A DNA stretch of 64,000 bases from Ectocarpus siliculosus. Taxonomy: Eukaryota > Sar > Phaeophyceae > Ectocarpales > Ectocarpaceae. Shown in pieces: positions 1 through 64,000 of the stretch (position 1 is its first letter; every line of letters starts with the position of its first letter). Made by a program: the position numbers and the translations under genes. The stretch spans positions 1,823,384 through 1,887,383 of the forward strand of contig FN649741.1 of the NCBI GenBank assembly GCA_000310025.1, read 5' to 3'. The notes below the pieces were generated by a model. The model searched no databases. It saw only the letters and a program-made list of their open reading frames with translations, and was not told the DNA's origin.

Positions 1-563
1 GGGGGGGGGGGGGGGGGTGTACTCATAGTCGTGCATGCCGTAGTCGTTAGACCATTGACCTCGCATCCCTACAAAGCCGGGACGGAGCACGCCGGGTTCT
101 CACCGGACCAGGCTCTCACATCACCAAGCGCGAAGCGCCGTGAGGTATGCGGCGAGTCGCATGAAGGGTGAGCTGCCATCCTGCTAAGGGTGTTCGGCAT
201 CTTGTGCTTACTTCCTTGCGTACGGATGACAGCTACGTATGACATAATTTATTTTCTGGTGCTTTCACTTCCAGAGACAGTTGTAAGCACTGTGTAACTG
301 CCTCGAGGAAGCTTGACCATTTTAACACAACGTGGTGCGATCATCCCCCGTTGCGCGGAGTGAGGTTTCTCCACCCCGCACAACATGATCTACTCGACCA
401 CCATTATGGTTACCGCCAAAAAAAAAACCGAGGAAAAAAAAAAAACGGTAACCTGGTTGCCGAGTTCACGAAGTGAATTGGCTTGTTTTACAACGTCGTT
501 GCCAAGCGACGAAAACCCAATCCCGATGGCAAACACCGAGTGGGGAGCACCGGGGGGGGCGGG
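1..563 (-). repeat. C/G-tract-ended interspersed repeat, copy R1
   Basis: Reverse-orientation copy of a roughly 430-640 bp family seen seven times in the window (R1 to R7). In plus orientation a copy runs: C-run, one or two 67-bp units beginning CGGTGTTTGCCATCGGG, a T-rich stretch, a conserved core containing GCGGGGTCGAGAACCC, and an end reading GACTATGAGTACACCCCCC. This copy touches the window edge, so its outer flank is not visible. No coding capacity is supported; the open frames over it are frame shadows of the 67-bp units. Confidence 0.85.
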
Positions 564-903
564 TGGCAGCCGGATTAAACACTCACGATTTTCATTCGTC
601 TCTTTTCATGGGTATCGAAGGCACGATGTGAACGGAACTCCTCCGTCACCGCGACGCTTCAGTTGTTCTCTCGCTTGCCACAGACCGACGTAGAGCAATC
701 GTACCGTAGGTTTGCAGGCGATGCCAGGGGTCGAGCATAGAATCACAAATACCCAGAGCGGGCATAGAATCACAAATACGCAAACTTCCCACATGGATAG
801 AAAAAACTTTTGAGTCCGAGGTACTTCCTCAATCGTTGCCTTCGAGCCTCTCCACCTTTTCACGTGTGCAAACGCTCAACAACTGCTGCCGCTGCGGCTA
901 CAG
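564..903. other. Sequence upstream of the first visible exon of copy A
   Basis: Probably intronic. I searched it for the WYPV exon that precedes the Rieske exon in copy B and found none. It holds a short tandem duplication: CATAGAATCACAAATAC occurs twice 29 bases apart (about 733-779). It ends in a pyrimidine-poor CTACAG acceptor. Confidence 0.4.
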
Positions 904-3900
904 CTGCTCGGCAAAGACCTGGTGGTGTGGCGGAACAAGGAGGAGCGCTGGTCGTGCTTTGATGACCGCTGCCCTCACAGAGCGGCACCACTCACCGAGG
1001 GCAGAATAGAGGACGACGGCTCTCTCCTGTGAGTTGAAAGTCCTCCGCCATGACAGTGAAAATATCAAGGGTGTGTTCGGTAGGGTACGGGTACCCTCGT
1101 AGGATATGACAACTTACCGAAGCGTACCAAGATTTCGGTATGGTATGGAAGCCTGTACCGAAGGGTACCGATAATTTCGGTAGGTTGTGAAGCCTGTACC
1201 CAGGCATACCGAGACGCTCGGTAGGGCGTATCCCGCCGGTATTTACCGGTGGTATGCCTCAGTACGTACCCTCGAACGCACCCCTTTTTGTGTGTAGGGT
1301 ATACTCGTTAGGGTATGGAAAACTTACCGAAGCGTACCGAGAGTTTGGTAAGGTTTGGAGCTCTATTCAGATCGTACCGAGATTTTCGGTAGGTATGGAA
1401 GCCTGCTCAGATCGTACCGAGCCTCGGTAGGGTACGTACCAGCGGTTATACCGGAGGTATGCCTCGATACGTACCTCACCGAACACACCCTTGAAAAATG
1501 TGATCAGCCGGCGTCCGTATGTTTCAAGGATTTGTGAGAAACTCTTCGATACCACCTCTGTTTCCCTCCCACCACAAGTCCGTTTTGCTATCGCGTGCCT
1601 ACTGTAGAGATGTACAAGACTACGTGTTCAAACTCGCGCGGTCGTTGGCCTAGAACCCGAAAAATTGCATAAAACACAGCCTTGCCCATGTTGCATCCGA
1701 CAGTGGCACGTTTCGATCAGCCCCCTGTTTCGTACGCCCTTCGTTCGCCAAACTCGTGCCACCCGCCGCTCCTGCTGGATTTAGTTGTGCGTACCACGCG
1801 TGGCGTTTCGACGCCGATGGCAAGTGCCTGAGCATCCCTCAGAGCGACAGGGGAGGCAAGGACGAGGCCCAGCCCAAGGCGTGCGCGAAGGTCTACCCCA
1901 CACAGGCGAGGTTTGACTCATTTTTCTACTACCACCGCCGACCCGTACCCCTGCAGCCACCACACAGCCGAATAGCGGGTACAGACATGCATATTCTCTG
2001 AATCTGAGCTGCGTAGCACTTGGTACAATTTCGTACCAAAATGGTTCTTAAGCTTGTCTCGTACCATACGTGCCTCGTCTCCGAAACGGACCACATGGTT
2101 CAACATGTTTACCGCTGCTGTCATGCCTTTTAGCCAACAATGACCCGGTGCTTGACATATCAAGGGAAAACAAGGCTAACACTGCTGGTGTCTCCCTCAT
2201 AGGCGAGAAGCGATACTCTGATTCGTGTACCCAACTCAGAATCACGACCTGTAGCGCTGCGTGACAAAGAGTACAACCACGAGCGTGTCTTGTTCCTGAA
2301 AGATTGCAATCTATCTTGCCACACTCAGCAAATATTCTACTTTTGCGGTATAGATACTTTTCCGGGTTATGAGAAAATGTCGGCGTACATGTTCGATGTT
2401 CGCCGCCGGCGGGTTGCTGGGACATTTCCTTGCGCTCTTCGGTTTCGGTACCTGCCTCCTTCGGGGGGCGGTGCCTTTTTCCCTCGATGGACTGACACCT
2501 TTTCATTAGGCACCTGGTATGTGCGGCGCGCGCACTAGCTTCCATTGCCCTATGGCTCCCCGTTCACGCGCTCCCCTTCCCCTCCCAATAATGAAACCCA
2601 CGTGCAACTCATGTCAGGTGGCTCAGGGTATGGTCTGGGTGTGGGGAGAGAATGGACCGGACGCGGGCCTGGAGAGCGCGCTCACTCCCGCGCAGCTGAT
2701 TCCCGACCTCGACGATAAGGAGGGAGTCGAGTCCGGCAGAGTAATGCTTGCCAGTGTCGGGCAAAACGACCTGGCGTACGGCTGGGACACGTTCATGGAG
2801 AACGTTGTTGACCCGTCACACGTCACCGTGTCCCACCACGGTGCGTTTCGCATCAGGTCGTGTGTGTGATGGTGTTGTCAAAGCGAGGTTGCACGTGTCA
2901 ATGACGTTGGGACTGTTGAAGAAATATACGAGAGAGAAAACACATGTTATTTGTATAAGTCTGCAATCGACTGTTCATCTCGAAAGGTTGTCTGTTCCCG
3001 TGTGTATTTCGTTTTTTTTTGTTGGTGCTATGTATCTACTGCTGCTGTTGCTACTGCCGTTGTGGTTCTGGTTGTTTTTTGTGAGAACTGTATTTTTAGT
3101 TGTCCCTGGAAATTGCCTCGTGCTCACTCCGCAGGTATCGCTGGCGACCGCTACACGGGGCCCTCGCCGATCGACTTGAAGCCTTCGGCACGTTGGCCAG
3201 TGCCCACGAAGGTCAGTTCAGCTGATCTTGAGTTCGTGCTCAATTCGTTCGCAGCATCGGCTGAGAAACAACAACACGCGGTGGAAAGCTAATTCCCCTC
3301 ACTAGCACCTACCAAAGACATGCGAGGTTGTTTTGAGTGCGTCTGTCACGTAGGAGTTTCATCCACAATTTTTGGCGGGTCATGTTGAATGGAACTTCTG
3401 AAGCGCGATCTGGCCGTGCATTCATCCCAAGCAGGTAGCCTTTACCCGTTCTCGATCTGCGTGAATGCATTGGTACAATCCCGTCCCCGATGCTTCTTGT
3501 ACAAGCACGTTGCCGTCCATCCGCGGAACCAAACTCCGCTGGAATGACCGCGTACTTCTCTGGCAATTTACTGTTTTCGGGAGTCGGAATAGTTGGAAAC
3601 CCCAGGATATCTGTCGTGCATTTTTTCATTGCTCTCTCTGATTCTCTGCATGACCGACTCGCAGCTCGAACGAGATCCTGCGAGAGTTCTCAGAGGGTTT
3701 TTAGGTTACTGCCATCAAAGACAAAATTTTCCCGCACACATGTTCCTCCGGTTGGTGTCGCCCACGATAGTTTAGCTGCAGGCAGGTGTGATCGCGGCGT
3801 GGGGCCGTGGTCGCAACTACGATGTGGTGCACCCTTTTTCGAGGTTTCCATGTTTTTCCCTATCCTGAGCAAGCGGACGTTGTCAGGTTGGGCCTGAAAC

Positions 3901-6900
3901 AATCATCTCGGGTGCATGTGTGCGCTAGCCGGTGACGCGTGCTGGTAGTTCACTTACCCGATCCGGTTCGAGAACGAAAGCAGAAATATGCTCGCGCCAG
4001 CGGGGGGGTTGTTCTGTTCCCGACAACGTTGCCCAATATAGTGGCCCTATTTTCCCTTTCCTATCTAATGCTCCATTCACTCTCACCTCCCCCGCCGGTG
4101 CGTGTGTGGAGCCTATCCAATTCCTTGGTGCTTGTTGCCTTCTCCCGCTCCATCCCTACAGTTCGCAGGTCGTGTTCACTCGTGATCACCTCTTCGCGCA
4201 CCCACCCACACCACCCACCCACCCCCACCTATGCATACGTGTCACGCTAAACGTCGTCCACACGTGCCGGGCCCAGGATGGATTTGAGTTCGAGTTTCGC
4301 GACGACTCGTTGCCGGCGGACAGCACGGTCACCTTCCAGCCACCGTGCCTGGTGAGATGAGAGGACAAAGCCAACCGTCATGTCTGTCTCGGAATTGCTT
4401 GATCAGATTGGTTTCATGAACGCTATCTCTGCGGCGTTTCAACCTGCAATAGGACGTGACAGGCAAGTGGTCGAGAACTTTGTCGTCCAGCAGAGGTCTG
4501 AGCTACTTGATGGTCTTTTTTTGAACATGGTGTGCTGGAAAGTAGTGGTAGACGTGCTTAGCTCTGTGTGTTGAATTCTGGTGCTGGTGGGGTATCGGTT
4601 GTTTTTCGAGCGACTGCCTTACCGTCCAGCCGGTAGAGCTCTCTTCCCGTCTTGATCGGTCGATTTCTCGATGTATCCCGCTTGAACGCATAGTTTCCAG
4701 TATTGGCTGAGCTGTCGCCAATTCCACCCCTTTCCTCCAACATGCGTAAAGATCAACGGCGAGAAACGGAAATCACGAAGCGTGCATTGCATCTTCATTT
4801 CTACGTGCACCTCCGTCGTGCCCGGAGTGGCGGAGCGTGGCATGCTGTTATGCTCCCATGCCACACATTTCAATGTGCACTTTGGCATTTCGCCCCCATT
4901 TGTGTGCACTACATGCTGAACCACTTTGTATCCTTTGCCACCAGGTTATCAATGAAGCCAAAGACTCGGCGGGAAAGCTCCTGCTCATCATATACGGTAC
5001 ACCCACTAGACCCGGCTGGGTCCGGCTTCTCGGCCGTTCGGTGAGAGGGTACTGATGCGTACCAACAACAAACATTTGTGTCCTCTATGCCTGCCTACAA
5101 CACTTTGTATTTTGGGTTGTGTTTGTGAATCAGCCTCGGAATGCACGTTGATTGCATGGTGCGCGTGGAGCGGCCTTGACCATGAATATGTGGCGCCCAT
5201 GCTAGTCATCTCGATACATGCGTCAAGCTTGTATGGGTCTACCGGCGAAAGCCTCTCTAGCGAGACATGGGCCTGGTCCTTTTCGCGAACACCTCTCTTA
5301 CGGAACCACCTGCTCTTTCGTGAACAAATGTCTCTCACAACACGTGACTTTTCGTGCCGATTTGGCGGTAAGTCGACATCTGTTTCTCCTCGCTTTCACC
5401 CCTCTTGACCCCTGAACAACCTTCCTGTCGCCTCGCCGACGCTCCACTCGGCACCCCGTCGGTGTGTGGCGCGCTCCAAAAGAAGACAGCAGTCCCCGTC
5501 TCCCGTGGACCACGCCGTCCTGACAAGAACAACGCCCTTCCTGTTGTCATCCGCCCGTTCTCGCCTTCGTCCTCCGTTCTTCGCGGACAGGCTTATGTGC
5601 ACACGTTTGCCCCGAATTCGAAAGAGGCTAAGGTGCAGGCCAAGGAGGACAAGAGAAACGGGGTGAACAAATCACGGTTGCAAGCTACCGCGAAGTAAGT
5701 TGACATCTCTTGTGTGCGGCATGAATATTTTTTGTGTGCATCAACATGGGAACCAGCTACAGTACATTGTAGGTGTCCCGATATAGTGCCGGACGTTAGA
5801 CCCGCACCAACCGGCCACCGGCACTATTCAGAGTATTTGCCTGAATAGTTCCAAGGCGGCACTGTTCAGGGTCTCAAAATCCCTCACTATTATAATAGTA
5901 GGCACTATTGACAAGTAATCGATTTCAGAGTGCATCTCTTTGCTTGCGGGGCTGACAGAGCGCCAAACGAACGGTATATGGATCAATTGTGAGGTGGGCG
6001 GCGTGGGTGGGCTTTTCTAAGTCTCGTGAGGCTCCTAGCCTGTCGAAAACATGCAGTGATCACATTGTTGATTTCTTGGCCAGATGCGTTACTTGTTGCA
6101 CCGTTGTTCCCTTCCCACCTCAGGGCACGAATTTAGTTTTTGAACCGTTGCCGCTGCCTTCGAACCGTAGACCGTGCTGCCTATTCAAACTACACCTCGG
6201 TATTTAATGGTGTAGTGGCAGGCAACCTCAAAGGCACCCGTCAACAGCGAAAGAAGGACGCTCATGCGCGCACCCGATGCACGGACAGTTGAAGTCCGAC
6301 ATGGACGTAGACATCCTAAAAAAAAAAAAAAAATGCAACCCAAACGAGTGAAGATAAAGCAATCCTTCAGAAGCAAGAGAAACGACCGCTTAAACAAGCG
6401 CCATGAAACCCCCACAGCTATGCTGATCTACCCCCTGGCGGTCTGCGTAGGGCTGATTCGCATAGAGTCTTCAGCAGCAGCACGTGCACCGCTACCAGTG
6501 GAGTGAGGCGTGTATATGCATCTGTGTCTCTGTGTGTGTGTCTTACCATCGACCGCGCTTACCGGCTGAACAAGGAAAATACAACAGTCTCAGTGAGGTT
6601 TAAAACAGAAGATACAACATTTCTCAAGCCATGATCTGAGACCCCGTGAGAGGGTGCCATGAGGGAGGCTAAGCAGTTTTCCAGATTGAAGACAGAAAAA
6701 CTGTAGCAACAGCAGATTATTCCACGTGTCTACCAAGGCTGCTACTTTGCACACGTTCGTTCGGAGCGCTTTCACCGTTTTCCTTGTATTTTCCACCTTT
6801 ACTCTCTTCACTAACGTTTCCACTTTGGGCGTTCATCTCTATCCTACGGCGTTTTTTGTGAGGAATGTCATCTGGCTCGAAACTCTTGCGGCCTTCAACG

Positions 6901-9900
6901 CCATATTTTCCTCCTGCCATCATCACTGCTTCACTTCTCTGTCCTTCTCTTCCCACCTCCTTCGTCACTGCCGACATCCTCCTCGCCCTACTTCTAAATA
7001 CTGAGATCCCAAACTGTTGGCTGATTGGCTGTGGTGGAGTTTGGTTGATCAGTGAACCATGACTTTTGAACTCGTCACGAGTTTGTATAGACAGAGAACG
7101 AGCTAGCTGGAAGGCAGATCGTCTCCGAATCCTGCTGGTGTGGTAGGCCTTGAGGCCAAGAAAGGCTGTGTGTGGTCTGGACCGGCACTATTGAGGGCTA
7201 CGACAGTGCCTGAACCGGCACTATTGTGGTATCCCTCAATAGTGCCGGTTGAGGCCCTTGGCTGTGTCAAGAAAAATTACCGGCACTATGCCAGACTTTG
7301 GCACTATTCAACCGGCACTATATCGGGATACCTACTGCTGTGTGCATAGTCAATTATTTATTGCAAGAGCGCAGGTTTGGCCAGGGGACGAGTGGACTCT
7401 GAAGTATACACCGCCAGACCACAGCACAGCAGTCAATTCGAAAGTTTGGAGCACTTCCAGATGTGTTACCTATGTGCGTGCTCGTCGGGCGTATCTCCCG
7501 CCGGTAGATCGACTTCTCCAAATCCTTCGTCGATGTAGAAAGACCAAACATTAGACCGTCTCCGCTCGTTGTCCCTCCGTCGTTTTTTCACACCACGGCG
7601 ACATGGTGAAGTGTTGTGACGAAGCTGCCATCCTGGTTGCAGCACGTCACTGGCAGCCTGTTTCTGCACCAAGACTTGGTTTTCCTTCACTACCAGGTAG
7701 GCAGTTGGTGCACACGTGACACGAATGATACTTACATGGGTTTTCATAGAGTGACTACCAGCTTCTTGCCTGTTGCCTCTTTTCTGAGTGTAAAAATCCG
7801 TTTGTTGGTTGTGTCCGTTTATTTGTTTGTCTCCCCCTCTGAGTGTCAACCTTCTCTGCACAGCGGTAAGTGTAGCTTTCGATTGACGTACTCCTTCCAT
7901 GCTGTCTCACACGCGTTTGCATTGAATACATTTTCTCCTCACGTACATTTTGGACGCGTCGTAGCGTCGTTTAGCTAATAGACGCATCCTGTGGGAAGCA
8001 GAAGTACGGCAGGGTCAACAAAGTATTGATTCGCTTACGGTGGGGCAAAATGACACTTCTCCTTGGTTTAACCATGCCGTACGCGCGGCACCCGCTCGGT
8101 TTTCTCTCGCATTTCCGTTTTGCGCAGGAGAAAATCTTGGCCTCTGCTGGGTGCGACAGCTCCAACTATGGCCAAGCAGTCTTCGTTCCTGCGGCTGCCG
8201 ACCGTGCCGTCCTGGCCCTGTGAGAGAGCACTTAGATTTTTCGAGGGGTGGGCGGATATTGCCACGAGAGCGCGCCCTAGGCGGACGGTCTGCGCTAAGC
8301 GTTCGCGGCCGTGTAGGTCATTGGGTTCTCGAATGGTGGATTGCATTTACGTCATCTCTGTCCTCGGTTATTTACGATTTACCCCTTCCCCAATTGCAAA
8401 TTGGGGTTTCAGCCAGCACAATTGTGGTATTGAACTGCGGGTCAAGACGAACATTGCCGTGCTTTTCGGTCTCGCTTATCGGTGGGCCTACCCTGGCGAG
8501 GGCTGACACCCCATTTCTTCTGTTGTGCTTGTCGTTGCGGCGAATGTGTTGTGGTGGGCCGGCGAACTGTCTTCTTCGTCACCCACCTTGCAACACCTCA
8601 AGGAGACAGTGGATCACCAAGCACGGGTCCGGGGGCCCCGCCTGGGACAAGAACTGCGACCGCACCTTGCCCCCGCGCGAGCGCAACCGCGAAGCCCTCT
8701 TCAACGTGTACGAGGTGACGCAACCCTAAGCCGCATCGTTTTTCTCTATACGCCATCGGAGGGACCGCGCCACTTACCCGCAGAACGATCGAGTCCGCGA
8801 CTCTTGAACAACATTTTTCCCTAACCTCGTCCTGTTGGCATCTCTCCTTGACGGGATGTGTTCGACGCAGACAGGTCGCGCCGTCGTTTCTTGCAGCTTG
8901 AATGAAGTTCTGTTCGGATTTGTTGTCTGCCGTATCCTGGATTGTCCCGATTCGAATCTCATTTCCCGTCTGCCGTTGTTTACTGTTGTACACTTGTGTG
9001 TCTCGACCTGGTGTTGCTGCAAACCGTGGTGGCGACCGCTCCGCCTGGGCACGGGCGGCGTGCGTGATTATGCAGAACCACACGAAGAGCTGCACTAGCT
9101 GTCAGGGGGCGCTCAAGAATGTTAAGAAGATGCTGACGACAGCCAAGACGGCCGCCGTCATCTCCTTCACTTGGGTGAGCAATATGCATACGCGGGCTTG
9201 GGGTAGTAGGGGTGAGTTATCCCGTCCAGTCGAGTGTTGCTATGACGGGACGTATCTACATGTTTGTCCACGGAGATGTCCGTCCGCATCGACATGTCTC
9301 TCGTCTTCATCGTCAACCGAGTAGTGGTAAATATGCGCGAATCACAGTACTATCCTTGGTTCGCCATTCACCTTCCATTTCGTGTTTCGTTAAGCGAGGC
9401 CGTCTGCTATATTTTAACGAACGGCGGTATCATTTGTAAAGAAGAGCCCGCTCTGCAGATGTTGGTACTTCTTGGTTTGGCCAAGTTTGTTCTTCCGTAC
9501 TTGTTTCTTCCTGCTTGTCTTCCTCGCCACGAACGCAAGAACAACGAACTCCTTTTGTGTTTTGTGTTAAACCGTCACCTGTTTCGCCTTTGACTCCACC
9601 GAGTTGACGCGTCATGCAAACTTCGAGCCGAGAGAGGTGCTTGTCTCCAAGAAGAAACATGGCGTATCCCCGTGCGCAGAGCCTGCTCTTTTGTAGGGTC
9701 CCCCGTGAGCGTTTAGATACAAGCTAGTCCGTACGAGCTCGGGGATTCGGGGTAGTGGAGCACGAGGCGGGTCTTTATGGTGTACGCGTGTCAATCCCCG
9801 AGCCCACCGCGGGCTTACATACCGTGCAATGACATCTCGTCACGCGCGTACAGTGTGCTGCATCAGTTCACATCGTCATCGGTGCTTCTCTTCGCCCAAT

Positions 9901-10385
9901 TCCCTTTTCGCTCGTTTGCCCCTCGTGCGATAACTTGTTCGCTCATTTGCCCCTCGTGCGATAACTTGTGCACGACCTTTCCCTAGTAACGAAACCGTTT
10001 GACGACTAACCAATACGATATGTGCAATGCAGGCCGTCCTGCGAGGGGCGCGCGCTGTGGGCACCGCGGCGGCGGCGGGATCGCCGTCGGCCCCGGTCAT
10101 AAACGCCGTGACGGCAAGGGCCATGCTTCCCGCGGTGGCGCTGACGTTCGCGAGCGTAGGGGCTGTCAAGGTACAGTTGACACCTACCGTGGTCAGCCGA
10201 CTTGGACGGTTGGTGTTGCGACGTTGGATTTAGGAAAACGCGTTCTCCCTAGCGCCACTCGGACAAAGAACCCGTCTCTGCTATGCTCTATTGCGCGTCC
10301 GTTGCCTTTTGGTCACCCCCAGGCCCTCGAGAAGCTACGAGGAATGTTCTACACCTACTCATTCCACCACCAAGACAGTCCTTGA
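904..10385 (+). CDS. PAO/TIC55-like Rieske non-heme iron oxygenase, copy A (5' part missing)
   Basis: Thirteen exons: 904-1028, 1785-1905, 2618-2840, 3135-3211, 4277-4351, 4945-5040, 5591-5694, 7612-7696, 8128-8219, 8603-8714, 9076-9174, 10033-10170, 10323-10385 (stop TGA). They join in frame to 469 residues. Rieske ligands are CPH and CAYH with 17 residues between the two halves. The mononuclear iron motif is DPSHVTVSHH (DxxHx4H), and CTSC is the C-terminal CxxC typical of pheophorbide a oxygenase, TIC55 and PTC52. Family members oxygenate chlorophyll-derived tetrapyrroles at plastid membranes; the substrate here cannot be told. The presequence and WYPV exons are not in the window. The intron after 1905 starts with GC. 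No broken exon was seen, so it may be a working gene that starts further left, or a 5'-truncated duplicate. Confidence 0.9.
1066..1493. mobile_element. MITE in copy A intron (hAT-like ends)
   Basis: Perfect 16-bp terminal inverted repeats, CAAGGGTGTGTTCGGT at 1066-1081 and its complement at 1478-1493. Similarity continues inward with changes. The flanking octamers GAAAATAT and AAAAATGT match at six of eight positions, compatible with an old 8-bp duplication. Inside are two diverged halves rich in TACCGA/TCGGTA motifs, with the second beginning near 1296. No transposase. The hAT assignment rests only on end sequence and possible duplication length. Confidence 0.7.
1906..1907 (+). other. Non-canonical GC splice donor
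   Basis: After the second Rieske exon, copy A reads CACACAG|GCGAGG where copy B reads CACACAG|GTACAC. The exon sides are the same, so the border is secure and the +2 base is C. GC-AG introns are a known minor class and usually have a strong CAG upstream, as here. If it is not spliced, the reading frame runs into the intron. Confidence 0.75.
5769..7335. mobile_element. Non-autonomous TIR element in copy A intron
   Basis: The 24-bp ends are inverted copies with one mismatch. The left end starts GTAGGTGTCCCGATATAG and the right end is its complement. The ends are lined with repeated ACCGGCACTATT / AATAGTGCCGGT motifs in both orientations (near 5820-5910 and 7165-7330). The 1.57 kb element fills most of the intron between exons 5591-5694 and 7612-7696. 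No transposase was recognised inside, so this is probably a deletion derivative or MITE. A clear target duplication was not found. Confidence 0.7.
9909..9970. repeat. 31-bp tandem duplication
   Basis: Two units starting CGCTCRTTTGCCCCTCGTGC, at 9909-9939 and 9940-9970, differ at two positions. They lie in the intron before exon 10033-10170 of copy A. Confidence 0.85.
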
Positions 10386-11110
10386 GACGTCCAAGTCGGA
10401 GTCATTTCGACACAATGTAGCAAGAACAGTCCCCGATCTGACCAAGAACTTCAGCGTCTATGCACAAGGCAAGCAGCCGGAGCTGCATCTCCCAGTTTCT
10501 TGTCCTGTCATACGCACACACAAGAAGAGTGCACCGCGGCGCACGTGGGTGTACCACAGTACACTGCAGACAGATGTAGATTCGGCGGTGTGCACCGTGG
10601 TGAATCAATGATACTGTGAGAGATTAAGGTTGGGGTGGTGTTGGATATGCCAAAGTACGACACATGGTCAGTTTTCATTGACGAGTCACCGTATCATGTC
10701 TATTTGCTTGCGCGGTTTTCTCTTGCCGTACAAGAAGCCCAGGCACTTCTACCGTGAGCTGCAAGCAGTGAGGATAGGCTCCCCTTGACACTACCTGTAG
10801 TTCTGTACCTCCAGATGGGTTGCTGCTTCTCCCTCGTCTCATTCGAGCATCTTCGTATGCGTTGGGCTGTTATAGTATTTTTGCCTTTAGCCTAAGATAT
10901 GCTGTATGGGCGGGTGAATGTTGTAGGACCTACAGTCGTAAGATGCGTACCTCGAGATCAATCAGCGGTTGAGAACCGGGTACAGTAGCAGCCAAGGGTC
11001 ACGAGGGGCGTGACAAACCCCTCGATTTTTCTCTCAAAGTAGGCTTTCTCTACCACCGTTTTAGCCAAAAGAGAATGTTCTCTTTTACCGTGTTGGCTAC
11101 GGTTAAAGAG
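10386..11110. other. 3' flank of copy A, no gene seen
   Basis: Presumably the 3' untranslated region and intergenic DNA after the TGA at 10,383-10,385. I see no convincing coding region or RNA gene. Repeat sequence begins shortly after. Confidence 0.5.
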
Positions 11111-11114
11111 AACA

Positions 11115-11290
11115 GAGACTGAACAAATGTTGGATGCCGCTTGGTTTCGGCGCAGGTTTCGGAGTGTTTTTAGAGATGGCTTCTGCGACGTTCGGTATTT
11201 CAGCTCCATTACTGATGTGGCAAACCTGAACGTGCCATCACGCAGGACGCCTCTTGATCGTGTCCTCTGCTGATGTTACCGTACTACAGT
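11115..11290 (+). repeat. Intergenic repeat family, copy 1
   Basis: Contains TTGGATGCCGCTTGGTT, then CTGCGAC..TTCG and AAACCTGAACGTGCCA..ACGC, ending in CTCTGCTGATG. It is the most diverged of five related copies between 11.1 and 13.6 kb. Confidence 0.65.
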
Positions 11291-11429
11291 AAGTACCAGG
11301 TTTCCGGCGGGAAGGTTTATTTTCTTTCTTTCTTTTGGATAAATATTTAGTCTTCTTCTATATTTGAGAGCCATCAACCATCAACACCTACAGTATCTAT
11401 TCCGGGCCCCGCAACCGCAGATCTACCCG

Positions 11430-11790
11430 AGATGAGACTTTTCAGTGATGCCGCCCCAAGAGGAACGTTGCCATGGACCTCCTACTACCTGGGCTGTGTG
11501 ATTAGACATAATCAATCCTTACAGCTGTGGAAATTAAGTGACACATGCTGGATTCTGGTTGGGCTTACCTCTGTTCGAGTCCTCGCATCAATCACTCAGC
11601 CTCATGACAAAACAATATAGGCAAGAAAGCCCGGTAGTCTACGCAGCAAAATTGATTAAGCAAACATGGGGTAGAATATTCAATCCGTGCTTTGGGGATA
11701 GGCAAAGAAAGCGGAGAACGGAGAGGCCGCGACAGACGTGGGCACAAGGACAGCGGGCGGACTTCTATTTGCGGGAATAACAAAGGGTAA
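11430..11790 (+). repeat. Repeat shared with 54,020-54,300
   Basis: Both stretches share in order CGCCC(A)AGAGGAA, CTACTACCTGGGCT, TCTGTTCGAGT/TCCGTTCGAGT, GGAAAGCGGAGA-type purine tracts and TGCGGGAATAA. They are clearly related but diverged. The 54-kb copy sits next to an LTR of a gag-only retroelement, so this may be part of an old element; its class is not resolved. Confidence 0.5.
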
Positions 11791-11814
11791 ATCAAGGTAG
11801 GGGGGGAAGAACAG

Positions 11815-12330
11815 GGGTTTTGACGCTGGCTCTTTCCCACGCTTTAATCCTTTAAAAAGAATGAAAACAACCTTCCCGCCAGGATTAAGTTAGGCGTTCT
11901 ATTGTCACTAGTAGAGGACACCATGAAGAGGCGTCATGCGTGCTGGCACGTTCAGGTTTGCTACTGGAACGGAAATAAATGAATATCGAAGGTCGCAGCC
12001 GCCTCTGAAAACAGTCCGCAATCTGCGCCGAACCAAGCGGCATCCAACAGTTATTGTCACAGCCATGCTCAGCGCCACGGACCGTAAACCTCTGAACGGC
12101 ATTAGCTACTGCTGTGAACCCGTAGTTCAGGAGATTGGGTTCGGTGACGGCGAGCATGGCTGTGACAAATGTTGGATGCCGCTTGGTTCGTCCGGCGCAG
12201 ATTTCGGACTGTTTTCAACGGCTGCTGCGACCTTCGATATTATTTCCGCTCCAGTAGCAAACCTGAACATGCCAGCACGCACGACGCCTCTTCATGATAT
12301 CCTCTACTGTTGACAATAGAGTGCCTAACC
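11815..12330. repeat. Inverted pair of the intergenic repeat (copies 2 and 3 head to head)
   Basis: About 11,815-12,085 reads as the reverse complement of about 12,135-12,330. For example, GAAGAGGCGTCATGCGTGCTGGCA in the left arm (11,927 on) matches the complement of the CACGACGCCTCTTCATGA region on the right. Arms are about 190 bp or more, with a spacer of about 50 bp, so the DNA can fold into a long hairpin. The left arm also extends into a segment with GACGCTGGCTCTTT that recurs near 12,645. Confidence 0.75.
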
Positions 12331-12600
12331 TAACCCTCAACACTGGCCTTATTTGAGCGCCTTCCGTTTTGGCTCTCCTTTGACTAGAATTTAGAATTAT
12401 TTATTGTGTGAATGTTTATCGTGATATCGAAGGACGCCTGCCTGTGGAGGTAGACGCGTGAAATGTATGTTTCGAGGAGCCTCTACTACTGCCGCCCTGT
12501 GCGAGAATCAACGATTTCTGTTTTTCGCGATGCCTCCCGACTGGTCTTGTGTGTCTGTTGTACGTACAATTTCTGGACCTCTATGTTTGTTTTCAAAATT
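12140..12600 (+). repeat. Intergenic repeat, copy 3 (extended)
   Basis: Direct repeat of about 13,180-13,600. Shared landmarks in order: GCCGCTTGGTT, CTGCGACCTTCGATAT, GAGCGCCTTCCGTTTTGGCT, GTGAAATGTATGTTTCGAG, AATCAACGATTTCTGTTTTT and GTGTGTCTGTTGT. Non-coding; the second copy lies about 1 kb downstream. Confidence 0.8.
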
Positions 12601-12639
12601 CAACATCAAAATTGCTCTTCGTAAGGGGGTGCAGAAAAG

Positions 12640-12766
12640 GGGTTGTGACGCTGGCTCTTTTCCCCATACTTTAAATCCTATACAAAGAAAGAAAACAACC
12701 TTCCTTCCCGCCAGGGTTAGGTGGCGCATTCTATTGTCATCAGTAGAGGGCACCATGAAGAGGGAG
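12640..12766 (-). repeat. Intergenic repeat, copy 4 (cut by the MITE)
   Basis: Matches the segment at 11,810-11,930 (GACGCTGGCTCTTTTCCC, AAACAACCTTCC, CTATTGTCAT, AGAGGGCACCATGAAGAG) and stops where the TA-flanked MITE begins. The MITE therefore inserted into an existing repeat. Confidence 0.7.
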
Positions 12767-13132
12767 TAGTGTTTACACATTGATAGTAGATCTTTAGGAC
12801 TAACGCGTTCTGATTGGTCGGGCGTTGTTCGGCGTTGGTTCTGGTGGCCGATTCCTCTCCAGCGCCCTCTCCCCGTTCCGCATTAAAGAGTAAAGAGTAT
12901 ATGTAACTCTTTAGGACTAACCGATGTTGAACGTAGCAAGGCTAGGTTCTTCACGCGAGCACGGCCTAGCGGCCGCGAACTGGGCGGCACTAGGCTGCGC
13001 CGCGTGCTCCGAATGCGGAACGGGGAGAGGGCCCTGGAGAGGAATCGGCCGCCAGAACCAACGCCGAACAACGCCCGACCAATCAGAACGCGTTAGTCCT
13101 AAAGATCTACTATCAATAATGTGTAAACACTA
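12767..13132. mobile_element. Tc1/mariner-type MITE with long TIRs
   Basis: Begins TA-GTGTTTACACATTGATAG and ends with the complement followed by TA, giving the TA duplication expected of Tc1/mariner elements. Arms are about 110 bp (12,769-12,884 and 13,012-13,130). They match nearly perfectly, including GACTAACGCGTTCTGATTGG and the GGGGAGAGGG segment. The loop repeats CTTTAGGACTAAC once more and holds no open frame of note. Total length between the TAs is 362 bp. The high arm identity suggests a fairly recent insertion. Confidence 0.85.
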
Positions 13133-13179
13133 AATTTACTCAAGAGTGTTAGTCTAGCTATCAATCAATCAATGTGTAA

Positions 13180-13600
13180 CCAAGGCTCTCCGCCGCTTGG
13201 TTCCGGCGCGCAGATTTCGGACTGTTTTCAGAGGCTGCTGCGACCTTCGATATTTCGATATTTCAGCTCCAGTGTAGCAAACCTGAACGTGCCAGCCCGC
13301 ACGACGCATCTTCATGATGTCCTCTACTGATTGATGACAATAGAATGCAACACTCAAAATTGACCTTGTTTGAGCGCCTTCCGTTTTGGCTCTTTGACTA
13401 GAATTTAGAATCGTGTGATTTTTTATGTTGATTTCAAAGGAGGCACGTGGGGGTAGGCGCGTGAAATGTATGTTTCGAGCAGCCTCTACTGCCGCCTTGT
13501 ACGAGAATCAACGATTTCTGTTTTTCGCGCTGCCTTCCTACTGGTGTGGTGTGTCTGTTGTGCAATTTCTGGTGCTCTTGCGTTTGATTTCAAAATTATA
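13180..13600 (+). repeat. Intergenic repeat, copy 5
   Basis: Downstream direct copy of 12,140-12,600; same landmarks in the same order. Confidence 0.8.
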
Positions 13601-13684
13601 GGATTCCAAATTTTTGTTCCAAAGTTTCCGAACCAACATTTACTCGCTGCAAGGCAACTTTCCAAATCAATCTCGCCGCATGTG

Positions 13685-14965
13685 ATGGCGAGTGGGCATG
13701 CCCCTTCAAACACACCACGCACGCCACAGACAACGGCCCCACACGCGCGACACGATGGTGGGGCCCAACATAGAGAGGGGTAGTGGTGACCAAGGGCAAA
13801 TTCCGGCAGGATTCAGCAAACAGGGCGGTTAACGGCGCTGCTGTAGGTCCAGCCGCATTCGGTTTCCCTGCTCGGCAGGCCGCCAGGCAACAACTTCAGG
13901 CCAAGGCGAGCAAGCGCGAAGCAGCAAGATGCCGAGAGTATGCCCTACTTGCTGGATAGCGTCAGCCAGGTTGTTGAAAGGAGAAGCCATCATGTCTCGG
14001 GCCTCGAGGTTGCAGCAGCAGATGTGTGAGAAGCTTGTTTTTTCTCTCTCGCCATCTGTCTACATACTACGTGTCCGCCTGGTGTGTCCGCCTGGTGTGT
14101 GCGTGTGTCGCTGTCTTTCTCTCGTCTCGCCGCACTCGCTCGCACCCGCAATACCCGCAATACCACCCCAACTCTTCGTCTCGCACTGCAAGTCGAAGCA
14201 TGTGTCGGGTGGTATTCATGATTCAAAAATTGATACCGCATGTATGCGTGCGTCCCTATTCTTGTATCAGGATCACTCCGACTCTGTAGCATACATTTCG
14301 AAGCATGCTGGTGCCACGGACGGTGCTGATGTTACCCACTGCGTACAACTACAGTCTGCCTCTATATGTAGTTTGTACATGGGCGCATACATGCCGAGAG
14401 TACCACTGGTGTGTCCCCGAAACTACTGCTGTATCGCCGAAACCTGCTGTAATCCGTCAGTCAAGTCGGCAGCAGCAGTGGTAAATCGTTTGTTTTTTTT
14501 GTGTGACATGAATTTGTACCATGTACACTAATGTACAGCATATTTTTGGACTCTGCGTTGTGGCGTGTTCGTCCACAGCAGCAGCTATTCTGCCAGCGTG
14601 CAGTCCTTGTGAGACAGAATGTGGATTGATTCGTACAGCAGTACAACGTATTCGTCAGAATACGCCCCATCACCCCTGCGACTGTTGTCGAGACCAAACA
14701 TGCGTGACCACGACACGAGAAAAAATTCTTCTGTACTTGTAGTACGTTTTCACCTACATTGATAGACCTACCGCTCTCTTCGCACGCACCCGACAATTTC
14801 TGAGGTGCGAATGCTACAATATTTGACTGAGCGTCCCGCAACGTTGCCACTTTTTGTGTTTCCCGTCATCAAGGCGAAAATGCCGCTGCAGGGGGCGATC
14901 GCACCTCATGCAGCCGGAAGAACTTCAAAAAATGGGATCTTCCGCGCGTGACCGAGTAGACGGCT
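13685..14965 (+). other. Possible coding remnants, unidentified
   Basis: Three stretches look more coding-like than their surroundings: 13,685-13,780 (opening with ATG GCG AGT GGG), 13,783-14,022 (rich in Ala, Arg and Gln codons, open in different frames along its length) and 14,873-14,965 (behind a CATCAAG acceptor, one frame ending VTE-stop). I could not join them by consistent splice phases and recognise no domain. They may be exons of a decayed gene or of a transposon. Confidence 0.2.
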
Positions 14966-17900
14966 GGTAGAGGAAAGGCCTTCCCGAGAGCAACGGACGC
15001 AGCTGGCGCGAAAGCAGAGCTCGACAACGAGGATGCAGCGCGGAGAAACGGGGCACCGACTACGGCATTTTGGAGGACTCAAGAATGATAAATAGTGAAG
15101 GTGATCTCCGAAAGCAAGGATCGATTCAGGCCGCCCACCCCTTTGATTTTTCTTCTTGCCACAGAACGAGCTTGCACGATCATCTTAGTGCCTTTCTCCG
15201 CTTGTATGGGTACAGGAACGCCTTTTCTGAGCTATCCCACGCCTCAAAAGGGTTTTGTGCCATCCTGCCCATGGTGTTGATTTTCCTTGTCTCGAGTGGT
15301 TGCGCAACGAAACGGCAGATCGGGGCACCAGCAAGAAAAAAAACGTTGGACAGTAGCAGTGTTGCCGTGCAATTTTCGCCCACCCGACCTCCCTCCGATC
15401 GCCCTTCTCACGTATTTTTGCGATGGTTAACAATGTCGCAGGTTGACGGAGCGGTGGGGGAATATCTCGCAGCGTGAGGGAGGGATGAGAGCGAGCGGGA
15501 ATTGGGTGGGGACATAGGAGGGCTCGTTGCTCTAGGGGTGATCCAGGTGGCGCACCTGCATTATCGCCAAATATTTCTGGGACATATTCGTTTAGCACAA
15601 CGTGTTTTCGATACGTTCGGGTTTTGGTGTCCCTCGCATTCGTACTTGGTTTTGCATGTCGGTGTGGTTCCTGGGAGGCCCACGCCCTTGCCATTGTTGG
15701 TATAAAAAGGAGGGCGAGGACGGTACGGTGGCAAGTTGTTTTTGTTGTTCCACGCCACACTCGTAAAACCGTGGCATACTTTTTTTGTCAGAGGCGAAGC
15801 AATGCATTTGAAGGTAAAGTAGGTAAAGTTCATCTGAAGGAAACAAGCATTGCGTGAAAATTGAAAGGCACATGCTGAAACGTAGGTGCAAATATGTTTG
15901 TGGCAGCATCACATGCGTTCGTACTTTGGGGAGCAGGAAAAAGAGCTGAGCCGATGCTCAGAAATATACTTTGCCCCGACACCGATTGCCCGGCGTCTTT
16001 TATTCGCCGTGTAGTGACCCGTTTGACGAAGGACCTTTGAGCATGGCCATGTGTCGTTTTCATGTGGGCTCCTTCTTTTGGGGCAACGTGCCACGTGCGT
16101 GATTTTTAAGGAAGATAATGGAGATCGCACTAATCGTGCTACGGTGGTCACGGTATACTGCGCTTTGCGTCAAGGGTCAAACGCATTTTACCACGTAAAC
16201 GAGTTCCCAACATTTTGTTGTTCGTCGTGTGTAAATCACAAACGCCACACCTCCCCACAGGGAGTTTTCTCTATGTCGTGCGGTCTACAGTAGTTCACTT
16301 ACCGTGCAGAACACCCCCCGCCATGACAATATCCCCCCCCAAAATCTGACCGAAGCCTCAAACTTTGAGTTAGCCCTGGGGCATTTTAGTTTTATTCGTC
16401 GCGGTTGGACAATGTTCGAGGCATTACTCCCGGAATCTTCATCGTTTCTTTCGCCTCCGCAGGGTGGCACTCCTCGTTCTGCAACAATGCCCCCTTCGAC
16501 CCATAAATTTAGTGGGGGGGGTGTCCATCACGACAACATCTAAGCACCAACCACTCGCGACCTTCGGACACAAGAAACACATATACCCACACACAACCAG
16601 CAAATCACATCAGCCACAACTCCGGCGTATGGGCAAGCACCTCTACCCGGTGCTTTGCTGTAGCACACTGAGAACAGGAACAACACTAAACCAAGTACGC
16701 CAAGCGCAAAGACTCCAAGCGCACATCGCAGGGGGGCATTTGTCTGTCACCTACTCCTTGAGCCTATTTTAGGGGACTGTGTTCAACATTCAACAAAAGA
16801 AAAATAACCTCGCACAGTTGCACAGCACCTTTCCATGAAAAGACAGCAAACAAAAATGAACCCCAAATGGAAGACCGCCTACCGAAAATTTCTCGCCGCC
16901 CTTGTCCGTGTAGCGGCCAGTGGGTAGTTGTCGAAATGGCGCAACCCAAGCCCACCCTCCCTACCGCCTCTCTCTCGCTGACGACCCCCTTGGTCCTCAC
17001 CTAGGCGACAACCCCCCCCCCCCCCCCAACAGCACAAACACAAACACCTGTCGCCCTCCGCCGGCCCCGTCCCAACCCAAGCTGAAGCTCCTCTCTCCCC
17101 TGCCCACGACACCAAATCTACAGTCTGCTTGAGGCACCACGTCCACGCAAAATTCCCCGCCCGCCCGACGAAATCCTTCCCTAGCCCCCCTCTGGTTGGG
17201 ACCAAGTTGTGTCCGGACGGTATCCACGCTGCTCGTCCAGCAGTATCGTCATCGTCATGCGCGTGTCGACTTCGCCGGACCCCGTTCGCTTGTCCATGCC
17301 AGTCTTCTTGATATTTAATCGGTAACGTATCGTTGGATGTTTGCCTTGGGCACTAGATCACGAAATTCGCAGGGGCAAGGCAACAGCACGGCAGTTGGGT
17401 TTCCTGTTAGTTGACGCCATGTATCCAACTCACAACCCAGGGCCTCCCGCACGACAGGTGCATTGTCAACATTTGTTTCGGAAAAAACATTGTCGCAACA
17501 ACAACATAAATACTGGCACGAGGCCCCACGGCGAGGTAAATAAGCTGGGGGAAGGGGTGGGTGAAGAGGGTTGGGGGGATGACGGCGTGCCTCGTTGCTG
17601 CTGTTTCTCTTCCGTTAGCGTCTCCGGGAGCACCCCTCATCCCACTTCATACCCTGTACCATACGTTACTCGGTACTGCACCGAATCCCGGACGGAAGCC
17701 CTGTGGCATTATTGACGTTTTTCGAAAGGCGGTTTCCGGAGGCACACGCCCGAATAGCCGATATCTGTTCAGTTTTAGGTGGGTCTAGGGTGGTGGTGTG
17801 AGGTGTCGGAAGTGAGAGATTGAAGCCCTTGCAGACAATACTAAATGCTCAACCTCTTTGGGTTTGTGACCCAGCCCTAAAGATAACCCAGGAGTCAAAG

Positions 17901-18227
17901 CAAACCGCACAGACCAGTTCCGAAGCATTGAGCACGAAAAACAAGTCCGGCTCTGCCCTGCTGTACCTCAGTCAACCTGTTTCACTGCTGTAGAACCAGT
18001 GCTAAAACGGCGTTGCTAAAGAGGGGGGTTGTCTCAAGTTGGTTGTCTCCTTCAAAATCCTTCCGACAAAGTACGACAGGGTTTGCTGAAATACGCATTA
18101 ACTTCATCCCTAGATTCTAGCTCCACGTAAGCTCCGCCCCTACATAGTCGACTCAATGGTGGGCTACAAGAATACGTCGTACACCAATAGCGTGTTTCGA
18201 ATCTACCGTACATCAAGAGGTATCACA
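14966..18227. other. Intergenic DNA, no supported gene
   Basis: Mixed low-complexity sequence, including a C-run at 17,012-17,029 and CT-rich and CA-rich stretches near 16.5-17.2 kb. A 135-codon frame at 15,070-15,474 has no recognisable domain and no supporting splice structure, so I do not call it. Confidence 0.4.
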
Positions 18228-18249
18228 TCAGTGTAGAGGTAACGCACAT

Positions 18250-19150
18250 ACCTGTACAGCAGCAGTAGATTCGCCAGCCACATGTGCATAGAACGGTCCG
18301 TCGTTGGTGCCATGGGACACGAAGCTCTCAGCAATATCCGCCCCAAGTCCGCAAAAGCGAACGAATCTTCGACAGCGCGCCAACGCCGTTTTATGTTCCT
18401 GCACATGATGCGATGCAACAGCAGCCAGCGTGTTCGATGAGAAACAAAACCAATACAGGAGCGTAAAAGAACAAAGACACAAAACCACTAATGGACCAAT
18501 GCTGATGCCAAGTGGTACAAAGGTCGAGCCTCGGTAGAAGAGGCTGCCATTTGTAGCCAGCGTGACAACGGGAAGCGGATGTTCAAAAGACACCCGCACG
18601 GATGTTTCATATCTACGGTACAACCGGAGCAGGTGTGTCAGTTCCCCACAGCAGCACACAGCAGTTTACAGTAGTACAGGAAAATAGCACAAAGTATAAT
18701 AGCAGAGGGCCGGGAAACCCAAGCGGAAACGGGTTACTGGAGACAAACAGGGCATGTCCGTCTCCCTCCCTCTCTGCCCACTTGCCTGGTAGTCGTCCTT
18801 GTGCTCCAGGGTATGTGCCAGCTGCTCCATCATCAGTTGTTGAACGTCTACTCGTTCGTCGATGCGTACATCCATCCTCGAGAGTGTCGCCGCCTACAGA
18901 TGTCAGCGAGGAAGCACGGAAGTGTGTGCTCTTCCCCATGTAGGTGCCGCGGCTCGAAAAGAGCCTGCTGCGTCTTGGGAACAAGACCATGAACGAGCGT
19001 CGATATGACCACCCCTGTGCTCAGCCCTGTGCTGTCGCGGTGAGGTAGCTGCTGCGTGCACCTCGTCTGGAGCATCTCCTCTCGATCGAGAAAAAGCGCT
19101 GATGCAGGAGTCACACCACGTTTTCTGCGGTCCACCATGACCCAGACAGT
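18250..19150 (-). other. Unidentified minus-strand coding-like exons
   Basis: Reading the minus strand, three stretches have open frames with exon-like borders. (1) About 19,110-18,900, frame containing LVPKTQQALFEPRHLHGEEH. (2) About 18,898-18,795, behind a CTGTAG acceptor, containing RVDVQQLMMEQLAHTLEHKD and ending CAG before GCAAGT. (3) About 18,415-18,250, between CATGTGCAG and CAG|GTATGT, reading NIKRRWRAVEDSFAFADLGR in one frame. No family recognised and the phases were not resolved. It could be a host gene antisense to the oxygenases or transposon debris. Confidence 0.3.
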
Positions 19151-19228
19151 ATCCAAGTTAGCTCTGCTGTTGCCTAGTCCTTGTGGTACGGCCTGTGGCG
19201 CCCTTGGCTGGGGTTGTAGGACTGATGC

Positions 19229-19385
19229 TCCACAACTTTGGAAAGCTTCCAACTATTTGGAACCAACTCGTTCCAAATTTTGGCGCCCAGGTTGCTTCCA
19301 AATTGTTTGAACTTATTTGGAGGAACGCCTCCGTACAAGTTCCAAATATTTGGAACTTTGGAACTTCGGAACAAAAATTTGGAAT
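19229..19385. repeat. TTTGGAAC / GTTCCAAA palindromic repeat tract
   Basis: About a dozen copies of TTTGGAAC-like octamers in both orientations over 157 bp, for example GTTCCAAATATTTGGAAC. This gives many nested hairpins. A shorter piece with the same words occurs at 13,610-13,640. It lies about 420 bp upstream of the start codon of copy B. Confidence 0.7.
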
Positions 19386-19809
19386 TAAGGAATAATAAAA
19401 TGAGTAAAAGGACCCAGTCAACAATGAATATTAATCTTCTGCACCCCCAATGTTTTGTTGAGCCTCCTTTCCCACAGGGGAGATATCAGTGTATGTTGCT
19501 CGTGGAACCGTAGAACTACAAGATGGTGTCACCACAACGCTATGACTCCATTGCTATTCTTCCAAGGCTTTCGCTGCTGTATCCGCGGTAGAGATACACG
19601 AGAATCCGTAACATTTGTTGTGTGTTTATCGTTGTGTAAGAAAAAAAAATTGAACGATAGGGGTTCTGATGTTTTTTTTCGTGGGGTATCAAAAGTTCCC
19701 AGCAGGCGAGAAGTGCTCGTCCTCGTCACTCTCCTGTGGTTCATGAACCAGCAGCAGTAGGCGGAAGCAACGACAGCAACAGGAAAAGTCGGAGTCGAAG
19801 ACATCCGAC
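19386..19809 (+). promoter_or_regulatory. Presumed promoter and 5' UTR region of copy B
   Basis: DNA between the TTTGGAAC tract and the ATG at 19,810. No clear TATA box. The last 60 bases are purine- and CAG-rich. Part of it (near 19,480-19,520, CCCACAGGGGAGATATC) resembles 54,463-54,500, so old repeat sequence may be included. Confidence 0.3.
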
Positions 19810-22800
19810 ATGCTCTTCTACAAGGTGTTGGGCCTGCTGGCTTGGCAAAGCCTGACGGCATGTAGCGCCTTCCATGTACATCTACCACCGTCGCCCCGCG
19901 ACACGCTGTTTTCCACGGCAACTCCAAGGCAGCTGTCGATGAGCACCGTCACCCCGCCAGGCCCGAGTACCGCTGCCTTGCCTGTTTTCACCGCGAGGAC
20001 AGGAGAGGTTTTCGACTGGAACAAGCAGGTTCGACGTGTGTGTGTTTGTTCCCCCCTGTTGCAAAGCGGTGGTCTTTCTGTGAGGATGCTCTCTATAAAA
20101 AGCGGTGGCTTCCGGTTGGAATAATAAACAAGCGGAGGTTTTTACCCTCGATAGGTTTGGACGCACCAGCTGTGAAACCACAACACCCAAACGCAAAACT
20201 GCACGCTATGCCATGTTCTACACGTCAAACGTATATATATATAGTTTTGTGGCATCGAGGCCCAGCACGCCACCGGAACAACAACCGAACTCGGCATTTT
20301 TCTCTCTTTCATGTTCTGTTGTTGTTCTTCCTTCCTTTTATCATCATCATGGAGGTTTCACGGCGGTTCAGGGCCTGTTTTTAACGTTAACCCTTTGGAG
20401 TCTTCGGCCGGTCTGAGAGATCATTGATTGATCATTTTATCCATTTTTTTTTTTTGCATCGGGCTGAACAGACGGTCTAGTCGTGTAGGGGAGGATAGGA
20501 AAAAACCCGAACCCGCACGCAGAGGAGTTGTACAGCACAGCATGCTAAGCGAGGGCACGCCACACACACGCCACGCACAAACCACGAAAGGGTGCGCCGA
20601 GAGCTCATGGGGAGGCATCTACGCCCCGCGTGGTCTGCCCTGTCTAGCTGGGCGGCGTTGTTGGTAGCGCTTGCGGTTGCTCTACCAGCAGCGCCAGTTG
20701 GCATTCCTGCTTCTACATTGGCGCCCGTCTCCCGCGTGCAGCAGTCCACACTCGCTTTGTACGCTGGCATGGAGGACAGCGCGGCTGACATCGACCCATA
20801 TGAGCCTAGCGATGATGGGGATTCAGACGACGAGTTTGATCTAGCCCCCCAAGTCCCGAGCGCGGTATGCTGCAAACTCGCACAACGCTGGTCTCAACAC
20901 GAGGGGGGCAGCTCGGCACCATCAACAACAGCGGCAGCAGCATCCCACCCCGGCATCACCGGTCACGCCGCCGGCTCGGACGACCACGCGTGAGCCGCGA
21001 CAACCGATGCATCTGCAGATAGCGGAGTCGAAGCGGCAAGCGCGGGAGGCAGCAGAGCGGGGGCAGCAGCAGTGGGAGCAGCAGCAGCAGCAACCATCAC
21101 CGGAGCCTGCTCCAGCCAACAGCTCAAACTCGCAACAACAACAGACCCCGGCACGACCGTTGACGGAGCTGCTCCGGACAACGTCGCGTGAGCCGCAACA
21201 GCAGCAGCAGCAGCAGCAGTAACAGCAACCGTCCCCACCGGATCCTTCTCCGGCCACGAAGTCCGTATTCGGCGCTATCATTAGCCGCGGCTTACGGACC
21301 GGGCAAAAGTGCGGCAACAAGGTTGGAGGTAGAACAGCAGGGTTTTGCAAGCACCATGATGGACAACAAAAGCGCCGCAAAACGGCCTCAGGTGCAGCTG
21401 TTGGAGTGGGGGACAGCGTCCAGGCAGGGAATTATGACTCGGAGTCGGAGTTGGGTGGTGGCGTGGACGAATTGCAGACTCCTGGTGCGCATCCTGTCAT
21501 AGCGAAGTCCAGGGAACTGCACTACGCCCAGGCCGGGAAAATCCAGGATGAGGGCTTCAGGGCAGCGCAGGAGAGTGTGTGGCACCTCAAGCACCACAAA
21601 CTCCCAAAACCAAAGGTGCGCCACATAGTGCTTCGCCTACCTTTGAGCGCTGGTGTGTTTCCATGAAATTGTACGTCTGCGTGAGAAAACACCGTGAAGC
21701 ACACAACAGTGTGCTTTGATTAGGTACAATAAACACAGTCTACACACGTTTCTTGTTCACTGTTTTTGGAGTAGCACCGCCCCGTACAATGTAGACGGCT
21801 GACTAACGACAAATGTGTGTGTCGCTCATTGCCGTAGGCGATACTGCTATGTGCCTGTTGTACTGTGACCAATCGTAATGTATGTTTGTACCATTGCGCC
21901 GCGTGTTGTTCGGTGCTGCTGTACGACTCTATTTTTCTTTCGGGTGTATTTTTGAGTTGCCCTCTAACGATACCCGTCCCTGGTGTTTTTTGTTGGCCTT
22001 TTCCAGGCTGGTGACCCACCTCCCCCTCCCATGCCGGACGACGATCCCAAAGGGTGGGTGTTGGAGGGACTACCCCGGGACAAGTCATCCGACCCGTACA
22101 AGCGACGGCACAAACACCCCGGCGGCAACAAGTTCAGCCTATCGGACCAGCTGAAGACGAGTCTACCGAACGTCGACAAGCAAGGGCTAGCTGCTTTGCG
22201 TTCTTTCGTCAACGGGAAGGGTGGGGGTCTCCCATTCATGTTCTTAGAGAAGAGTTTCCCGAAGGAGGCGCAGGACGTCGTCCTCGAGGAGGTGAGGAAA
22301 ACCAAGGTCGTGCTTTGTGTCTTTCAAAAATATTCTGCGAGTTAGGGCATACCCGCCCCCCCCGGTGTTTGCCATCGGGGTTTGGGTTTTCGTCGCTTGG
22401 CAATGACGTTGTAAAACAAGCCCCCCACTCGGTGTTTGCCATCGGGATTGGGTTTGCGTCGCTTGGCAACGACGTTGTAAAACAAGCCAATTCACTCCGT
22501 GAACTCGGCAACCAGGTTACCGTGTTTTTTTTTACCTCGCTTTTTTTTTTTGGCGGTAACCATAATGGTGGTCGAGTAGATCATGTTGTGCGGGGTCGAG
22601 AAACCTCACTCCGCGCAACGGGGGATGGTCGCACCACGTTGTGTTAAAATAGTCAAGCATCCTCGAGGCAGTTATACATTGCATCCAACTGTCTCTGGAA
22701 GTGAAAGCACCAGAAAATAAATTAAGTCATACGTAGCTGTCATCCGTACGCAAGGAAGTAAGCACAAGATGCCGAACACCCTTAGCAGGATGCAGCTCAC

Positions 22801-25800
22801 CCTTCATGCGACTCGCCAAATACCTCACGGCGCTTCGCGCTTGGTGATGTGAGAGCCTGGTCCGGTGAGAACCCGGCGTGCTCCGTCCCGGCTTTGTAGG
22901 GATGCGAGGTCAATGGTCTAACGACTACGGCATGCACGACTATGAGTACACCCCCCCNNNNNNNNNNNNNNNNNNNNNNNNNNNNNNNNNNNNNNNNNNN
23001 NNNNNNNNNNNNNNNNNNNNNNNNNNNNNNNNNNNNNNNNNNNNNNNNNNNNNNNNNTAAAAACCAGGGTTCTGTCTTTGAGTTTTTTTATCCCCCCCCC
23101 CCCCCCCCCCCCCCGAGGCCCCCCCGGTGTTTGCCATCGGGGTTGGGTTTTCGTCGCTTGGCAACGACGTTGTAAAACAAGCCCCTCCCTCGGTGTTTGC
23201 CATCGGGATTGGGTTTTCGTCGCTTGGCAACGACGTTGTAAAACGAGCCAATTCACTTCGTGAACTCGGCAACCAGGTTACCGTTTTTTTTTTTCCCTCG
23301 GTTTTTTTTTGGCGGTAACCATAATGGTGGTAGATAATGTTGTGCGGGGTCGAGAACCCTCACTCCGCGCAACGGGGGATGATCGCACCACGTTGTGTTA
23401 AAATGGTCAAGCATCCTCGAGGCAGTTACACAGTGCATCCAACTGTCTCTGGAAGTGAAAGCACCAGAAATAAATTAAGTCATACGTAGCTGTCATCCGT
23501 ACGCAAGGAAGGTAAGCACAAGATGCCGAACACCCTTAGCAGGATGCAGCTCACCCTTCATGCGACTCGCCAAATACCTCACGGCGCTTCGCGCTTGGTG
23601 ATGTGAGAGCCTGGTCCGGTGAGAACCCGGGGTGCTCCGTCCCGGCTTTGTAGGGATGCGAGTTCAATGGTCTAACGACTACGGCATAGCACGACTATGA
23701 GTACCCCCCCCCCCCCCCCCCCCCGACAAACAACAAAAGAGTGGTGTTCAAGTCGTGGAATGGTGTTCATCATGCCACGCGGCAGGAGGACGAGTATACC
23801 GGCCACTGCGCGCACTAAAGCATAAGCGCGTACTGTATAACGGTCGACAGTGTCCACGAAGCAGTTTTCACTTCGAACTGTTTGTAAGGGCATGGGTTTA
23901 TCGTTACATGTTGAGACGTGCAGGAGCTTTGCTTAGACGGTCGGGGGGGGGGGAGGGGGCATTCGTGAAACACGATGGGGCTAGGATCCACCAGGTATCA
24001 GAGTCGACAAGAAGAAACATGCATACGTCAAAGGTAGGCAGCGACGACGCGTGAAAGTAGTTCTAGCATCGCACTCGCCAAAACAACTACCATCATCAGC
24101 GACACTGTAAATCACACCAGTCACGTTGCACGGAACCCGCAGGAGTCATGTATGCCTTCATGGCTACCTGAAACCAGGGGCTATGTTTTCGAAGGGACGC
24201 TGTGCACCACCAACTATCTTCAAGATGTTGTGCTACGCTTCCTCCAGGCTGGATAACTTTTCGTTGTGCCAATTTTTTTTTCACAGATCCCTCTTGTGTC
24301 CCGCCCCTTCCCGCCTTTATATCCCGTCCTCTTACCAGGCGAACGGGTACGTCAACTTCTGCGCCGACGAGTCTGACCCGCCCTTTGAACACCAAGAAGA
24401 TCGGCACCGGGCGAAGAAGGTGACGCGTGGCTTTCAGACGGTGCCGTACAAGGACCTGGCGGATGGATCTCGAGCGTACGGCTTCGAGCGCAAGCACCTG
24501 TATGGCGTGATGGGTATCCTGATCACCGCGGGGATCACCCAGAAGCGGCGGATCACCGATCACTGGGGAGTGGAAGACCATGACAACTACCCCCTGGTCC
24601 GTGCCTGTATGCCTCGAGACCTGTTTGTCCTGTTCTACGGCCGCTTCTTCCACTTGGCCCCGGCCACCGGCAAGCTGAACAAGGACGATCCCCAGTACGA
24701 CTGCAAACACCACATCAGGTATGCCCGATAACGTATATGTTTCGTTCCCCTCGGATGTGTTGCCTGCCCCGCCCCTTCAGCACAACGGCCTAAGATATGT
24801 ATTCCCCAAATGTGAAAAATAACGAAGTATGTACTAGAAGAAACGTCTCAATAAGAAAACAGAGGAGCGACCCCTAAAATAGAATACTCTACTGTTCGTA
24901 AGACACGAGGGGTTGCGGGGGGGGGGAGTGTTTGTGTCGAATAATAAAACTCAGAAAGATACACCAAGCAAACAGCTTTTGTCTCTCTCTTCCCCCTCTC
25001 CAATGTGCTACCCATCCCCTCATATGAACTTCATGAAAACGGACACCTCAGGCCCGCGGGCAGTTGCGTTGGCATAAAGTGTATGTCTTTGTCGGAGCGT
25101 GAAGCGCCCATAACGACGCCGGCCCAAAACTACGCCGGGTAGCTCGGCAGATGCTGTGTTTCGACGGTATAATGTTTCCCGACGAACCAAGTGTGCCCTC
25201 CGCCAGACCGCGTACGATGACTTGTTTCGAATGTGACCACAAAAAATATCTGCGACTCTTGGCAGGAAGCTGGAGGACATGTTGAACAAGTGCTGGAGCG
25301 AGCTTGTGGAACCGGGCGCATGGCTATCGTACGACGAGCAGATGGTTAAGAGTACGGCGAGAGTGATGTTCGCGCTCATAAGGTTCAACAAGGCGAAGCC
25401 TATCAAGCACGGTGAGGTTGAAATTGAAAACCCGAGTAGATCGTGGGGGGGCGGGGGGGGGGCGGGGGCCTTATCCCTTGTGTGTGATGTCGGTTGCATC
25501 ATCGGTTCCCAGACCGTTGCATGTAAACATTGCGTTTTCGCCTTTTTTTTTTTTTTGTGTACAACCATGAGGGTGGTCTTGTAGAACACATTGTGCTGAG
25601 TCGAGAACCCTTTGCACTCCGAACCCTCACTCCCTGCAAAGGGTATGATCACCCCACGTTGTATTGAAATTACTCAAGCACCCTCGATGTAGTTACACAG
25701 TGCTGTTGTCTCTGGGAGTTGAAGTACCAGAAAAAATAATTGCCCATTCCCAGCCTTCCTCCGAACGGACGTCAGCAAGCACAGTACGCCAAACACTAAA

Positions 25801-28800
25801 TGGTAATATTGAATGAACTGTTTACAGATTCCTGCGGGTGTGCCAAACAAAAGTTGAAGTGCATCGCTTGTGTCAACTTTGACATACTGTACAGTGAGGG
25901 AGCAATGGCGACAACTCACGTGCCCGTTCTTTTTTTTTGTTGTTCTTCGTCGGCTCCCGCCCAGGAATCAAATGCTGGGCTATTTGCTGCCCTTCCGGCT
26001 ACTGCTTCGTCCAGAGCATCGACGGTGGGTTCAGCGGCGACATCAAGCTGAGGCCGTATTCGAGTTGCCCCCTTGGGCGGTCGGCACGCACGGTCATGTA
26101 CGTCCTACTCGAGGCGTGCGAGACTTTCTCCAACAAAATCATCGGCAAGGGTATTACGGTAGCCATGGACAACTTCTTCACGGGAGCCCCCCTGCTGCGA
26201 TGCCTCGCTACGCGCGACATTTTCGCCGTCGGGACTCTACGCGGCAACCGCATTGGAGTGGAGCTCGCCAACCACCTCTGGGCCAAGGAGGGCATGACGG
26301 CGACGGAGCTTGGGCAAATGCTGACGCCCCGCTCGGACGAGCTCGTGATCGTCAAGTGGATAGACTCCCAGGAGGTGTACCTGATGTCGACGAAGCATGT
26401 ATTTGCGGACGAGTGGGAACCTCTCGCTTACGAGTGAGTACAACCGCAAAATTACGCCGCGATGATAGTTTCTCCCGGATCTGCACCCAATCGTTGTGTA
26501 CCGTTCGTGTCGTCCCAACAAAGTGATGAGTAGATTAATTGTTTCATAGTTTTCTCCCAAACAAGTTGGCGGTGTGTTGTACGGCATGATCAATGGGGGA
26601 AATATAGTGCGGTTTGGGAGGGCATGCTTCTCTGCTGGAGGTGAAAGACTCCCATCGTGAGATTGAAAGTTTGTTTTGCCTGCGGCACGGGCTAAGGTTA
26701 CATGTGCATCACCCACCGTAGTATTTTTTCCGATCAACCTGACACTTCCGCCGATCTTATTTTTTTCATATCTTCACAGGAAGCGAGCTGCGAACAACAA
26801 CGGCGAGAAAGTGTCGAGCAGGCAGCCACTAGCTCGCAAAGACTATGTGAAGAACATGGGTGGCGTCGACGTCGTGGACCAGCGGCTAGGCGCCCACGCC
26901 CATTCGCACAGGCCGATGACGTTCTCCTGGAGGCGTGTATTCGATCAAAAGTTCGCTCAAGCTGTCAGCAACGCGTGGCTCCTGTTTTACGAGTGGGCTG
27001 GGGTGCTAGCCACGCAGTGTACGGCGGCGTTGGAGGCAGCGACCCAAGACGGGGGAGTGGGTGACGCCGGGGAGGCCGCACAGGGAGGGGCGGCGGCGGA
27101 CAGTTGCGACCTCACGGTGGCAGAGCTTCACGAGTTTCAAACCCTCGTCAAGAAGGCCAATGATGGAGCGTGTTGACTGGGACCGTAGGCTCGCGAATCA
27201 CCTCATGTCCTTGTGCAATGTAGGACACACCGAGAATGGGGCGAGGCGCGCGACGAAACTTGTTGAGTCGTACCTCGTGAACGGCCTACGTTCACCCCGT
27301 GTATGTCGTGGGGGGGCTTGCAAAAAGACGGCCGGTCCGTACACTGGGACTAGAACTTGTGGGGTATGCTGGTGTGATACTTGCACGGGTGGGGAGGGGA
27401 AGGACCGGGCGTTGATCCTGTGCACGAAATGTCACAAAATACCGGAAGCGCATGTTGCCGCTAGGGAATGGGCCGCCGGGAGAAAGTACAAGCCAATCTC
27501 TTGGTTGGAAGCGACGCCAGCATAGTTTTTGTTTTTCCGTGTGTTCTAGGCACGTGCAGTAGAGTACCAGTAAGGAAGGCGTCGCCGCCGTCAGAATACG
27601 ATCAGGGGGGGGGCGGGGGGGGGGGGTGTTTCCTTGTGGCAGTGTGTGGGCAAACGCAGCCCTGTTGTAACGATATATAGTTGAACCAGGCGTAGGGCGG
27701 CCAATTGTGCTTATTTACATGGATAGGGGTGTCGACCGGTACGGGGGTTCGTATTTTCTGATGCCTCCCAGAGCAACAGAAGGAATTACAACGACTTATC
27801 GCGAGGCTGGTGTGTGCAATGATGAACCAGTTTTTTTGTGCTTCTCGGCTGCCACGGCAGAAATGTTCCGGCTTGGGTTTGTAGTTTGCTGCCTGTGGTG
27901 TTCGTAGGTCAATTTTGATAATCAACGTTTCGGCGCTCGAAGTGTGACGAACGCAGTGAATGGTAATTGGGTGAGGTATCGTTCGCTGCTAGATCGATGG
28001 GGCGGATGGTCAAGTGCCAACAGTAAAACTATTTTACTGTGTAAAACATGTGTAACAACGCACAACAGGAATGTTATGCTTTCATGGTTCTGTACCTACC
28101 CTCTGTTTTGCGTGTGTGTGCAACGCATGAACGCCCAAAGTTTGCTGTGCGCTGGTGCCGTTCGTGGCGGTGGATATGGCCAGATTGAACGTGCATGCAC
28201 GTTTCATGTCTCTTCAATGTTTGCGCAACACTCCTAACCCTACGGCTTTTTGTGCGAGAGCTCGAGTGGTTGCCGCGCCTTTGCTTGTTATAATATTGTT
28301 GTTCTTCAGAAAAAATAAAAAGACGCTGCAGCACATGCTGCAGCCTCCGCTCAGTAGCGGCTAACATCCGTCTGGCTCGTGCGCCTGTCGTGGTCACAAG
28401 CCAATTACCCCACCAAGGGTGTGCGCATCCCGAATGAGGTAGATTATACCGTGAACAACACAAAAAAAAAAGCCCCACCCCACCAGACATCGCTGACGTC
28501 ATGTCGGGCTAAGACAACTCCCAACAGAGCCGATCGCTCCCGCTCGCACGAGCTCCCAAACAAAGCCCAACACAACGAATCACAAACAACCAAGACATCG
28601 AAACCGTGTTTCGGTCTTTGTACCCTACTTCAGACCGGGGTGTAGTCACCAGGGACTGTTGCAACCTTCACATCATTGCCGTCGGGTACCACCTATGCGG
28701 AGGGAGGGAAGACAACCACGCGAGGGCCGGCGTGTTCCAACACATCACACAGGCTACAAGTAGGCAAATTTCCCTTGAACATGCTGTTCTCCAATCCAAG

Positions 28801-31800
28801 CACTTTGACCGGACGGGGCATTTCAAGCACAAATGAAGACAGGGCGGTATTTCTCGGCACCCCCTAACCCTGCAGTACGTCCATTATTTAGGGCAACACC
28901 ACAGGAACACGGCACGGCCGAGACCGTTGTTGAGGCGATCAAAACAACAAGCCAAATTGAAAGCATGACCAACGAAAACATCCGGCTTTGACCCTGACAA
29001 AACAGCATTGTGCCTTCAGCCATGACAACGTCGAACACACCTACAGCTACACAGCACTTGTTTGCAACACGCCAACATGTCCAAGTAGCAGGTCTTGCGA
29101 AGGACGGCTGGCGCCTCTAGCACGAGAACGCCTCAACTTCGGAGGCTTCCAATTCCTCGTTTCCAGACCACAACGCACGGTAAGCGTTCGTGAAACACTC
29201 CGCCCTCTTGAGCTGCACTCCCCTACCTCGAGCATTCATGGCCATCGCCCCGTCGAAGCAAGCCTGTGGCATTACATGCGTTGACGAGGATACACACATC
29301 AGTCACCGGAGCCTTACTTTCATACACGTTCATATGGACGGAGAAGGCGAGGAGTGTGCCCATCAGCCACGCTGCAGTGGGCATATCGGCGTTTCAAGGC
29401 GACATGCCACTTCCAACTCAACTTCCTAGCGTCGTGACGGGTGCATTAGCGATATTCGCCGACACCGGCACAGACAGTCATTTTTGAAGAGCAGGGCACA
29501 GATAAGGGAGGAGGCCAACAACATGAAACACACAGAACATCGTACAGCAGTACATGGCACCGCCGACGACACATCGCCCAGCAGGCGCTTACTCTAACAG
29601 CGACTCGCGGGCAGCAGCAGGAAGGAAGGAGTTTCTCTACCTACATGCATACAACACGTGACTCTAGTCTACTTGCTGACTTGTTTGTTGCACGGCTGAA
29701 TAGATAAACAGGTGGCATTATTTCACTAACATGTCAGTGTATAACCTGCAGCACAGCAGGGGCTGCTGAAACGTATCTACATGCATATCTACAACGGCCA
29801 GCAAAGCTCTCCTTTCTCTCTTCGCTTCGTGCTCCTCATACTTGTACAACAACAACAACGACAACAACACACAACAACACCACACCCGCCCCTCCTCATA
29901 CGCAAGCACTCACTTGGTTGCGGTGTTTGTTCCCCGTGGTTGAGCCCGATCGTGCTTGCACGTCCTGGGTCTTCACGGCAGCTATGATGTGGGCGTGCTA
30001 CACGCCGCACACACCCGGGTGATCGGCATCAGCTACCTTGGCTGCTGCAGGAGCCATGCTGGGCATGGGCTCGGGCTCGGTCACGTGATGGCAATACTCC
30101 CCTCCCACGGCGGCGGCAATTTCGAAGGCGAAAGCACGCGCCAGATTGTTGCTTGTTCCATCTTCCGATGGTGGGTTGTCGGCCATCAAAGACACCAATT
30201 GATCGTGGCAGGCCGTTGCGTTGCCGGCCTTGTACGCCTCGACGTCTGGTGCTGGCAATTCCATAGCTTGCTGCATAGCTTGGGGCGGTGTAACGTGCTA
30301 CTGCTGCTGTATGCCACAATATATCCATCTATATCTACAGAAAAAGTCTAAGATAGATTAGCAATGAATCCATAGCGTCAGCGAAGGGCTATCTGTGTGT
30401 CCACGATTTCCCGAACAGCACACAGCGACATCTCCCCTGTGTGTTTTTTTGTTTTTGTTGTTGTTGAACCTTTGAGTTTTCCATCGTTTCTGTGTATGAG
30501 GAAGGCGGGGCTTGCTCTCTACCTGCCCTTTCTGCTGATGGCAAAATTACTTGGCGCAGCGCTGGACTTACGTCGTCGTCTTGAGGCCACGCGAGCCTGC
30601 CTGCAGTGAAGTGGATATATGCTGTCTGGTTTTCACCCTTCTTTTTAGGCGACTGGTTTGGTTGACGGACGTGATGCTCGGTGAATGTGTCGCGCATTTT
30701 TGTTGTGCGGTGACCACATACTTAAGGAACACTTCAAAGCAAGCAAACGAAACAGGGCCCGATGTGCCATGGTGCGGTTAACTGTACAATTTATGCCGTG
30801 TGGTGACCAGTTACTGTACCGTAAGAAAATGCGAAGAAAATGCGCATTTCTGTGCATTTCCGTGGTGGCTGGTTACCGTACAAGAAGATTACCGCGGCGA
30901 CCAGTTACCGAACGAAATTTACCGTGGTGGCCAGTTACCGCCCAATAAATACAGTATTGTTCCGTGGTTTCTGGTTACGTGGGAAATGATGCCGACATGA
31001 AAAGCGAACCTCAGCCAACGAAAAACACAGTTCTATTGACAATATTTGTGTACAGTCTGGAAAGTATTAGTTAGTCAGATTCCGAAACACAGAGGTCGAA
31101 CCAGAAGTAAGTATGCAACCATAGCCAGAGGTGAGAACACACGCTCCGAAGAAGTAACTGCTGAGGGTGTCCCGCATGTTGTGGCGTGCATACAGAACGC
31201 CCCACTACGCACGTACAGTACGTTGAGACTAAAAACATGCACAATCTAAGGCCTGACCATAAGAACAGTCAAGAAGCCTAGTACTACCTGTATAGTCGGC
31301 GTGCGGGTACCCGAAGACACAATAGAATAAGGAACGAGCCTCGGCCGAAATAAGAGTTTCTGGAGTGGTTGCGCGTTCTGTATAGACTAATTTTTCGGCC
31401 CGAAACATTCCGAGAACGACCCAGGCGCAGGCTATTTCACCGGTCCCCAGCGGTGCCGGTTCGCAAAAAAAAAAAATGTTGCCTCTTTTATAAGATCACC
31501 AATCTTCAATAAAGGCGTACTACTTGTACTTGAGTACACACAGCTCTAGTCTACATCGACTAGTCACAGGTACATACATACATACATAGCATACACACCG
31601 GCATACCCTGTGTACAGCACAACCAACCTCCTCCGATGGCAAAGCAACTGCCGTGTATGTGCTCCAGTAGAGCATGTCGGGAAGCTGATGGCATGCCCAG
31701 CCTTACCCTACCGTCGGATGACCGGAGGGCGAGATGGCTGAGATCTTTTATTTAGGAGGCCGAACAAAACTACACGAAGCTTGGCGGGCGGGCGTCTCTC

Positions 31801-34800
31801 GTTCATGTCTCCCCAAGACCACCAATTGAAAGGCAACAAGCCGAATCAGGGCAGTAGCGGTAGCCCTCCGTTTGTTAGCGGACGCAAAGAAGGGTTCTGT
31901 CCTCTATCAGACGGACGAGCAGACAAGGGAGGCGACAGCAGGAGCCTTGGGGAAGTTTCGGAAGGCCGAAGCTCGGTGTGCTGCCTGGGAAAACGAAGCC
32001 TCCGACCAGCTGGGGCATCGGACTTGCTTGATAAATTGCGGCTGAAGGACGAAGGACGATGTCATCTCTTCACTCCGAAGTGATGTTACTTGTTTCGCTT
32101 CAATAATGGTCGCCACCCACATCACAAAAGCGACGGTAGCGTTGTCGAACACACTCCCGGACGCGGCGAGCCCCTCTAGGCTACGCACGAACACGATCCA
32201 GAAGCGACGGTGCTCTTACGGGATCACAGATACTACGCGCTGCGCTTGGCTGCAACCGCTTCAGGATCTTGTGGTTGATGCTCCCCTCCCGCCTGCCCCC
32301 CCCCCCCGACTCTGTGCCTTCCACACGCCTGCCTGCCGTCGTTCCCACCACACACCGCACCAGCAACATTATTCTCAGTGAAGAGATGACATCGTCCTTC
32401 GTCCTTCAGCCGCAATTTATCAAGTATGTCCGATGCCCCAGCTCCTTGTCTCGAGGCTTCGTTTTCCCAGGCAGCACACCGAGCTTCGGCCGGCGCTTCG
32501 GCCTTCCGAAACATCCCCAAGGTTCCTGCTGTCGCCTCCCTTGTGATCTGGGACAGCACCCTTCCTTGCGTCCGCCAACAAACGGAGGGCTACCGCTACT
32601 GCCCTGATTCGGCTTGTTGCCTTTCAATTGATGGTCTTGGGGAGACATGAACGAGAGACGCCCGCCCGCCAAGCTTCGTGTAGTTCTGTTTGGCCTCCTA
32701 AATAAAACATCTCAGCCATCTCGCCCTCCGGTCATCCGACGGTAGGGTAAGGCTGGGCATGCCATCAGCTTCTCGACATGCTCTACTGGAGCAAATACAC
32801 AGCAGTTGCTTTGCCATCGGAGGAGGTTGGTTGTGCTGTACACAGGGTATGCCGATGTGTATGCTATGTATGTATGTATGTACCTGTGACTAGTCGACAT
32901 AGACTAGAGCTGTGTGTACTCAAGTACAAGTAGTACGCCTTTTTTGAAGAATGGTGATTTTATAAAAGAGGCAATTTTTTTTTTTTTGCGAACCGGCACC
33001 GCTGGGGACCGGTGAAATAGCCTGCGCCTGGGTCGTTCTCGCAACGTTTCGGGCCGAAACATAAGTAGTCTATGCTACGTCACGTCGTCCCCAAACATCA
33101 GAGTTGATCTTCGTGATTTCATTGCAGTTTTCTCACGAATCATGTCCATAGAGATATAGAGATGACGCCCGCACTTGGGGAACTTTTTGTTTTGGCAGAG
33201 GTTGGGCTAGAAATGGCTGCTTCGTGAGTTTTCGTGTACACAACGCGCCACCGCTGAAGAACTATGCAGTTAACAGCTTGACCCTTAGAATATCCAAAAT
33301 CTAAGAGCTTGGCCACAGGTGCTCAGCCGAGAGGCCTACACCAAAACCTATATGGTCGGCGTGGTGGTACAGTGCCCGATATAATACCTGTGGTTGACAG
33401 CCGAATTTACCGGCATTATAGCGGGAGACCGGCATTGTGTAGAATCGGCCTCTATAATGTCTGTTGCGGCATTACTGAGGGGTTGAGAATTCCCAGGGCT
33501 GTGCACGGAGTAGAACCGCTCCGCGGAGCGTTTTTGTTTTTTTCAAGTTCCACTGGACGTTTTTTTTCATTTGAAAATATCACGGAGGGGTGCGGATCGG
33601 TTTATCCGAGGGCAAAAGTCTCACGGAGCGGAGCGATTTTTTCGTTCATGTCACGGAGCGGTTTATCCGTAGTGCAGTTTTTTGCACGGAGCGGTTTCGT
33701 TTACTCCGTAGCATCAACCGCGCGAACCCGTGGCGTTGAGGTTTTCGGTCAGAAAAAAACGTCGAAACCGCACGGATATCCGTAAAAAATCGACGGAGTA
33801 CCTGCAATTTCTTGAAAAACGTTGGGTTCGGCACACCGAAGGCCGAGTTTTCCGCACGGTGTGCTGTGGTTGGAGGCCGCCGGTGACACCGTTTGATGCG
33901 TCCTCGCAGCCAGGAAAGCCCAAACAGAATTCCGCAATAATGCCGGTACCGGCACTAAATAGGAAACCGTCGAGTCATTCAATACGAAAACGTGTAGCAC
34001 ACACCGCAAGCATCAGGTGATGGGAAAGTGACAGTGGATGCTGTGACAGGAGGTTTTGGTAAGCTGCGACCGACCAGATTTCAGAGGCGCGTGCATCGAA
34101 GGGTCCTTTGTTAGCTCATCCCTCATGCATCTTATCTTTGGTTCTACCCCCTAAATTATTTCGTACGCATTTTGAGAAAGAACACAAAGCAACAGACAGT
34201 TCGATAATAAAACATTTCACACACCCATGTACTACGTGCCGTATAACCGACGAATACTCGCCCACACAGAACACGAAAAAAACAACAGAGGAAATCCAAA
34301 CATAAAATGGTCAGGCTGCTGGTGTTCAGCTATCAACGACAACCGTACCCCACACACCTACCAACAGGTTCCACCGAACAAACACCAAACTACTGATGCT
34401 GAATCGACTCAAAAACTAGCATCAGATCTTCTCGAAGTAGCCCCTCATGTCTCCCTGTCGGGTTGGCATAGAGGCATGCGCTGCGATCATCGCCATCTTA
34501 TAGACATGGTGTTCCCCTGCTGATGATGCGGGGTACAGCTGGTAGGGGTATATTGCCTCGAAGTGTGTGTGTGGTGGTGTGGTGGTGTGCTGTGTGTGCA
34601 AGCAATCTTGAGAACCGGCATGATTCACGGGCCACCAACTCCCCGAACCGGCATGGTAAAGGACCTCTAGACTGCCAGTATTATGCCGGCTTGAAGCTGT
34701 GCCAGCCGAGTTCACCGGCATCATGACGGGCAAACGGCATTAGTCGACCTGCAATAGACTATTCCGGGCCAAGTATTAACGCGGTGCTATCTGTAGCTTT

Positions 34801-37800
34801 CATCGTGGTGAGTAGCGCATATCCAGTAATAATTGACCAGAGATCTTAGCATCTTGAAGTGTCCTCCAAAAAACAATACAGTACCGCCAGAGCATTACAC
34901 ATCCCAACGTTGTACCACGAAGCGCATCAAAGCGAAATTTCGTACCTAAATTCTCATTGCGTTCCCTCGAACTACAATCTATCAAGCGTTTGCCGTCTTC
35001 AACCCACCCACGTCTCGTCACCACCCTTCCGGCGCTATCGTTTTAGAGGGTCGGTCGCAGCCGTTGTATTTTTGCTATAGTAATAAGCAACGATAAACAC
35101 ATATTTGGCCTTGTTTGATGGTCGCACGAAGCAACTAAAATCTGAACGAAATATTTTCTGAAGATGACAGGCGGGCAGGATGTACTTGTGTGTCTGTTGT
35201 CCTTCGATGGTGGTACTCAGTAGTGAATGTCAGGCACAGCGCATTTTTCGCCCATGGTGTTCCACACATTATTTTCCTATGAATCGCCCACGGCGGCGGT
35301 CGCGCAAAGTGCCAATACCCCGCCCGCGTTATTTCCGTTCAGTCAAGTCATCATTGATGTATGTACATTAGAGTCGGACAAAAAGTTAACGGGCCGCCTT
35401 GTCTCTCTATCTGTACAGTTTTAGTGTGATTTTCATCGACTGCCGGACCTGCGCTCAATGTTGACGTTTGGCTTGGGATCGCTACAATGAATTTAGGCGG
35501 TGTGACGGTAAACCTTGTCAGTTTGGCTCGCAAAGCTAGGCAGCCATTGGAACCGGTGTGCTATCTAACGTACTTCAGGCATGTACAACAGACTACTTCA
35601 GGTGAACCGAATCACACCCGCCTCCCTCATGTTCGCTCCGGCCACGACGTTTGTGCAGTGGTATCCGGTGTTGGCGGCCGACCACGTGGACTCAGGGAGG
35701 GCCCACCCTGTTCAGGTAGGGGCGCTGTAGCGGAGCTAGAGACATGCCGTCGTGGGACAAGTCGACGGCGTGACTTTTCCATAGATTAGTTTGTCATAAG
35801 ACGCTTTCCACACAAGAAATGGCATGTATGCGGCAAGGAACTGATCCATATTCGGTTGTGCACAGAACACGGCGTGGGACTGCATGGAGTGACACCTAGG
35901 CTCCCATGCTGAAACCCATGCTGGAATGTGCTCTTGGAGGGGGGATGCCTACGTAGAAACATTGGTTTGGGTCATGCGCGAAGAGTTTCCCTTTTGGTTG
36001 GAGAGTACTGGTAGAGCGAGGCCTTGGTACGCGAGCCGATCACATCCCCCGAATCCGCCACACGCTAATGGTGCGGACCGGCAGGTCGACGTTGATGAGG
36101 ATATCTCATTATGTGCATCCCTGGTCACCCACGACCGCTGTGCCTGCTGCGCCAGACGCTATCATTGCTTGCGTCTCCGACACGGTTTTGCGACGCGAAG
36201 TGAACATGACCGAAAATCTCTGTTGCGCTCGTGATGCTTGTGAGTCCCCCAACATGCTACCTTTGTTTGATAGCCGCAACTGTTCTTCACTGCCCCTGCG
36301 TGTACCTCCTTCCTTTGGACCGCCAACGTGCCGCGCTACCTCTGCCGCTGTTCCGAAACAGCTACTGGGCAAGAACCTGGTGGTGTGGCGGAACAAGGGG
36401 GGTCGCTGGTCGTGCTTCGATGACCGCTGCCCTCACAGAGCGGCACCACTCACCGAGGGGAGGATAGAGGACGACGGCTCTCTCCTGTGAGTGAGAAACT
36501 CGAACCCATGCCAATGACGATTCACTATGTGGCACGTAGGCTGTCGTATGTGCCGTGACCATCGCTTTTTCTTTGCGCCATTCGTGCCGACCCATTCCAA
36601 CGCTTCGAGTTCAACCACTCGTTTGGGTCATTGATTGTGCGACAAATATCTCTTGTGTATGCAACACAACAGTGACTGGCTGTTTGCGGCGTGGGCCGCC
36701 CGATCAGTGGATATATCAACGCGAGAAGAGGATGGCCAGTGAACCGCAGAGAAACCAACAAACCTTGTGCATCACACCGACGCTGTCGACTACCTGTGCC
36801 GCCGAAGGCAACGCCCCAGCTGTAAAGCTGGCATGGTGACGATCAGACGCCCTGACCCCCCCAAACCCCTTGGTCTGGCCTCCTGGCCGCCAATCGTCTG
36901 TCCCCGCGCCTCTCCGGACGAGTCTAGCTGTGCGTACCACGCGTGGCGTTTCGACGCCGACGGCAAGTGCCTGAGCATCCCTCAGAGCGACAGGGGAGGC
37001 AAGGACGAGGCCCAGCCCAAGGCGTGTGCCAAGGTCTACCCCACACAGGTACACCTCGCCTGGCGACATGCCAATGACATACCCGCGCCTGGTGTCACCA
37101 ACACCGACGCTGGTACACCCAAGTGCACCGGTGAAGAGACAAGCTTACACGTGTTAAGGAGGGTTTGCGGTGAGCAAACATCGGCGATGTTTCGCACTCC
37201 AAAACCGGGTGCCGACATTGCTTTTGCTGTTGTAGTTGATGTTGTGATTGTCCTTTGAAACCCATCACAAGAAGGCCGAGCGACGACCGACGGGCGGAGG
37301 CACGAGCTTTGAGTACCGGAGGGTGCAGGCTATGCACCATTTGGCCAGCCACCGCTGTCTGTCACGTCGAATGCAGTCGCCTGTGATCTCGGAGTCAATC
37401 CGGCGTGTCTGCACCGCGAGAAAGCATTTGGCATGCTGAACGCTTGAGAGGAACTCTATCTTAACCCTTACGTGACTGGGTTAATTTGAATTTTTTGTTT
37501 TTTTCTCCACAACTGGCTCTCTGCGGTCAAAGATCTTCCAAGCATGCGTGTACACCCATAAATCACGGCGGCAAGGATGGTGCAGCAGTGGGTCTATGTG
37601 TGGGGCTCACAGGGATGGGGACGCGGTATATGTAAGGGTGACGAACAGGACTACTGCTGTACAGCAGTAGCAGCTATGCAGAGAGAAGCAGACTGTGCAA
37701 CAGCAGTAGATTCTGAGCAGGTGTGCATGCCTGTCTCCGACAGCAACCGTCCGCACAGAGGATGTACCTGTGCAAGCAATACCTGTTGGCACATTTTCTC

Positions 37801-40800
37801 CACCTCATCCTTGGACAGAGCATACAGCAAGCGCATATGCTAGCCGCGCTAGATGCGAAAACGCTGACGGGAAACCGCCTCACAGACGCGCCAGATCGAG
37901 ACCATCATCCACTATCGCACAAAGTGCATAAAAATCGTGATAAGTTTTACTATTCTGTACTACAAATAGAGAGATGTGATCGGAGCTGTGATCGGAGCTG
38001 TAGTCCCGAAAGCCCTTGCCTTTGAGCGAAATTTTGCACACAGCAGACGAACCACCCTTCACTCCCAATACTGGGAACCACACGCACCGCAATCACAACA
38101 GCATCAAGCACCGAGCCAGTACGTTAGCATCGGCTCCGGTGTTCGCTTTCCTGCTCTCCCCCGCGGATGCGGCACCGGGTTGATCACATGTTCAGGGGTG
38201 CTGTACGTACCCTCCGGTGGTATTTTCCGTTTGAATCTTACAGTACCGGTAGGCAGTAGATTGGATCTGGAAAGGATATCTGCCCCACCTCATCCCCAAG
38301 GATAATGCGTGTTCGTGGTCATTCCCGCAGTTCTCCATCTCTGTCTCTCTCAGGCATGCTGTATGGTGATGCATGCTTGTCTCCACCGACCTCGTCCATG
38401 CTGCCTGTCACGCCGCACTATCGCAGGTCGCTCAAGACATGATCTGGGTGTGGGCCGAGAACGGCCCGGACGCTGGTTTAGAGAGCGCCCTCACGCCGCC
38501 CCACCTCATCCCCGAGCTGGACGACAAAGAGGGGCTAGCATCTGGCAGGGTGGTTCCGCAGGGGGTCCAGCACACTGACCTGGCCTACGGGTGGGACACC
38601 ATGATGGAGAACTTCGTGGTGAGCCGCCCATCTACGCAAGAGTAGCGCAGACGTGTAGGTGGAGACGAAACAACATGGAGGCTCCCTCCTCTGAGCGTGT
38701 CGCCTCCCCCCCCTCCCGATTGGTCGCGCAACTGACCCTGTCGGTCGCCAATAGCTGCTTCTACAAGCCGGGCTAGCCAAGAAGCTAACAAAATGGTTGA
38801 AAGCCAATTACACCACGATTTTTACGAGTTGGAACCTGAAATTTTGACATGTGGTTCGTATTATTATAGTACAACAAATACAACTGCTAGCCGTACTTTA
38901 TACTTTTGGTGTTTTTTCATGAGGTATCCCTATTAAAGGAAAAAATGGGAATCCTTTTGTTGTGTATAGGAGGACAAAAAAATTAAAAAGCACGGCTAGC
39001 AGTTGTATTACCAACCACATGTCAAAATTTCAGATTCCAACTCGTGAAAATCGTCATGTATTTTGCGATAACCTGACATGTCCGTAACCATCTTGTGTTT
39101 TGTATCGGATTCTTTCCGAGGCCGTAAGTCTTGATGGAAGATGGTGTAAGCCTTGTAACTACCATCATTTTTCTCGCAATGCTCCCAGGTTAGCGCACAC
39201 CAAATTTCATCTTTGTCTGTGAAAGCATTTTCTTACTGATTTCAGTACCGAAAGTATCCCCCACTACGCCGCCAATTGATCGTTTAATACCTAAATCAAC
39301 TCGGATTCGAAAAATTCTGGCATCTGCGTTTTCCCTACTGTCTCATAAGAGTAACCACTAGATTTCAAGCCTATTTTCGTGGAAACGACAGCATGAGACG
39401 CGAAACAACGAAAGTGAGCTTCTTGGCTGGCCCAGCTTGTAGGTTGTTAGGGTCTCCCCCGTACTTTTTATGATCTTGTTCAGAAAATGGTCCGTCGTTT
39501 GTGTGCGGCGTTGGTTTCGATCGCCGTTTTGCGTTCATCCATGGTTGCGCTTGTGTTTGTGTTCTTTTGTTGCGCATCGCTCCAGTTGTACGGTCGCGGC
39601 GGCCTGGTTTTGCGTTCCTATTTTCGATACCCTTGTGCGGCATCATACGTTCTTGGATTCTACCTGTTGTTCAACCCTTTGGGGGAACGGTCCCTAAGTT
39701 TTCTTGGCTAGGTTCCCGCTGAACTTTTGTTGCAATGCTTTTCCCTCTCTGACCTCCCTTCCTCCTCTTGATTTACCGCGAGCAGTTGGGCGGAAGCACG
39801 GAATGATAACTTTGTAACCACAGCCAACCGGCTCCGTCATGGCCAACTTACACCCTACCCCGTGTTTTCCCATTACCTTCCATTGCGCATCTCGACGTCT
39901 CCACTCTAAATGATATTCCTCCTGCGTCTACCACGCGTTGGTATTACTGAGAACAAGATTGCCCGCGGCCAACGTTCTTGGACCCCAGCACTCCGACCCA
40001 GCAATCCACCCAGACCGGGGCATTCGAACAGATACGCCTCCACATTTCCATCTCTGAGTTTGGGGCCTTGAATCCGTTCTAGACGGGCTAGACAGCAATT
40101 AAACTCCATGTACTACCGTCTTCTTCGCTTTTTCACTTCTCGGCCGTCCCCCCGCCGCGGCCACCGCCGCCGCCACCGCCGCTTCTGCTGCTGCGGCCTC
40201 CTGTGTGACCGGGCAGGATCCAGCGCACGTGCCGTCTGCCCACCATGGTGCGAGCACCCTCAGTGTAGACTGAGCTGTAGTTACAAACAGACCGTTAGGT
40301 GATTACTACAGTATCAGAACCTCGAGTGTAGATATCTCCAACCTCGAAATCGCAGAAGCAACACAGCTGCCCATGCATGAGTGGTTGGCAGGCGCCTGCT
40401 TTGGTGATGGGCAGTTTCTTTTGTGGTCGATATGTAGGGTTTCGACAACCTGCTTCTGGCGGTCAATGTACTGTAGAGCCTGGCACTGCAGATATACTTG
40501 AGCGGTGGTTCGTTAGCTCGTGCCATATATCGGCCAATGCTGACGATGCTCGTGTTGTCTCTCGAGTTGAAACCGATTTCGCGTTCGACTAGTGCATAGT
40601 CGCAGGTTTCGTTGCATGTGTATTACGGCAAACATTAACCAAAGGCTTTTGTTGGAAGCTGTGTCAGCTTGGAAGTAGGACCTGTGCCCATCCATCATTA
40701 GAGGTACGTGGAGTCGGCACAGGTGTGAATACATGTGTGGTGTCCTTCTTGTTGTTGCAACAAATGAAATATCGCGCACACCAGCCTTTGTTTCCATGCG

Positions 40801-41565
40801 TTCCTTACGTGTTTTCCAGGGGTCGCTGGAGATCGCTACAAGGACGTTCGGCCGATAGACTTCGAGCTCGACAAGGAATGGCCCGTCACGGCTACGGTAG
40901 GAGGACGTAAACGACTTCAATACGTGTGTGACTCAAGTATTTCTTTAAGTACTGCAGAGGGGACGGGTTGCGACGAACACACACTCCCGTAGATCGTTCT
41001 TCCATCGTGCTAGACGAATGTCAGGGTTTTTCCAATCAACAAATACGAGAACCGGGGCAAATACAAGTAGCCTGACGACGACACAGCGGGTTGTTACTAT
41101 TGGCGTTATCGTTTTCGTCGTGTGCATGCATTGCGTCTGTACACGGAAAATTGGACCAAGACCCCGCCAACGTTCCAGCGAGTCACATACATGTCTTGGT
41201 ACCATTCCTGGGTTCCTTGCGAGGCCCTGGCTTGGCATTCTTTGCAAGAAACACGGAGCCGCTTTCACCTCCCCCCTGACAACCCAGCTCCTTGTGCTAT
41301 TTGATAACTGTTACAGTTGATCCCCCCCCCGCCTTGCCTTGTCGCCATCATTCCCCGACGTGAACGCTCCAGAGCGGTTTCCGATTCAAGTTTGACGACG
41401 AAATTACGGACACCCACAACAAGGTCACCTTCGTGCCGCCTTGCCTGGTGAGATTCAACAGGCCGGCTTGTGTGTGCTCGACCCAAGTTCGAATGGATTG
41501 TGTAGAACCGGGGGAAACGAAGAGAGAGAGGGAGAGAGAGAGAGAGAGGGGGAGAGAGAGAGAGG

Positions 41566-41610
<45 letters not shown>

Positions 41611-44600
41611 TCTACTCGGCCGTGTGTAATCACGAACGCGCGCTACAATGTCGATTTTCGCTAGGGCGTCCATGGCGTGCTCCTTCGACGTTTCTCATCC
41701 GTGGTTACCTGCACGTATATGGCGTGCCATCACCAACTCGGTGCCGACATTGAAGGTCTGACCAGGGTAGATGGACAGAGTTTAGGAGCGTGTGGCGTTC
41801 TGGGTTCCATCGGGGCGACTCGTTGCTACTGTCGGGAAGTTGGTTGTGCAGGAACGTTTTTACCCTCCATTTATGTTAGGTGCGGTCAAGGATGTTGCTT
41901 TTCATTGTCGAGCGGAGACGCGAAACGCGTAGAGGCTCGGTTTCTCGGCTGTCCAGGATGTCGGTTTATCGGCGTTCGAAACAACGAGCGGATTGCAGTT
42001 AGCAGGTATGGAAGAGGAACCCCAGATTCTTGGTGGGGGTTACTACTGTAGATCGCCAAATAATTTTGCTGAGAGTATGTGCTTGCGCTCCCTGAAATTC
42101 CACAAGGCTTTCCTGAACGGTCCCAGACACACAACCTTCGTTTCCGAAGGAAGGCCGACCTCGCACACGTTCGTTTGGAGATGACATGCCCGACAACGGC
42201 ATTCGTATCCCAGACCAGACTAGATCAGAGTTTAACGGACCCGATGGTGGCAACAGCGTAATCTCTGCCTCACCTTCCCGTCCATCCTCCCTGTCTGTCT
42301 TTTTGTGACTGGACACGATGTCCACCACTCCGTGTGACGTCAACTGTGTGTGTTGTCCAACAAAGGTTCTGGTGGAGAATGCGGATTATTCCGGGACTCT
42401 GAAGCTGATGCTGTACGGGATTCCTACCAAGCCCGGGTGGTCTCGTCTGGTGGGCCGCCAGGTAACGAACGACGGGAATTGAGGGCACGGGTGAGGCAAG
42501 ACCACAACAGAGCAAGGTGGATGAAAACCACAGGGGGAGACGCGTTTTCGATGCATACCGCTTAGCAGGCCCAAAGGCCGACCAAACCGATTTGAGGTGC
42601 GGCAGGCGGACAACAGTAGAGCAAGCTGTGTCGCGCGCATGTCAGGGTCGGGTTCGATGGAATACCATGTACATTTCCCGACTATGTGTTCTACCGTCTT
42701 CTTGCGTTCTCTTTCGCCATGTGACATGCACATCAATAACTTAGGCGTACGTGCACAAGTATGCTCCCAAGTCTAAGGAGGCAAAGGCGCTCCACAAGGA
42801 GAACAAGCGTCTTGGCAAGAAGACATCAGGGTTGTTGGTCGCCGCCAGGTCAGTCAACTATTCAAATCGCCCACTTTTCCCCATTTGCAAATGCGGGTCT
42901 CACTCGTGAGTAGCCAGAACCGACGTCTTCGTTTTTGGGATGTGATGTGTGACAGGAAACGCACGACTAAAAGCGAGGGTGGTGTCAAAATGTGTGCACG
43001 TGGCACAATATCTCCCACCCTTTAACTTGCCCCGTGCCAAGACAAAGTGGGTTTTGTTTACGCTTAACAAACCCGTTCGTTCGTTTCACTCCCTTGTTCT
43101 TTGCGTCCACTCTCATTCAATAGTACCCTAGGGAAATAGCATTTGGCGATTTTGCTATGTACATCGATTTCATTTCAATATCGAACTGCATTCAACTCCC
43201 ACTTCTCCCCCCCCCTATTACCTTTGTCTTCCGCGCGCTCTCTCTCTGCGACCGTCCAACTTCACTTGATAACGGACGGTATAGGATCACGTCCAAGTTT
43301 CCCCAATGGCTCATGCACGCCACGTCCGGCATCTTCTTGTACCAAGATATGGTGTTCCTTCATCACCAGGTTGACCATGTGGACATTTCTTCTTGAACGG
43401 GGAAGGCTTGATCGAGACCATTTCGTAAATGGTCCAGTCATCTACGGGTAGATCCGTCGAAAGAAATATCTTGCGTCATGTTCCCGGTGTACCCACAAGC
43501 ACGACGTCGGCTGCCGACGTAAGGGAGTGGAAGGAGAGAGGAGCAGTGAAAATACTTCGTCCATCACCTTCGCTGCTCCTGTCCCTGCTGGACGTATTCT
43601 TCTCATGTTCTCAGACAGTCACCTGCCTTTGAGTGATCATTTTCGATGTTGTGTTTTGCGAAATTCGTTGCATTCTAGTTGTCGTGCAACCCCGTGTAGT
43701 TGCAAGTCGATCTTTTCGCTATAACGTTTTGCTTTTTTCGTGTTTTTACTCTAAACCTCAGGAAAAGACGCTGGCTTCGGTGGGGTACGATGGTACCAGT
43801 GCTTCCAGCTACTCGAATGCTGTGTATACCCCAGCTCCCGCTGATCGAGCTGTCATGGCCGTGTAAGTGTATTTCAATTCTCTGGTTCGTTTCATGTTAC
43901 AGAACTTCATGTTACAGAACCTCACACCGCCGAACATGTGGTACCTCAAATCGCCTAAAATTGGTGGAAGACAAGAGGTCTCCATGCCAACAAGTGCGCG
44001 ATTTCGTTAGTGTTTCCCGGGTGATGTTTGTGGTGGACTGCACTAAGCTACAGAGGAGCATTCGTCAATAGAACGTGAAATGACCAGAGATTGGGCCATC
44101 AGCTGGTGTGAGAAACTATTGTGCCGACAACGACGACGTCAACAACAAGCTGCACCAGCAACGGCAGGGTCGTATTCATGGGAACACTTATCGGACGTGC
44201 TTGTTTAATTCAGGAGGAAGTGGATCGCCACGCATGGCTCCGGCGGGCCCGCGTGGGATAAAGACTGCGACCCGACCCTGCCGGAGCGTGAACACAAACG
44301 CGAAGTCCTGTTCGACTACTATGAGGTACCAGGCTTCCTGGGTGGAATATCACTCGTTTGCCTGCGTTTGGTGGTTTTGGACCTTTGTTGTGCGCAAAAC
44401 GTAGGGTGCCGTGGTGGTGCCCGTTCGTTCATTTCGAAGTATGCCTTTCACTATCCATGGTGTCCCTCATACACGTACCTGAGTGGTACATGCTTCTTCG
44501 ACATCGTGATGGGTTGCACTACATTGCAGTATTCTGCGGTTCCTCTGGTTCGCCGTTGGATCGTGGGGGGCTTAGACTGCCGACAGCTGACGCACAGCCG

Positions 44601-46659
44601 CCGTGTAGACCGTTGTGTAGAGCTACAACAGTAGGGTCTACGGTACTATCCGTAACTCCCGCCACTTGTGTGTCCTTTCCATTTCCCGCAAATCAAAACA
44701 CGCTGGTGTCACCTCGCAGTTGCGCAAGTGGTCGGGACAACGGCACATCCAACGCTACAGTACACTACTTGTCTAGAAACCATTGGATGGTGAAGGTAAT
44801 ATGGGTTGAAGCCACAGTAGCGCCGTATGCAAACCCAGCAGAAGACAGGTGTTTTCCACACTGCAAGGGGGTGCAGCTCCATCCGCTTCAGCTGTTAATA
44901 GGCTCAAATAGGTGGAAGTCATCCTCCGACTGTCCGTCACGACTCACGTCCCTCAAAGAGCCTCGTTACTCTACACTCACCTCATCATCATCCTTAACCA
45001 TGATCATTGGCCCCTTCTCTCCTCCGGCTGCCAAACGGGATGTTCCGGCCCGGCTACATTGATCGTCTTTGGGGGGGGCCGAGCAGGGCCACACGAAAAC
45101 GTGCAGCACCTGCCTGCGTGCGTTGAAGAACGTCAACAGGTTGTTGGCAGCAAGCAAGACGGCTACCGTGGTCTCCTTCACCTGGGTGAGAAAAACAGCA
45201 GAAAATCACGGTCGCGGAGGAAGCGAGACGCCGTTTGTTGGGTCTAGAAGGCTGACCCCGTGTCCCAAACCATTGCTCACGCATCAAGTCCGGGATTGGG
45301 CCACCGTTCGTGCGCCTAGTCTGTAGCAGGGAGTCGCGGGAAGAAAGGTCATTTTTTGTAGCAGGGGGAAGTGGCGAGGGAGCGGCGCTAACCACATTAA
45401 GTGGGCTCGAGAATTACGTGTTTAGTCCTGCGGATATTGTTGGCGCTTGCTGTGATAGACCCTCGCACCCCTGCCCATGCGGGACGCCACACATAATTCC
45501 CAACGAGGACGGCGCTCCGAAATGTGGGTCCCGTACAGCCACTCTGTTGTCCTTGGCATGTTGCTCGTAAATATGAAGCATGGGGCACGTGCAGGTGCCC
45601 GTCAGCGCGCCGTACATGCGTCTGCGGGCGTACATGGAGTCTTTGGATGATATTCTTTTTCATCGATCCGTTTGTGTCTCTTGCCGGCGAATGTTGCACC
45701 CTCCTCTTCTCAGCTTCCGTCGCTGTCCTTGTAACTTACCCTCGTGTCATGTAACACCTCACCAACATGCCGAGGTTTAGCCACATGGCGTTTTTCTCCC
45801 GAACCAGTAACTGTTAGAATTACAATTCACGAATCGATAAACCAGGGGCTGCTACGAGGGGCACGCGCTGTGAGCACGCCGGCAGCCGTAGGTTCGCGGT
45901 CTGCCGGTGTTATCAATGCCGTGACGGCTAGGGCCATGCTTCCAGCGGTGGCTGTGACGCTCGCCAGCCTGGGGGCTGTCAAGGTAAGGTTTTGTACCTA
46001 CCGCGGTCGTAGGATGCGCCCGTCGTTGTGACCTTCGTCCACGCCCTGCGCTTCGCAAAGCGGATTTGGCCCCCTTCTTCGGTAGACGACGACGACGTCT
46101 TGTTCATTGATACGGGTGTTGCTTGTTGTTCACGAGCTTCCTTTGCCTCACATGATGCGTGTCATCGTTGGTTGTTGTGTGCTGGTGTACGTTCTCGGCG
46201 AATCCAGCATATAGTCGTAGGCATGTGACTCCGCTTATTTTTGCGCACGCGATATGCCATGGAAGGTACGCCTCGGACCCTTGACGGCCGCCGATCCCAA
46301 CATGGCGTAGCGCATGAGGGAGTCTCAAGAACGTCCTGCCCTAACAAACAATGCGTACTCTCTTTGCACCTTGAGGTGTATTCATGTTGACAAACTAGAA
46401 GATCAGAACCTCAGACAACCATTTTTTCCAAAGAACTACTGGGTCGCAATCTTGGGCAACTACTGTAATTGTTTTACTACAACTACCTGGTAGTCGAACT
46501 CAGCCGCTCCTGTAGGTGTATGTGTTACGTATGCGCTAGTTGTACAGGGTGTGAGCAATGTGGATCTCCCCCGTCTTGTGTCTGCTCGCATCTTAGGCAC
46601 TGGAGAAATTTCGCAGCCTATACTACACTTACTCCTTCCACCACCAAGACAATCCCTGA
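19810..46659 (+). CDS. PAO/TIC55-like Rieske non-heme iron oxygenase, copy B (complete)
   Basis: Sixteen exons: 19810-20028, 35659-35715, 36362-36486, 36928-37048, 38427-38618, 40217-40247, 40820-40896, 41373-41447, 42366-42461, 42745-42848, 43285-43369, 43762-43862, 44214-44325, 45087-45185, 45846-45983, 46597-46659. All introns are GT-AG and the join is 1,695 nt (564 aa plus stop), close to family size. Residues 1-20 form a signal peptide and CSAF follows, a bipartite plastid targeting signal. FDWNKQ joins WYPV across intron 1, the family's N-terminal motif. Rieske ligands are C115, H117, C135 and H138. The iron motif is D239, H242, H247. CxxC is C471/C474, followed by a mildly hydrophobic C-terminal stretch. 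The family oxidises chlorophyll breakdown or biosynthesis intermediates in plastids; the exact substrate is not predictable. Intron 1 is 15,630 bp. Exon 1 could in principle belong to another copy, but phase and motif continuity argue that it is this gene's. Confidence 0.9.
21060..21225 (+). repeat. CAG-rich (poly-Gln) tract
   Basis: Interrupted CAG/CAA runs in the N-terminal coding part of the piggyBac element, ending in eight consecutive CAG/CAA codons before a TAA. Prone to length change. Confidence 0.8.
22352..22957 (+). repeat. C/G-tract-ended repeat, copy R2
   Basis: Plus-orientation copy with two 67-bp CGGTGTTTGCC units, inserted in the piggyBac intron between exons 22007-22291 and 24339-24718. 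Its right end runs into the assembly gap. Confidence 0.85.
22958..23057. other. Assembly gap (100 N)
   Basis: Exactly 100 N, a placeholder of unknown true size. It lies between two near-identical same-orientation repeats with C-runs, so the assembler probably failed there. True spacing and copy number are unknown. Confidence 0.95.
23086..23724 (+). repeat. C/G-tract-ended repeat, copy R3
   Basis: Same orientation as R2 and nearly identical, with two 67-bp units and C-runs at both ends. Together with R2 it makes a tandem pair across the gap. Confidence 0.85.
25540..25797 (+). repeat. C/G-tract-ended repeat, copy R4 (old, partial)
   Basis: Diverged partial copy in the next piggyBac intron. 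It shares T-run, GTCGAGAACCC, CACCACGTTGT-like (CCCCACGTTGT) and CAAGCACCCTCGA..AGTTACACAGTGC, and lacks the intact 67-bp units. Preceded by a G-rich stretch at 25,446-25,468. Confidence 0.65.
27530..28640. other. No supported gene
   Basis: Intronic DNA right of the piggyBac tail. Contains a G-run at 27,605-27,627 and a perfect small hairpin GCTGCAGCA-CA-TGCTGCAGC at about 28,325-28,344. I see no piggyBac right terminus, RNA gene or coding region. Confidence 0.4.
28695..28981 (-). CDS. Possible secreted-protein start with LRR-like motif, unidentified
   Basis: On the minus strand an ATG at 28,981 opens a frame with a classic signal peptide: Met-Phe-Ser, then a hydrophobic core LVMLSIWLVVLIA, then a VSA cleavage-like site, followed by a Cys-rich VPCSCG. 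It stops near 28,823. Overlapping in another frame at about 28,850-28,700 is VKVLGLENSMFKGNLPT, which resembles one leucine-rich repeat (LxxLxLxxNxxxGxLP). The two frames could be joined by a splice I could not place, or the match is chance. It would be a host gene nested antisense in copy B intron 1, or a fragment. Confidence 0.3.
29117..29299 (-). CDS. Unidentified minus-strand coding-like fragment
   Basis: Sixty-codon frame containing FDGAMAMNARGRGVQLKRAE and ending SEVEAFSC-stop. Amino-acid composition is protein-like, and the upstream minus-strand sequence also has a hydrophobic open stretch (MGTLLAFSVHMNV, about 29,370-29,330). No family recognised. It may be an exon of the same unknown gene as the fragments at 28.7-29.0 and 30.0-30.3 kb. 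Confidence 0.25.
   Translation of the reverse strand: MCVSSSTHVMPQACFDGAMAMNARGRGVQLKRAECFTNAYRALWSGNEELEASEVEAFSC
29998..30276 (-). CDS. Unidentified minus-strand coding-like fragment
   Basis: A 92-codon frame with acidic and Ala-rich composition (for example LVSLMADNPPSEDGT and ARAFAFEIAAAVGGE) and two Cys-His pairs. It ends DHPGVCGV-stop. No known domain. Nothing in the plus strand explains the open frame. Confidence 0.3.
   Translation of the reverse strand: MQQAMELPAPDVEAYKAGNATACHDQLVSLMADNPPSEDGTSNNLARAFAFEIAAAVGGEYCHHVTEPEPMPSMAPAAAKVADADHPGVCGV
30700..30985 (+). repeat. Degenerate tandem repeat, (T)GGTGACCAGTTACCG
   Basis: Five to six imperfect units built on CCGTGGTGGCCAGTTACCG with variable spacing (near 30,708, 30,797, 30,863, 30,893, 30,925 and 30,962). 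Intronic. Confidence 0.65.
31379..33075. mobile_element. 1.7-kb long inverted repeat (foldback-type) element
   Basis: Left arm about 31,379-32,085 and right arm about 32,370-33,075 are reverse complements over roughly 700 bp, with a spacer of about 285 bp. Ends read GTATAGACTA..TTTCGGCCCGAAAC on the left and the complement on the right. The match covers an A-run, CGTACTACTTGTACTTGAG, GATGGCATGCCCAGCCTTAC and a short open frame (MAGGRLSFMSPQDH..) present once per arm on opposite strands. TATAA-like and AATAAA signals occur in each arm, so the arms might instead derive from two head-to-head copies of a small element. No transposase. No target duplication seen. Confidence 0.8.
33355..34745. repeat. 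Region with ACCGGCATTATT motif family
   Basis: CCGGCAT/CACTATT-type words occur at 33,410-33,475, 33,940-33,960 and 34,610-34,740. The outer parts read GTGCCCGATATAATACC on the left and, complemented, TTGCCCGTCATGATGCC on the right. These resemble the ends of the TIR element at 5,769-7,335, so this is probably a diverged relative, with the GGAGCGG repeat inside it. Confidence 0.45.
33510..33830 (+). repeat. GGAGCGG hairpin repeat, copy 1
   Basis: Repeated CACGGAGCGG(A)TTT and its complement, starting with the palindrome CCGCTCCGCGGAGCG, followed by T-runs and ATATCCGTAAAAAA. Part of it (33,703-33,780) matches the complement of 49,330-49,420. AT-rich spacers alternate with CGG-rich words. Non-coding. 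Confidence 0.7.
38809..39060. mobile_element. 252-bp TIR element in the copy B-specific intron
   Basis: Arms of roughly 100 bp are inverted copies: CGATTTTTACGAGTTGGAA.. GAAATTTTGACATGTGGTT.. ACAACTGCTAGCCGT on the left and their complements on the right. Possible TA flanks on both sides. AT-rich loop, no open frame. It lies in the 1,598-bp intron 38,619-40,216 that copy A lacks. Confidence 0.8.
40217..40247 (+). other. 31-nt microexon of copy B (mononuclear iron site)
   Basis: GGGCAG|GATCCAGCG...CACCATG|GTGCGA encodes DPAHVPSAHH plus one base. It carries the DxxHx4H iron ligands. The two flanking exons cannot join in a functional protein without it. In copy A the same 31 nt are fused to the preceding exon (192 + 31 = 223 nt). 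Confidence 0.85.
41519..41605. repeat. (GA)n microsatellite
   Basis: Nearly pure GA run with GGG interruptions in the intron after exon 41373-41447. The open frames on both strands (REREREG or SLSLSLS) are artefacts of it. Confidence 0.95.
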
Positions 46660-48730
46660 GGTGAAAACGGCACCACGTCGCTCGGCCAGGAAGACGTCCG
46701 CCTAGCTGTCCCCGTATCGTCTTTTGGCCAGCTTCGGCACAGTCTTGGGCCGATGTTGAATTTGTTTCGATATGATATGCTCTATCTGAATAACAACGGA
46801 CGTGGTAGGTAGAGTAACAACGAAATCAAATGGCATCACATGAGAAGGGATGTAGAGAGTGAATGGAGGTAAATACCAGAACCAGCCGGTGCGATTGTGT
46901 CTAAGCCAGCGATTGTGGGGCATGTGAATCGTCGCGCCTTGTCAGCTTTCATAGACGCGATTTTTTTCCGATCGTGTTGGTGTCAGCACCGACTGGAGGA
47001 GAAAGGCAACCTTTTCACAAGCTCCGCGGTTATTTGCACGAGCTCGTCCAAAGGGAATCGATAGCTGCTAGGTATGACGAGTAACGACACGCATCGAATA
47101 GCCCGGACATCGCTAGGTGGTGGGGGGGGCGCGTGTGAGTGGATCAGGGCGGCCGTGACTACGTATGGTTGGGGAAGTGTCCGCCGTGATTAGACTGAGA
47201 TAGTCGATTTTTGTGCGTGTAACTGTGCTATTGAGGTCGCATGGTCGTTGAAAAATACATCAAAATGGGCAGAGATTGAGGCCCTCAACGGGTTCAGAAC
47301 TCCTCGACCGGTATTACTCTTTCTGCGATGGACGTGGACGACCCAACACCTCGGGTAATCCAATGCCGGTCTTCGCGCCAACGCTTGTTTCCCTTGGGTC
47401 GCATCTACCGTAAAACCTCTCCGGTGACTACCTTGAAGTCTCGATTACATTTCGTAAGACCTTGTTGTGAGGTTCGTCCCCGAATGTACATGACCACGGA
47501 ACCATGCAAATGCGTTCAATAACTACACCGTCGGGAGCCAACGGATACCTTCCTCATTCGGCCACCGCTCTGGCTTCCACGGAACCCAGGATCACTACAA
47601 GGCACACGACTACAACAGCGGCCGATGAAACAACCACACTTTCATTGACGCTAATGTGAGCAATGCTGGGCGAAACCTACTTCACGATTTTTGCCAAAGG
47701 CTTTGATGTATCCTACTACGCTTGTTCCATAGCATGCCTGCACGCGAATCACGATAGCCCTTCCTAGAGGGCATTGGGCTCAAGACAGACTCCGTCAGAC
47801 AGCCAATATTTTTGCCGGGGTTATTCACGGAGTGTTTTTTTTCTACGGAACGGGGCGGAGCGGAGCCGCTTCGGGAGATTTCCATTGAAACCAAACCCCT
47901 TCGCTCCGTGACACGAGTAACGAATACCGCTCCAACGCCGAGAATTTTTGTCCTGGGATAACTGCTCCGCTCCATGAGTTTTCCCAACAATCCGAACAAG
48001 CGGTTTTGTCAAGGACCGGTTTGGGCTACTCGGTCGCATAGTCCACGGTTAATATCCCAAACCCACGGGTAAAACCGCTAGACAGCGTCGGTTTTTCGAC
48101 GGACTCACGGGTTCACGGTGCTTGTCTCACAACGACACGATGTATGTGCACGGGCTTCGTATACCGTAAACAGACATGAACCAAAAACAAATTAAAAAAC
48201 GTGCGCACCTGCGCCCCGCCCACATTACGCGCACCGTTGCAGGGACAATTGACAAGACTACGTAGTTGCCACGAACCTTGAGGGGGTATGGGTGATTGGG
48301 ACTCGTGTGTTAGTCGGCAGGTATTCACGCCCGACCGTGTTGAGATGATAATGTTCCTCATATATATGTCGAAGCCCGATCTTACTCTGGAGATAAAATC
48401 AGCAGTTGAACGATGTGAATAGTCAGGGAAACTGCTTGCAGCTCAGGCTGTTGCGAAGGTGAAAGGTGCAACTGCGCGAGATGCTAGTGCGGGAGAGTAA
48501 GTGGTTGTCGAGTTCGAATCTAACCGAATATAGCAGGGCCGTCTGTCTGTGTTGGTGTGTGCTCTCTTGTACATGTGTGTGAGGGGCGAATAATACCTGA
48601 CACACCTGGTGTTTCCTACATGACACCGACTGGCGAACTCCAAAAAGAGAAAGTAGCTAGAAATTAACTGCTTCTGTTTGGAACGAATAGGTCGAGGAGG
48701 TATCTGGGCAATGGTCCCTGTAGTTGGTTA
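46660..48730. other. 3' flank of copy B, no supported gene
   Basis: Presumably the 3' UTR and then intergenic DNA. Apart from the GGAGCGG repeat at 47.8-48.1 kb, I see no coding region, RNA gene or terminal repeat. Confidence 0.45.
47820..48120. repeat. GGAGCGG hairpin repeat, copy 2
   Basis: Words such as TTCACGGAGTG, GGGGCGGAGCGGAGCCGCTTC, TTCGCTCCGTGACACGAG and CTGCTCCGCTCCATGAG, with T-runs between, as in copies near 33.6 and 49.4 kb. Confidence 0.6.
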
Positions 48731-49156
48731 GTCCCCCCCGCCCTGATTGGATTTTTTTTTTTCCTCTTTTTTTTTTTGCGGTAGTTCGGGCAGAGGATGT
48801 AGTGCGGGGTCGAGAACCCTCACTCCGCGCAAAGGGGATTATCGCACCACGTTGTGTTTAAATGGCCAAGCGCCCTCGAGGCAACTGCCTCTGGAAATGA
48901 AAGCACCAGAAAATAAATTAAGTCATACGCAGCTGTCATCCGTACGCAGGGAAGTAAGCAATAGATGCGGAACACCCTTAAGCAGGATGCAGCGCACCCT
49001 TCATGCGACTCGCCGAATACCTCACGGCGCTTCGCGCTTGGTGATGTGAGAGCCTGGTCCGGTGAGAAGCCGGCGTGCTCCGTCCCTGCTTTGGGGGGAT
49101 GCGAGGTCAATGGTCTAACGACTACGCCATGCACGACTATGAGAACACCCCCCCCT
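48731..49156 (+). repeat. C/G-tract-ended repeat, copy R5 (lacks the 67-bp units)
   Basis: Starts with a C-run and T-rich part and ends GAACACCCCCCC. The flanks read TTGGTTAG before the left C-run and CTGGTTAG after the right one, a probable 7-8 bp target-site duplication, so the C-runs belong to the element ends. Confidence 0.85.
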
Positions 49157-49329
49157 GGTTAGGGGCCCATGTCCCTTCACCTAACTAATCAACGTTCTCG
49201 TTCGTTTGGGCTGTTCTGTTAGCGAGGACGCGTGCGGTGTCACGCGCAACCTCCCCACCGTGCAGAAAAATCATTTTTCCATCTATCAAACCCAATGTAT
49301 TGCTCGAAATCGCATATACTCCGCCAATC

Positions 49330-49540
49330 AATGCGGATTTCCGAATGTTTTCGTTTTTTTTTCTCACGGTGCACCGTTGTCAAGGCCTAGGTTTCGCGCG
49401 GTTCATGCTACGGAGGAATCAAAGCTGCGAATTAGCCAGTCCGCTCCGTGGCATGAACACGCGAAAAAACCGCTCCGCTCCGTAAAATTTCGAAAGGAGA
49501 ACAACCGCTCCGCTGAGCGGTTGTTTACTCCGTAAACAGC
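49330..49540. repeat. GGAGCGG hairpin repeat, copy 3
   Basis: Contains the near-perfect hairpin ACAACCGCTC-CGCT-GAGCGGTTGT (49,501-49,524) followed by TTTACTCCGTAAA. The part at 49,330-49,420 matches the complement of 33,703-33,780. Confidence 0.7.
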
Positions 49541-50300
49541 TCTGATCTTTCGTGTTGTGTCGGAGTCTCAGCCTTCAACGCACTATGCGTACGTACCATG
49601 ACACATGGTCGAAGCAAAAAACTCACACACACCTTCAGATGACCAAACTACATTCATGGACACTGAGAATACATAGATGGCCATGCGCACACGAATATCG
49701 TACATAACGCGCACCCGGACGCCTCGGGCACATCTTGTCTCTTGCCATAACCCACAACATTGAACCAAATGACATCAACTATGGATGCACACCCACCCGC
49801 ACATGTTAAAAAGCGGGTACATCAGAGTAGAACTCGCTCGTTTTTGGTATAATTGCATGTGTTTTCAATATAAAGAGATCGAGTCAGTCCATCAACGGAC
49901 GCTGAGGCGAGAGAGGGCTGAACTCATGGCTTGTCGTGTTCGTTTCATTCCATGCGCGTTACAAAGTAGGACTGATGAACCACGGAGAGAAAAAAGTAGA
50001 ACACCTCTGAATTTACAAGTGATCACTCTGGGGTAAGATCATCATCGAGAGGAATGACGGAGGCTGAAACCAAAGGCAGGCAGCATGACGAACGAACAGC
50101 TCATTGGGAGCTGCGTTGTGACATTCCCCTCAAGCTTAACAGCTAACGCAACCGACAGTTGTTTGACTCGTATAGGCCAGTGAACCTCAACACAAAAACA
50201 TGACGTATCTCATCTCAAATGGTTCGATGCGGTATGACACTCGGCAGCATCACTCCTGCTGGTGGGTCGCTTGATCGGCTTCACACCCATACATTGTGAT
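49541..50300. other. No supported gene
   Basis: No convincing coding sequence, RNA gene or repeat seen. Confidence 0.4.
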
Positions 50301-50466
50301 GTGGGTGAGTGAAACGAACAATGCACCGCCTTCTCCGGCTTTCATACCATCCCTCGTCCCGTGCAAGCGTTCCCTCAAATCAATTATGTGGGTGAGTGAA
50401 ACGAACACTGCACCGCCTTCTCCGGCTTTCATACCATCCCTCGTCCCGTGCAAGCGTTCCCTCAAT
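50301..50466. repeat. 87-bp tandem duplication
   Basis: Units beginning GTGGGTGAGTGAAACGAACA at 50,301 and 50,388 are almost identical (one change near the start, then divergence after GTTCCCTCAA). The high identity suggests a recent event. Confidence 0.9.
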
Positions 50467-50596
50467 TGACGCGTCAGGGCCAGATGTGCTTTTCGCTGAT
50501 GACCGCCTGGATCTGACAAAACGCGCTCTGCTCTGAATGCAAACAAGAGTGAAATTGGCGGAAACATCACCAACGGCACAAGGGAGAGCGCGCCCG

Positions 50597-51377
50597 TTAC
50601 TGCTGTTGTTTGGCGAGGTCGGCCTCGGAGACGAAAATAGCATGGGACCCAGCGGGCACTCTCACCGGCAGCCTGACGATGGCGACCGGCTCCAAACTCA
50701 TTATCTTGGCGTTGAAAACGCGCAGCTCTGCATAGAATATCGGGCAGTATGGCCGGTGTGTGGAGTCGAACGTCAGTTCAAGCATCCTTCTGGCTTCCGA
50801 GAAACTTAAACGTTTCGTGTTTTGTAGTCTTCGGGCACCGGGAAAACCTCGTCGTAATGAGCTCGAAAAACCCTGTCTATTATCACCCAGTCTGACAAGA
50901 CTATACATAGGTTGGCAAAGAAAGAGAGGGAGAAAAAATCGAGAAATGAAACGGGACATGAAGGCGAAGGTAAAGCACAGATACGCACGTGGTATACCCA
51001 AGAAAGCTCGACTTTTGATGCTCAAACCTATGGGTTGCAAGCACCCACGGCAATCTTGTCTTGGCAGCAACTGCGCGCAGTTCGGCATTAGTCGAAATTA
51101 AAGAGCAGGGGCTGCGCAGGGCGGGTTGCTTTTGCCAGGGGCCTAAAGAGGTGATGTTCACCTATTCAACAGGTATTGCTTCCAAGTAAGAAGAGTTGGC
51201 ACTGGGATCCATCCGGGTTCGTGCTGGTTCTGGATTGACCTTTTTTGCCCATAGCCGTCCGAGGGAGGGTAATGAAGACAAGGGGATGTGGAAATGCCAC
51301 GAAGAATGGAGAACGCCTTTCTCAAGATTGCTGTTCTTTACTGCAGCAAGAGCAGAAACATCCCTCATACGTTGCAA
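50597..51377 (-). CDS. Unidentified minus-strand coding-like ORF cluster
   Basis: On the minus strand, open frames with protein-like composition follow one another. About 51,340-51,165 contains HFHIPLSSLPSLGRLWAKKV. About 51,160-51,000 contains TNAELRAVAAKTRLPWVLAT. About 50,815-50,597 contains ARRMLELTFDSTHRPYCPIF and VAIVRLPVRVPAGSHAIFVS and ends AKQQQ-stop. A further open stretch lies at 51,790-51,452. I recognise no family. The position just beside an LTR suggests element-derived coding DNA, but a host gene is possible. Confidence 0.4.
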
Positions 51378-51869
51378 AACCTATTGGACGCGAAAGAGTT
51401 GATCAAATATCATGCTTCGAAGTAGGACCTTTGTGACTGCGAAACTAACAATCACGAAGGAACAACCCTCTCAACGAACTGTGCATATATTCCATCGCAC
51501 GGACAACTCATTTCGTTGGCGCCGAACCTAGAGACGAATTCAAGCCATATGCCTCCATCTCCCAATGAAGATAGTCTCGTCTGAGTTCCCCGTTTCAGGC
51601 ATATTTTTTTGTTCCGGAACAGAGGGGTATTTTCCGAGGCTCGTCTACAACTATCAATAATTACAATGCAAGCTGGCGCACTCTCTTTGTTCGACCGCCG
51701 CCGCATGTATATATTCGATAGGGCGAAACTGACAACGTTGAGTCTCCGATTCATACAATACACGGGAGTCGCTGAAACCTGGGGAGGAGTCGAGATTTGC
51801 GATTCCCTACCCAACAGCGTTTGAGACCGGGTACAGCAGTGGTGCTACCCGAGATGAGACTTGAAGGTA

Positions 51870-54000
51870 CAATATAGCTTTTTTGTGAACCGTGTTCGTA
51901 ACCCTTGTGTGTGTTGAAGATGCTTGCATCACTTGCATTAAGGACAGTAGACGAGATCAAGACAGAGAGACAAGACGGCGGAAGAGAGAGAGTGGAGTAA
52001 GCACGCAGCAAGCACTCCCACAGAGATCCGGGGTCCGGTGAATCAACAGTTATCCCAACCCAGGGTAGATATCAGTTCCTACCCTCGATACCCCCTAACA
52101 CGGTCCCGTCGGAATATCCAAACCCACCAATGAACACACCAACACCCTCCCTCGTTCTTCACGCGAGTAACTAACCACAAATGGGCATGTACACGCCGGA
52201 TGTAACCGAAAATACGCGTGAAATTCCCCACGCCAAAAAACAATACATGAGGGAAACCCCGGCCTCCGGATCAAAATCCCCCACAAATAATTCACCCCAA
52301 CCAATCACTGCTAGGGCAAGATCAAGGCATGCATCATAACGTCGCAGGTGTGGGCACAAGGCCGTCCCGCCATGGCCATCCCGCCGTCTGATTTGGATGT
52401 TGCCCTCCGACGCCCCTTCCGTCGCGGCTGTGGGCACACGGACTTTCGGCCGCTTTCTGTCACTCCACCCTCCCGTGCTGCTGTCATGGTGGCCATCTCC
52501 ACCATCTCCTGCTCCTGCTGCTGCTGCTGCTGCTGTGCGTAGATGGAGTGCGACCCGCGCGGCTTTAGTGTCTTGCTCCCGCCTGTGCTTGCAAGGTCTC
52601 CTGCGCCACATCCAGGTCCTCGTCATCGCTTGCCACCGTGATCGCCAGCATTGCCTCCTCGTCCTTCGCCGACGGGCACTTGCTCTTATCATGTTCAAAT
52701 CCATCGCAGTTCTCGCACTGGTGGAGCATGAGTTCGGCAATGGCGGTAGTGCACGAGGACGGCTGGTGCCCTCGCCTGTTGTACGGGTAGCACCGACCCC
52801 TGCGGCGGCCGCCGTCACCGCGGCCGTCTCCGCCACCGCTGCCGGTGCCGCTGCCCGCCGTCACCGACGCCGTTGCGGTTGCCGTTGCAGCCACGCCCCC
52901 CGCGTGTTGCACCGACAATCGACACTACCTCACCCCACCGCGTCCTTCTTCTCATTGGCACACGACTAGCTTCTCCTGGTTGTTCCGATGGCGCATCGAC
53001 AGCTTTCTAGACGCAAGCACTTTTCCGCGGTCAACAGGCGCACTCGGTGTGTGTGCCGTTTTCGGCGCCCCCTCCAGGGCCTCACCGCTCGTCGTCCCGA
53101 CGCCATGAGTATGTTGCTCTCACTTATGGCCAGTGCCACCTGCGGCGGCTGCAACTCTACCAGCGCTGCCAATCTTAAAGAGATGTCCTGGGATCCACCA
53201 AACCCGCCTTTAGCAGGGACCTGAAACGCCCAAACCGTTTCGCCTTCCACAACCAGCCTCCTGCTGATCATATCTTCTGCAACCATGTAGTGGTATGCAA
53301 ACGCCCACAGCAGCAGGCTGTTCTTGGAGGAATCACCCCTTGACGTCCCCGCTGCCCGATCCTACTGTATGTCCGGGCCCACTCCAGCAGGGATCCTTGA
53401 CACTGCCACGCTGGCTCCCGGTCTGGTGCTTCTCCCTTCGTGCTGTTGGGCGGCGTGATTCCCTCGTTGTGCGGCCCCTTCCAGCAGACCCCGGGCGAAC
53501 CTACCCGCCCGTAACTACAGCACCCATCGTGGCGCCGCCGGACTCCCCCCTGCTTCTGTCCCTTGCCTATGGCGGCTTGCAGCAGGTCCGTCAGCTCCTG
53601 CACTTGGCCTGAGAGGCTTGAGACTTTGTCTTCCACACCGGTGACCCTATCTGGCACACCGTCGGCGGAATCGGCCCCTGCATCGGCGCCACTCATCTCA
53701 AACACGGGGTCCCCCGAGGAACACACTATACAGCGTAGAGTGTTCGCTCTTTTTTCCTTGTGTGTGTTGAAGATGCTCGTATCACTCGTATTTACGACAG
53801 CAGACGAGGTCAAGACTCTGAGACAAGGCGGCCGGAGAGGAGTGAGCACGCAGCAGCAAGCATGCAGCAAGCCATCCACACGGCGCCCGGAGCCCCGTGA
53901 ATCAACAATAAACGCAACCTGTCGGGTACGCAGTTCCTGCCTTCGATACCCTCTAAAGTCCGGTCAAGGAGTGACGTCCTGTTGAATATCCAAACCTACC
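51870..54000 (-). mobile_element. Degraded gag-only LTR retrotransposon
   Basis: Two direct repeats of at least 230 bp, about 51,870-52,110 and 53,735-53,990, share TTGTGTGTGTTGAAGATGC, GTGAATCAACA and GAATATCCAAACC(T/C)ACC. They enclose about 1.6 kb with minus-strand gag-like sequence that includes a CCHC zinc knuckle of the CX2CX4HX4C form (near 52,690-52,730) and Ser/Ala-rich regions. No polymerase, integrase or protease was seen, so it is a non-autonomous or internally deleted element. The LTRs differ visibly and the coding part is broken in several places, so it is a fossil rather than a recent insertion. Confidence 0.75.
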
Positions 54001-54019
54001 CACATGCACACATTCTACA

Positions 54020-54640
54020 CCGAAAACATGCCGCCCAAGAGGAAAGCTGCCGCCATGCACCTCTTACTACCTGGGCTCGTGGGTATTGAGTGATACCTGC
54101 GGGATTATGGGGCTGCCTCCGTTCGAGTTCTCGCCCCCGTCACCCAGCCATCAGGACAAACGAAATCGTTTCAAAACAGGAAAGCGGAGAAGGCAAGAAG
54201 AGCGGAGACGGACGGAATTTCTTCTTCGCTGCGGGAATAAAATACACGACCACGCGGCTTTAATGCCAGGGATCAACACGCGGAGACAAGGGGTAGAATG
54301 TTAATCCGTGTGGGTACATGCGTGCCAAAGAGCAATTTGTGTTTTCGAAAGGGTGCAACATACCGACCACCCGCTGCCAACCCCTCCCAACTTGATTCCT
54401 CGATTGTTATTTTTCCCCAGCAAACCAAACAGAGAGATACCTACACAAGACGGTCTGTTGCCCACAGGGGAGGTAGATATCGATCTGTGCTGCCCGGGAA
54501 ACCGTAGAAAACGTGTCCGCTTGGTGTTATTAGTTCATTGCAAAAGGCCTGTCTATCTTTATGGCGACATGTTCTTTGGGATAAGTCTCGATCTAGGGGC
54601 AAAAAGATAGGCAAGTTTCACGATTTAGGCTGATTCTCAT
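54020..54640 (+). repeat. Old repeat next to the LTR element
   Basis: 54,020-54,300 is related to 11,430-11,790. 54,463-54,500 resembles 19,480-19,520. Nothing coding is convincing. Confidence 0.45.
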
Positions 54641-55342
54641 ACAGCCGGATTCCTTACCCGAAAAACATCACTTTCTAGGATGGGCAGAAATCCGACTTCT
54701 TATACAGCCGGATTCTTCACTTTTTCGGGTCCACAGAATCCGGGTTCAGTATTTTGGGTTGCCTACGCCCAGAAAGTTAGGCAAGGGTTAAGGCAAGTAG
54801 GAAGACATCAGATTCACTACTTACTGTCGATTCCCAGGACATACAAACACATGCATTGGCAAACTATGAGCTCCGCAGGTAAAACGTGACAGTTCCCGAT
54901 GCGACAACAATAGATTGAAGAACCGAAAAAGACGACAAATGGATTCTGATCTCAGCCTCGTGCCGTCACGCCGATAATCGGCAACGTTGTTTGCTCCACC
55001 GGTGGAGTAACCTCTTACTTGCTCTACCAGGCATATCTCCATCCACAGAGCTCCACTTGACCTCAAACCAATTGCATCGTGTAGCTATGGACTACAGCTT
55101 TCTGTAATGCTATTTTGAAGCTAAATCGGACCGGTGGCTGCAGAGATATGCTGAAAGGGGGAGGCTCCGCAGCATGTCAGGAAGCAGTAATCGTCTCCAA
55201 CCTCCGTCCAAACAGCTCCCATTGGCCTCAAACCTTTTTCATCGTTTCTGCACGGTCCATACCGTTCATGCCAAGCTATGGGACACTCCCATCTAATATG
55301 TTCCAGCAGATATGGCCAGCAGAGGGGGTTCCGCAGCATCTA

Positions 55343-55950
55343 GGGGGGGGGGCGGTGTACTCAAAGTCGTGCATGCCGTAGTCGTTTGACCATTGACCTC
55401 GCATCCCTACAAAGTCGGGACGGAGCACGCCGGGTTCTCACCGGACCAGGCTCTCACATCACCAAGCGCGAAGCGCCGTGAGGTATTCGGCGAGTCGCAT
55501 GAAGGGTGCGCTGCATCCTGCTAAGGGTGTTCGGCATCTTGTGCTTACTTCCTTGCGTACGGATGACAGCTGCGTATGACTTAATTTATTTTCTGGTGCT
55601 TTCACTTCCAGAGACAGTTATGAGCACTGTGTAACTGCCTCGAGGGTGCTTGACCATTTCAACACAACGTGGTGCGATGATCCCCCTTGCACGGAGTGAA
55701 GGTTCTCGACCCCGCACAACATGATCTACTCGACCACCATTATGGTTACCGCCAAAAGAAAAACCAGAGGTAAGAAAATCCGGTAACCTGGTTGCCGAGC
55801 TCACGAAGTGAATTGGCTTTTTTTACAACATCGTTACCAAGCGACGAAACCCAACCCCGATGGCAAACACCGAGGGGGGGGCTTGTTTTACAACGTCGTT
55901 GCCAAGCGACGAAAACCCAACCCCGATGGCAAACACCGGGGGGCGGGGGC
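55343..55950 (-). repeat. C/G-tract-ended repeat, copy R6
   Basis: Reverse copy with two 67-bp units, inserted in the left palindrome arm. It is flanked by GCATCTAG at 55,336-55,343 and 55,949-55,956, an 8-bp (or slightly longer) target duplication. Confidence 0.9.
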
Positions 55951-56394
55951 ATCTAGGGGAGGGTAAATGTCAATCTTCCCGGTATACCTCCCGTCACATA
56001 GCTGAACCACGCCTACCTCTGCCCGCACCGTGTTGGCGCGGCTCTCACCTATCATTGAAGCCATCGCACACCCCGATCGGACGAGTTGGTGCCGAGAAAC
56101 GCCCACCCACGGGGGCTCAATGGCTTATCGGTCCGGTGGAGCAGATCAGCTTGTCTGCTCCACCAGGCCAAACTCTATCTACAGGGCGCTGTTTGTCTTA
56201 CGAAGGCTGTCATTGCGTTGGCACGGCTCATAGCTATCATACAAGCCATCGGGCACTCCAATCGAACCGGTGGATGCAGAGAAACACCCACCCACGGGGG
56301 CTCAGTGGCTCAAGGGCCTGCTGCGCCACCAGGCCAAACTCTATCTACAGGGCGCTGATTGTCTTTCGAAGGCCTATGGCAGGATAGGGGCACC

Positions 56395-56640
56395 CCCTGG
56401 ATACGGGTAAATTTTCTCAAACTGGCACTCCCCCGGGCCAACGCCACCATAACGGGCACCCACCCCCCGACTAACGGGTACCCCCCCCCGTAACGCCCCC
56501 CCCTGATGGTATGGGGCACTCCCCCTCAACCTCAACGAACGGCACTCCCCGTCAACAACGGGCACCCCACCTCCATGGTGGGCACTCTTCTTTGCTTACG
56601 GGCGCCTCTTGGCGCCGTGTTCGGACGGCGCAGTTGTCTA
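56395..56640 (+). repeat. C-rich degenerate tandem repeat
   Basis: Variants of AACGGGCACCCCCCC / GGCACTCCCCCTCAAC, each 20-40 bp, with several long C-runs. Lies between the left tandem units and the TATTCCCT minisatellite. Confidence 0.6.
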
Positions 56641-56659
56641 AGGAATGATGTAGGTCCGC

Positions 56660-57305
56660 TGTATTTCCGGGACAGATACACCGTATTCCCTGATCACATA
56701 CACTGTTTTGTTGATCAGATACGCTAAACACTGTATTCCCTGAGCAGATTAGCTTTATTCCCTCGTTAGATACACCGTATTCCCTCTCTCGTTCATCCGT
56801 ATTACTTTACCAACTACACTGTTTGCCTTGGTCAAGATCGCTGAATTCCCTTATCCGATACACCGTATTGCTTGTACTTTTCACTGTATTCCCTGAGCAG
56901 ATTCAATGTATTCCCTCGTCAGACGCACCGTATTCCCTCGTTCGCTTCACTGTATTCCTTCATCTAATACACTGTACTCCGTGGTCAAGATCACTGTATC
57001 CCTTCTTCAGATACAACACATTCCCTGGTTCGTTTCACTGTATTCCTTCATCAGATTCACTGTATTCCCTCATCCGATATGCTGTGCTCCGTGGAATGCA
57101 GTGAATCTGACAAGGGAATACAGTGTATCTGATGAGGGAGTACAGCGAATCTGCTCAGGGACTACAGAGTATCTGACAAGGGAATACAGAGTATCGGGTC
57201 AGCGAAGGCAGCGTGTCTGACCAGGGAATACAGTGTACCTGACGAGGGAATACAGCATATCTCATCAGGGAGTGCAGTGAATCGGACGAGAGGGTGCAGT
57301 GAATC
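56660..57305. repeat. Strand-switching TATTCCCT minisatellite
   Basis: Units of about 22-26 bp with consensus GATACACTGTATTCCCTCGTCA run in plus orientation up to about 57,075. From about 57,095 they run as the reverse complement (CTGAC..AGGGAATACAGTG) to 57,305. The switch lies near CTGTGCTCCGTGGAATGCAG, the axis of the large palindrome. Confidence 0.85.
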
Positions 57306-57869
57306 TGACGAGAGCATGGCTCAAAACCACGTATCTACTCCACCGACCTTTGAGCCATGAGTCCCTGTGGGTGGGCGTTTCTCACTACACACTGATTCAA
57401 TCGGGGTGCGCGATGTCTTGTAAGACAATGCAAGTTCTATTAGGACAAACGATGTCATGCGGATGGAGTTTGGCCTGGTGGAGCAGCTAAGCTCCACCGG
57501 CCTTGAGCCGCTTAGCCCCCGTGGGTGGGCGTTTCTCTGAATCCACTGGTCCGATCGGCGTGCCTGGTGACCTGTATGATAGCTGTGGGATGTGCCAACA
57601 CAACGAAAGTCGTCGTAGAGCAAACAGCACCCTTTACATAGAGTTTGGCCTGGTGGAGCAGTTTAGCTCATGTGCTCCACCGGCCGTTGAGTTACTGAGC
57701 CCCCGCGGGTGGGCTTTTCTCTGCACCTACTGGTCCGATTGGGGCGGATGATGGCTTGAATGATAGCTGTGAGCCGTGCCAACACCGTGCGGGCAGAGGT
57801 TGGCGTGGTTCCGCTATGCGGCGGGAGATATACCGGGACACTTGACATTTAACTTCCCGCCCTAGATTC

Positions 57870-58428
57870 TCCCCCCTCCGGTGTTTGCCATCGGGGTTGG
57901 GTTTTCGTCGCTTGGCAGCGATGTTGTAAAACGAGCCGATCACTTCGTGAGCTCGGCAACCCGCTTGGTTACCGCTTTTTATTGTTTTTGCCTTGTTTTT
58001 TTTTGCGGTAACCATAATGGTGGTCGAGTAGCTTATGTTGTGCGGGGTCGAGAACCTTCACTCTGCGCAAAGGGGATCATCGCACCACGTTGTGTTTGAT
58101 TGGTCAAGCACCCTCGAGGCAGCTACAAAGAGCTTACAACTGTCTCTGAAGTGAAAGCACCAGCAAAGCACCAGAAACCAAATTTGGTCACACGCAGCTG
58201 TTATCCGTACGCAAGGAAGTAAGCACCAGATGCCGAACACCCTTAGCAGGATGCAGCGTACCCTTCACGCGATTCACCGAATACCTCACGGCGCTTTGCG
58301 CTTGGTGATGTGAGAGCCTGGTCCGGTGAGAACCCGGCGTGCTCCGTCTCGGCTTTGTAGAGATGCAAGGTCAATGTTCTAACGACATGGCATGCACAAC
58401 TATGAGTACACCGCCTCCCCCTCTAGAT
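57870..58428 (+). repeat. C/G-tract-ended repeat, copy R7
   Basis: Plus copy with a single 67-bp unit in the right palindrome arm. Its flanks CTAGATTC and CTAGATGC correspond to the complement of the R6 target duplication, so it sits at the mirrored site. Confidence 0.85.
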
Positions 58429-58805
58429 GCTGCGGAACCCCCTCTGCTGACCATATCTCTGCGGGAACATATTAGATGGGAGTGTCCCATAGCTTGGGAG
58501 AACGGTATGGACCGTGCGGATACGACGAAAAAGGTTTGAGGCCAATGGGAGCTGTTTGGACGGAGGTTGGAGACGATTACTGCTTCCTGACATGCTGCGG
58601 AGCCTCCCCCTTTCAGCATGTCTTTTCAGCCACCGGTCTTAGCTTCCAAGTAGCATTGCAGGAAGCTGTAGTCCATAGCTACAGGATGCCATTGGTTTGA
58701 GGTCGAGTAGAGCTCTGTGGATGAAGATCTGCCTGGTAGAGCAAGTAAGAGGCTGCCTGGTGGAGCCAGTAAGAGGTTACTCCACCGGTGGAGCAAGTAG
58801 CATTG

Positions 58806-59334
58806 CCAAAATACGGCAAATATCATTCAGGGAAATATTTCGCTCCTTTTCTCTGTTGGTCTACTTCCAGAAGCACATGGACGAATCCCACCCCGTTTAT
58901 TGCAGCAGATCCGCCGGGATTAAAGGAAAGTTCGCGTTCTTTCGATCTTGATGAAAATTGATGTACGGTGAGATAGTGACCAGAAACAGGGTTTCTGGGA
59001 AGGAATTTCATTAGCCCGTTATCCCTATGACACCGTTTGGACGTCAATGGTTCAGTTGCAGGGAAGATGGTAATGCTGCACCAGCAGAACGTTGTGGCTG
59101 CTTGTTTTGCGGCCACAACGCCATTTTCCGTTTTAAAATTTACCAATTCGTCGAGGAGTAGATAGCTTTCCCGCGAACTCAGGTTTGGCTAACCACTGGC
59201 CTACTAATGTAACCATGCATACTAAAACTAGTATATTTGGGCCGAAACCCCCTAAGAAGTGCATAAACACTCTCCGTGGTAGGTCCGCATGGATGGTTTT
59301 GTGTATATCTGCGTAGATTTCTTTACACACCATG
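58806..59334. other. No supported gene
   Basis: Spacer between the palindrome and the GCCCATGGGC minisatellite. No coding region, RNA gene or repeat recognised. Confidence 0.4.
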
Positions 59335-59985
59335 GCCGGCCTACGGACAGCCCTTGCGGGGCATGTGCGTGGGTGCCCATGACGCTAGCCAGACCGTGGG
59401 CAGCCCATCATCATATACATTTTATTTGCCCATGATCGCCGGTTGCTTCAGTGCGCGAGTGACCGTCATGGGTTGTCCGTGGGCTGTCAATGGGCAGTGC
59501 CCAATACGGGGCACTGCGCACTGCCCGTGGGTTGCGAAGGTGCCAATGGGTGCCCATAGACAGCCCATGGGTAAGCCCATGATGGGCAGTTGCGTATGTG
59601 CCCACTATGGGCTGCCCATGGGCTGCCCACGATAGGCACGTGCCCACCATGATGGGCAGTCGCGTGAGTGCCCATCATGGGCTGCCCATGGGTCGCCCAC
59701 CATGGGCACGTCCCCATGGGCCGCCCATGGGCAGCCCATGATGGGCAGTTGTATGAGTGCCCACGGTGGGCTGCCCATGGGCTGCCCACCATGCCATTGG
59801 CAGCCCATGCTCATCCATTGCGTTAATACTACCCCTAAGCCCATGATGGGCATTTCATGGGCCGCCCATGGGCAGCCCATGGGCGGGCCCATGGGTCACC
59901 CATGGGTAGCGCATTGGCAACCCATAGGCGGCCCATGAAGTGCCCATGGGTGACCCATAGGTGCCCCAGGGGCCGCCCATGGGGT
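59335..59985. repeat. GCCCATGGGC self-complementary minisatellite
   Basis: Dozens of CCCATGGGCNGCCCATGATGGGCA-like words, many containing the perfect palindrome GCCCATGGGC. Both strands read the same motif, giving spurious MGxPWAAHG frames each way. Unit length varies about 12-48 bp. Confidence 0.9.
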
Positions 59986-61615
59986 CATTTGGGAAAACTG
60001 TCAGTAGTGTGTGAGATTGTGATAACCGGGAGTCATTCGTCTACTACCCTGTATCTTCGTTGGTTTGTAGGAGTTCAAAACCATTCAAGAGATTACGTTC
60101 ATGGTTCACTACATGCTGCTGTTTCCCAACCAATACACGATCATAGTGCATGTATACTAACTAGTGTGTTGTGTACTTCTATCGGTGCATGCCTTGTTCT
60201 TGGTTGTTCGTTGTTCTACGCTGCGGAGCTATACTGCTGCTGGGGTGTCGTTACATCACAACCATCGTATGCATATTTTTCTACTCTTCCAGCGGTCGTC
60301 TGTTGACAATCTCTCTACCCAAGTTGTGTCCGGTAGGCCATAACAGCCGAAATCAAACCACAGCACTATTATTACCCTGGTGCCCATGAATAGATTTATC
60401 GATCATAATATGCCGGCCCTGGGTGCTGCGCTACGATCTTCCATGACTTGCCGCGGTTCTGGAAGGCATATTCCTCCACACGCGCGGTATTGTTATCCGT
60501 GCCTTTGGATTTATCGTTTCCTATGTTGTGTAACCGTCGATATTCTGCCTAGCTGCCGATTATTTATTTACGCGTCATGTGCACCTTCACAACCACCCCA
60601 CGAAGTCATGGGCGCACTGCACAACAAAACCCTCATCGGGCTCGTCGAAGATCGTATAATTTGTCTGCTCTATGGGTGAGATCGGTGGAGTTCCGCTACT
60701 GCTTCTTTCTGTAGAGTTTAAGAAATCTCCTCTTCCCCCCACGTTGTCCATGGGTTCTGACCGGGGGAGGGGAGTCGTAGGTCGGAGGACCCAAATTTTC
60801 GTATTAAAAGGACAACGACCTAGGGAGCGTGGAATGTTCTCAGGTTGATGCACGTCGTAACTTCATTTTCGATACGTCTGATAGGTTCAACGTAATGTTC
60901 GATACGGGCGAAGTAAGTTGGATGTTCCCGCAATTCCGGGGATATAGTGCTTCTTGGATCAACGGGTAGACCTTAAAGGTCGGGCGCTATTTTTGGAAGA
61001 GGTATGCCGTTTGGGCTTCCCTAAAAAGAGTTGGTTGCAATATTATTTTTCTTTCTCTGACACGAATGAATGTCCTGTAGTAACAATGTTTTTAAGACTT
61101 CGTCGGATGGATCAAAGGAAACAAGGAGAATACATGAAGTCTTTCAACATTGGGATGTCTTGTGGTACAATTTGTGCACCGTCGTTGTCCTAGAATGTAG
61201 TTTGGCCGTCTGTTATTGTTCAATGTATCAGCCCTCTGTGGTCATGTTTTTCATGTTGGTGCACCACGTCACTTCAATTTCTGTACTATCAGGTGGTTTT
61301 CTAACGAAAATCGTATTGGTTTGTTGGAATTTGGCTATTTTCTCGTGAAACTGTTAATCGCGAGGTCGAGAGTTCAGATATTTACCATTCTCTGTTTCCT
61401 TTTTATGTCTGGTGACACACATGTGTGTTGATCCGGATGGGAAAGGGTATTCAACATTGTGTTGGAGAATCTTGAACACTACGCGACGCAAACGAACGAC
61501 ATTGACAAGCGATCACCAAGAGATGTGCAAAGCCAACAGAAAGACGGCCGTAAAGAACAGACAAAACAAAAACAAACAAGCATCGGCAACCCAAGATTGA
61601 CACACGGGAGGCACC
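59986..61615. other. No supported gene
   Basis: AT-richer than its surroundings, with scattered short frames lacking domain or splice support. Confidence 0.4.
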
Positions 61616-61619
61616 CGAG

Positions 61620-64000
61620 CACCGAGTTGTGACCGTCGTCGCCGCTCGTCGACGACACGGACCACATGAACACCACCAGCATGGAGGGTTGCTTCTTCAT
61701 CAGCCAACTCCTCAGCACCACCAGCATGGAGGACCATTCCTTCACCAGACAGGAGACCCACACCTTCCCCAGCCAGGAGGGCCCGCTCCGCACCAACCCA
61801 AGGTTTTCCCAGCGGGGGGAGCTCCCTCCACCGGTTTAATCAGTCATTAAGGGTTCCCCCGCCCGGGAGTTTTCGTTCAGTTTTCCCGGGGTCCGGGTTC
61901 CCCCCTAAACTTGGGGGGGGGGGGGGGGGCATTGGCCATCACCACCAACAGCAACCATCATCCTCACGTTGTGGCAAGGATCAAGAAGCGCATCGTCCAC
62001 GGCACGAGAGACGGTGGAGGCAACTACGCAAGTTTCCGGCGCCCTCAAAAGAGGTGGTCAAACCAGGGGCTCTTGGTCCTGTGGATGACACGGCAACACC
62101 GAGAGGCGCACTTCACGGTACGTACTTCGCTGCTGTGGGGGGGGGACTCTCAGAGACCTCTACCGTCGGAGACCAAGACCTGAGGAAAGGTCCGGGGAAG
62201 GACAGGAGACCCAACGAGCATCCAAACCTCGCCATCTAGACCACAAGCACCGCCGAAGCATTCAGCGACAGGGAGGACACATCTTCTTTGTGGGAGCAGT
62301 GACAACAGGAAGCAGTTGTGGGAGGAAATTTCAGGAGGATGCGCTGAGGCCGAACGCTGCGGAAGACGCCATCAAGCGTTATTTCATGGACTCCAAGGCT
62401 TGTTTGTAATCTGCAGTCACAAGCACGGGCTGTGGGGAATGTAGGACAAGAAGAAGATGGGAGCAGCCGTGGAACTCACTACCACTGAGATGGACCAACT
62501 CCTACAAGAGTCGGCGGAGGAGGCGACCACGGAGGAGTGAGCCCTGGGAGTGATTCTCCTGGGGGACACACGTGATGCTTATCACACCCTGGAGCTCAGT
62601 GACACACAGAATGAGGCGACATCGTCATTGCAGTTTCCACCAGTACGACTGTTCCACCACCAGGGCATCACAAGAGGCATGGGCACATCTCTGGAATATG
62701 CGAACGCCGTAGTCACACCGTGCACCTTCTGAATGACTCTGGGCCGGGGGGGCAACTAGGCGTCCGCTGCGTTTAGCTAAGGAGCGGAGAGGAGAAAGTA
62801 TTGAGAAAGGGACATCGTTTCCGCGGAGGGCGCAGGTCCTGGCTCAAGAGAGTCTGGCCGACGCCACATCGTAAGAAGAGTACCACTTCTGCGATGGATG
62901 GAACGTCTGCGAGGGAGTCTTCATCTTTGGCGGCATGGATGGAGCCTACGAGAGGGAAGCCTTCATCTTGGCACGACAAGGACGCGGAGGAGGAGGAGGA
63001 AAATGCTTGACCGCCGACTTTGTACGCTGCGGAGAAAGTTCTGCACTTGGGGGCTACGGCATGGGAAGACGAGGGGACTCTACAAGGCCGATCTTCGTCA
63101 ACCCAGAGACCTAGGTGCTCGGCAGTGTTAGTGTTGAGATAGATGCACGTGTCATCGGCCCAGTGCCGCATTCCGAAACAGGGTCCTCTCGACACCGCTC
63201 CTTGATCTTGAAGGCGGTGCCAAGCTGACTATCGCCAAGGGTATTCAATGGTAGAGCTTAGGTCAAGATCAATTGCTCCTGAAGTCATCACGGAGACAGC
63301 ACAAGACCCCACGGCGGTGGAGGTGAATTGTAACGAAGTGGAGCCGGACCTAGAACATCGACAGGAAAGCAAAGATCCAAAATTGATGTGAGCTCAGCAA
63401 AGACGGGACAGATTGCGGAGACACGAGAACGAAGGACCCCGAAGGTAACCGGGATTAACCAGGAGCGGAGAGTGGGGCTATCGCCACACGGCGAGATCGT
63501 TATTCCGAAACTTCAGCGCCATCGCGTCGATCGTAGGCGGACATGGTGTGAACCAAGGAGCTTAGCTCTAACAACTCCCGCGCGCGGAGACTGTCGTGGG
63601 CAATGGAACAAGCCACAGCTTTAGGAGAAATTGGCGAGAGACTCACGATCCATACCATTCTCGTGTTACCCGACGGTCACCAACCGTACACGCCCCACAC
63701 GGATGCCAGCAACGTAGCAACAGGATCAGTTCCCACGCGGGAGGTGGAACGGGAGGCACCCAGGGGATATGCCAGGGCTGCAGAGAAACTGTCGTCCCAG
63801 GACAGGGAAGTTGTTCAAGTGTTGCACGCGGTTAAGCTCAAGAACTACCGGCAACACCGGCAGTTCACACTCGTCGTGGACCGCGTGGCGTGGAAATTCT
63901 CACCGAACACGCATCGATGGGCTTTGAAGATGGTGGCGAGCGACATGGCCCTCAACTGGCGGAAGGGCACGGACCACATCGCTCCAGACGCTCTCTCACG
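61620..64000 (+). mobile_element. Ty3-like LTR retroelement debris (runs off the window)
   Basis: The last 280 bases encode a stretch typical of the end of a Ty3/gypsy RNase H region (HRWALKMVASDMALNWRKGT followed by DHIAPDALSR). A reverse-transcriptase-like piece (DTRDAYHTL) lies near 62,560-62,600, and His/Gln/Pro-rich sequence precedes it from 61,620. The element is broken in many places and seems rearranged, and no LTR is visible inside the window. Treated as an old fossil; it continues to the right. Confidence 0.65.

Follow-up and report, generated by a model that had tools for sequence, protein, structure and literature searches.

A foldback transposon family with layered, tandemly repeated arms in the genome of Ectocarpus siliculosus

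Within a 64-kb stretch of the Ectocarpus siliculosus genome (contig FN649741.1, C16:1823384-1887383 in our numbering; hereafter the window), repeated sequences face each other in opposite orientation over almost 4 kb. Is this a foldback transposon, and if so, what moves it and what keeps its arms alike? A sequence-only reading had interpreted the locus as a foldback element of the FB type, and had suggested self-symmetry, further copies and target duplications as checks. We examined the window together with the genome assembly (189 Mb, 492 contigs). The stretch is one copy of a foldback transposon family that has many copies at different sites, and this family makes 9-bp target duplications. 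We think it probable that the family consists of non-autonomous foldback DNA transposons that insert at 9-bp staggered cuts with a Mutator-like transposase from elsewhere, and that the copy in the window was carried in a larger unit that includes both of its flanks.

Layout of the copy in the window

The element occupies 54979..58808 (3830 bp), with matches to the terminus on both strands. An inverted-repeat search confirmed its mirror symmetry: inverted pairs of 100 bp or more cover 85% of the element, and the two longest measure 890 bp (88.7% identity) and 478 bp (82.2%). The span first proposed, 54980..58805, was essentially right; with the family terminus CGGCAATGCTATTTGCTCCACCGGTGGAG as a guide, we adjusted its ends slightly, to 54979 and 58808. 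Exact matches to CTCCACCGGTGGAG occur at 54994 and 58780 and nowhere else in the window. Within 54000-60000, the arm pairs include 55011-55124/58639-58752 (91%), 55129-55267/58500-58638 (96%), 55381-55602/58165-58386 (92%), and, nearer the centre, 55957-56131/57684-57858 and 56133-56315/57501-57683 (83% each). With further pairs, these form a nested series that mirrors about 57086, with an offset of up to ~200 bases in some pairs. The left arm of this copy also contains extra GC-rich sequence.

The arms are layered: an outer domain (about 430 bp) is followed by tandem units of ~184 bp and then by a 22-bp minisatellite that reverses near 57086. The left outer (flanking) domain, with the terminus CGGCAACGTTGTTTGCTCCACCGGTGGAG, is at 54979..55342 on the forward strand and is 92.3% identical to the right arm and 82% identical to the outer domain of another copy (L031). 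The right outer domain, identified from its terminus and by module painting, is at 58422..58808 on the reverse strand. Painting also places the left array, with two partial units, at 56031..56371 (forward) and the right array, with one partial and one whole unit, at 57462..57784 (reverse). The repeated units of 170-190 bp that had been described are real, with a spacing of 185 here and about 184 in other copies. The minisatellite core is real as well: Tandem Repeats Finder and painting place its forward half at 56728..57079 and its reverse half at 57093..57309. Each unit had also been said to carry an internal hairpin. The element does contain four exact hairpins of the form GGTGGAG-N(2-24)-CTCCACC, as compared to none elsewhere in the 64 kb and a mean of 0.0 in 100 shuffles of the element. 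"Each" is a slight overstatement, because three of them lie at unit boundaries and one lies in the right outer domain. The hairpin GGTGGAGCAGA...TCTGCTCCACC, at 56135..56164, is one of those at a boundary, and the other three of the four begin at 57477, 57652, and 58759. Rfam models had no match in the window at gathering scores.

Both arms also hold a nested repeat of about 600 bp, which was absent from the sequence-only reading. In the left arm it is at 55343..55949 (forward), with G-rich ends and GCATCTAGGGG on both sides, and in the right arm painting places it at 57871..58421 (reverse). Two other copies, L010 and L012, lack it at the corresponding site of the right arm, and four more (L030, L031, L033, and the C77 copy) lack it at this site in either arm. 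The repeat is spread across the genome, mostly at 91-96% identity among the matches listed, and the window contains four other copies at 88-93% and a 250-bp piece at 70%. Some solo copies lie in G runs between direct repeats (for example L024 and, with shorter ones, L017), and others, L022 among them, have no such repeats. We consider the nested repeat to be retroposon-like and separate from the foldback itself. By its size (~600 bp) and abundance (thousands of copies), it is likely RTEX-N1_Ec32, which is described as the repeat with the highest abundance in Ectocarpus (about 600 bp and >6000 copies in a 200.2-Mb assembly; PMC12477816).

Copies across the genome and their target sites

We searched the genome with the element at the DNA level, and many of the 234 matches represent the nested 600-bp repeat (only the best candidates were scored). 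The terminus CGGCAATGCTATTTGCTCCACCGG has 67 matches with at most 3 mismatches (34 forward and 33 reverse), a few of which represent a related second type, and the reversed pattern, used as a control, has 0. Many further loci carry the element. Painting of 20 stretches recovered the mirrored order of outer domain, units, and minisatellite, with the minisatellite in both orientations in 14 of the 20. It was missing from four stretches (L013, L014, L032, and L057), and L048 and L049 showed an outer domain only. Across the eight elements that we measured, inverted arms of tandem repeats, with both the 184-bp and the 22-bp arrays, account for 60-97% of the length (inverted-repeat fraction 0.60 to 0.97). 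A search with the 184-bp unit gave 99 matches, from the best 40 of 104 candidates, at foldback loci and in further places. Between the two arms of a copy, the outer domains (about 365 bp) are 76-99% identical (12 copies), so the family has long terminal inverted repeats, which are typical of the Mutator superfamily but not universal in it. Neither the terminus nor a 34-base piece of the 600-bp repeat was matched exactly in the viral contigs of IMG/VR.

To look for target duplications, we compared the 9-mers to the left and right of copies that have both ends and different flanks. The nine independent copies matched at 7, 8, 5, 9, 6, 9, 8, 9, and 4 positions: three copies match at 9/9, two at 8/9, and one at 7/9, so that six of the nine have at least 7/9, and the rest have 6, 5, and 4. 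The mean was 7.22 of 9 versus 4.42 for cross pairs, and only 12 of 100,000 permutations were as good. The excess over cross pairs peaked at length 9, with 2.8; no other length from 4 to 13 gave more than 1.65, and the excess was small at length 7 (3.89 observed versus 3.60 for cross pairs) and length 8 (4.89 versus 4.04). A convincing 9-bp duplication is missing at three of the nine copies (C483, C21, and C134).

The targets are AT-rich. The flanking 9-mers are 93% AT, as compared to 48% AT for the left flanks at 11-60 bases out. Across 63 ends, AT content is 75-94% at flank positions -1 to -9 and 75% at position -10, and it drops to 35% at position -11. (These ends derive from 74 rows: five were removed, namely an N run, two ends that are identical to each other and more divergent, and two shifted ends; two ends that were already known were added; and eight shared-flank or duplicate ends were dropped.) Such AT-rich runs raise the rate of chance 9-mer matches.

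The combination of symmetry, many copies, and 9-bp duplications at most of the independent copies tested supports the FB-type interpretation. For target duplications this holds across the family and not at the window copy itself, whose flanking 9-mers match at just 1 of 9 positions. The window copy is at one of four loci that share flanking sequence and that we scored separately, outside the test; these have 1, 1, 2, and 2 matches of 9.

Shared flanks and the similarity of the arms

The shared sequences are flank A (54780..54978), which is common to other element-bearing loci, and flank B (58809..60019), which is common to other foldback loci and elsewhere also occurs alone. Both lie beside the element in the window and at C25, C9, and C33; C24 has flank B and, past a deletion, flank A, and C83 has flank A. 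At all seven of the other starts of B that we fetched, B lacks the element (six by alignment and the seventh, L039, by its letters), and B once adjoins the element (C26, L043), with a junction that differs slightly. Conversely, independent loci have the element without A or B. Because each is found without the other, the foldback is mobile in its own right. And because the window copy lacks a target duplication and both of its flanks are common to other loci, it appears to have been copied inside a larger unit.

An alternative, which is compatible with our preferred explanation, is that A, the foldback, and B form a larger composite that is moved or duplicated as one piece. The loci with both flanks, together with the partial ones (C24 and C83), and the poor 9-mer matches at the four shared-flank loci favor this idea, as do the groupings of arms described below. 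Against it, B is also found alone, independent loci carry the element with neither A nor B beside it, and ends of a composite were not found. We consider the case for such a composite to be evenly balanced.

A tree of the outer domains (29 arms, with 12 copies represented by both arms) bears on what happened after copying. The two arms of a copy are sisters in seven of the 12 (window copy, C2, C483, C21, C34, C9b, and C134). By plain identity, the arms are mutual best matches in five (C483, C21, C9b, C134, and the window copy), while an arm of another copy is closer in C2, C34, C66, C25, C33, C14m, and C9a. (In the tree, C66 shares an open fork with C455; neither arm of C14m, from locus L014 at C2:1469887, has a resolved position.) The B-side arms of C33, C9a, C25, and C24 cluster together with support of 96/91, whereas clustering is weak (81/58) for the A-side arms of C25, C33, and C9a. 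Within those copies, the arms are just 84% (C25), 81% (C33), and 76% (C9a) identical. This is as expected if an A-element-B unit was copied and the arms then drifted apart in C25, C33, and C9a. The arms of the window copy are sisters, with moderate support (88/87) and 92% identity. As the arms of other copies of the larger unit are not sisters, this suggests that the window arms were homogenized later, by copying one arm from the other.

Two other copies, C483 and C21, have arms that are 98-99% alike and flanking 9-mers that match poorly, which would fit with recombination between copies. Reciprocal matching of flanks did not decide this, as AT-rich 9-mers match by chance.

A broader version of these ideas is that this is a previously undescribed stramenopile foldback family in which copying from arm to arm, independently of transposition, keeps the arms alike, and in which the machinery is perhaps a transposase group not yet tied to foldbacks. 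We put this forward as a speculation that is more likely wrong than right. The shared-flank loci are a natural experiment on the first half of it, because a single insertion is present at several loci where the arms seem to have either drifted or become alike again.

The search for a transposase and the place of the family among foldback elements

We found no transposase gene between two termini. The longest stop-to-stop frames in eight elements are 147-374 amino acids (the 374-residue frame spans an N run), and ten long frames from seven foldback copies, including the window copy, had no Pfam family over the cut-off. (Frames of L010 and N-containing frames of L031 were left out of this search.) The sole listing for these frames was a weak one, ORC5_C, with E = 0.023, which is under the cut-off. 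Nor did longer copies turn out to be autonomous partners. First, a 12-kb spacing at C77 is due to a 9.2-kb insertion within the right end of an ordinary copy; this insertion has a 278-residue frame that has no Pfam family and that may be P-like. Second, the 7.4-kb copy C134 has a reverse-transcriptase frame (PF00078) and the copy at C16:5926000 (L049) has an RNase H frame, and both frames are from nested elements. Three of the five frames from long copies that we searched had no family.

Our best guess for the superfamily is Mutator-like, because of the 9-bp target duplications. Mutator elements make duplications of 8-11 bp, mostly 9, and the signal here peaks at length 9. The Mutator domain PF10551 has 45 matches in the genome; measured against all 67 termini, the nearest match lies 24.8 kb away. 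Two 6-kb copies of the resident Mutator family, 99.7% alike, have ends with no similarity to the foldback terminus, and we found no Mutator transposase with CGGCAATGCTATTTGCTCCACC ends. The near-identical copies fit with the description of the one Mutator family in Ectocarpus (56 copies, 42 intact, 0.13%; PMC12477816). The partner of the foldback may be absent from the assembly, or we may have missed it.

If the Mutator-like reading is right, a transposase made elsewhere would bind the ends of the element, and perhaps also the repeated GCTCCACC motifs, excise the element, and insert it at 9-bp staggered cuts. At times, one arm would be copied from the other, which would keep the arms alike. 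The window copy would not be a simple insertion: it would have arrived as part of the A-element-B unit, and a later event probably restored the similarity of its arms.

It is also conceivable, albeit unlikely, that the foldback is moved by a transposase from another superfamily (Merlin, P/Galileo, KDZ, or a new group). That we found no Mutator transposase with foldback ends favors this. Merlin elements, with an IS1016-like transposase, make target duplications of 8-9 bp; duplication length alone would fit. Elements of the P superfamily (Galileo type) make duplications of 7-8 bp, which does not agree with the peak at length 9. The same holds for KDZ elements, with 8 bp, and for Zisupton and Zisupton-1_PGr (Dileera), also with 8 bp (PMC12730594). 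More generally, more than one superfamily is said to have produced elements with foldback structure (PMC4079207), and the Ectocarpus library has 51 unassigned families of DNA transposons (PMC12477816).

An inverted duplication made by the assembler is very unlikely, because the arms of the window copy are only 82-92% identical (they differ by 8-18%) and the architecture recurs at more than 12 loci, of which most differ in their flanks and several have 9-bp duplications; other repeats in the assembly and copy L031 do contain N gaps, but the sole N run in the window, at 22958-23057, is away from the element. A palindromic satellite or minisatellite array that does not transpose is just as hard to credit: tandem repeats do fill much of the element, but fixed termini, 9-bp duplications, and dispersed single copies are not properties of a satellite.

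The family is ordinary in kind. Drosophila FB elements have arms of tandem repeats of 10, 20, and 31 bp in opposite orientation and 9-bp duplications; the arms here are built likewise, from repeats of 184 and 22 bp instead. The nearest systems are Tetris and Tm1. Tetris, from Drosophila virilis, is closest in architecture: it has a flanking domain, internal repeats of ~220 bp in both arms, and an inner domain, is non-coding, makes duplications of 8-10 bp, has no autonomous partner that was found, and is provisionally assigned to Mutator (PMC4079207). The family here shares the outer domain, the tandem units, the inner domain, and an apparent lack of coding capacity, and no partner was found for it either; it differs in its ~184-bp units, its 22-bp minisatellite that reverses at the centre, its AT-rich targets, and its host. 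Tm1, a Mutator/foldback family of root-knot nematodes, has composite inverted repeats with tandem motifs and mostly 9-bp duplications; some copies encode a Phantom-type transposase, and it has asymmetric ends, motifs of ~14 bp, and no target preference that was seen (PMC3169594). The 9-bp duplications are alike, and one terminal motif of Tm1 (CGGTTAA) also begins with CGG, but the family in Ectocarpus has 184-bp and 22-bp repeats and AT-rich targets, and we found no transposase for it. Mutator-like elements with multiple inverted repeats (PMC3310237) likewise have long or repeated inverted ends and, judging by the abstract, a different unit architecture.

The sequence-only reading's remark that such elements are rarely described outside animals was too strong. 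Foldback elements are also listed from rye and Arabidopsis (PMC4079207), and the references of the Tm1 paper include Tnr8 of rice, FARE of Arabidopsis, and plant foldback elements (PMC3169594); these have similar long or repeated inverted ends. For brown algae or other stramenopiles, a search of open-access literature returned no titles on foldback transposons (all were on small RNAs), and none on foldback elements in Phytophthora. The word "foldback" does not appear in the main text of the Ectocarpus transposon paper (PMC12477816), whose library may include this family under another name.

If our explanation is correct, then foldback elements with layered arms of the Tetris type extend to a brown alga, a group in which complex multicellularity evolved independently. 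Because related foldback elements were found at inversion breakpoints in Drosophila, where they also seeded a satellite (PMC4079207), this family, with its dozens of termini, is a candidate for causing rearrangements in this genome. Finally, the copies with shared flanks allow a test of how such arms stay alike.

Sequences around and within foldback copies

In the window, flank B of the A-foldback-B unit (a foldback copy with a left flank A and a right flank B that are common to several loci) is followed by a GCCCATGGGCAGCCCAT-type minisatellite (59516-59985). In the right flank of another of the genomic stretches that we compared (L010), a GCCCATGGGCAGCCCAT-type minisatellite comes after flank A instead. 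Thus, the A-foldback-B unit has a minisatellite of this type on either side.

The right end of the foldback copy on contig C77 (L034/L035) is interrupted by a 9.2-kb insertion, and about 12 bp of the foldback right end is found on either side of it. A 278-aa open frame within the insertion had no match in Pfam. Another copy (L029) contains a short stretch of about four GGGTTA units (element 1706-1730).

A second type of terminus, CGGCAATGC-ATTT-CGACA (L057 position 1225, C14:402332, and C148:14671), resembles the foldback terminus over the first dozen bases. One occurrence lies within a foldback copy. This terminus could represent a family that is related to the foldback family.

Other repeats in the window

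The 600-bp repeat flanked by G runs, which is nested in both arms of the foldback copy, has additional copies at 5-548, 22352-22957, 23120-23718, and 48786-49155, and a piece at 70% (25547-25796). (The pair at 22.3-23.7 kb has the same orientation and is separated by a run of Ns, 22958-23057.) These copies are probably of the Ectocarpus RTEX-N1 type.

A second inverted-repeat element (31466-32987) has arms of 449 bp that are 95% complementary and a spacer of 624 bp. The element must extend beyond these coordinates on both sides, because the inverted similarity does not stop at an A-run but carries on into the flanking sequence. A small inverted-repeat element (12779-13117) has arms of 106 bp that are 98% complementary.

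The resident Mutator family

Two copies of the resident Mutator family (L052 865-6892 and L053 918-6946) are 99.7% identical across 6 kb and belong to a set of equal-scoring matches to PF10551, the Mutator transposase family in Pfam. This family was probably active recently.
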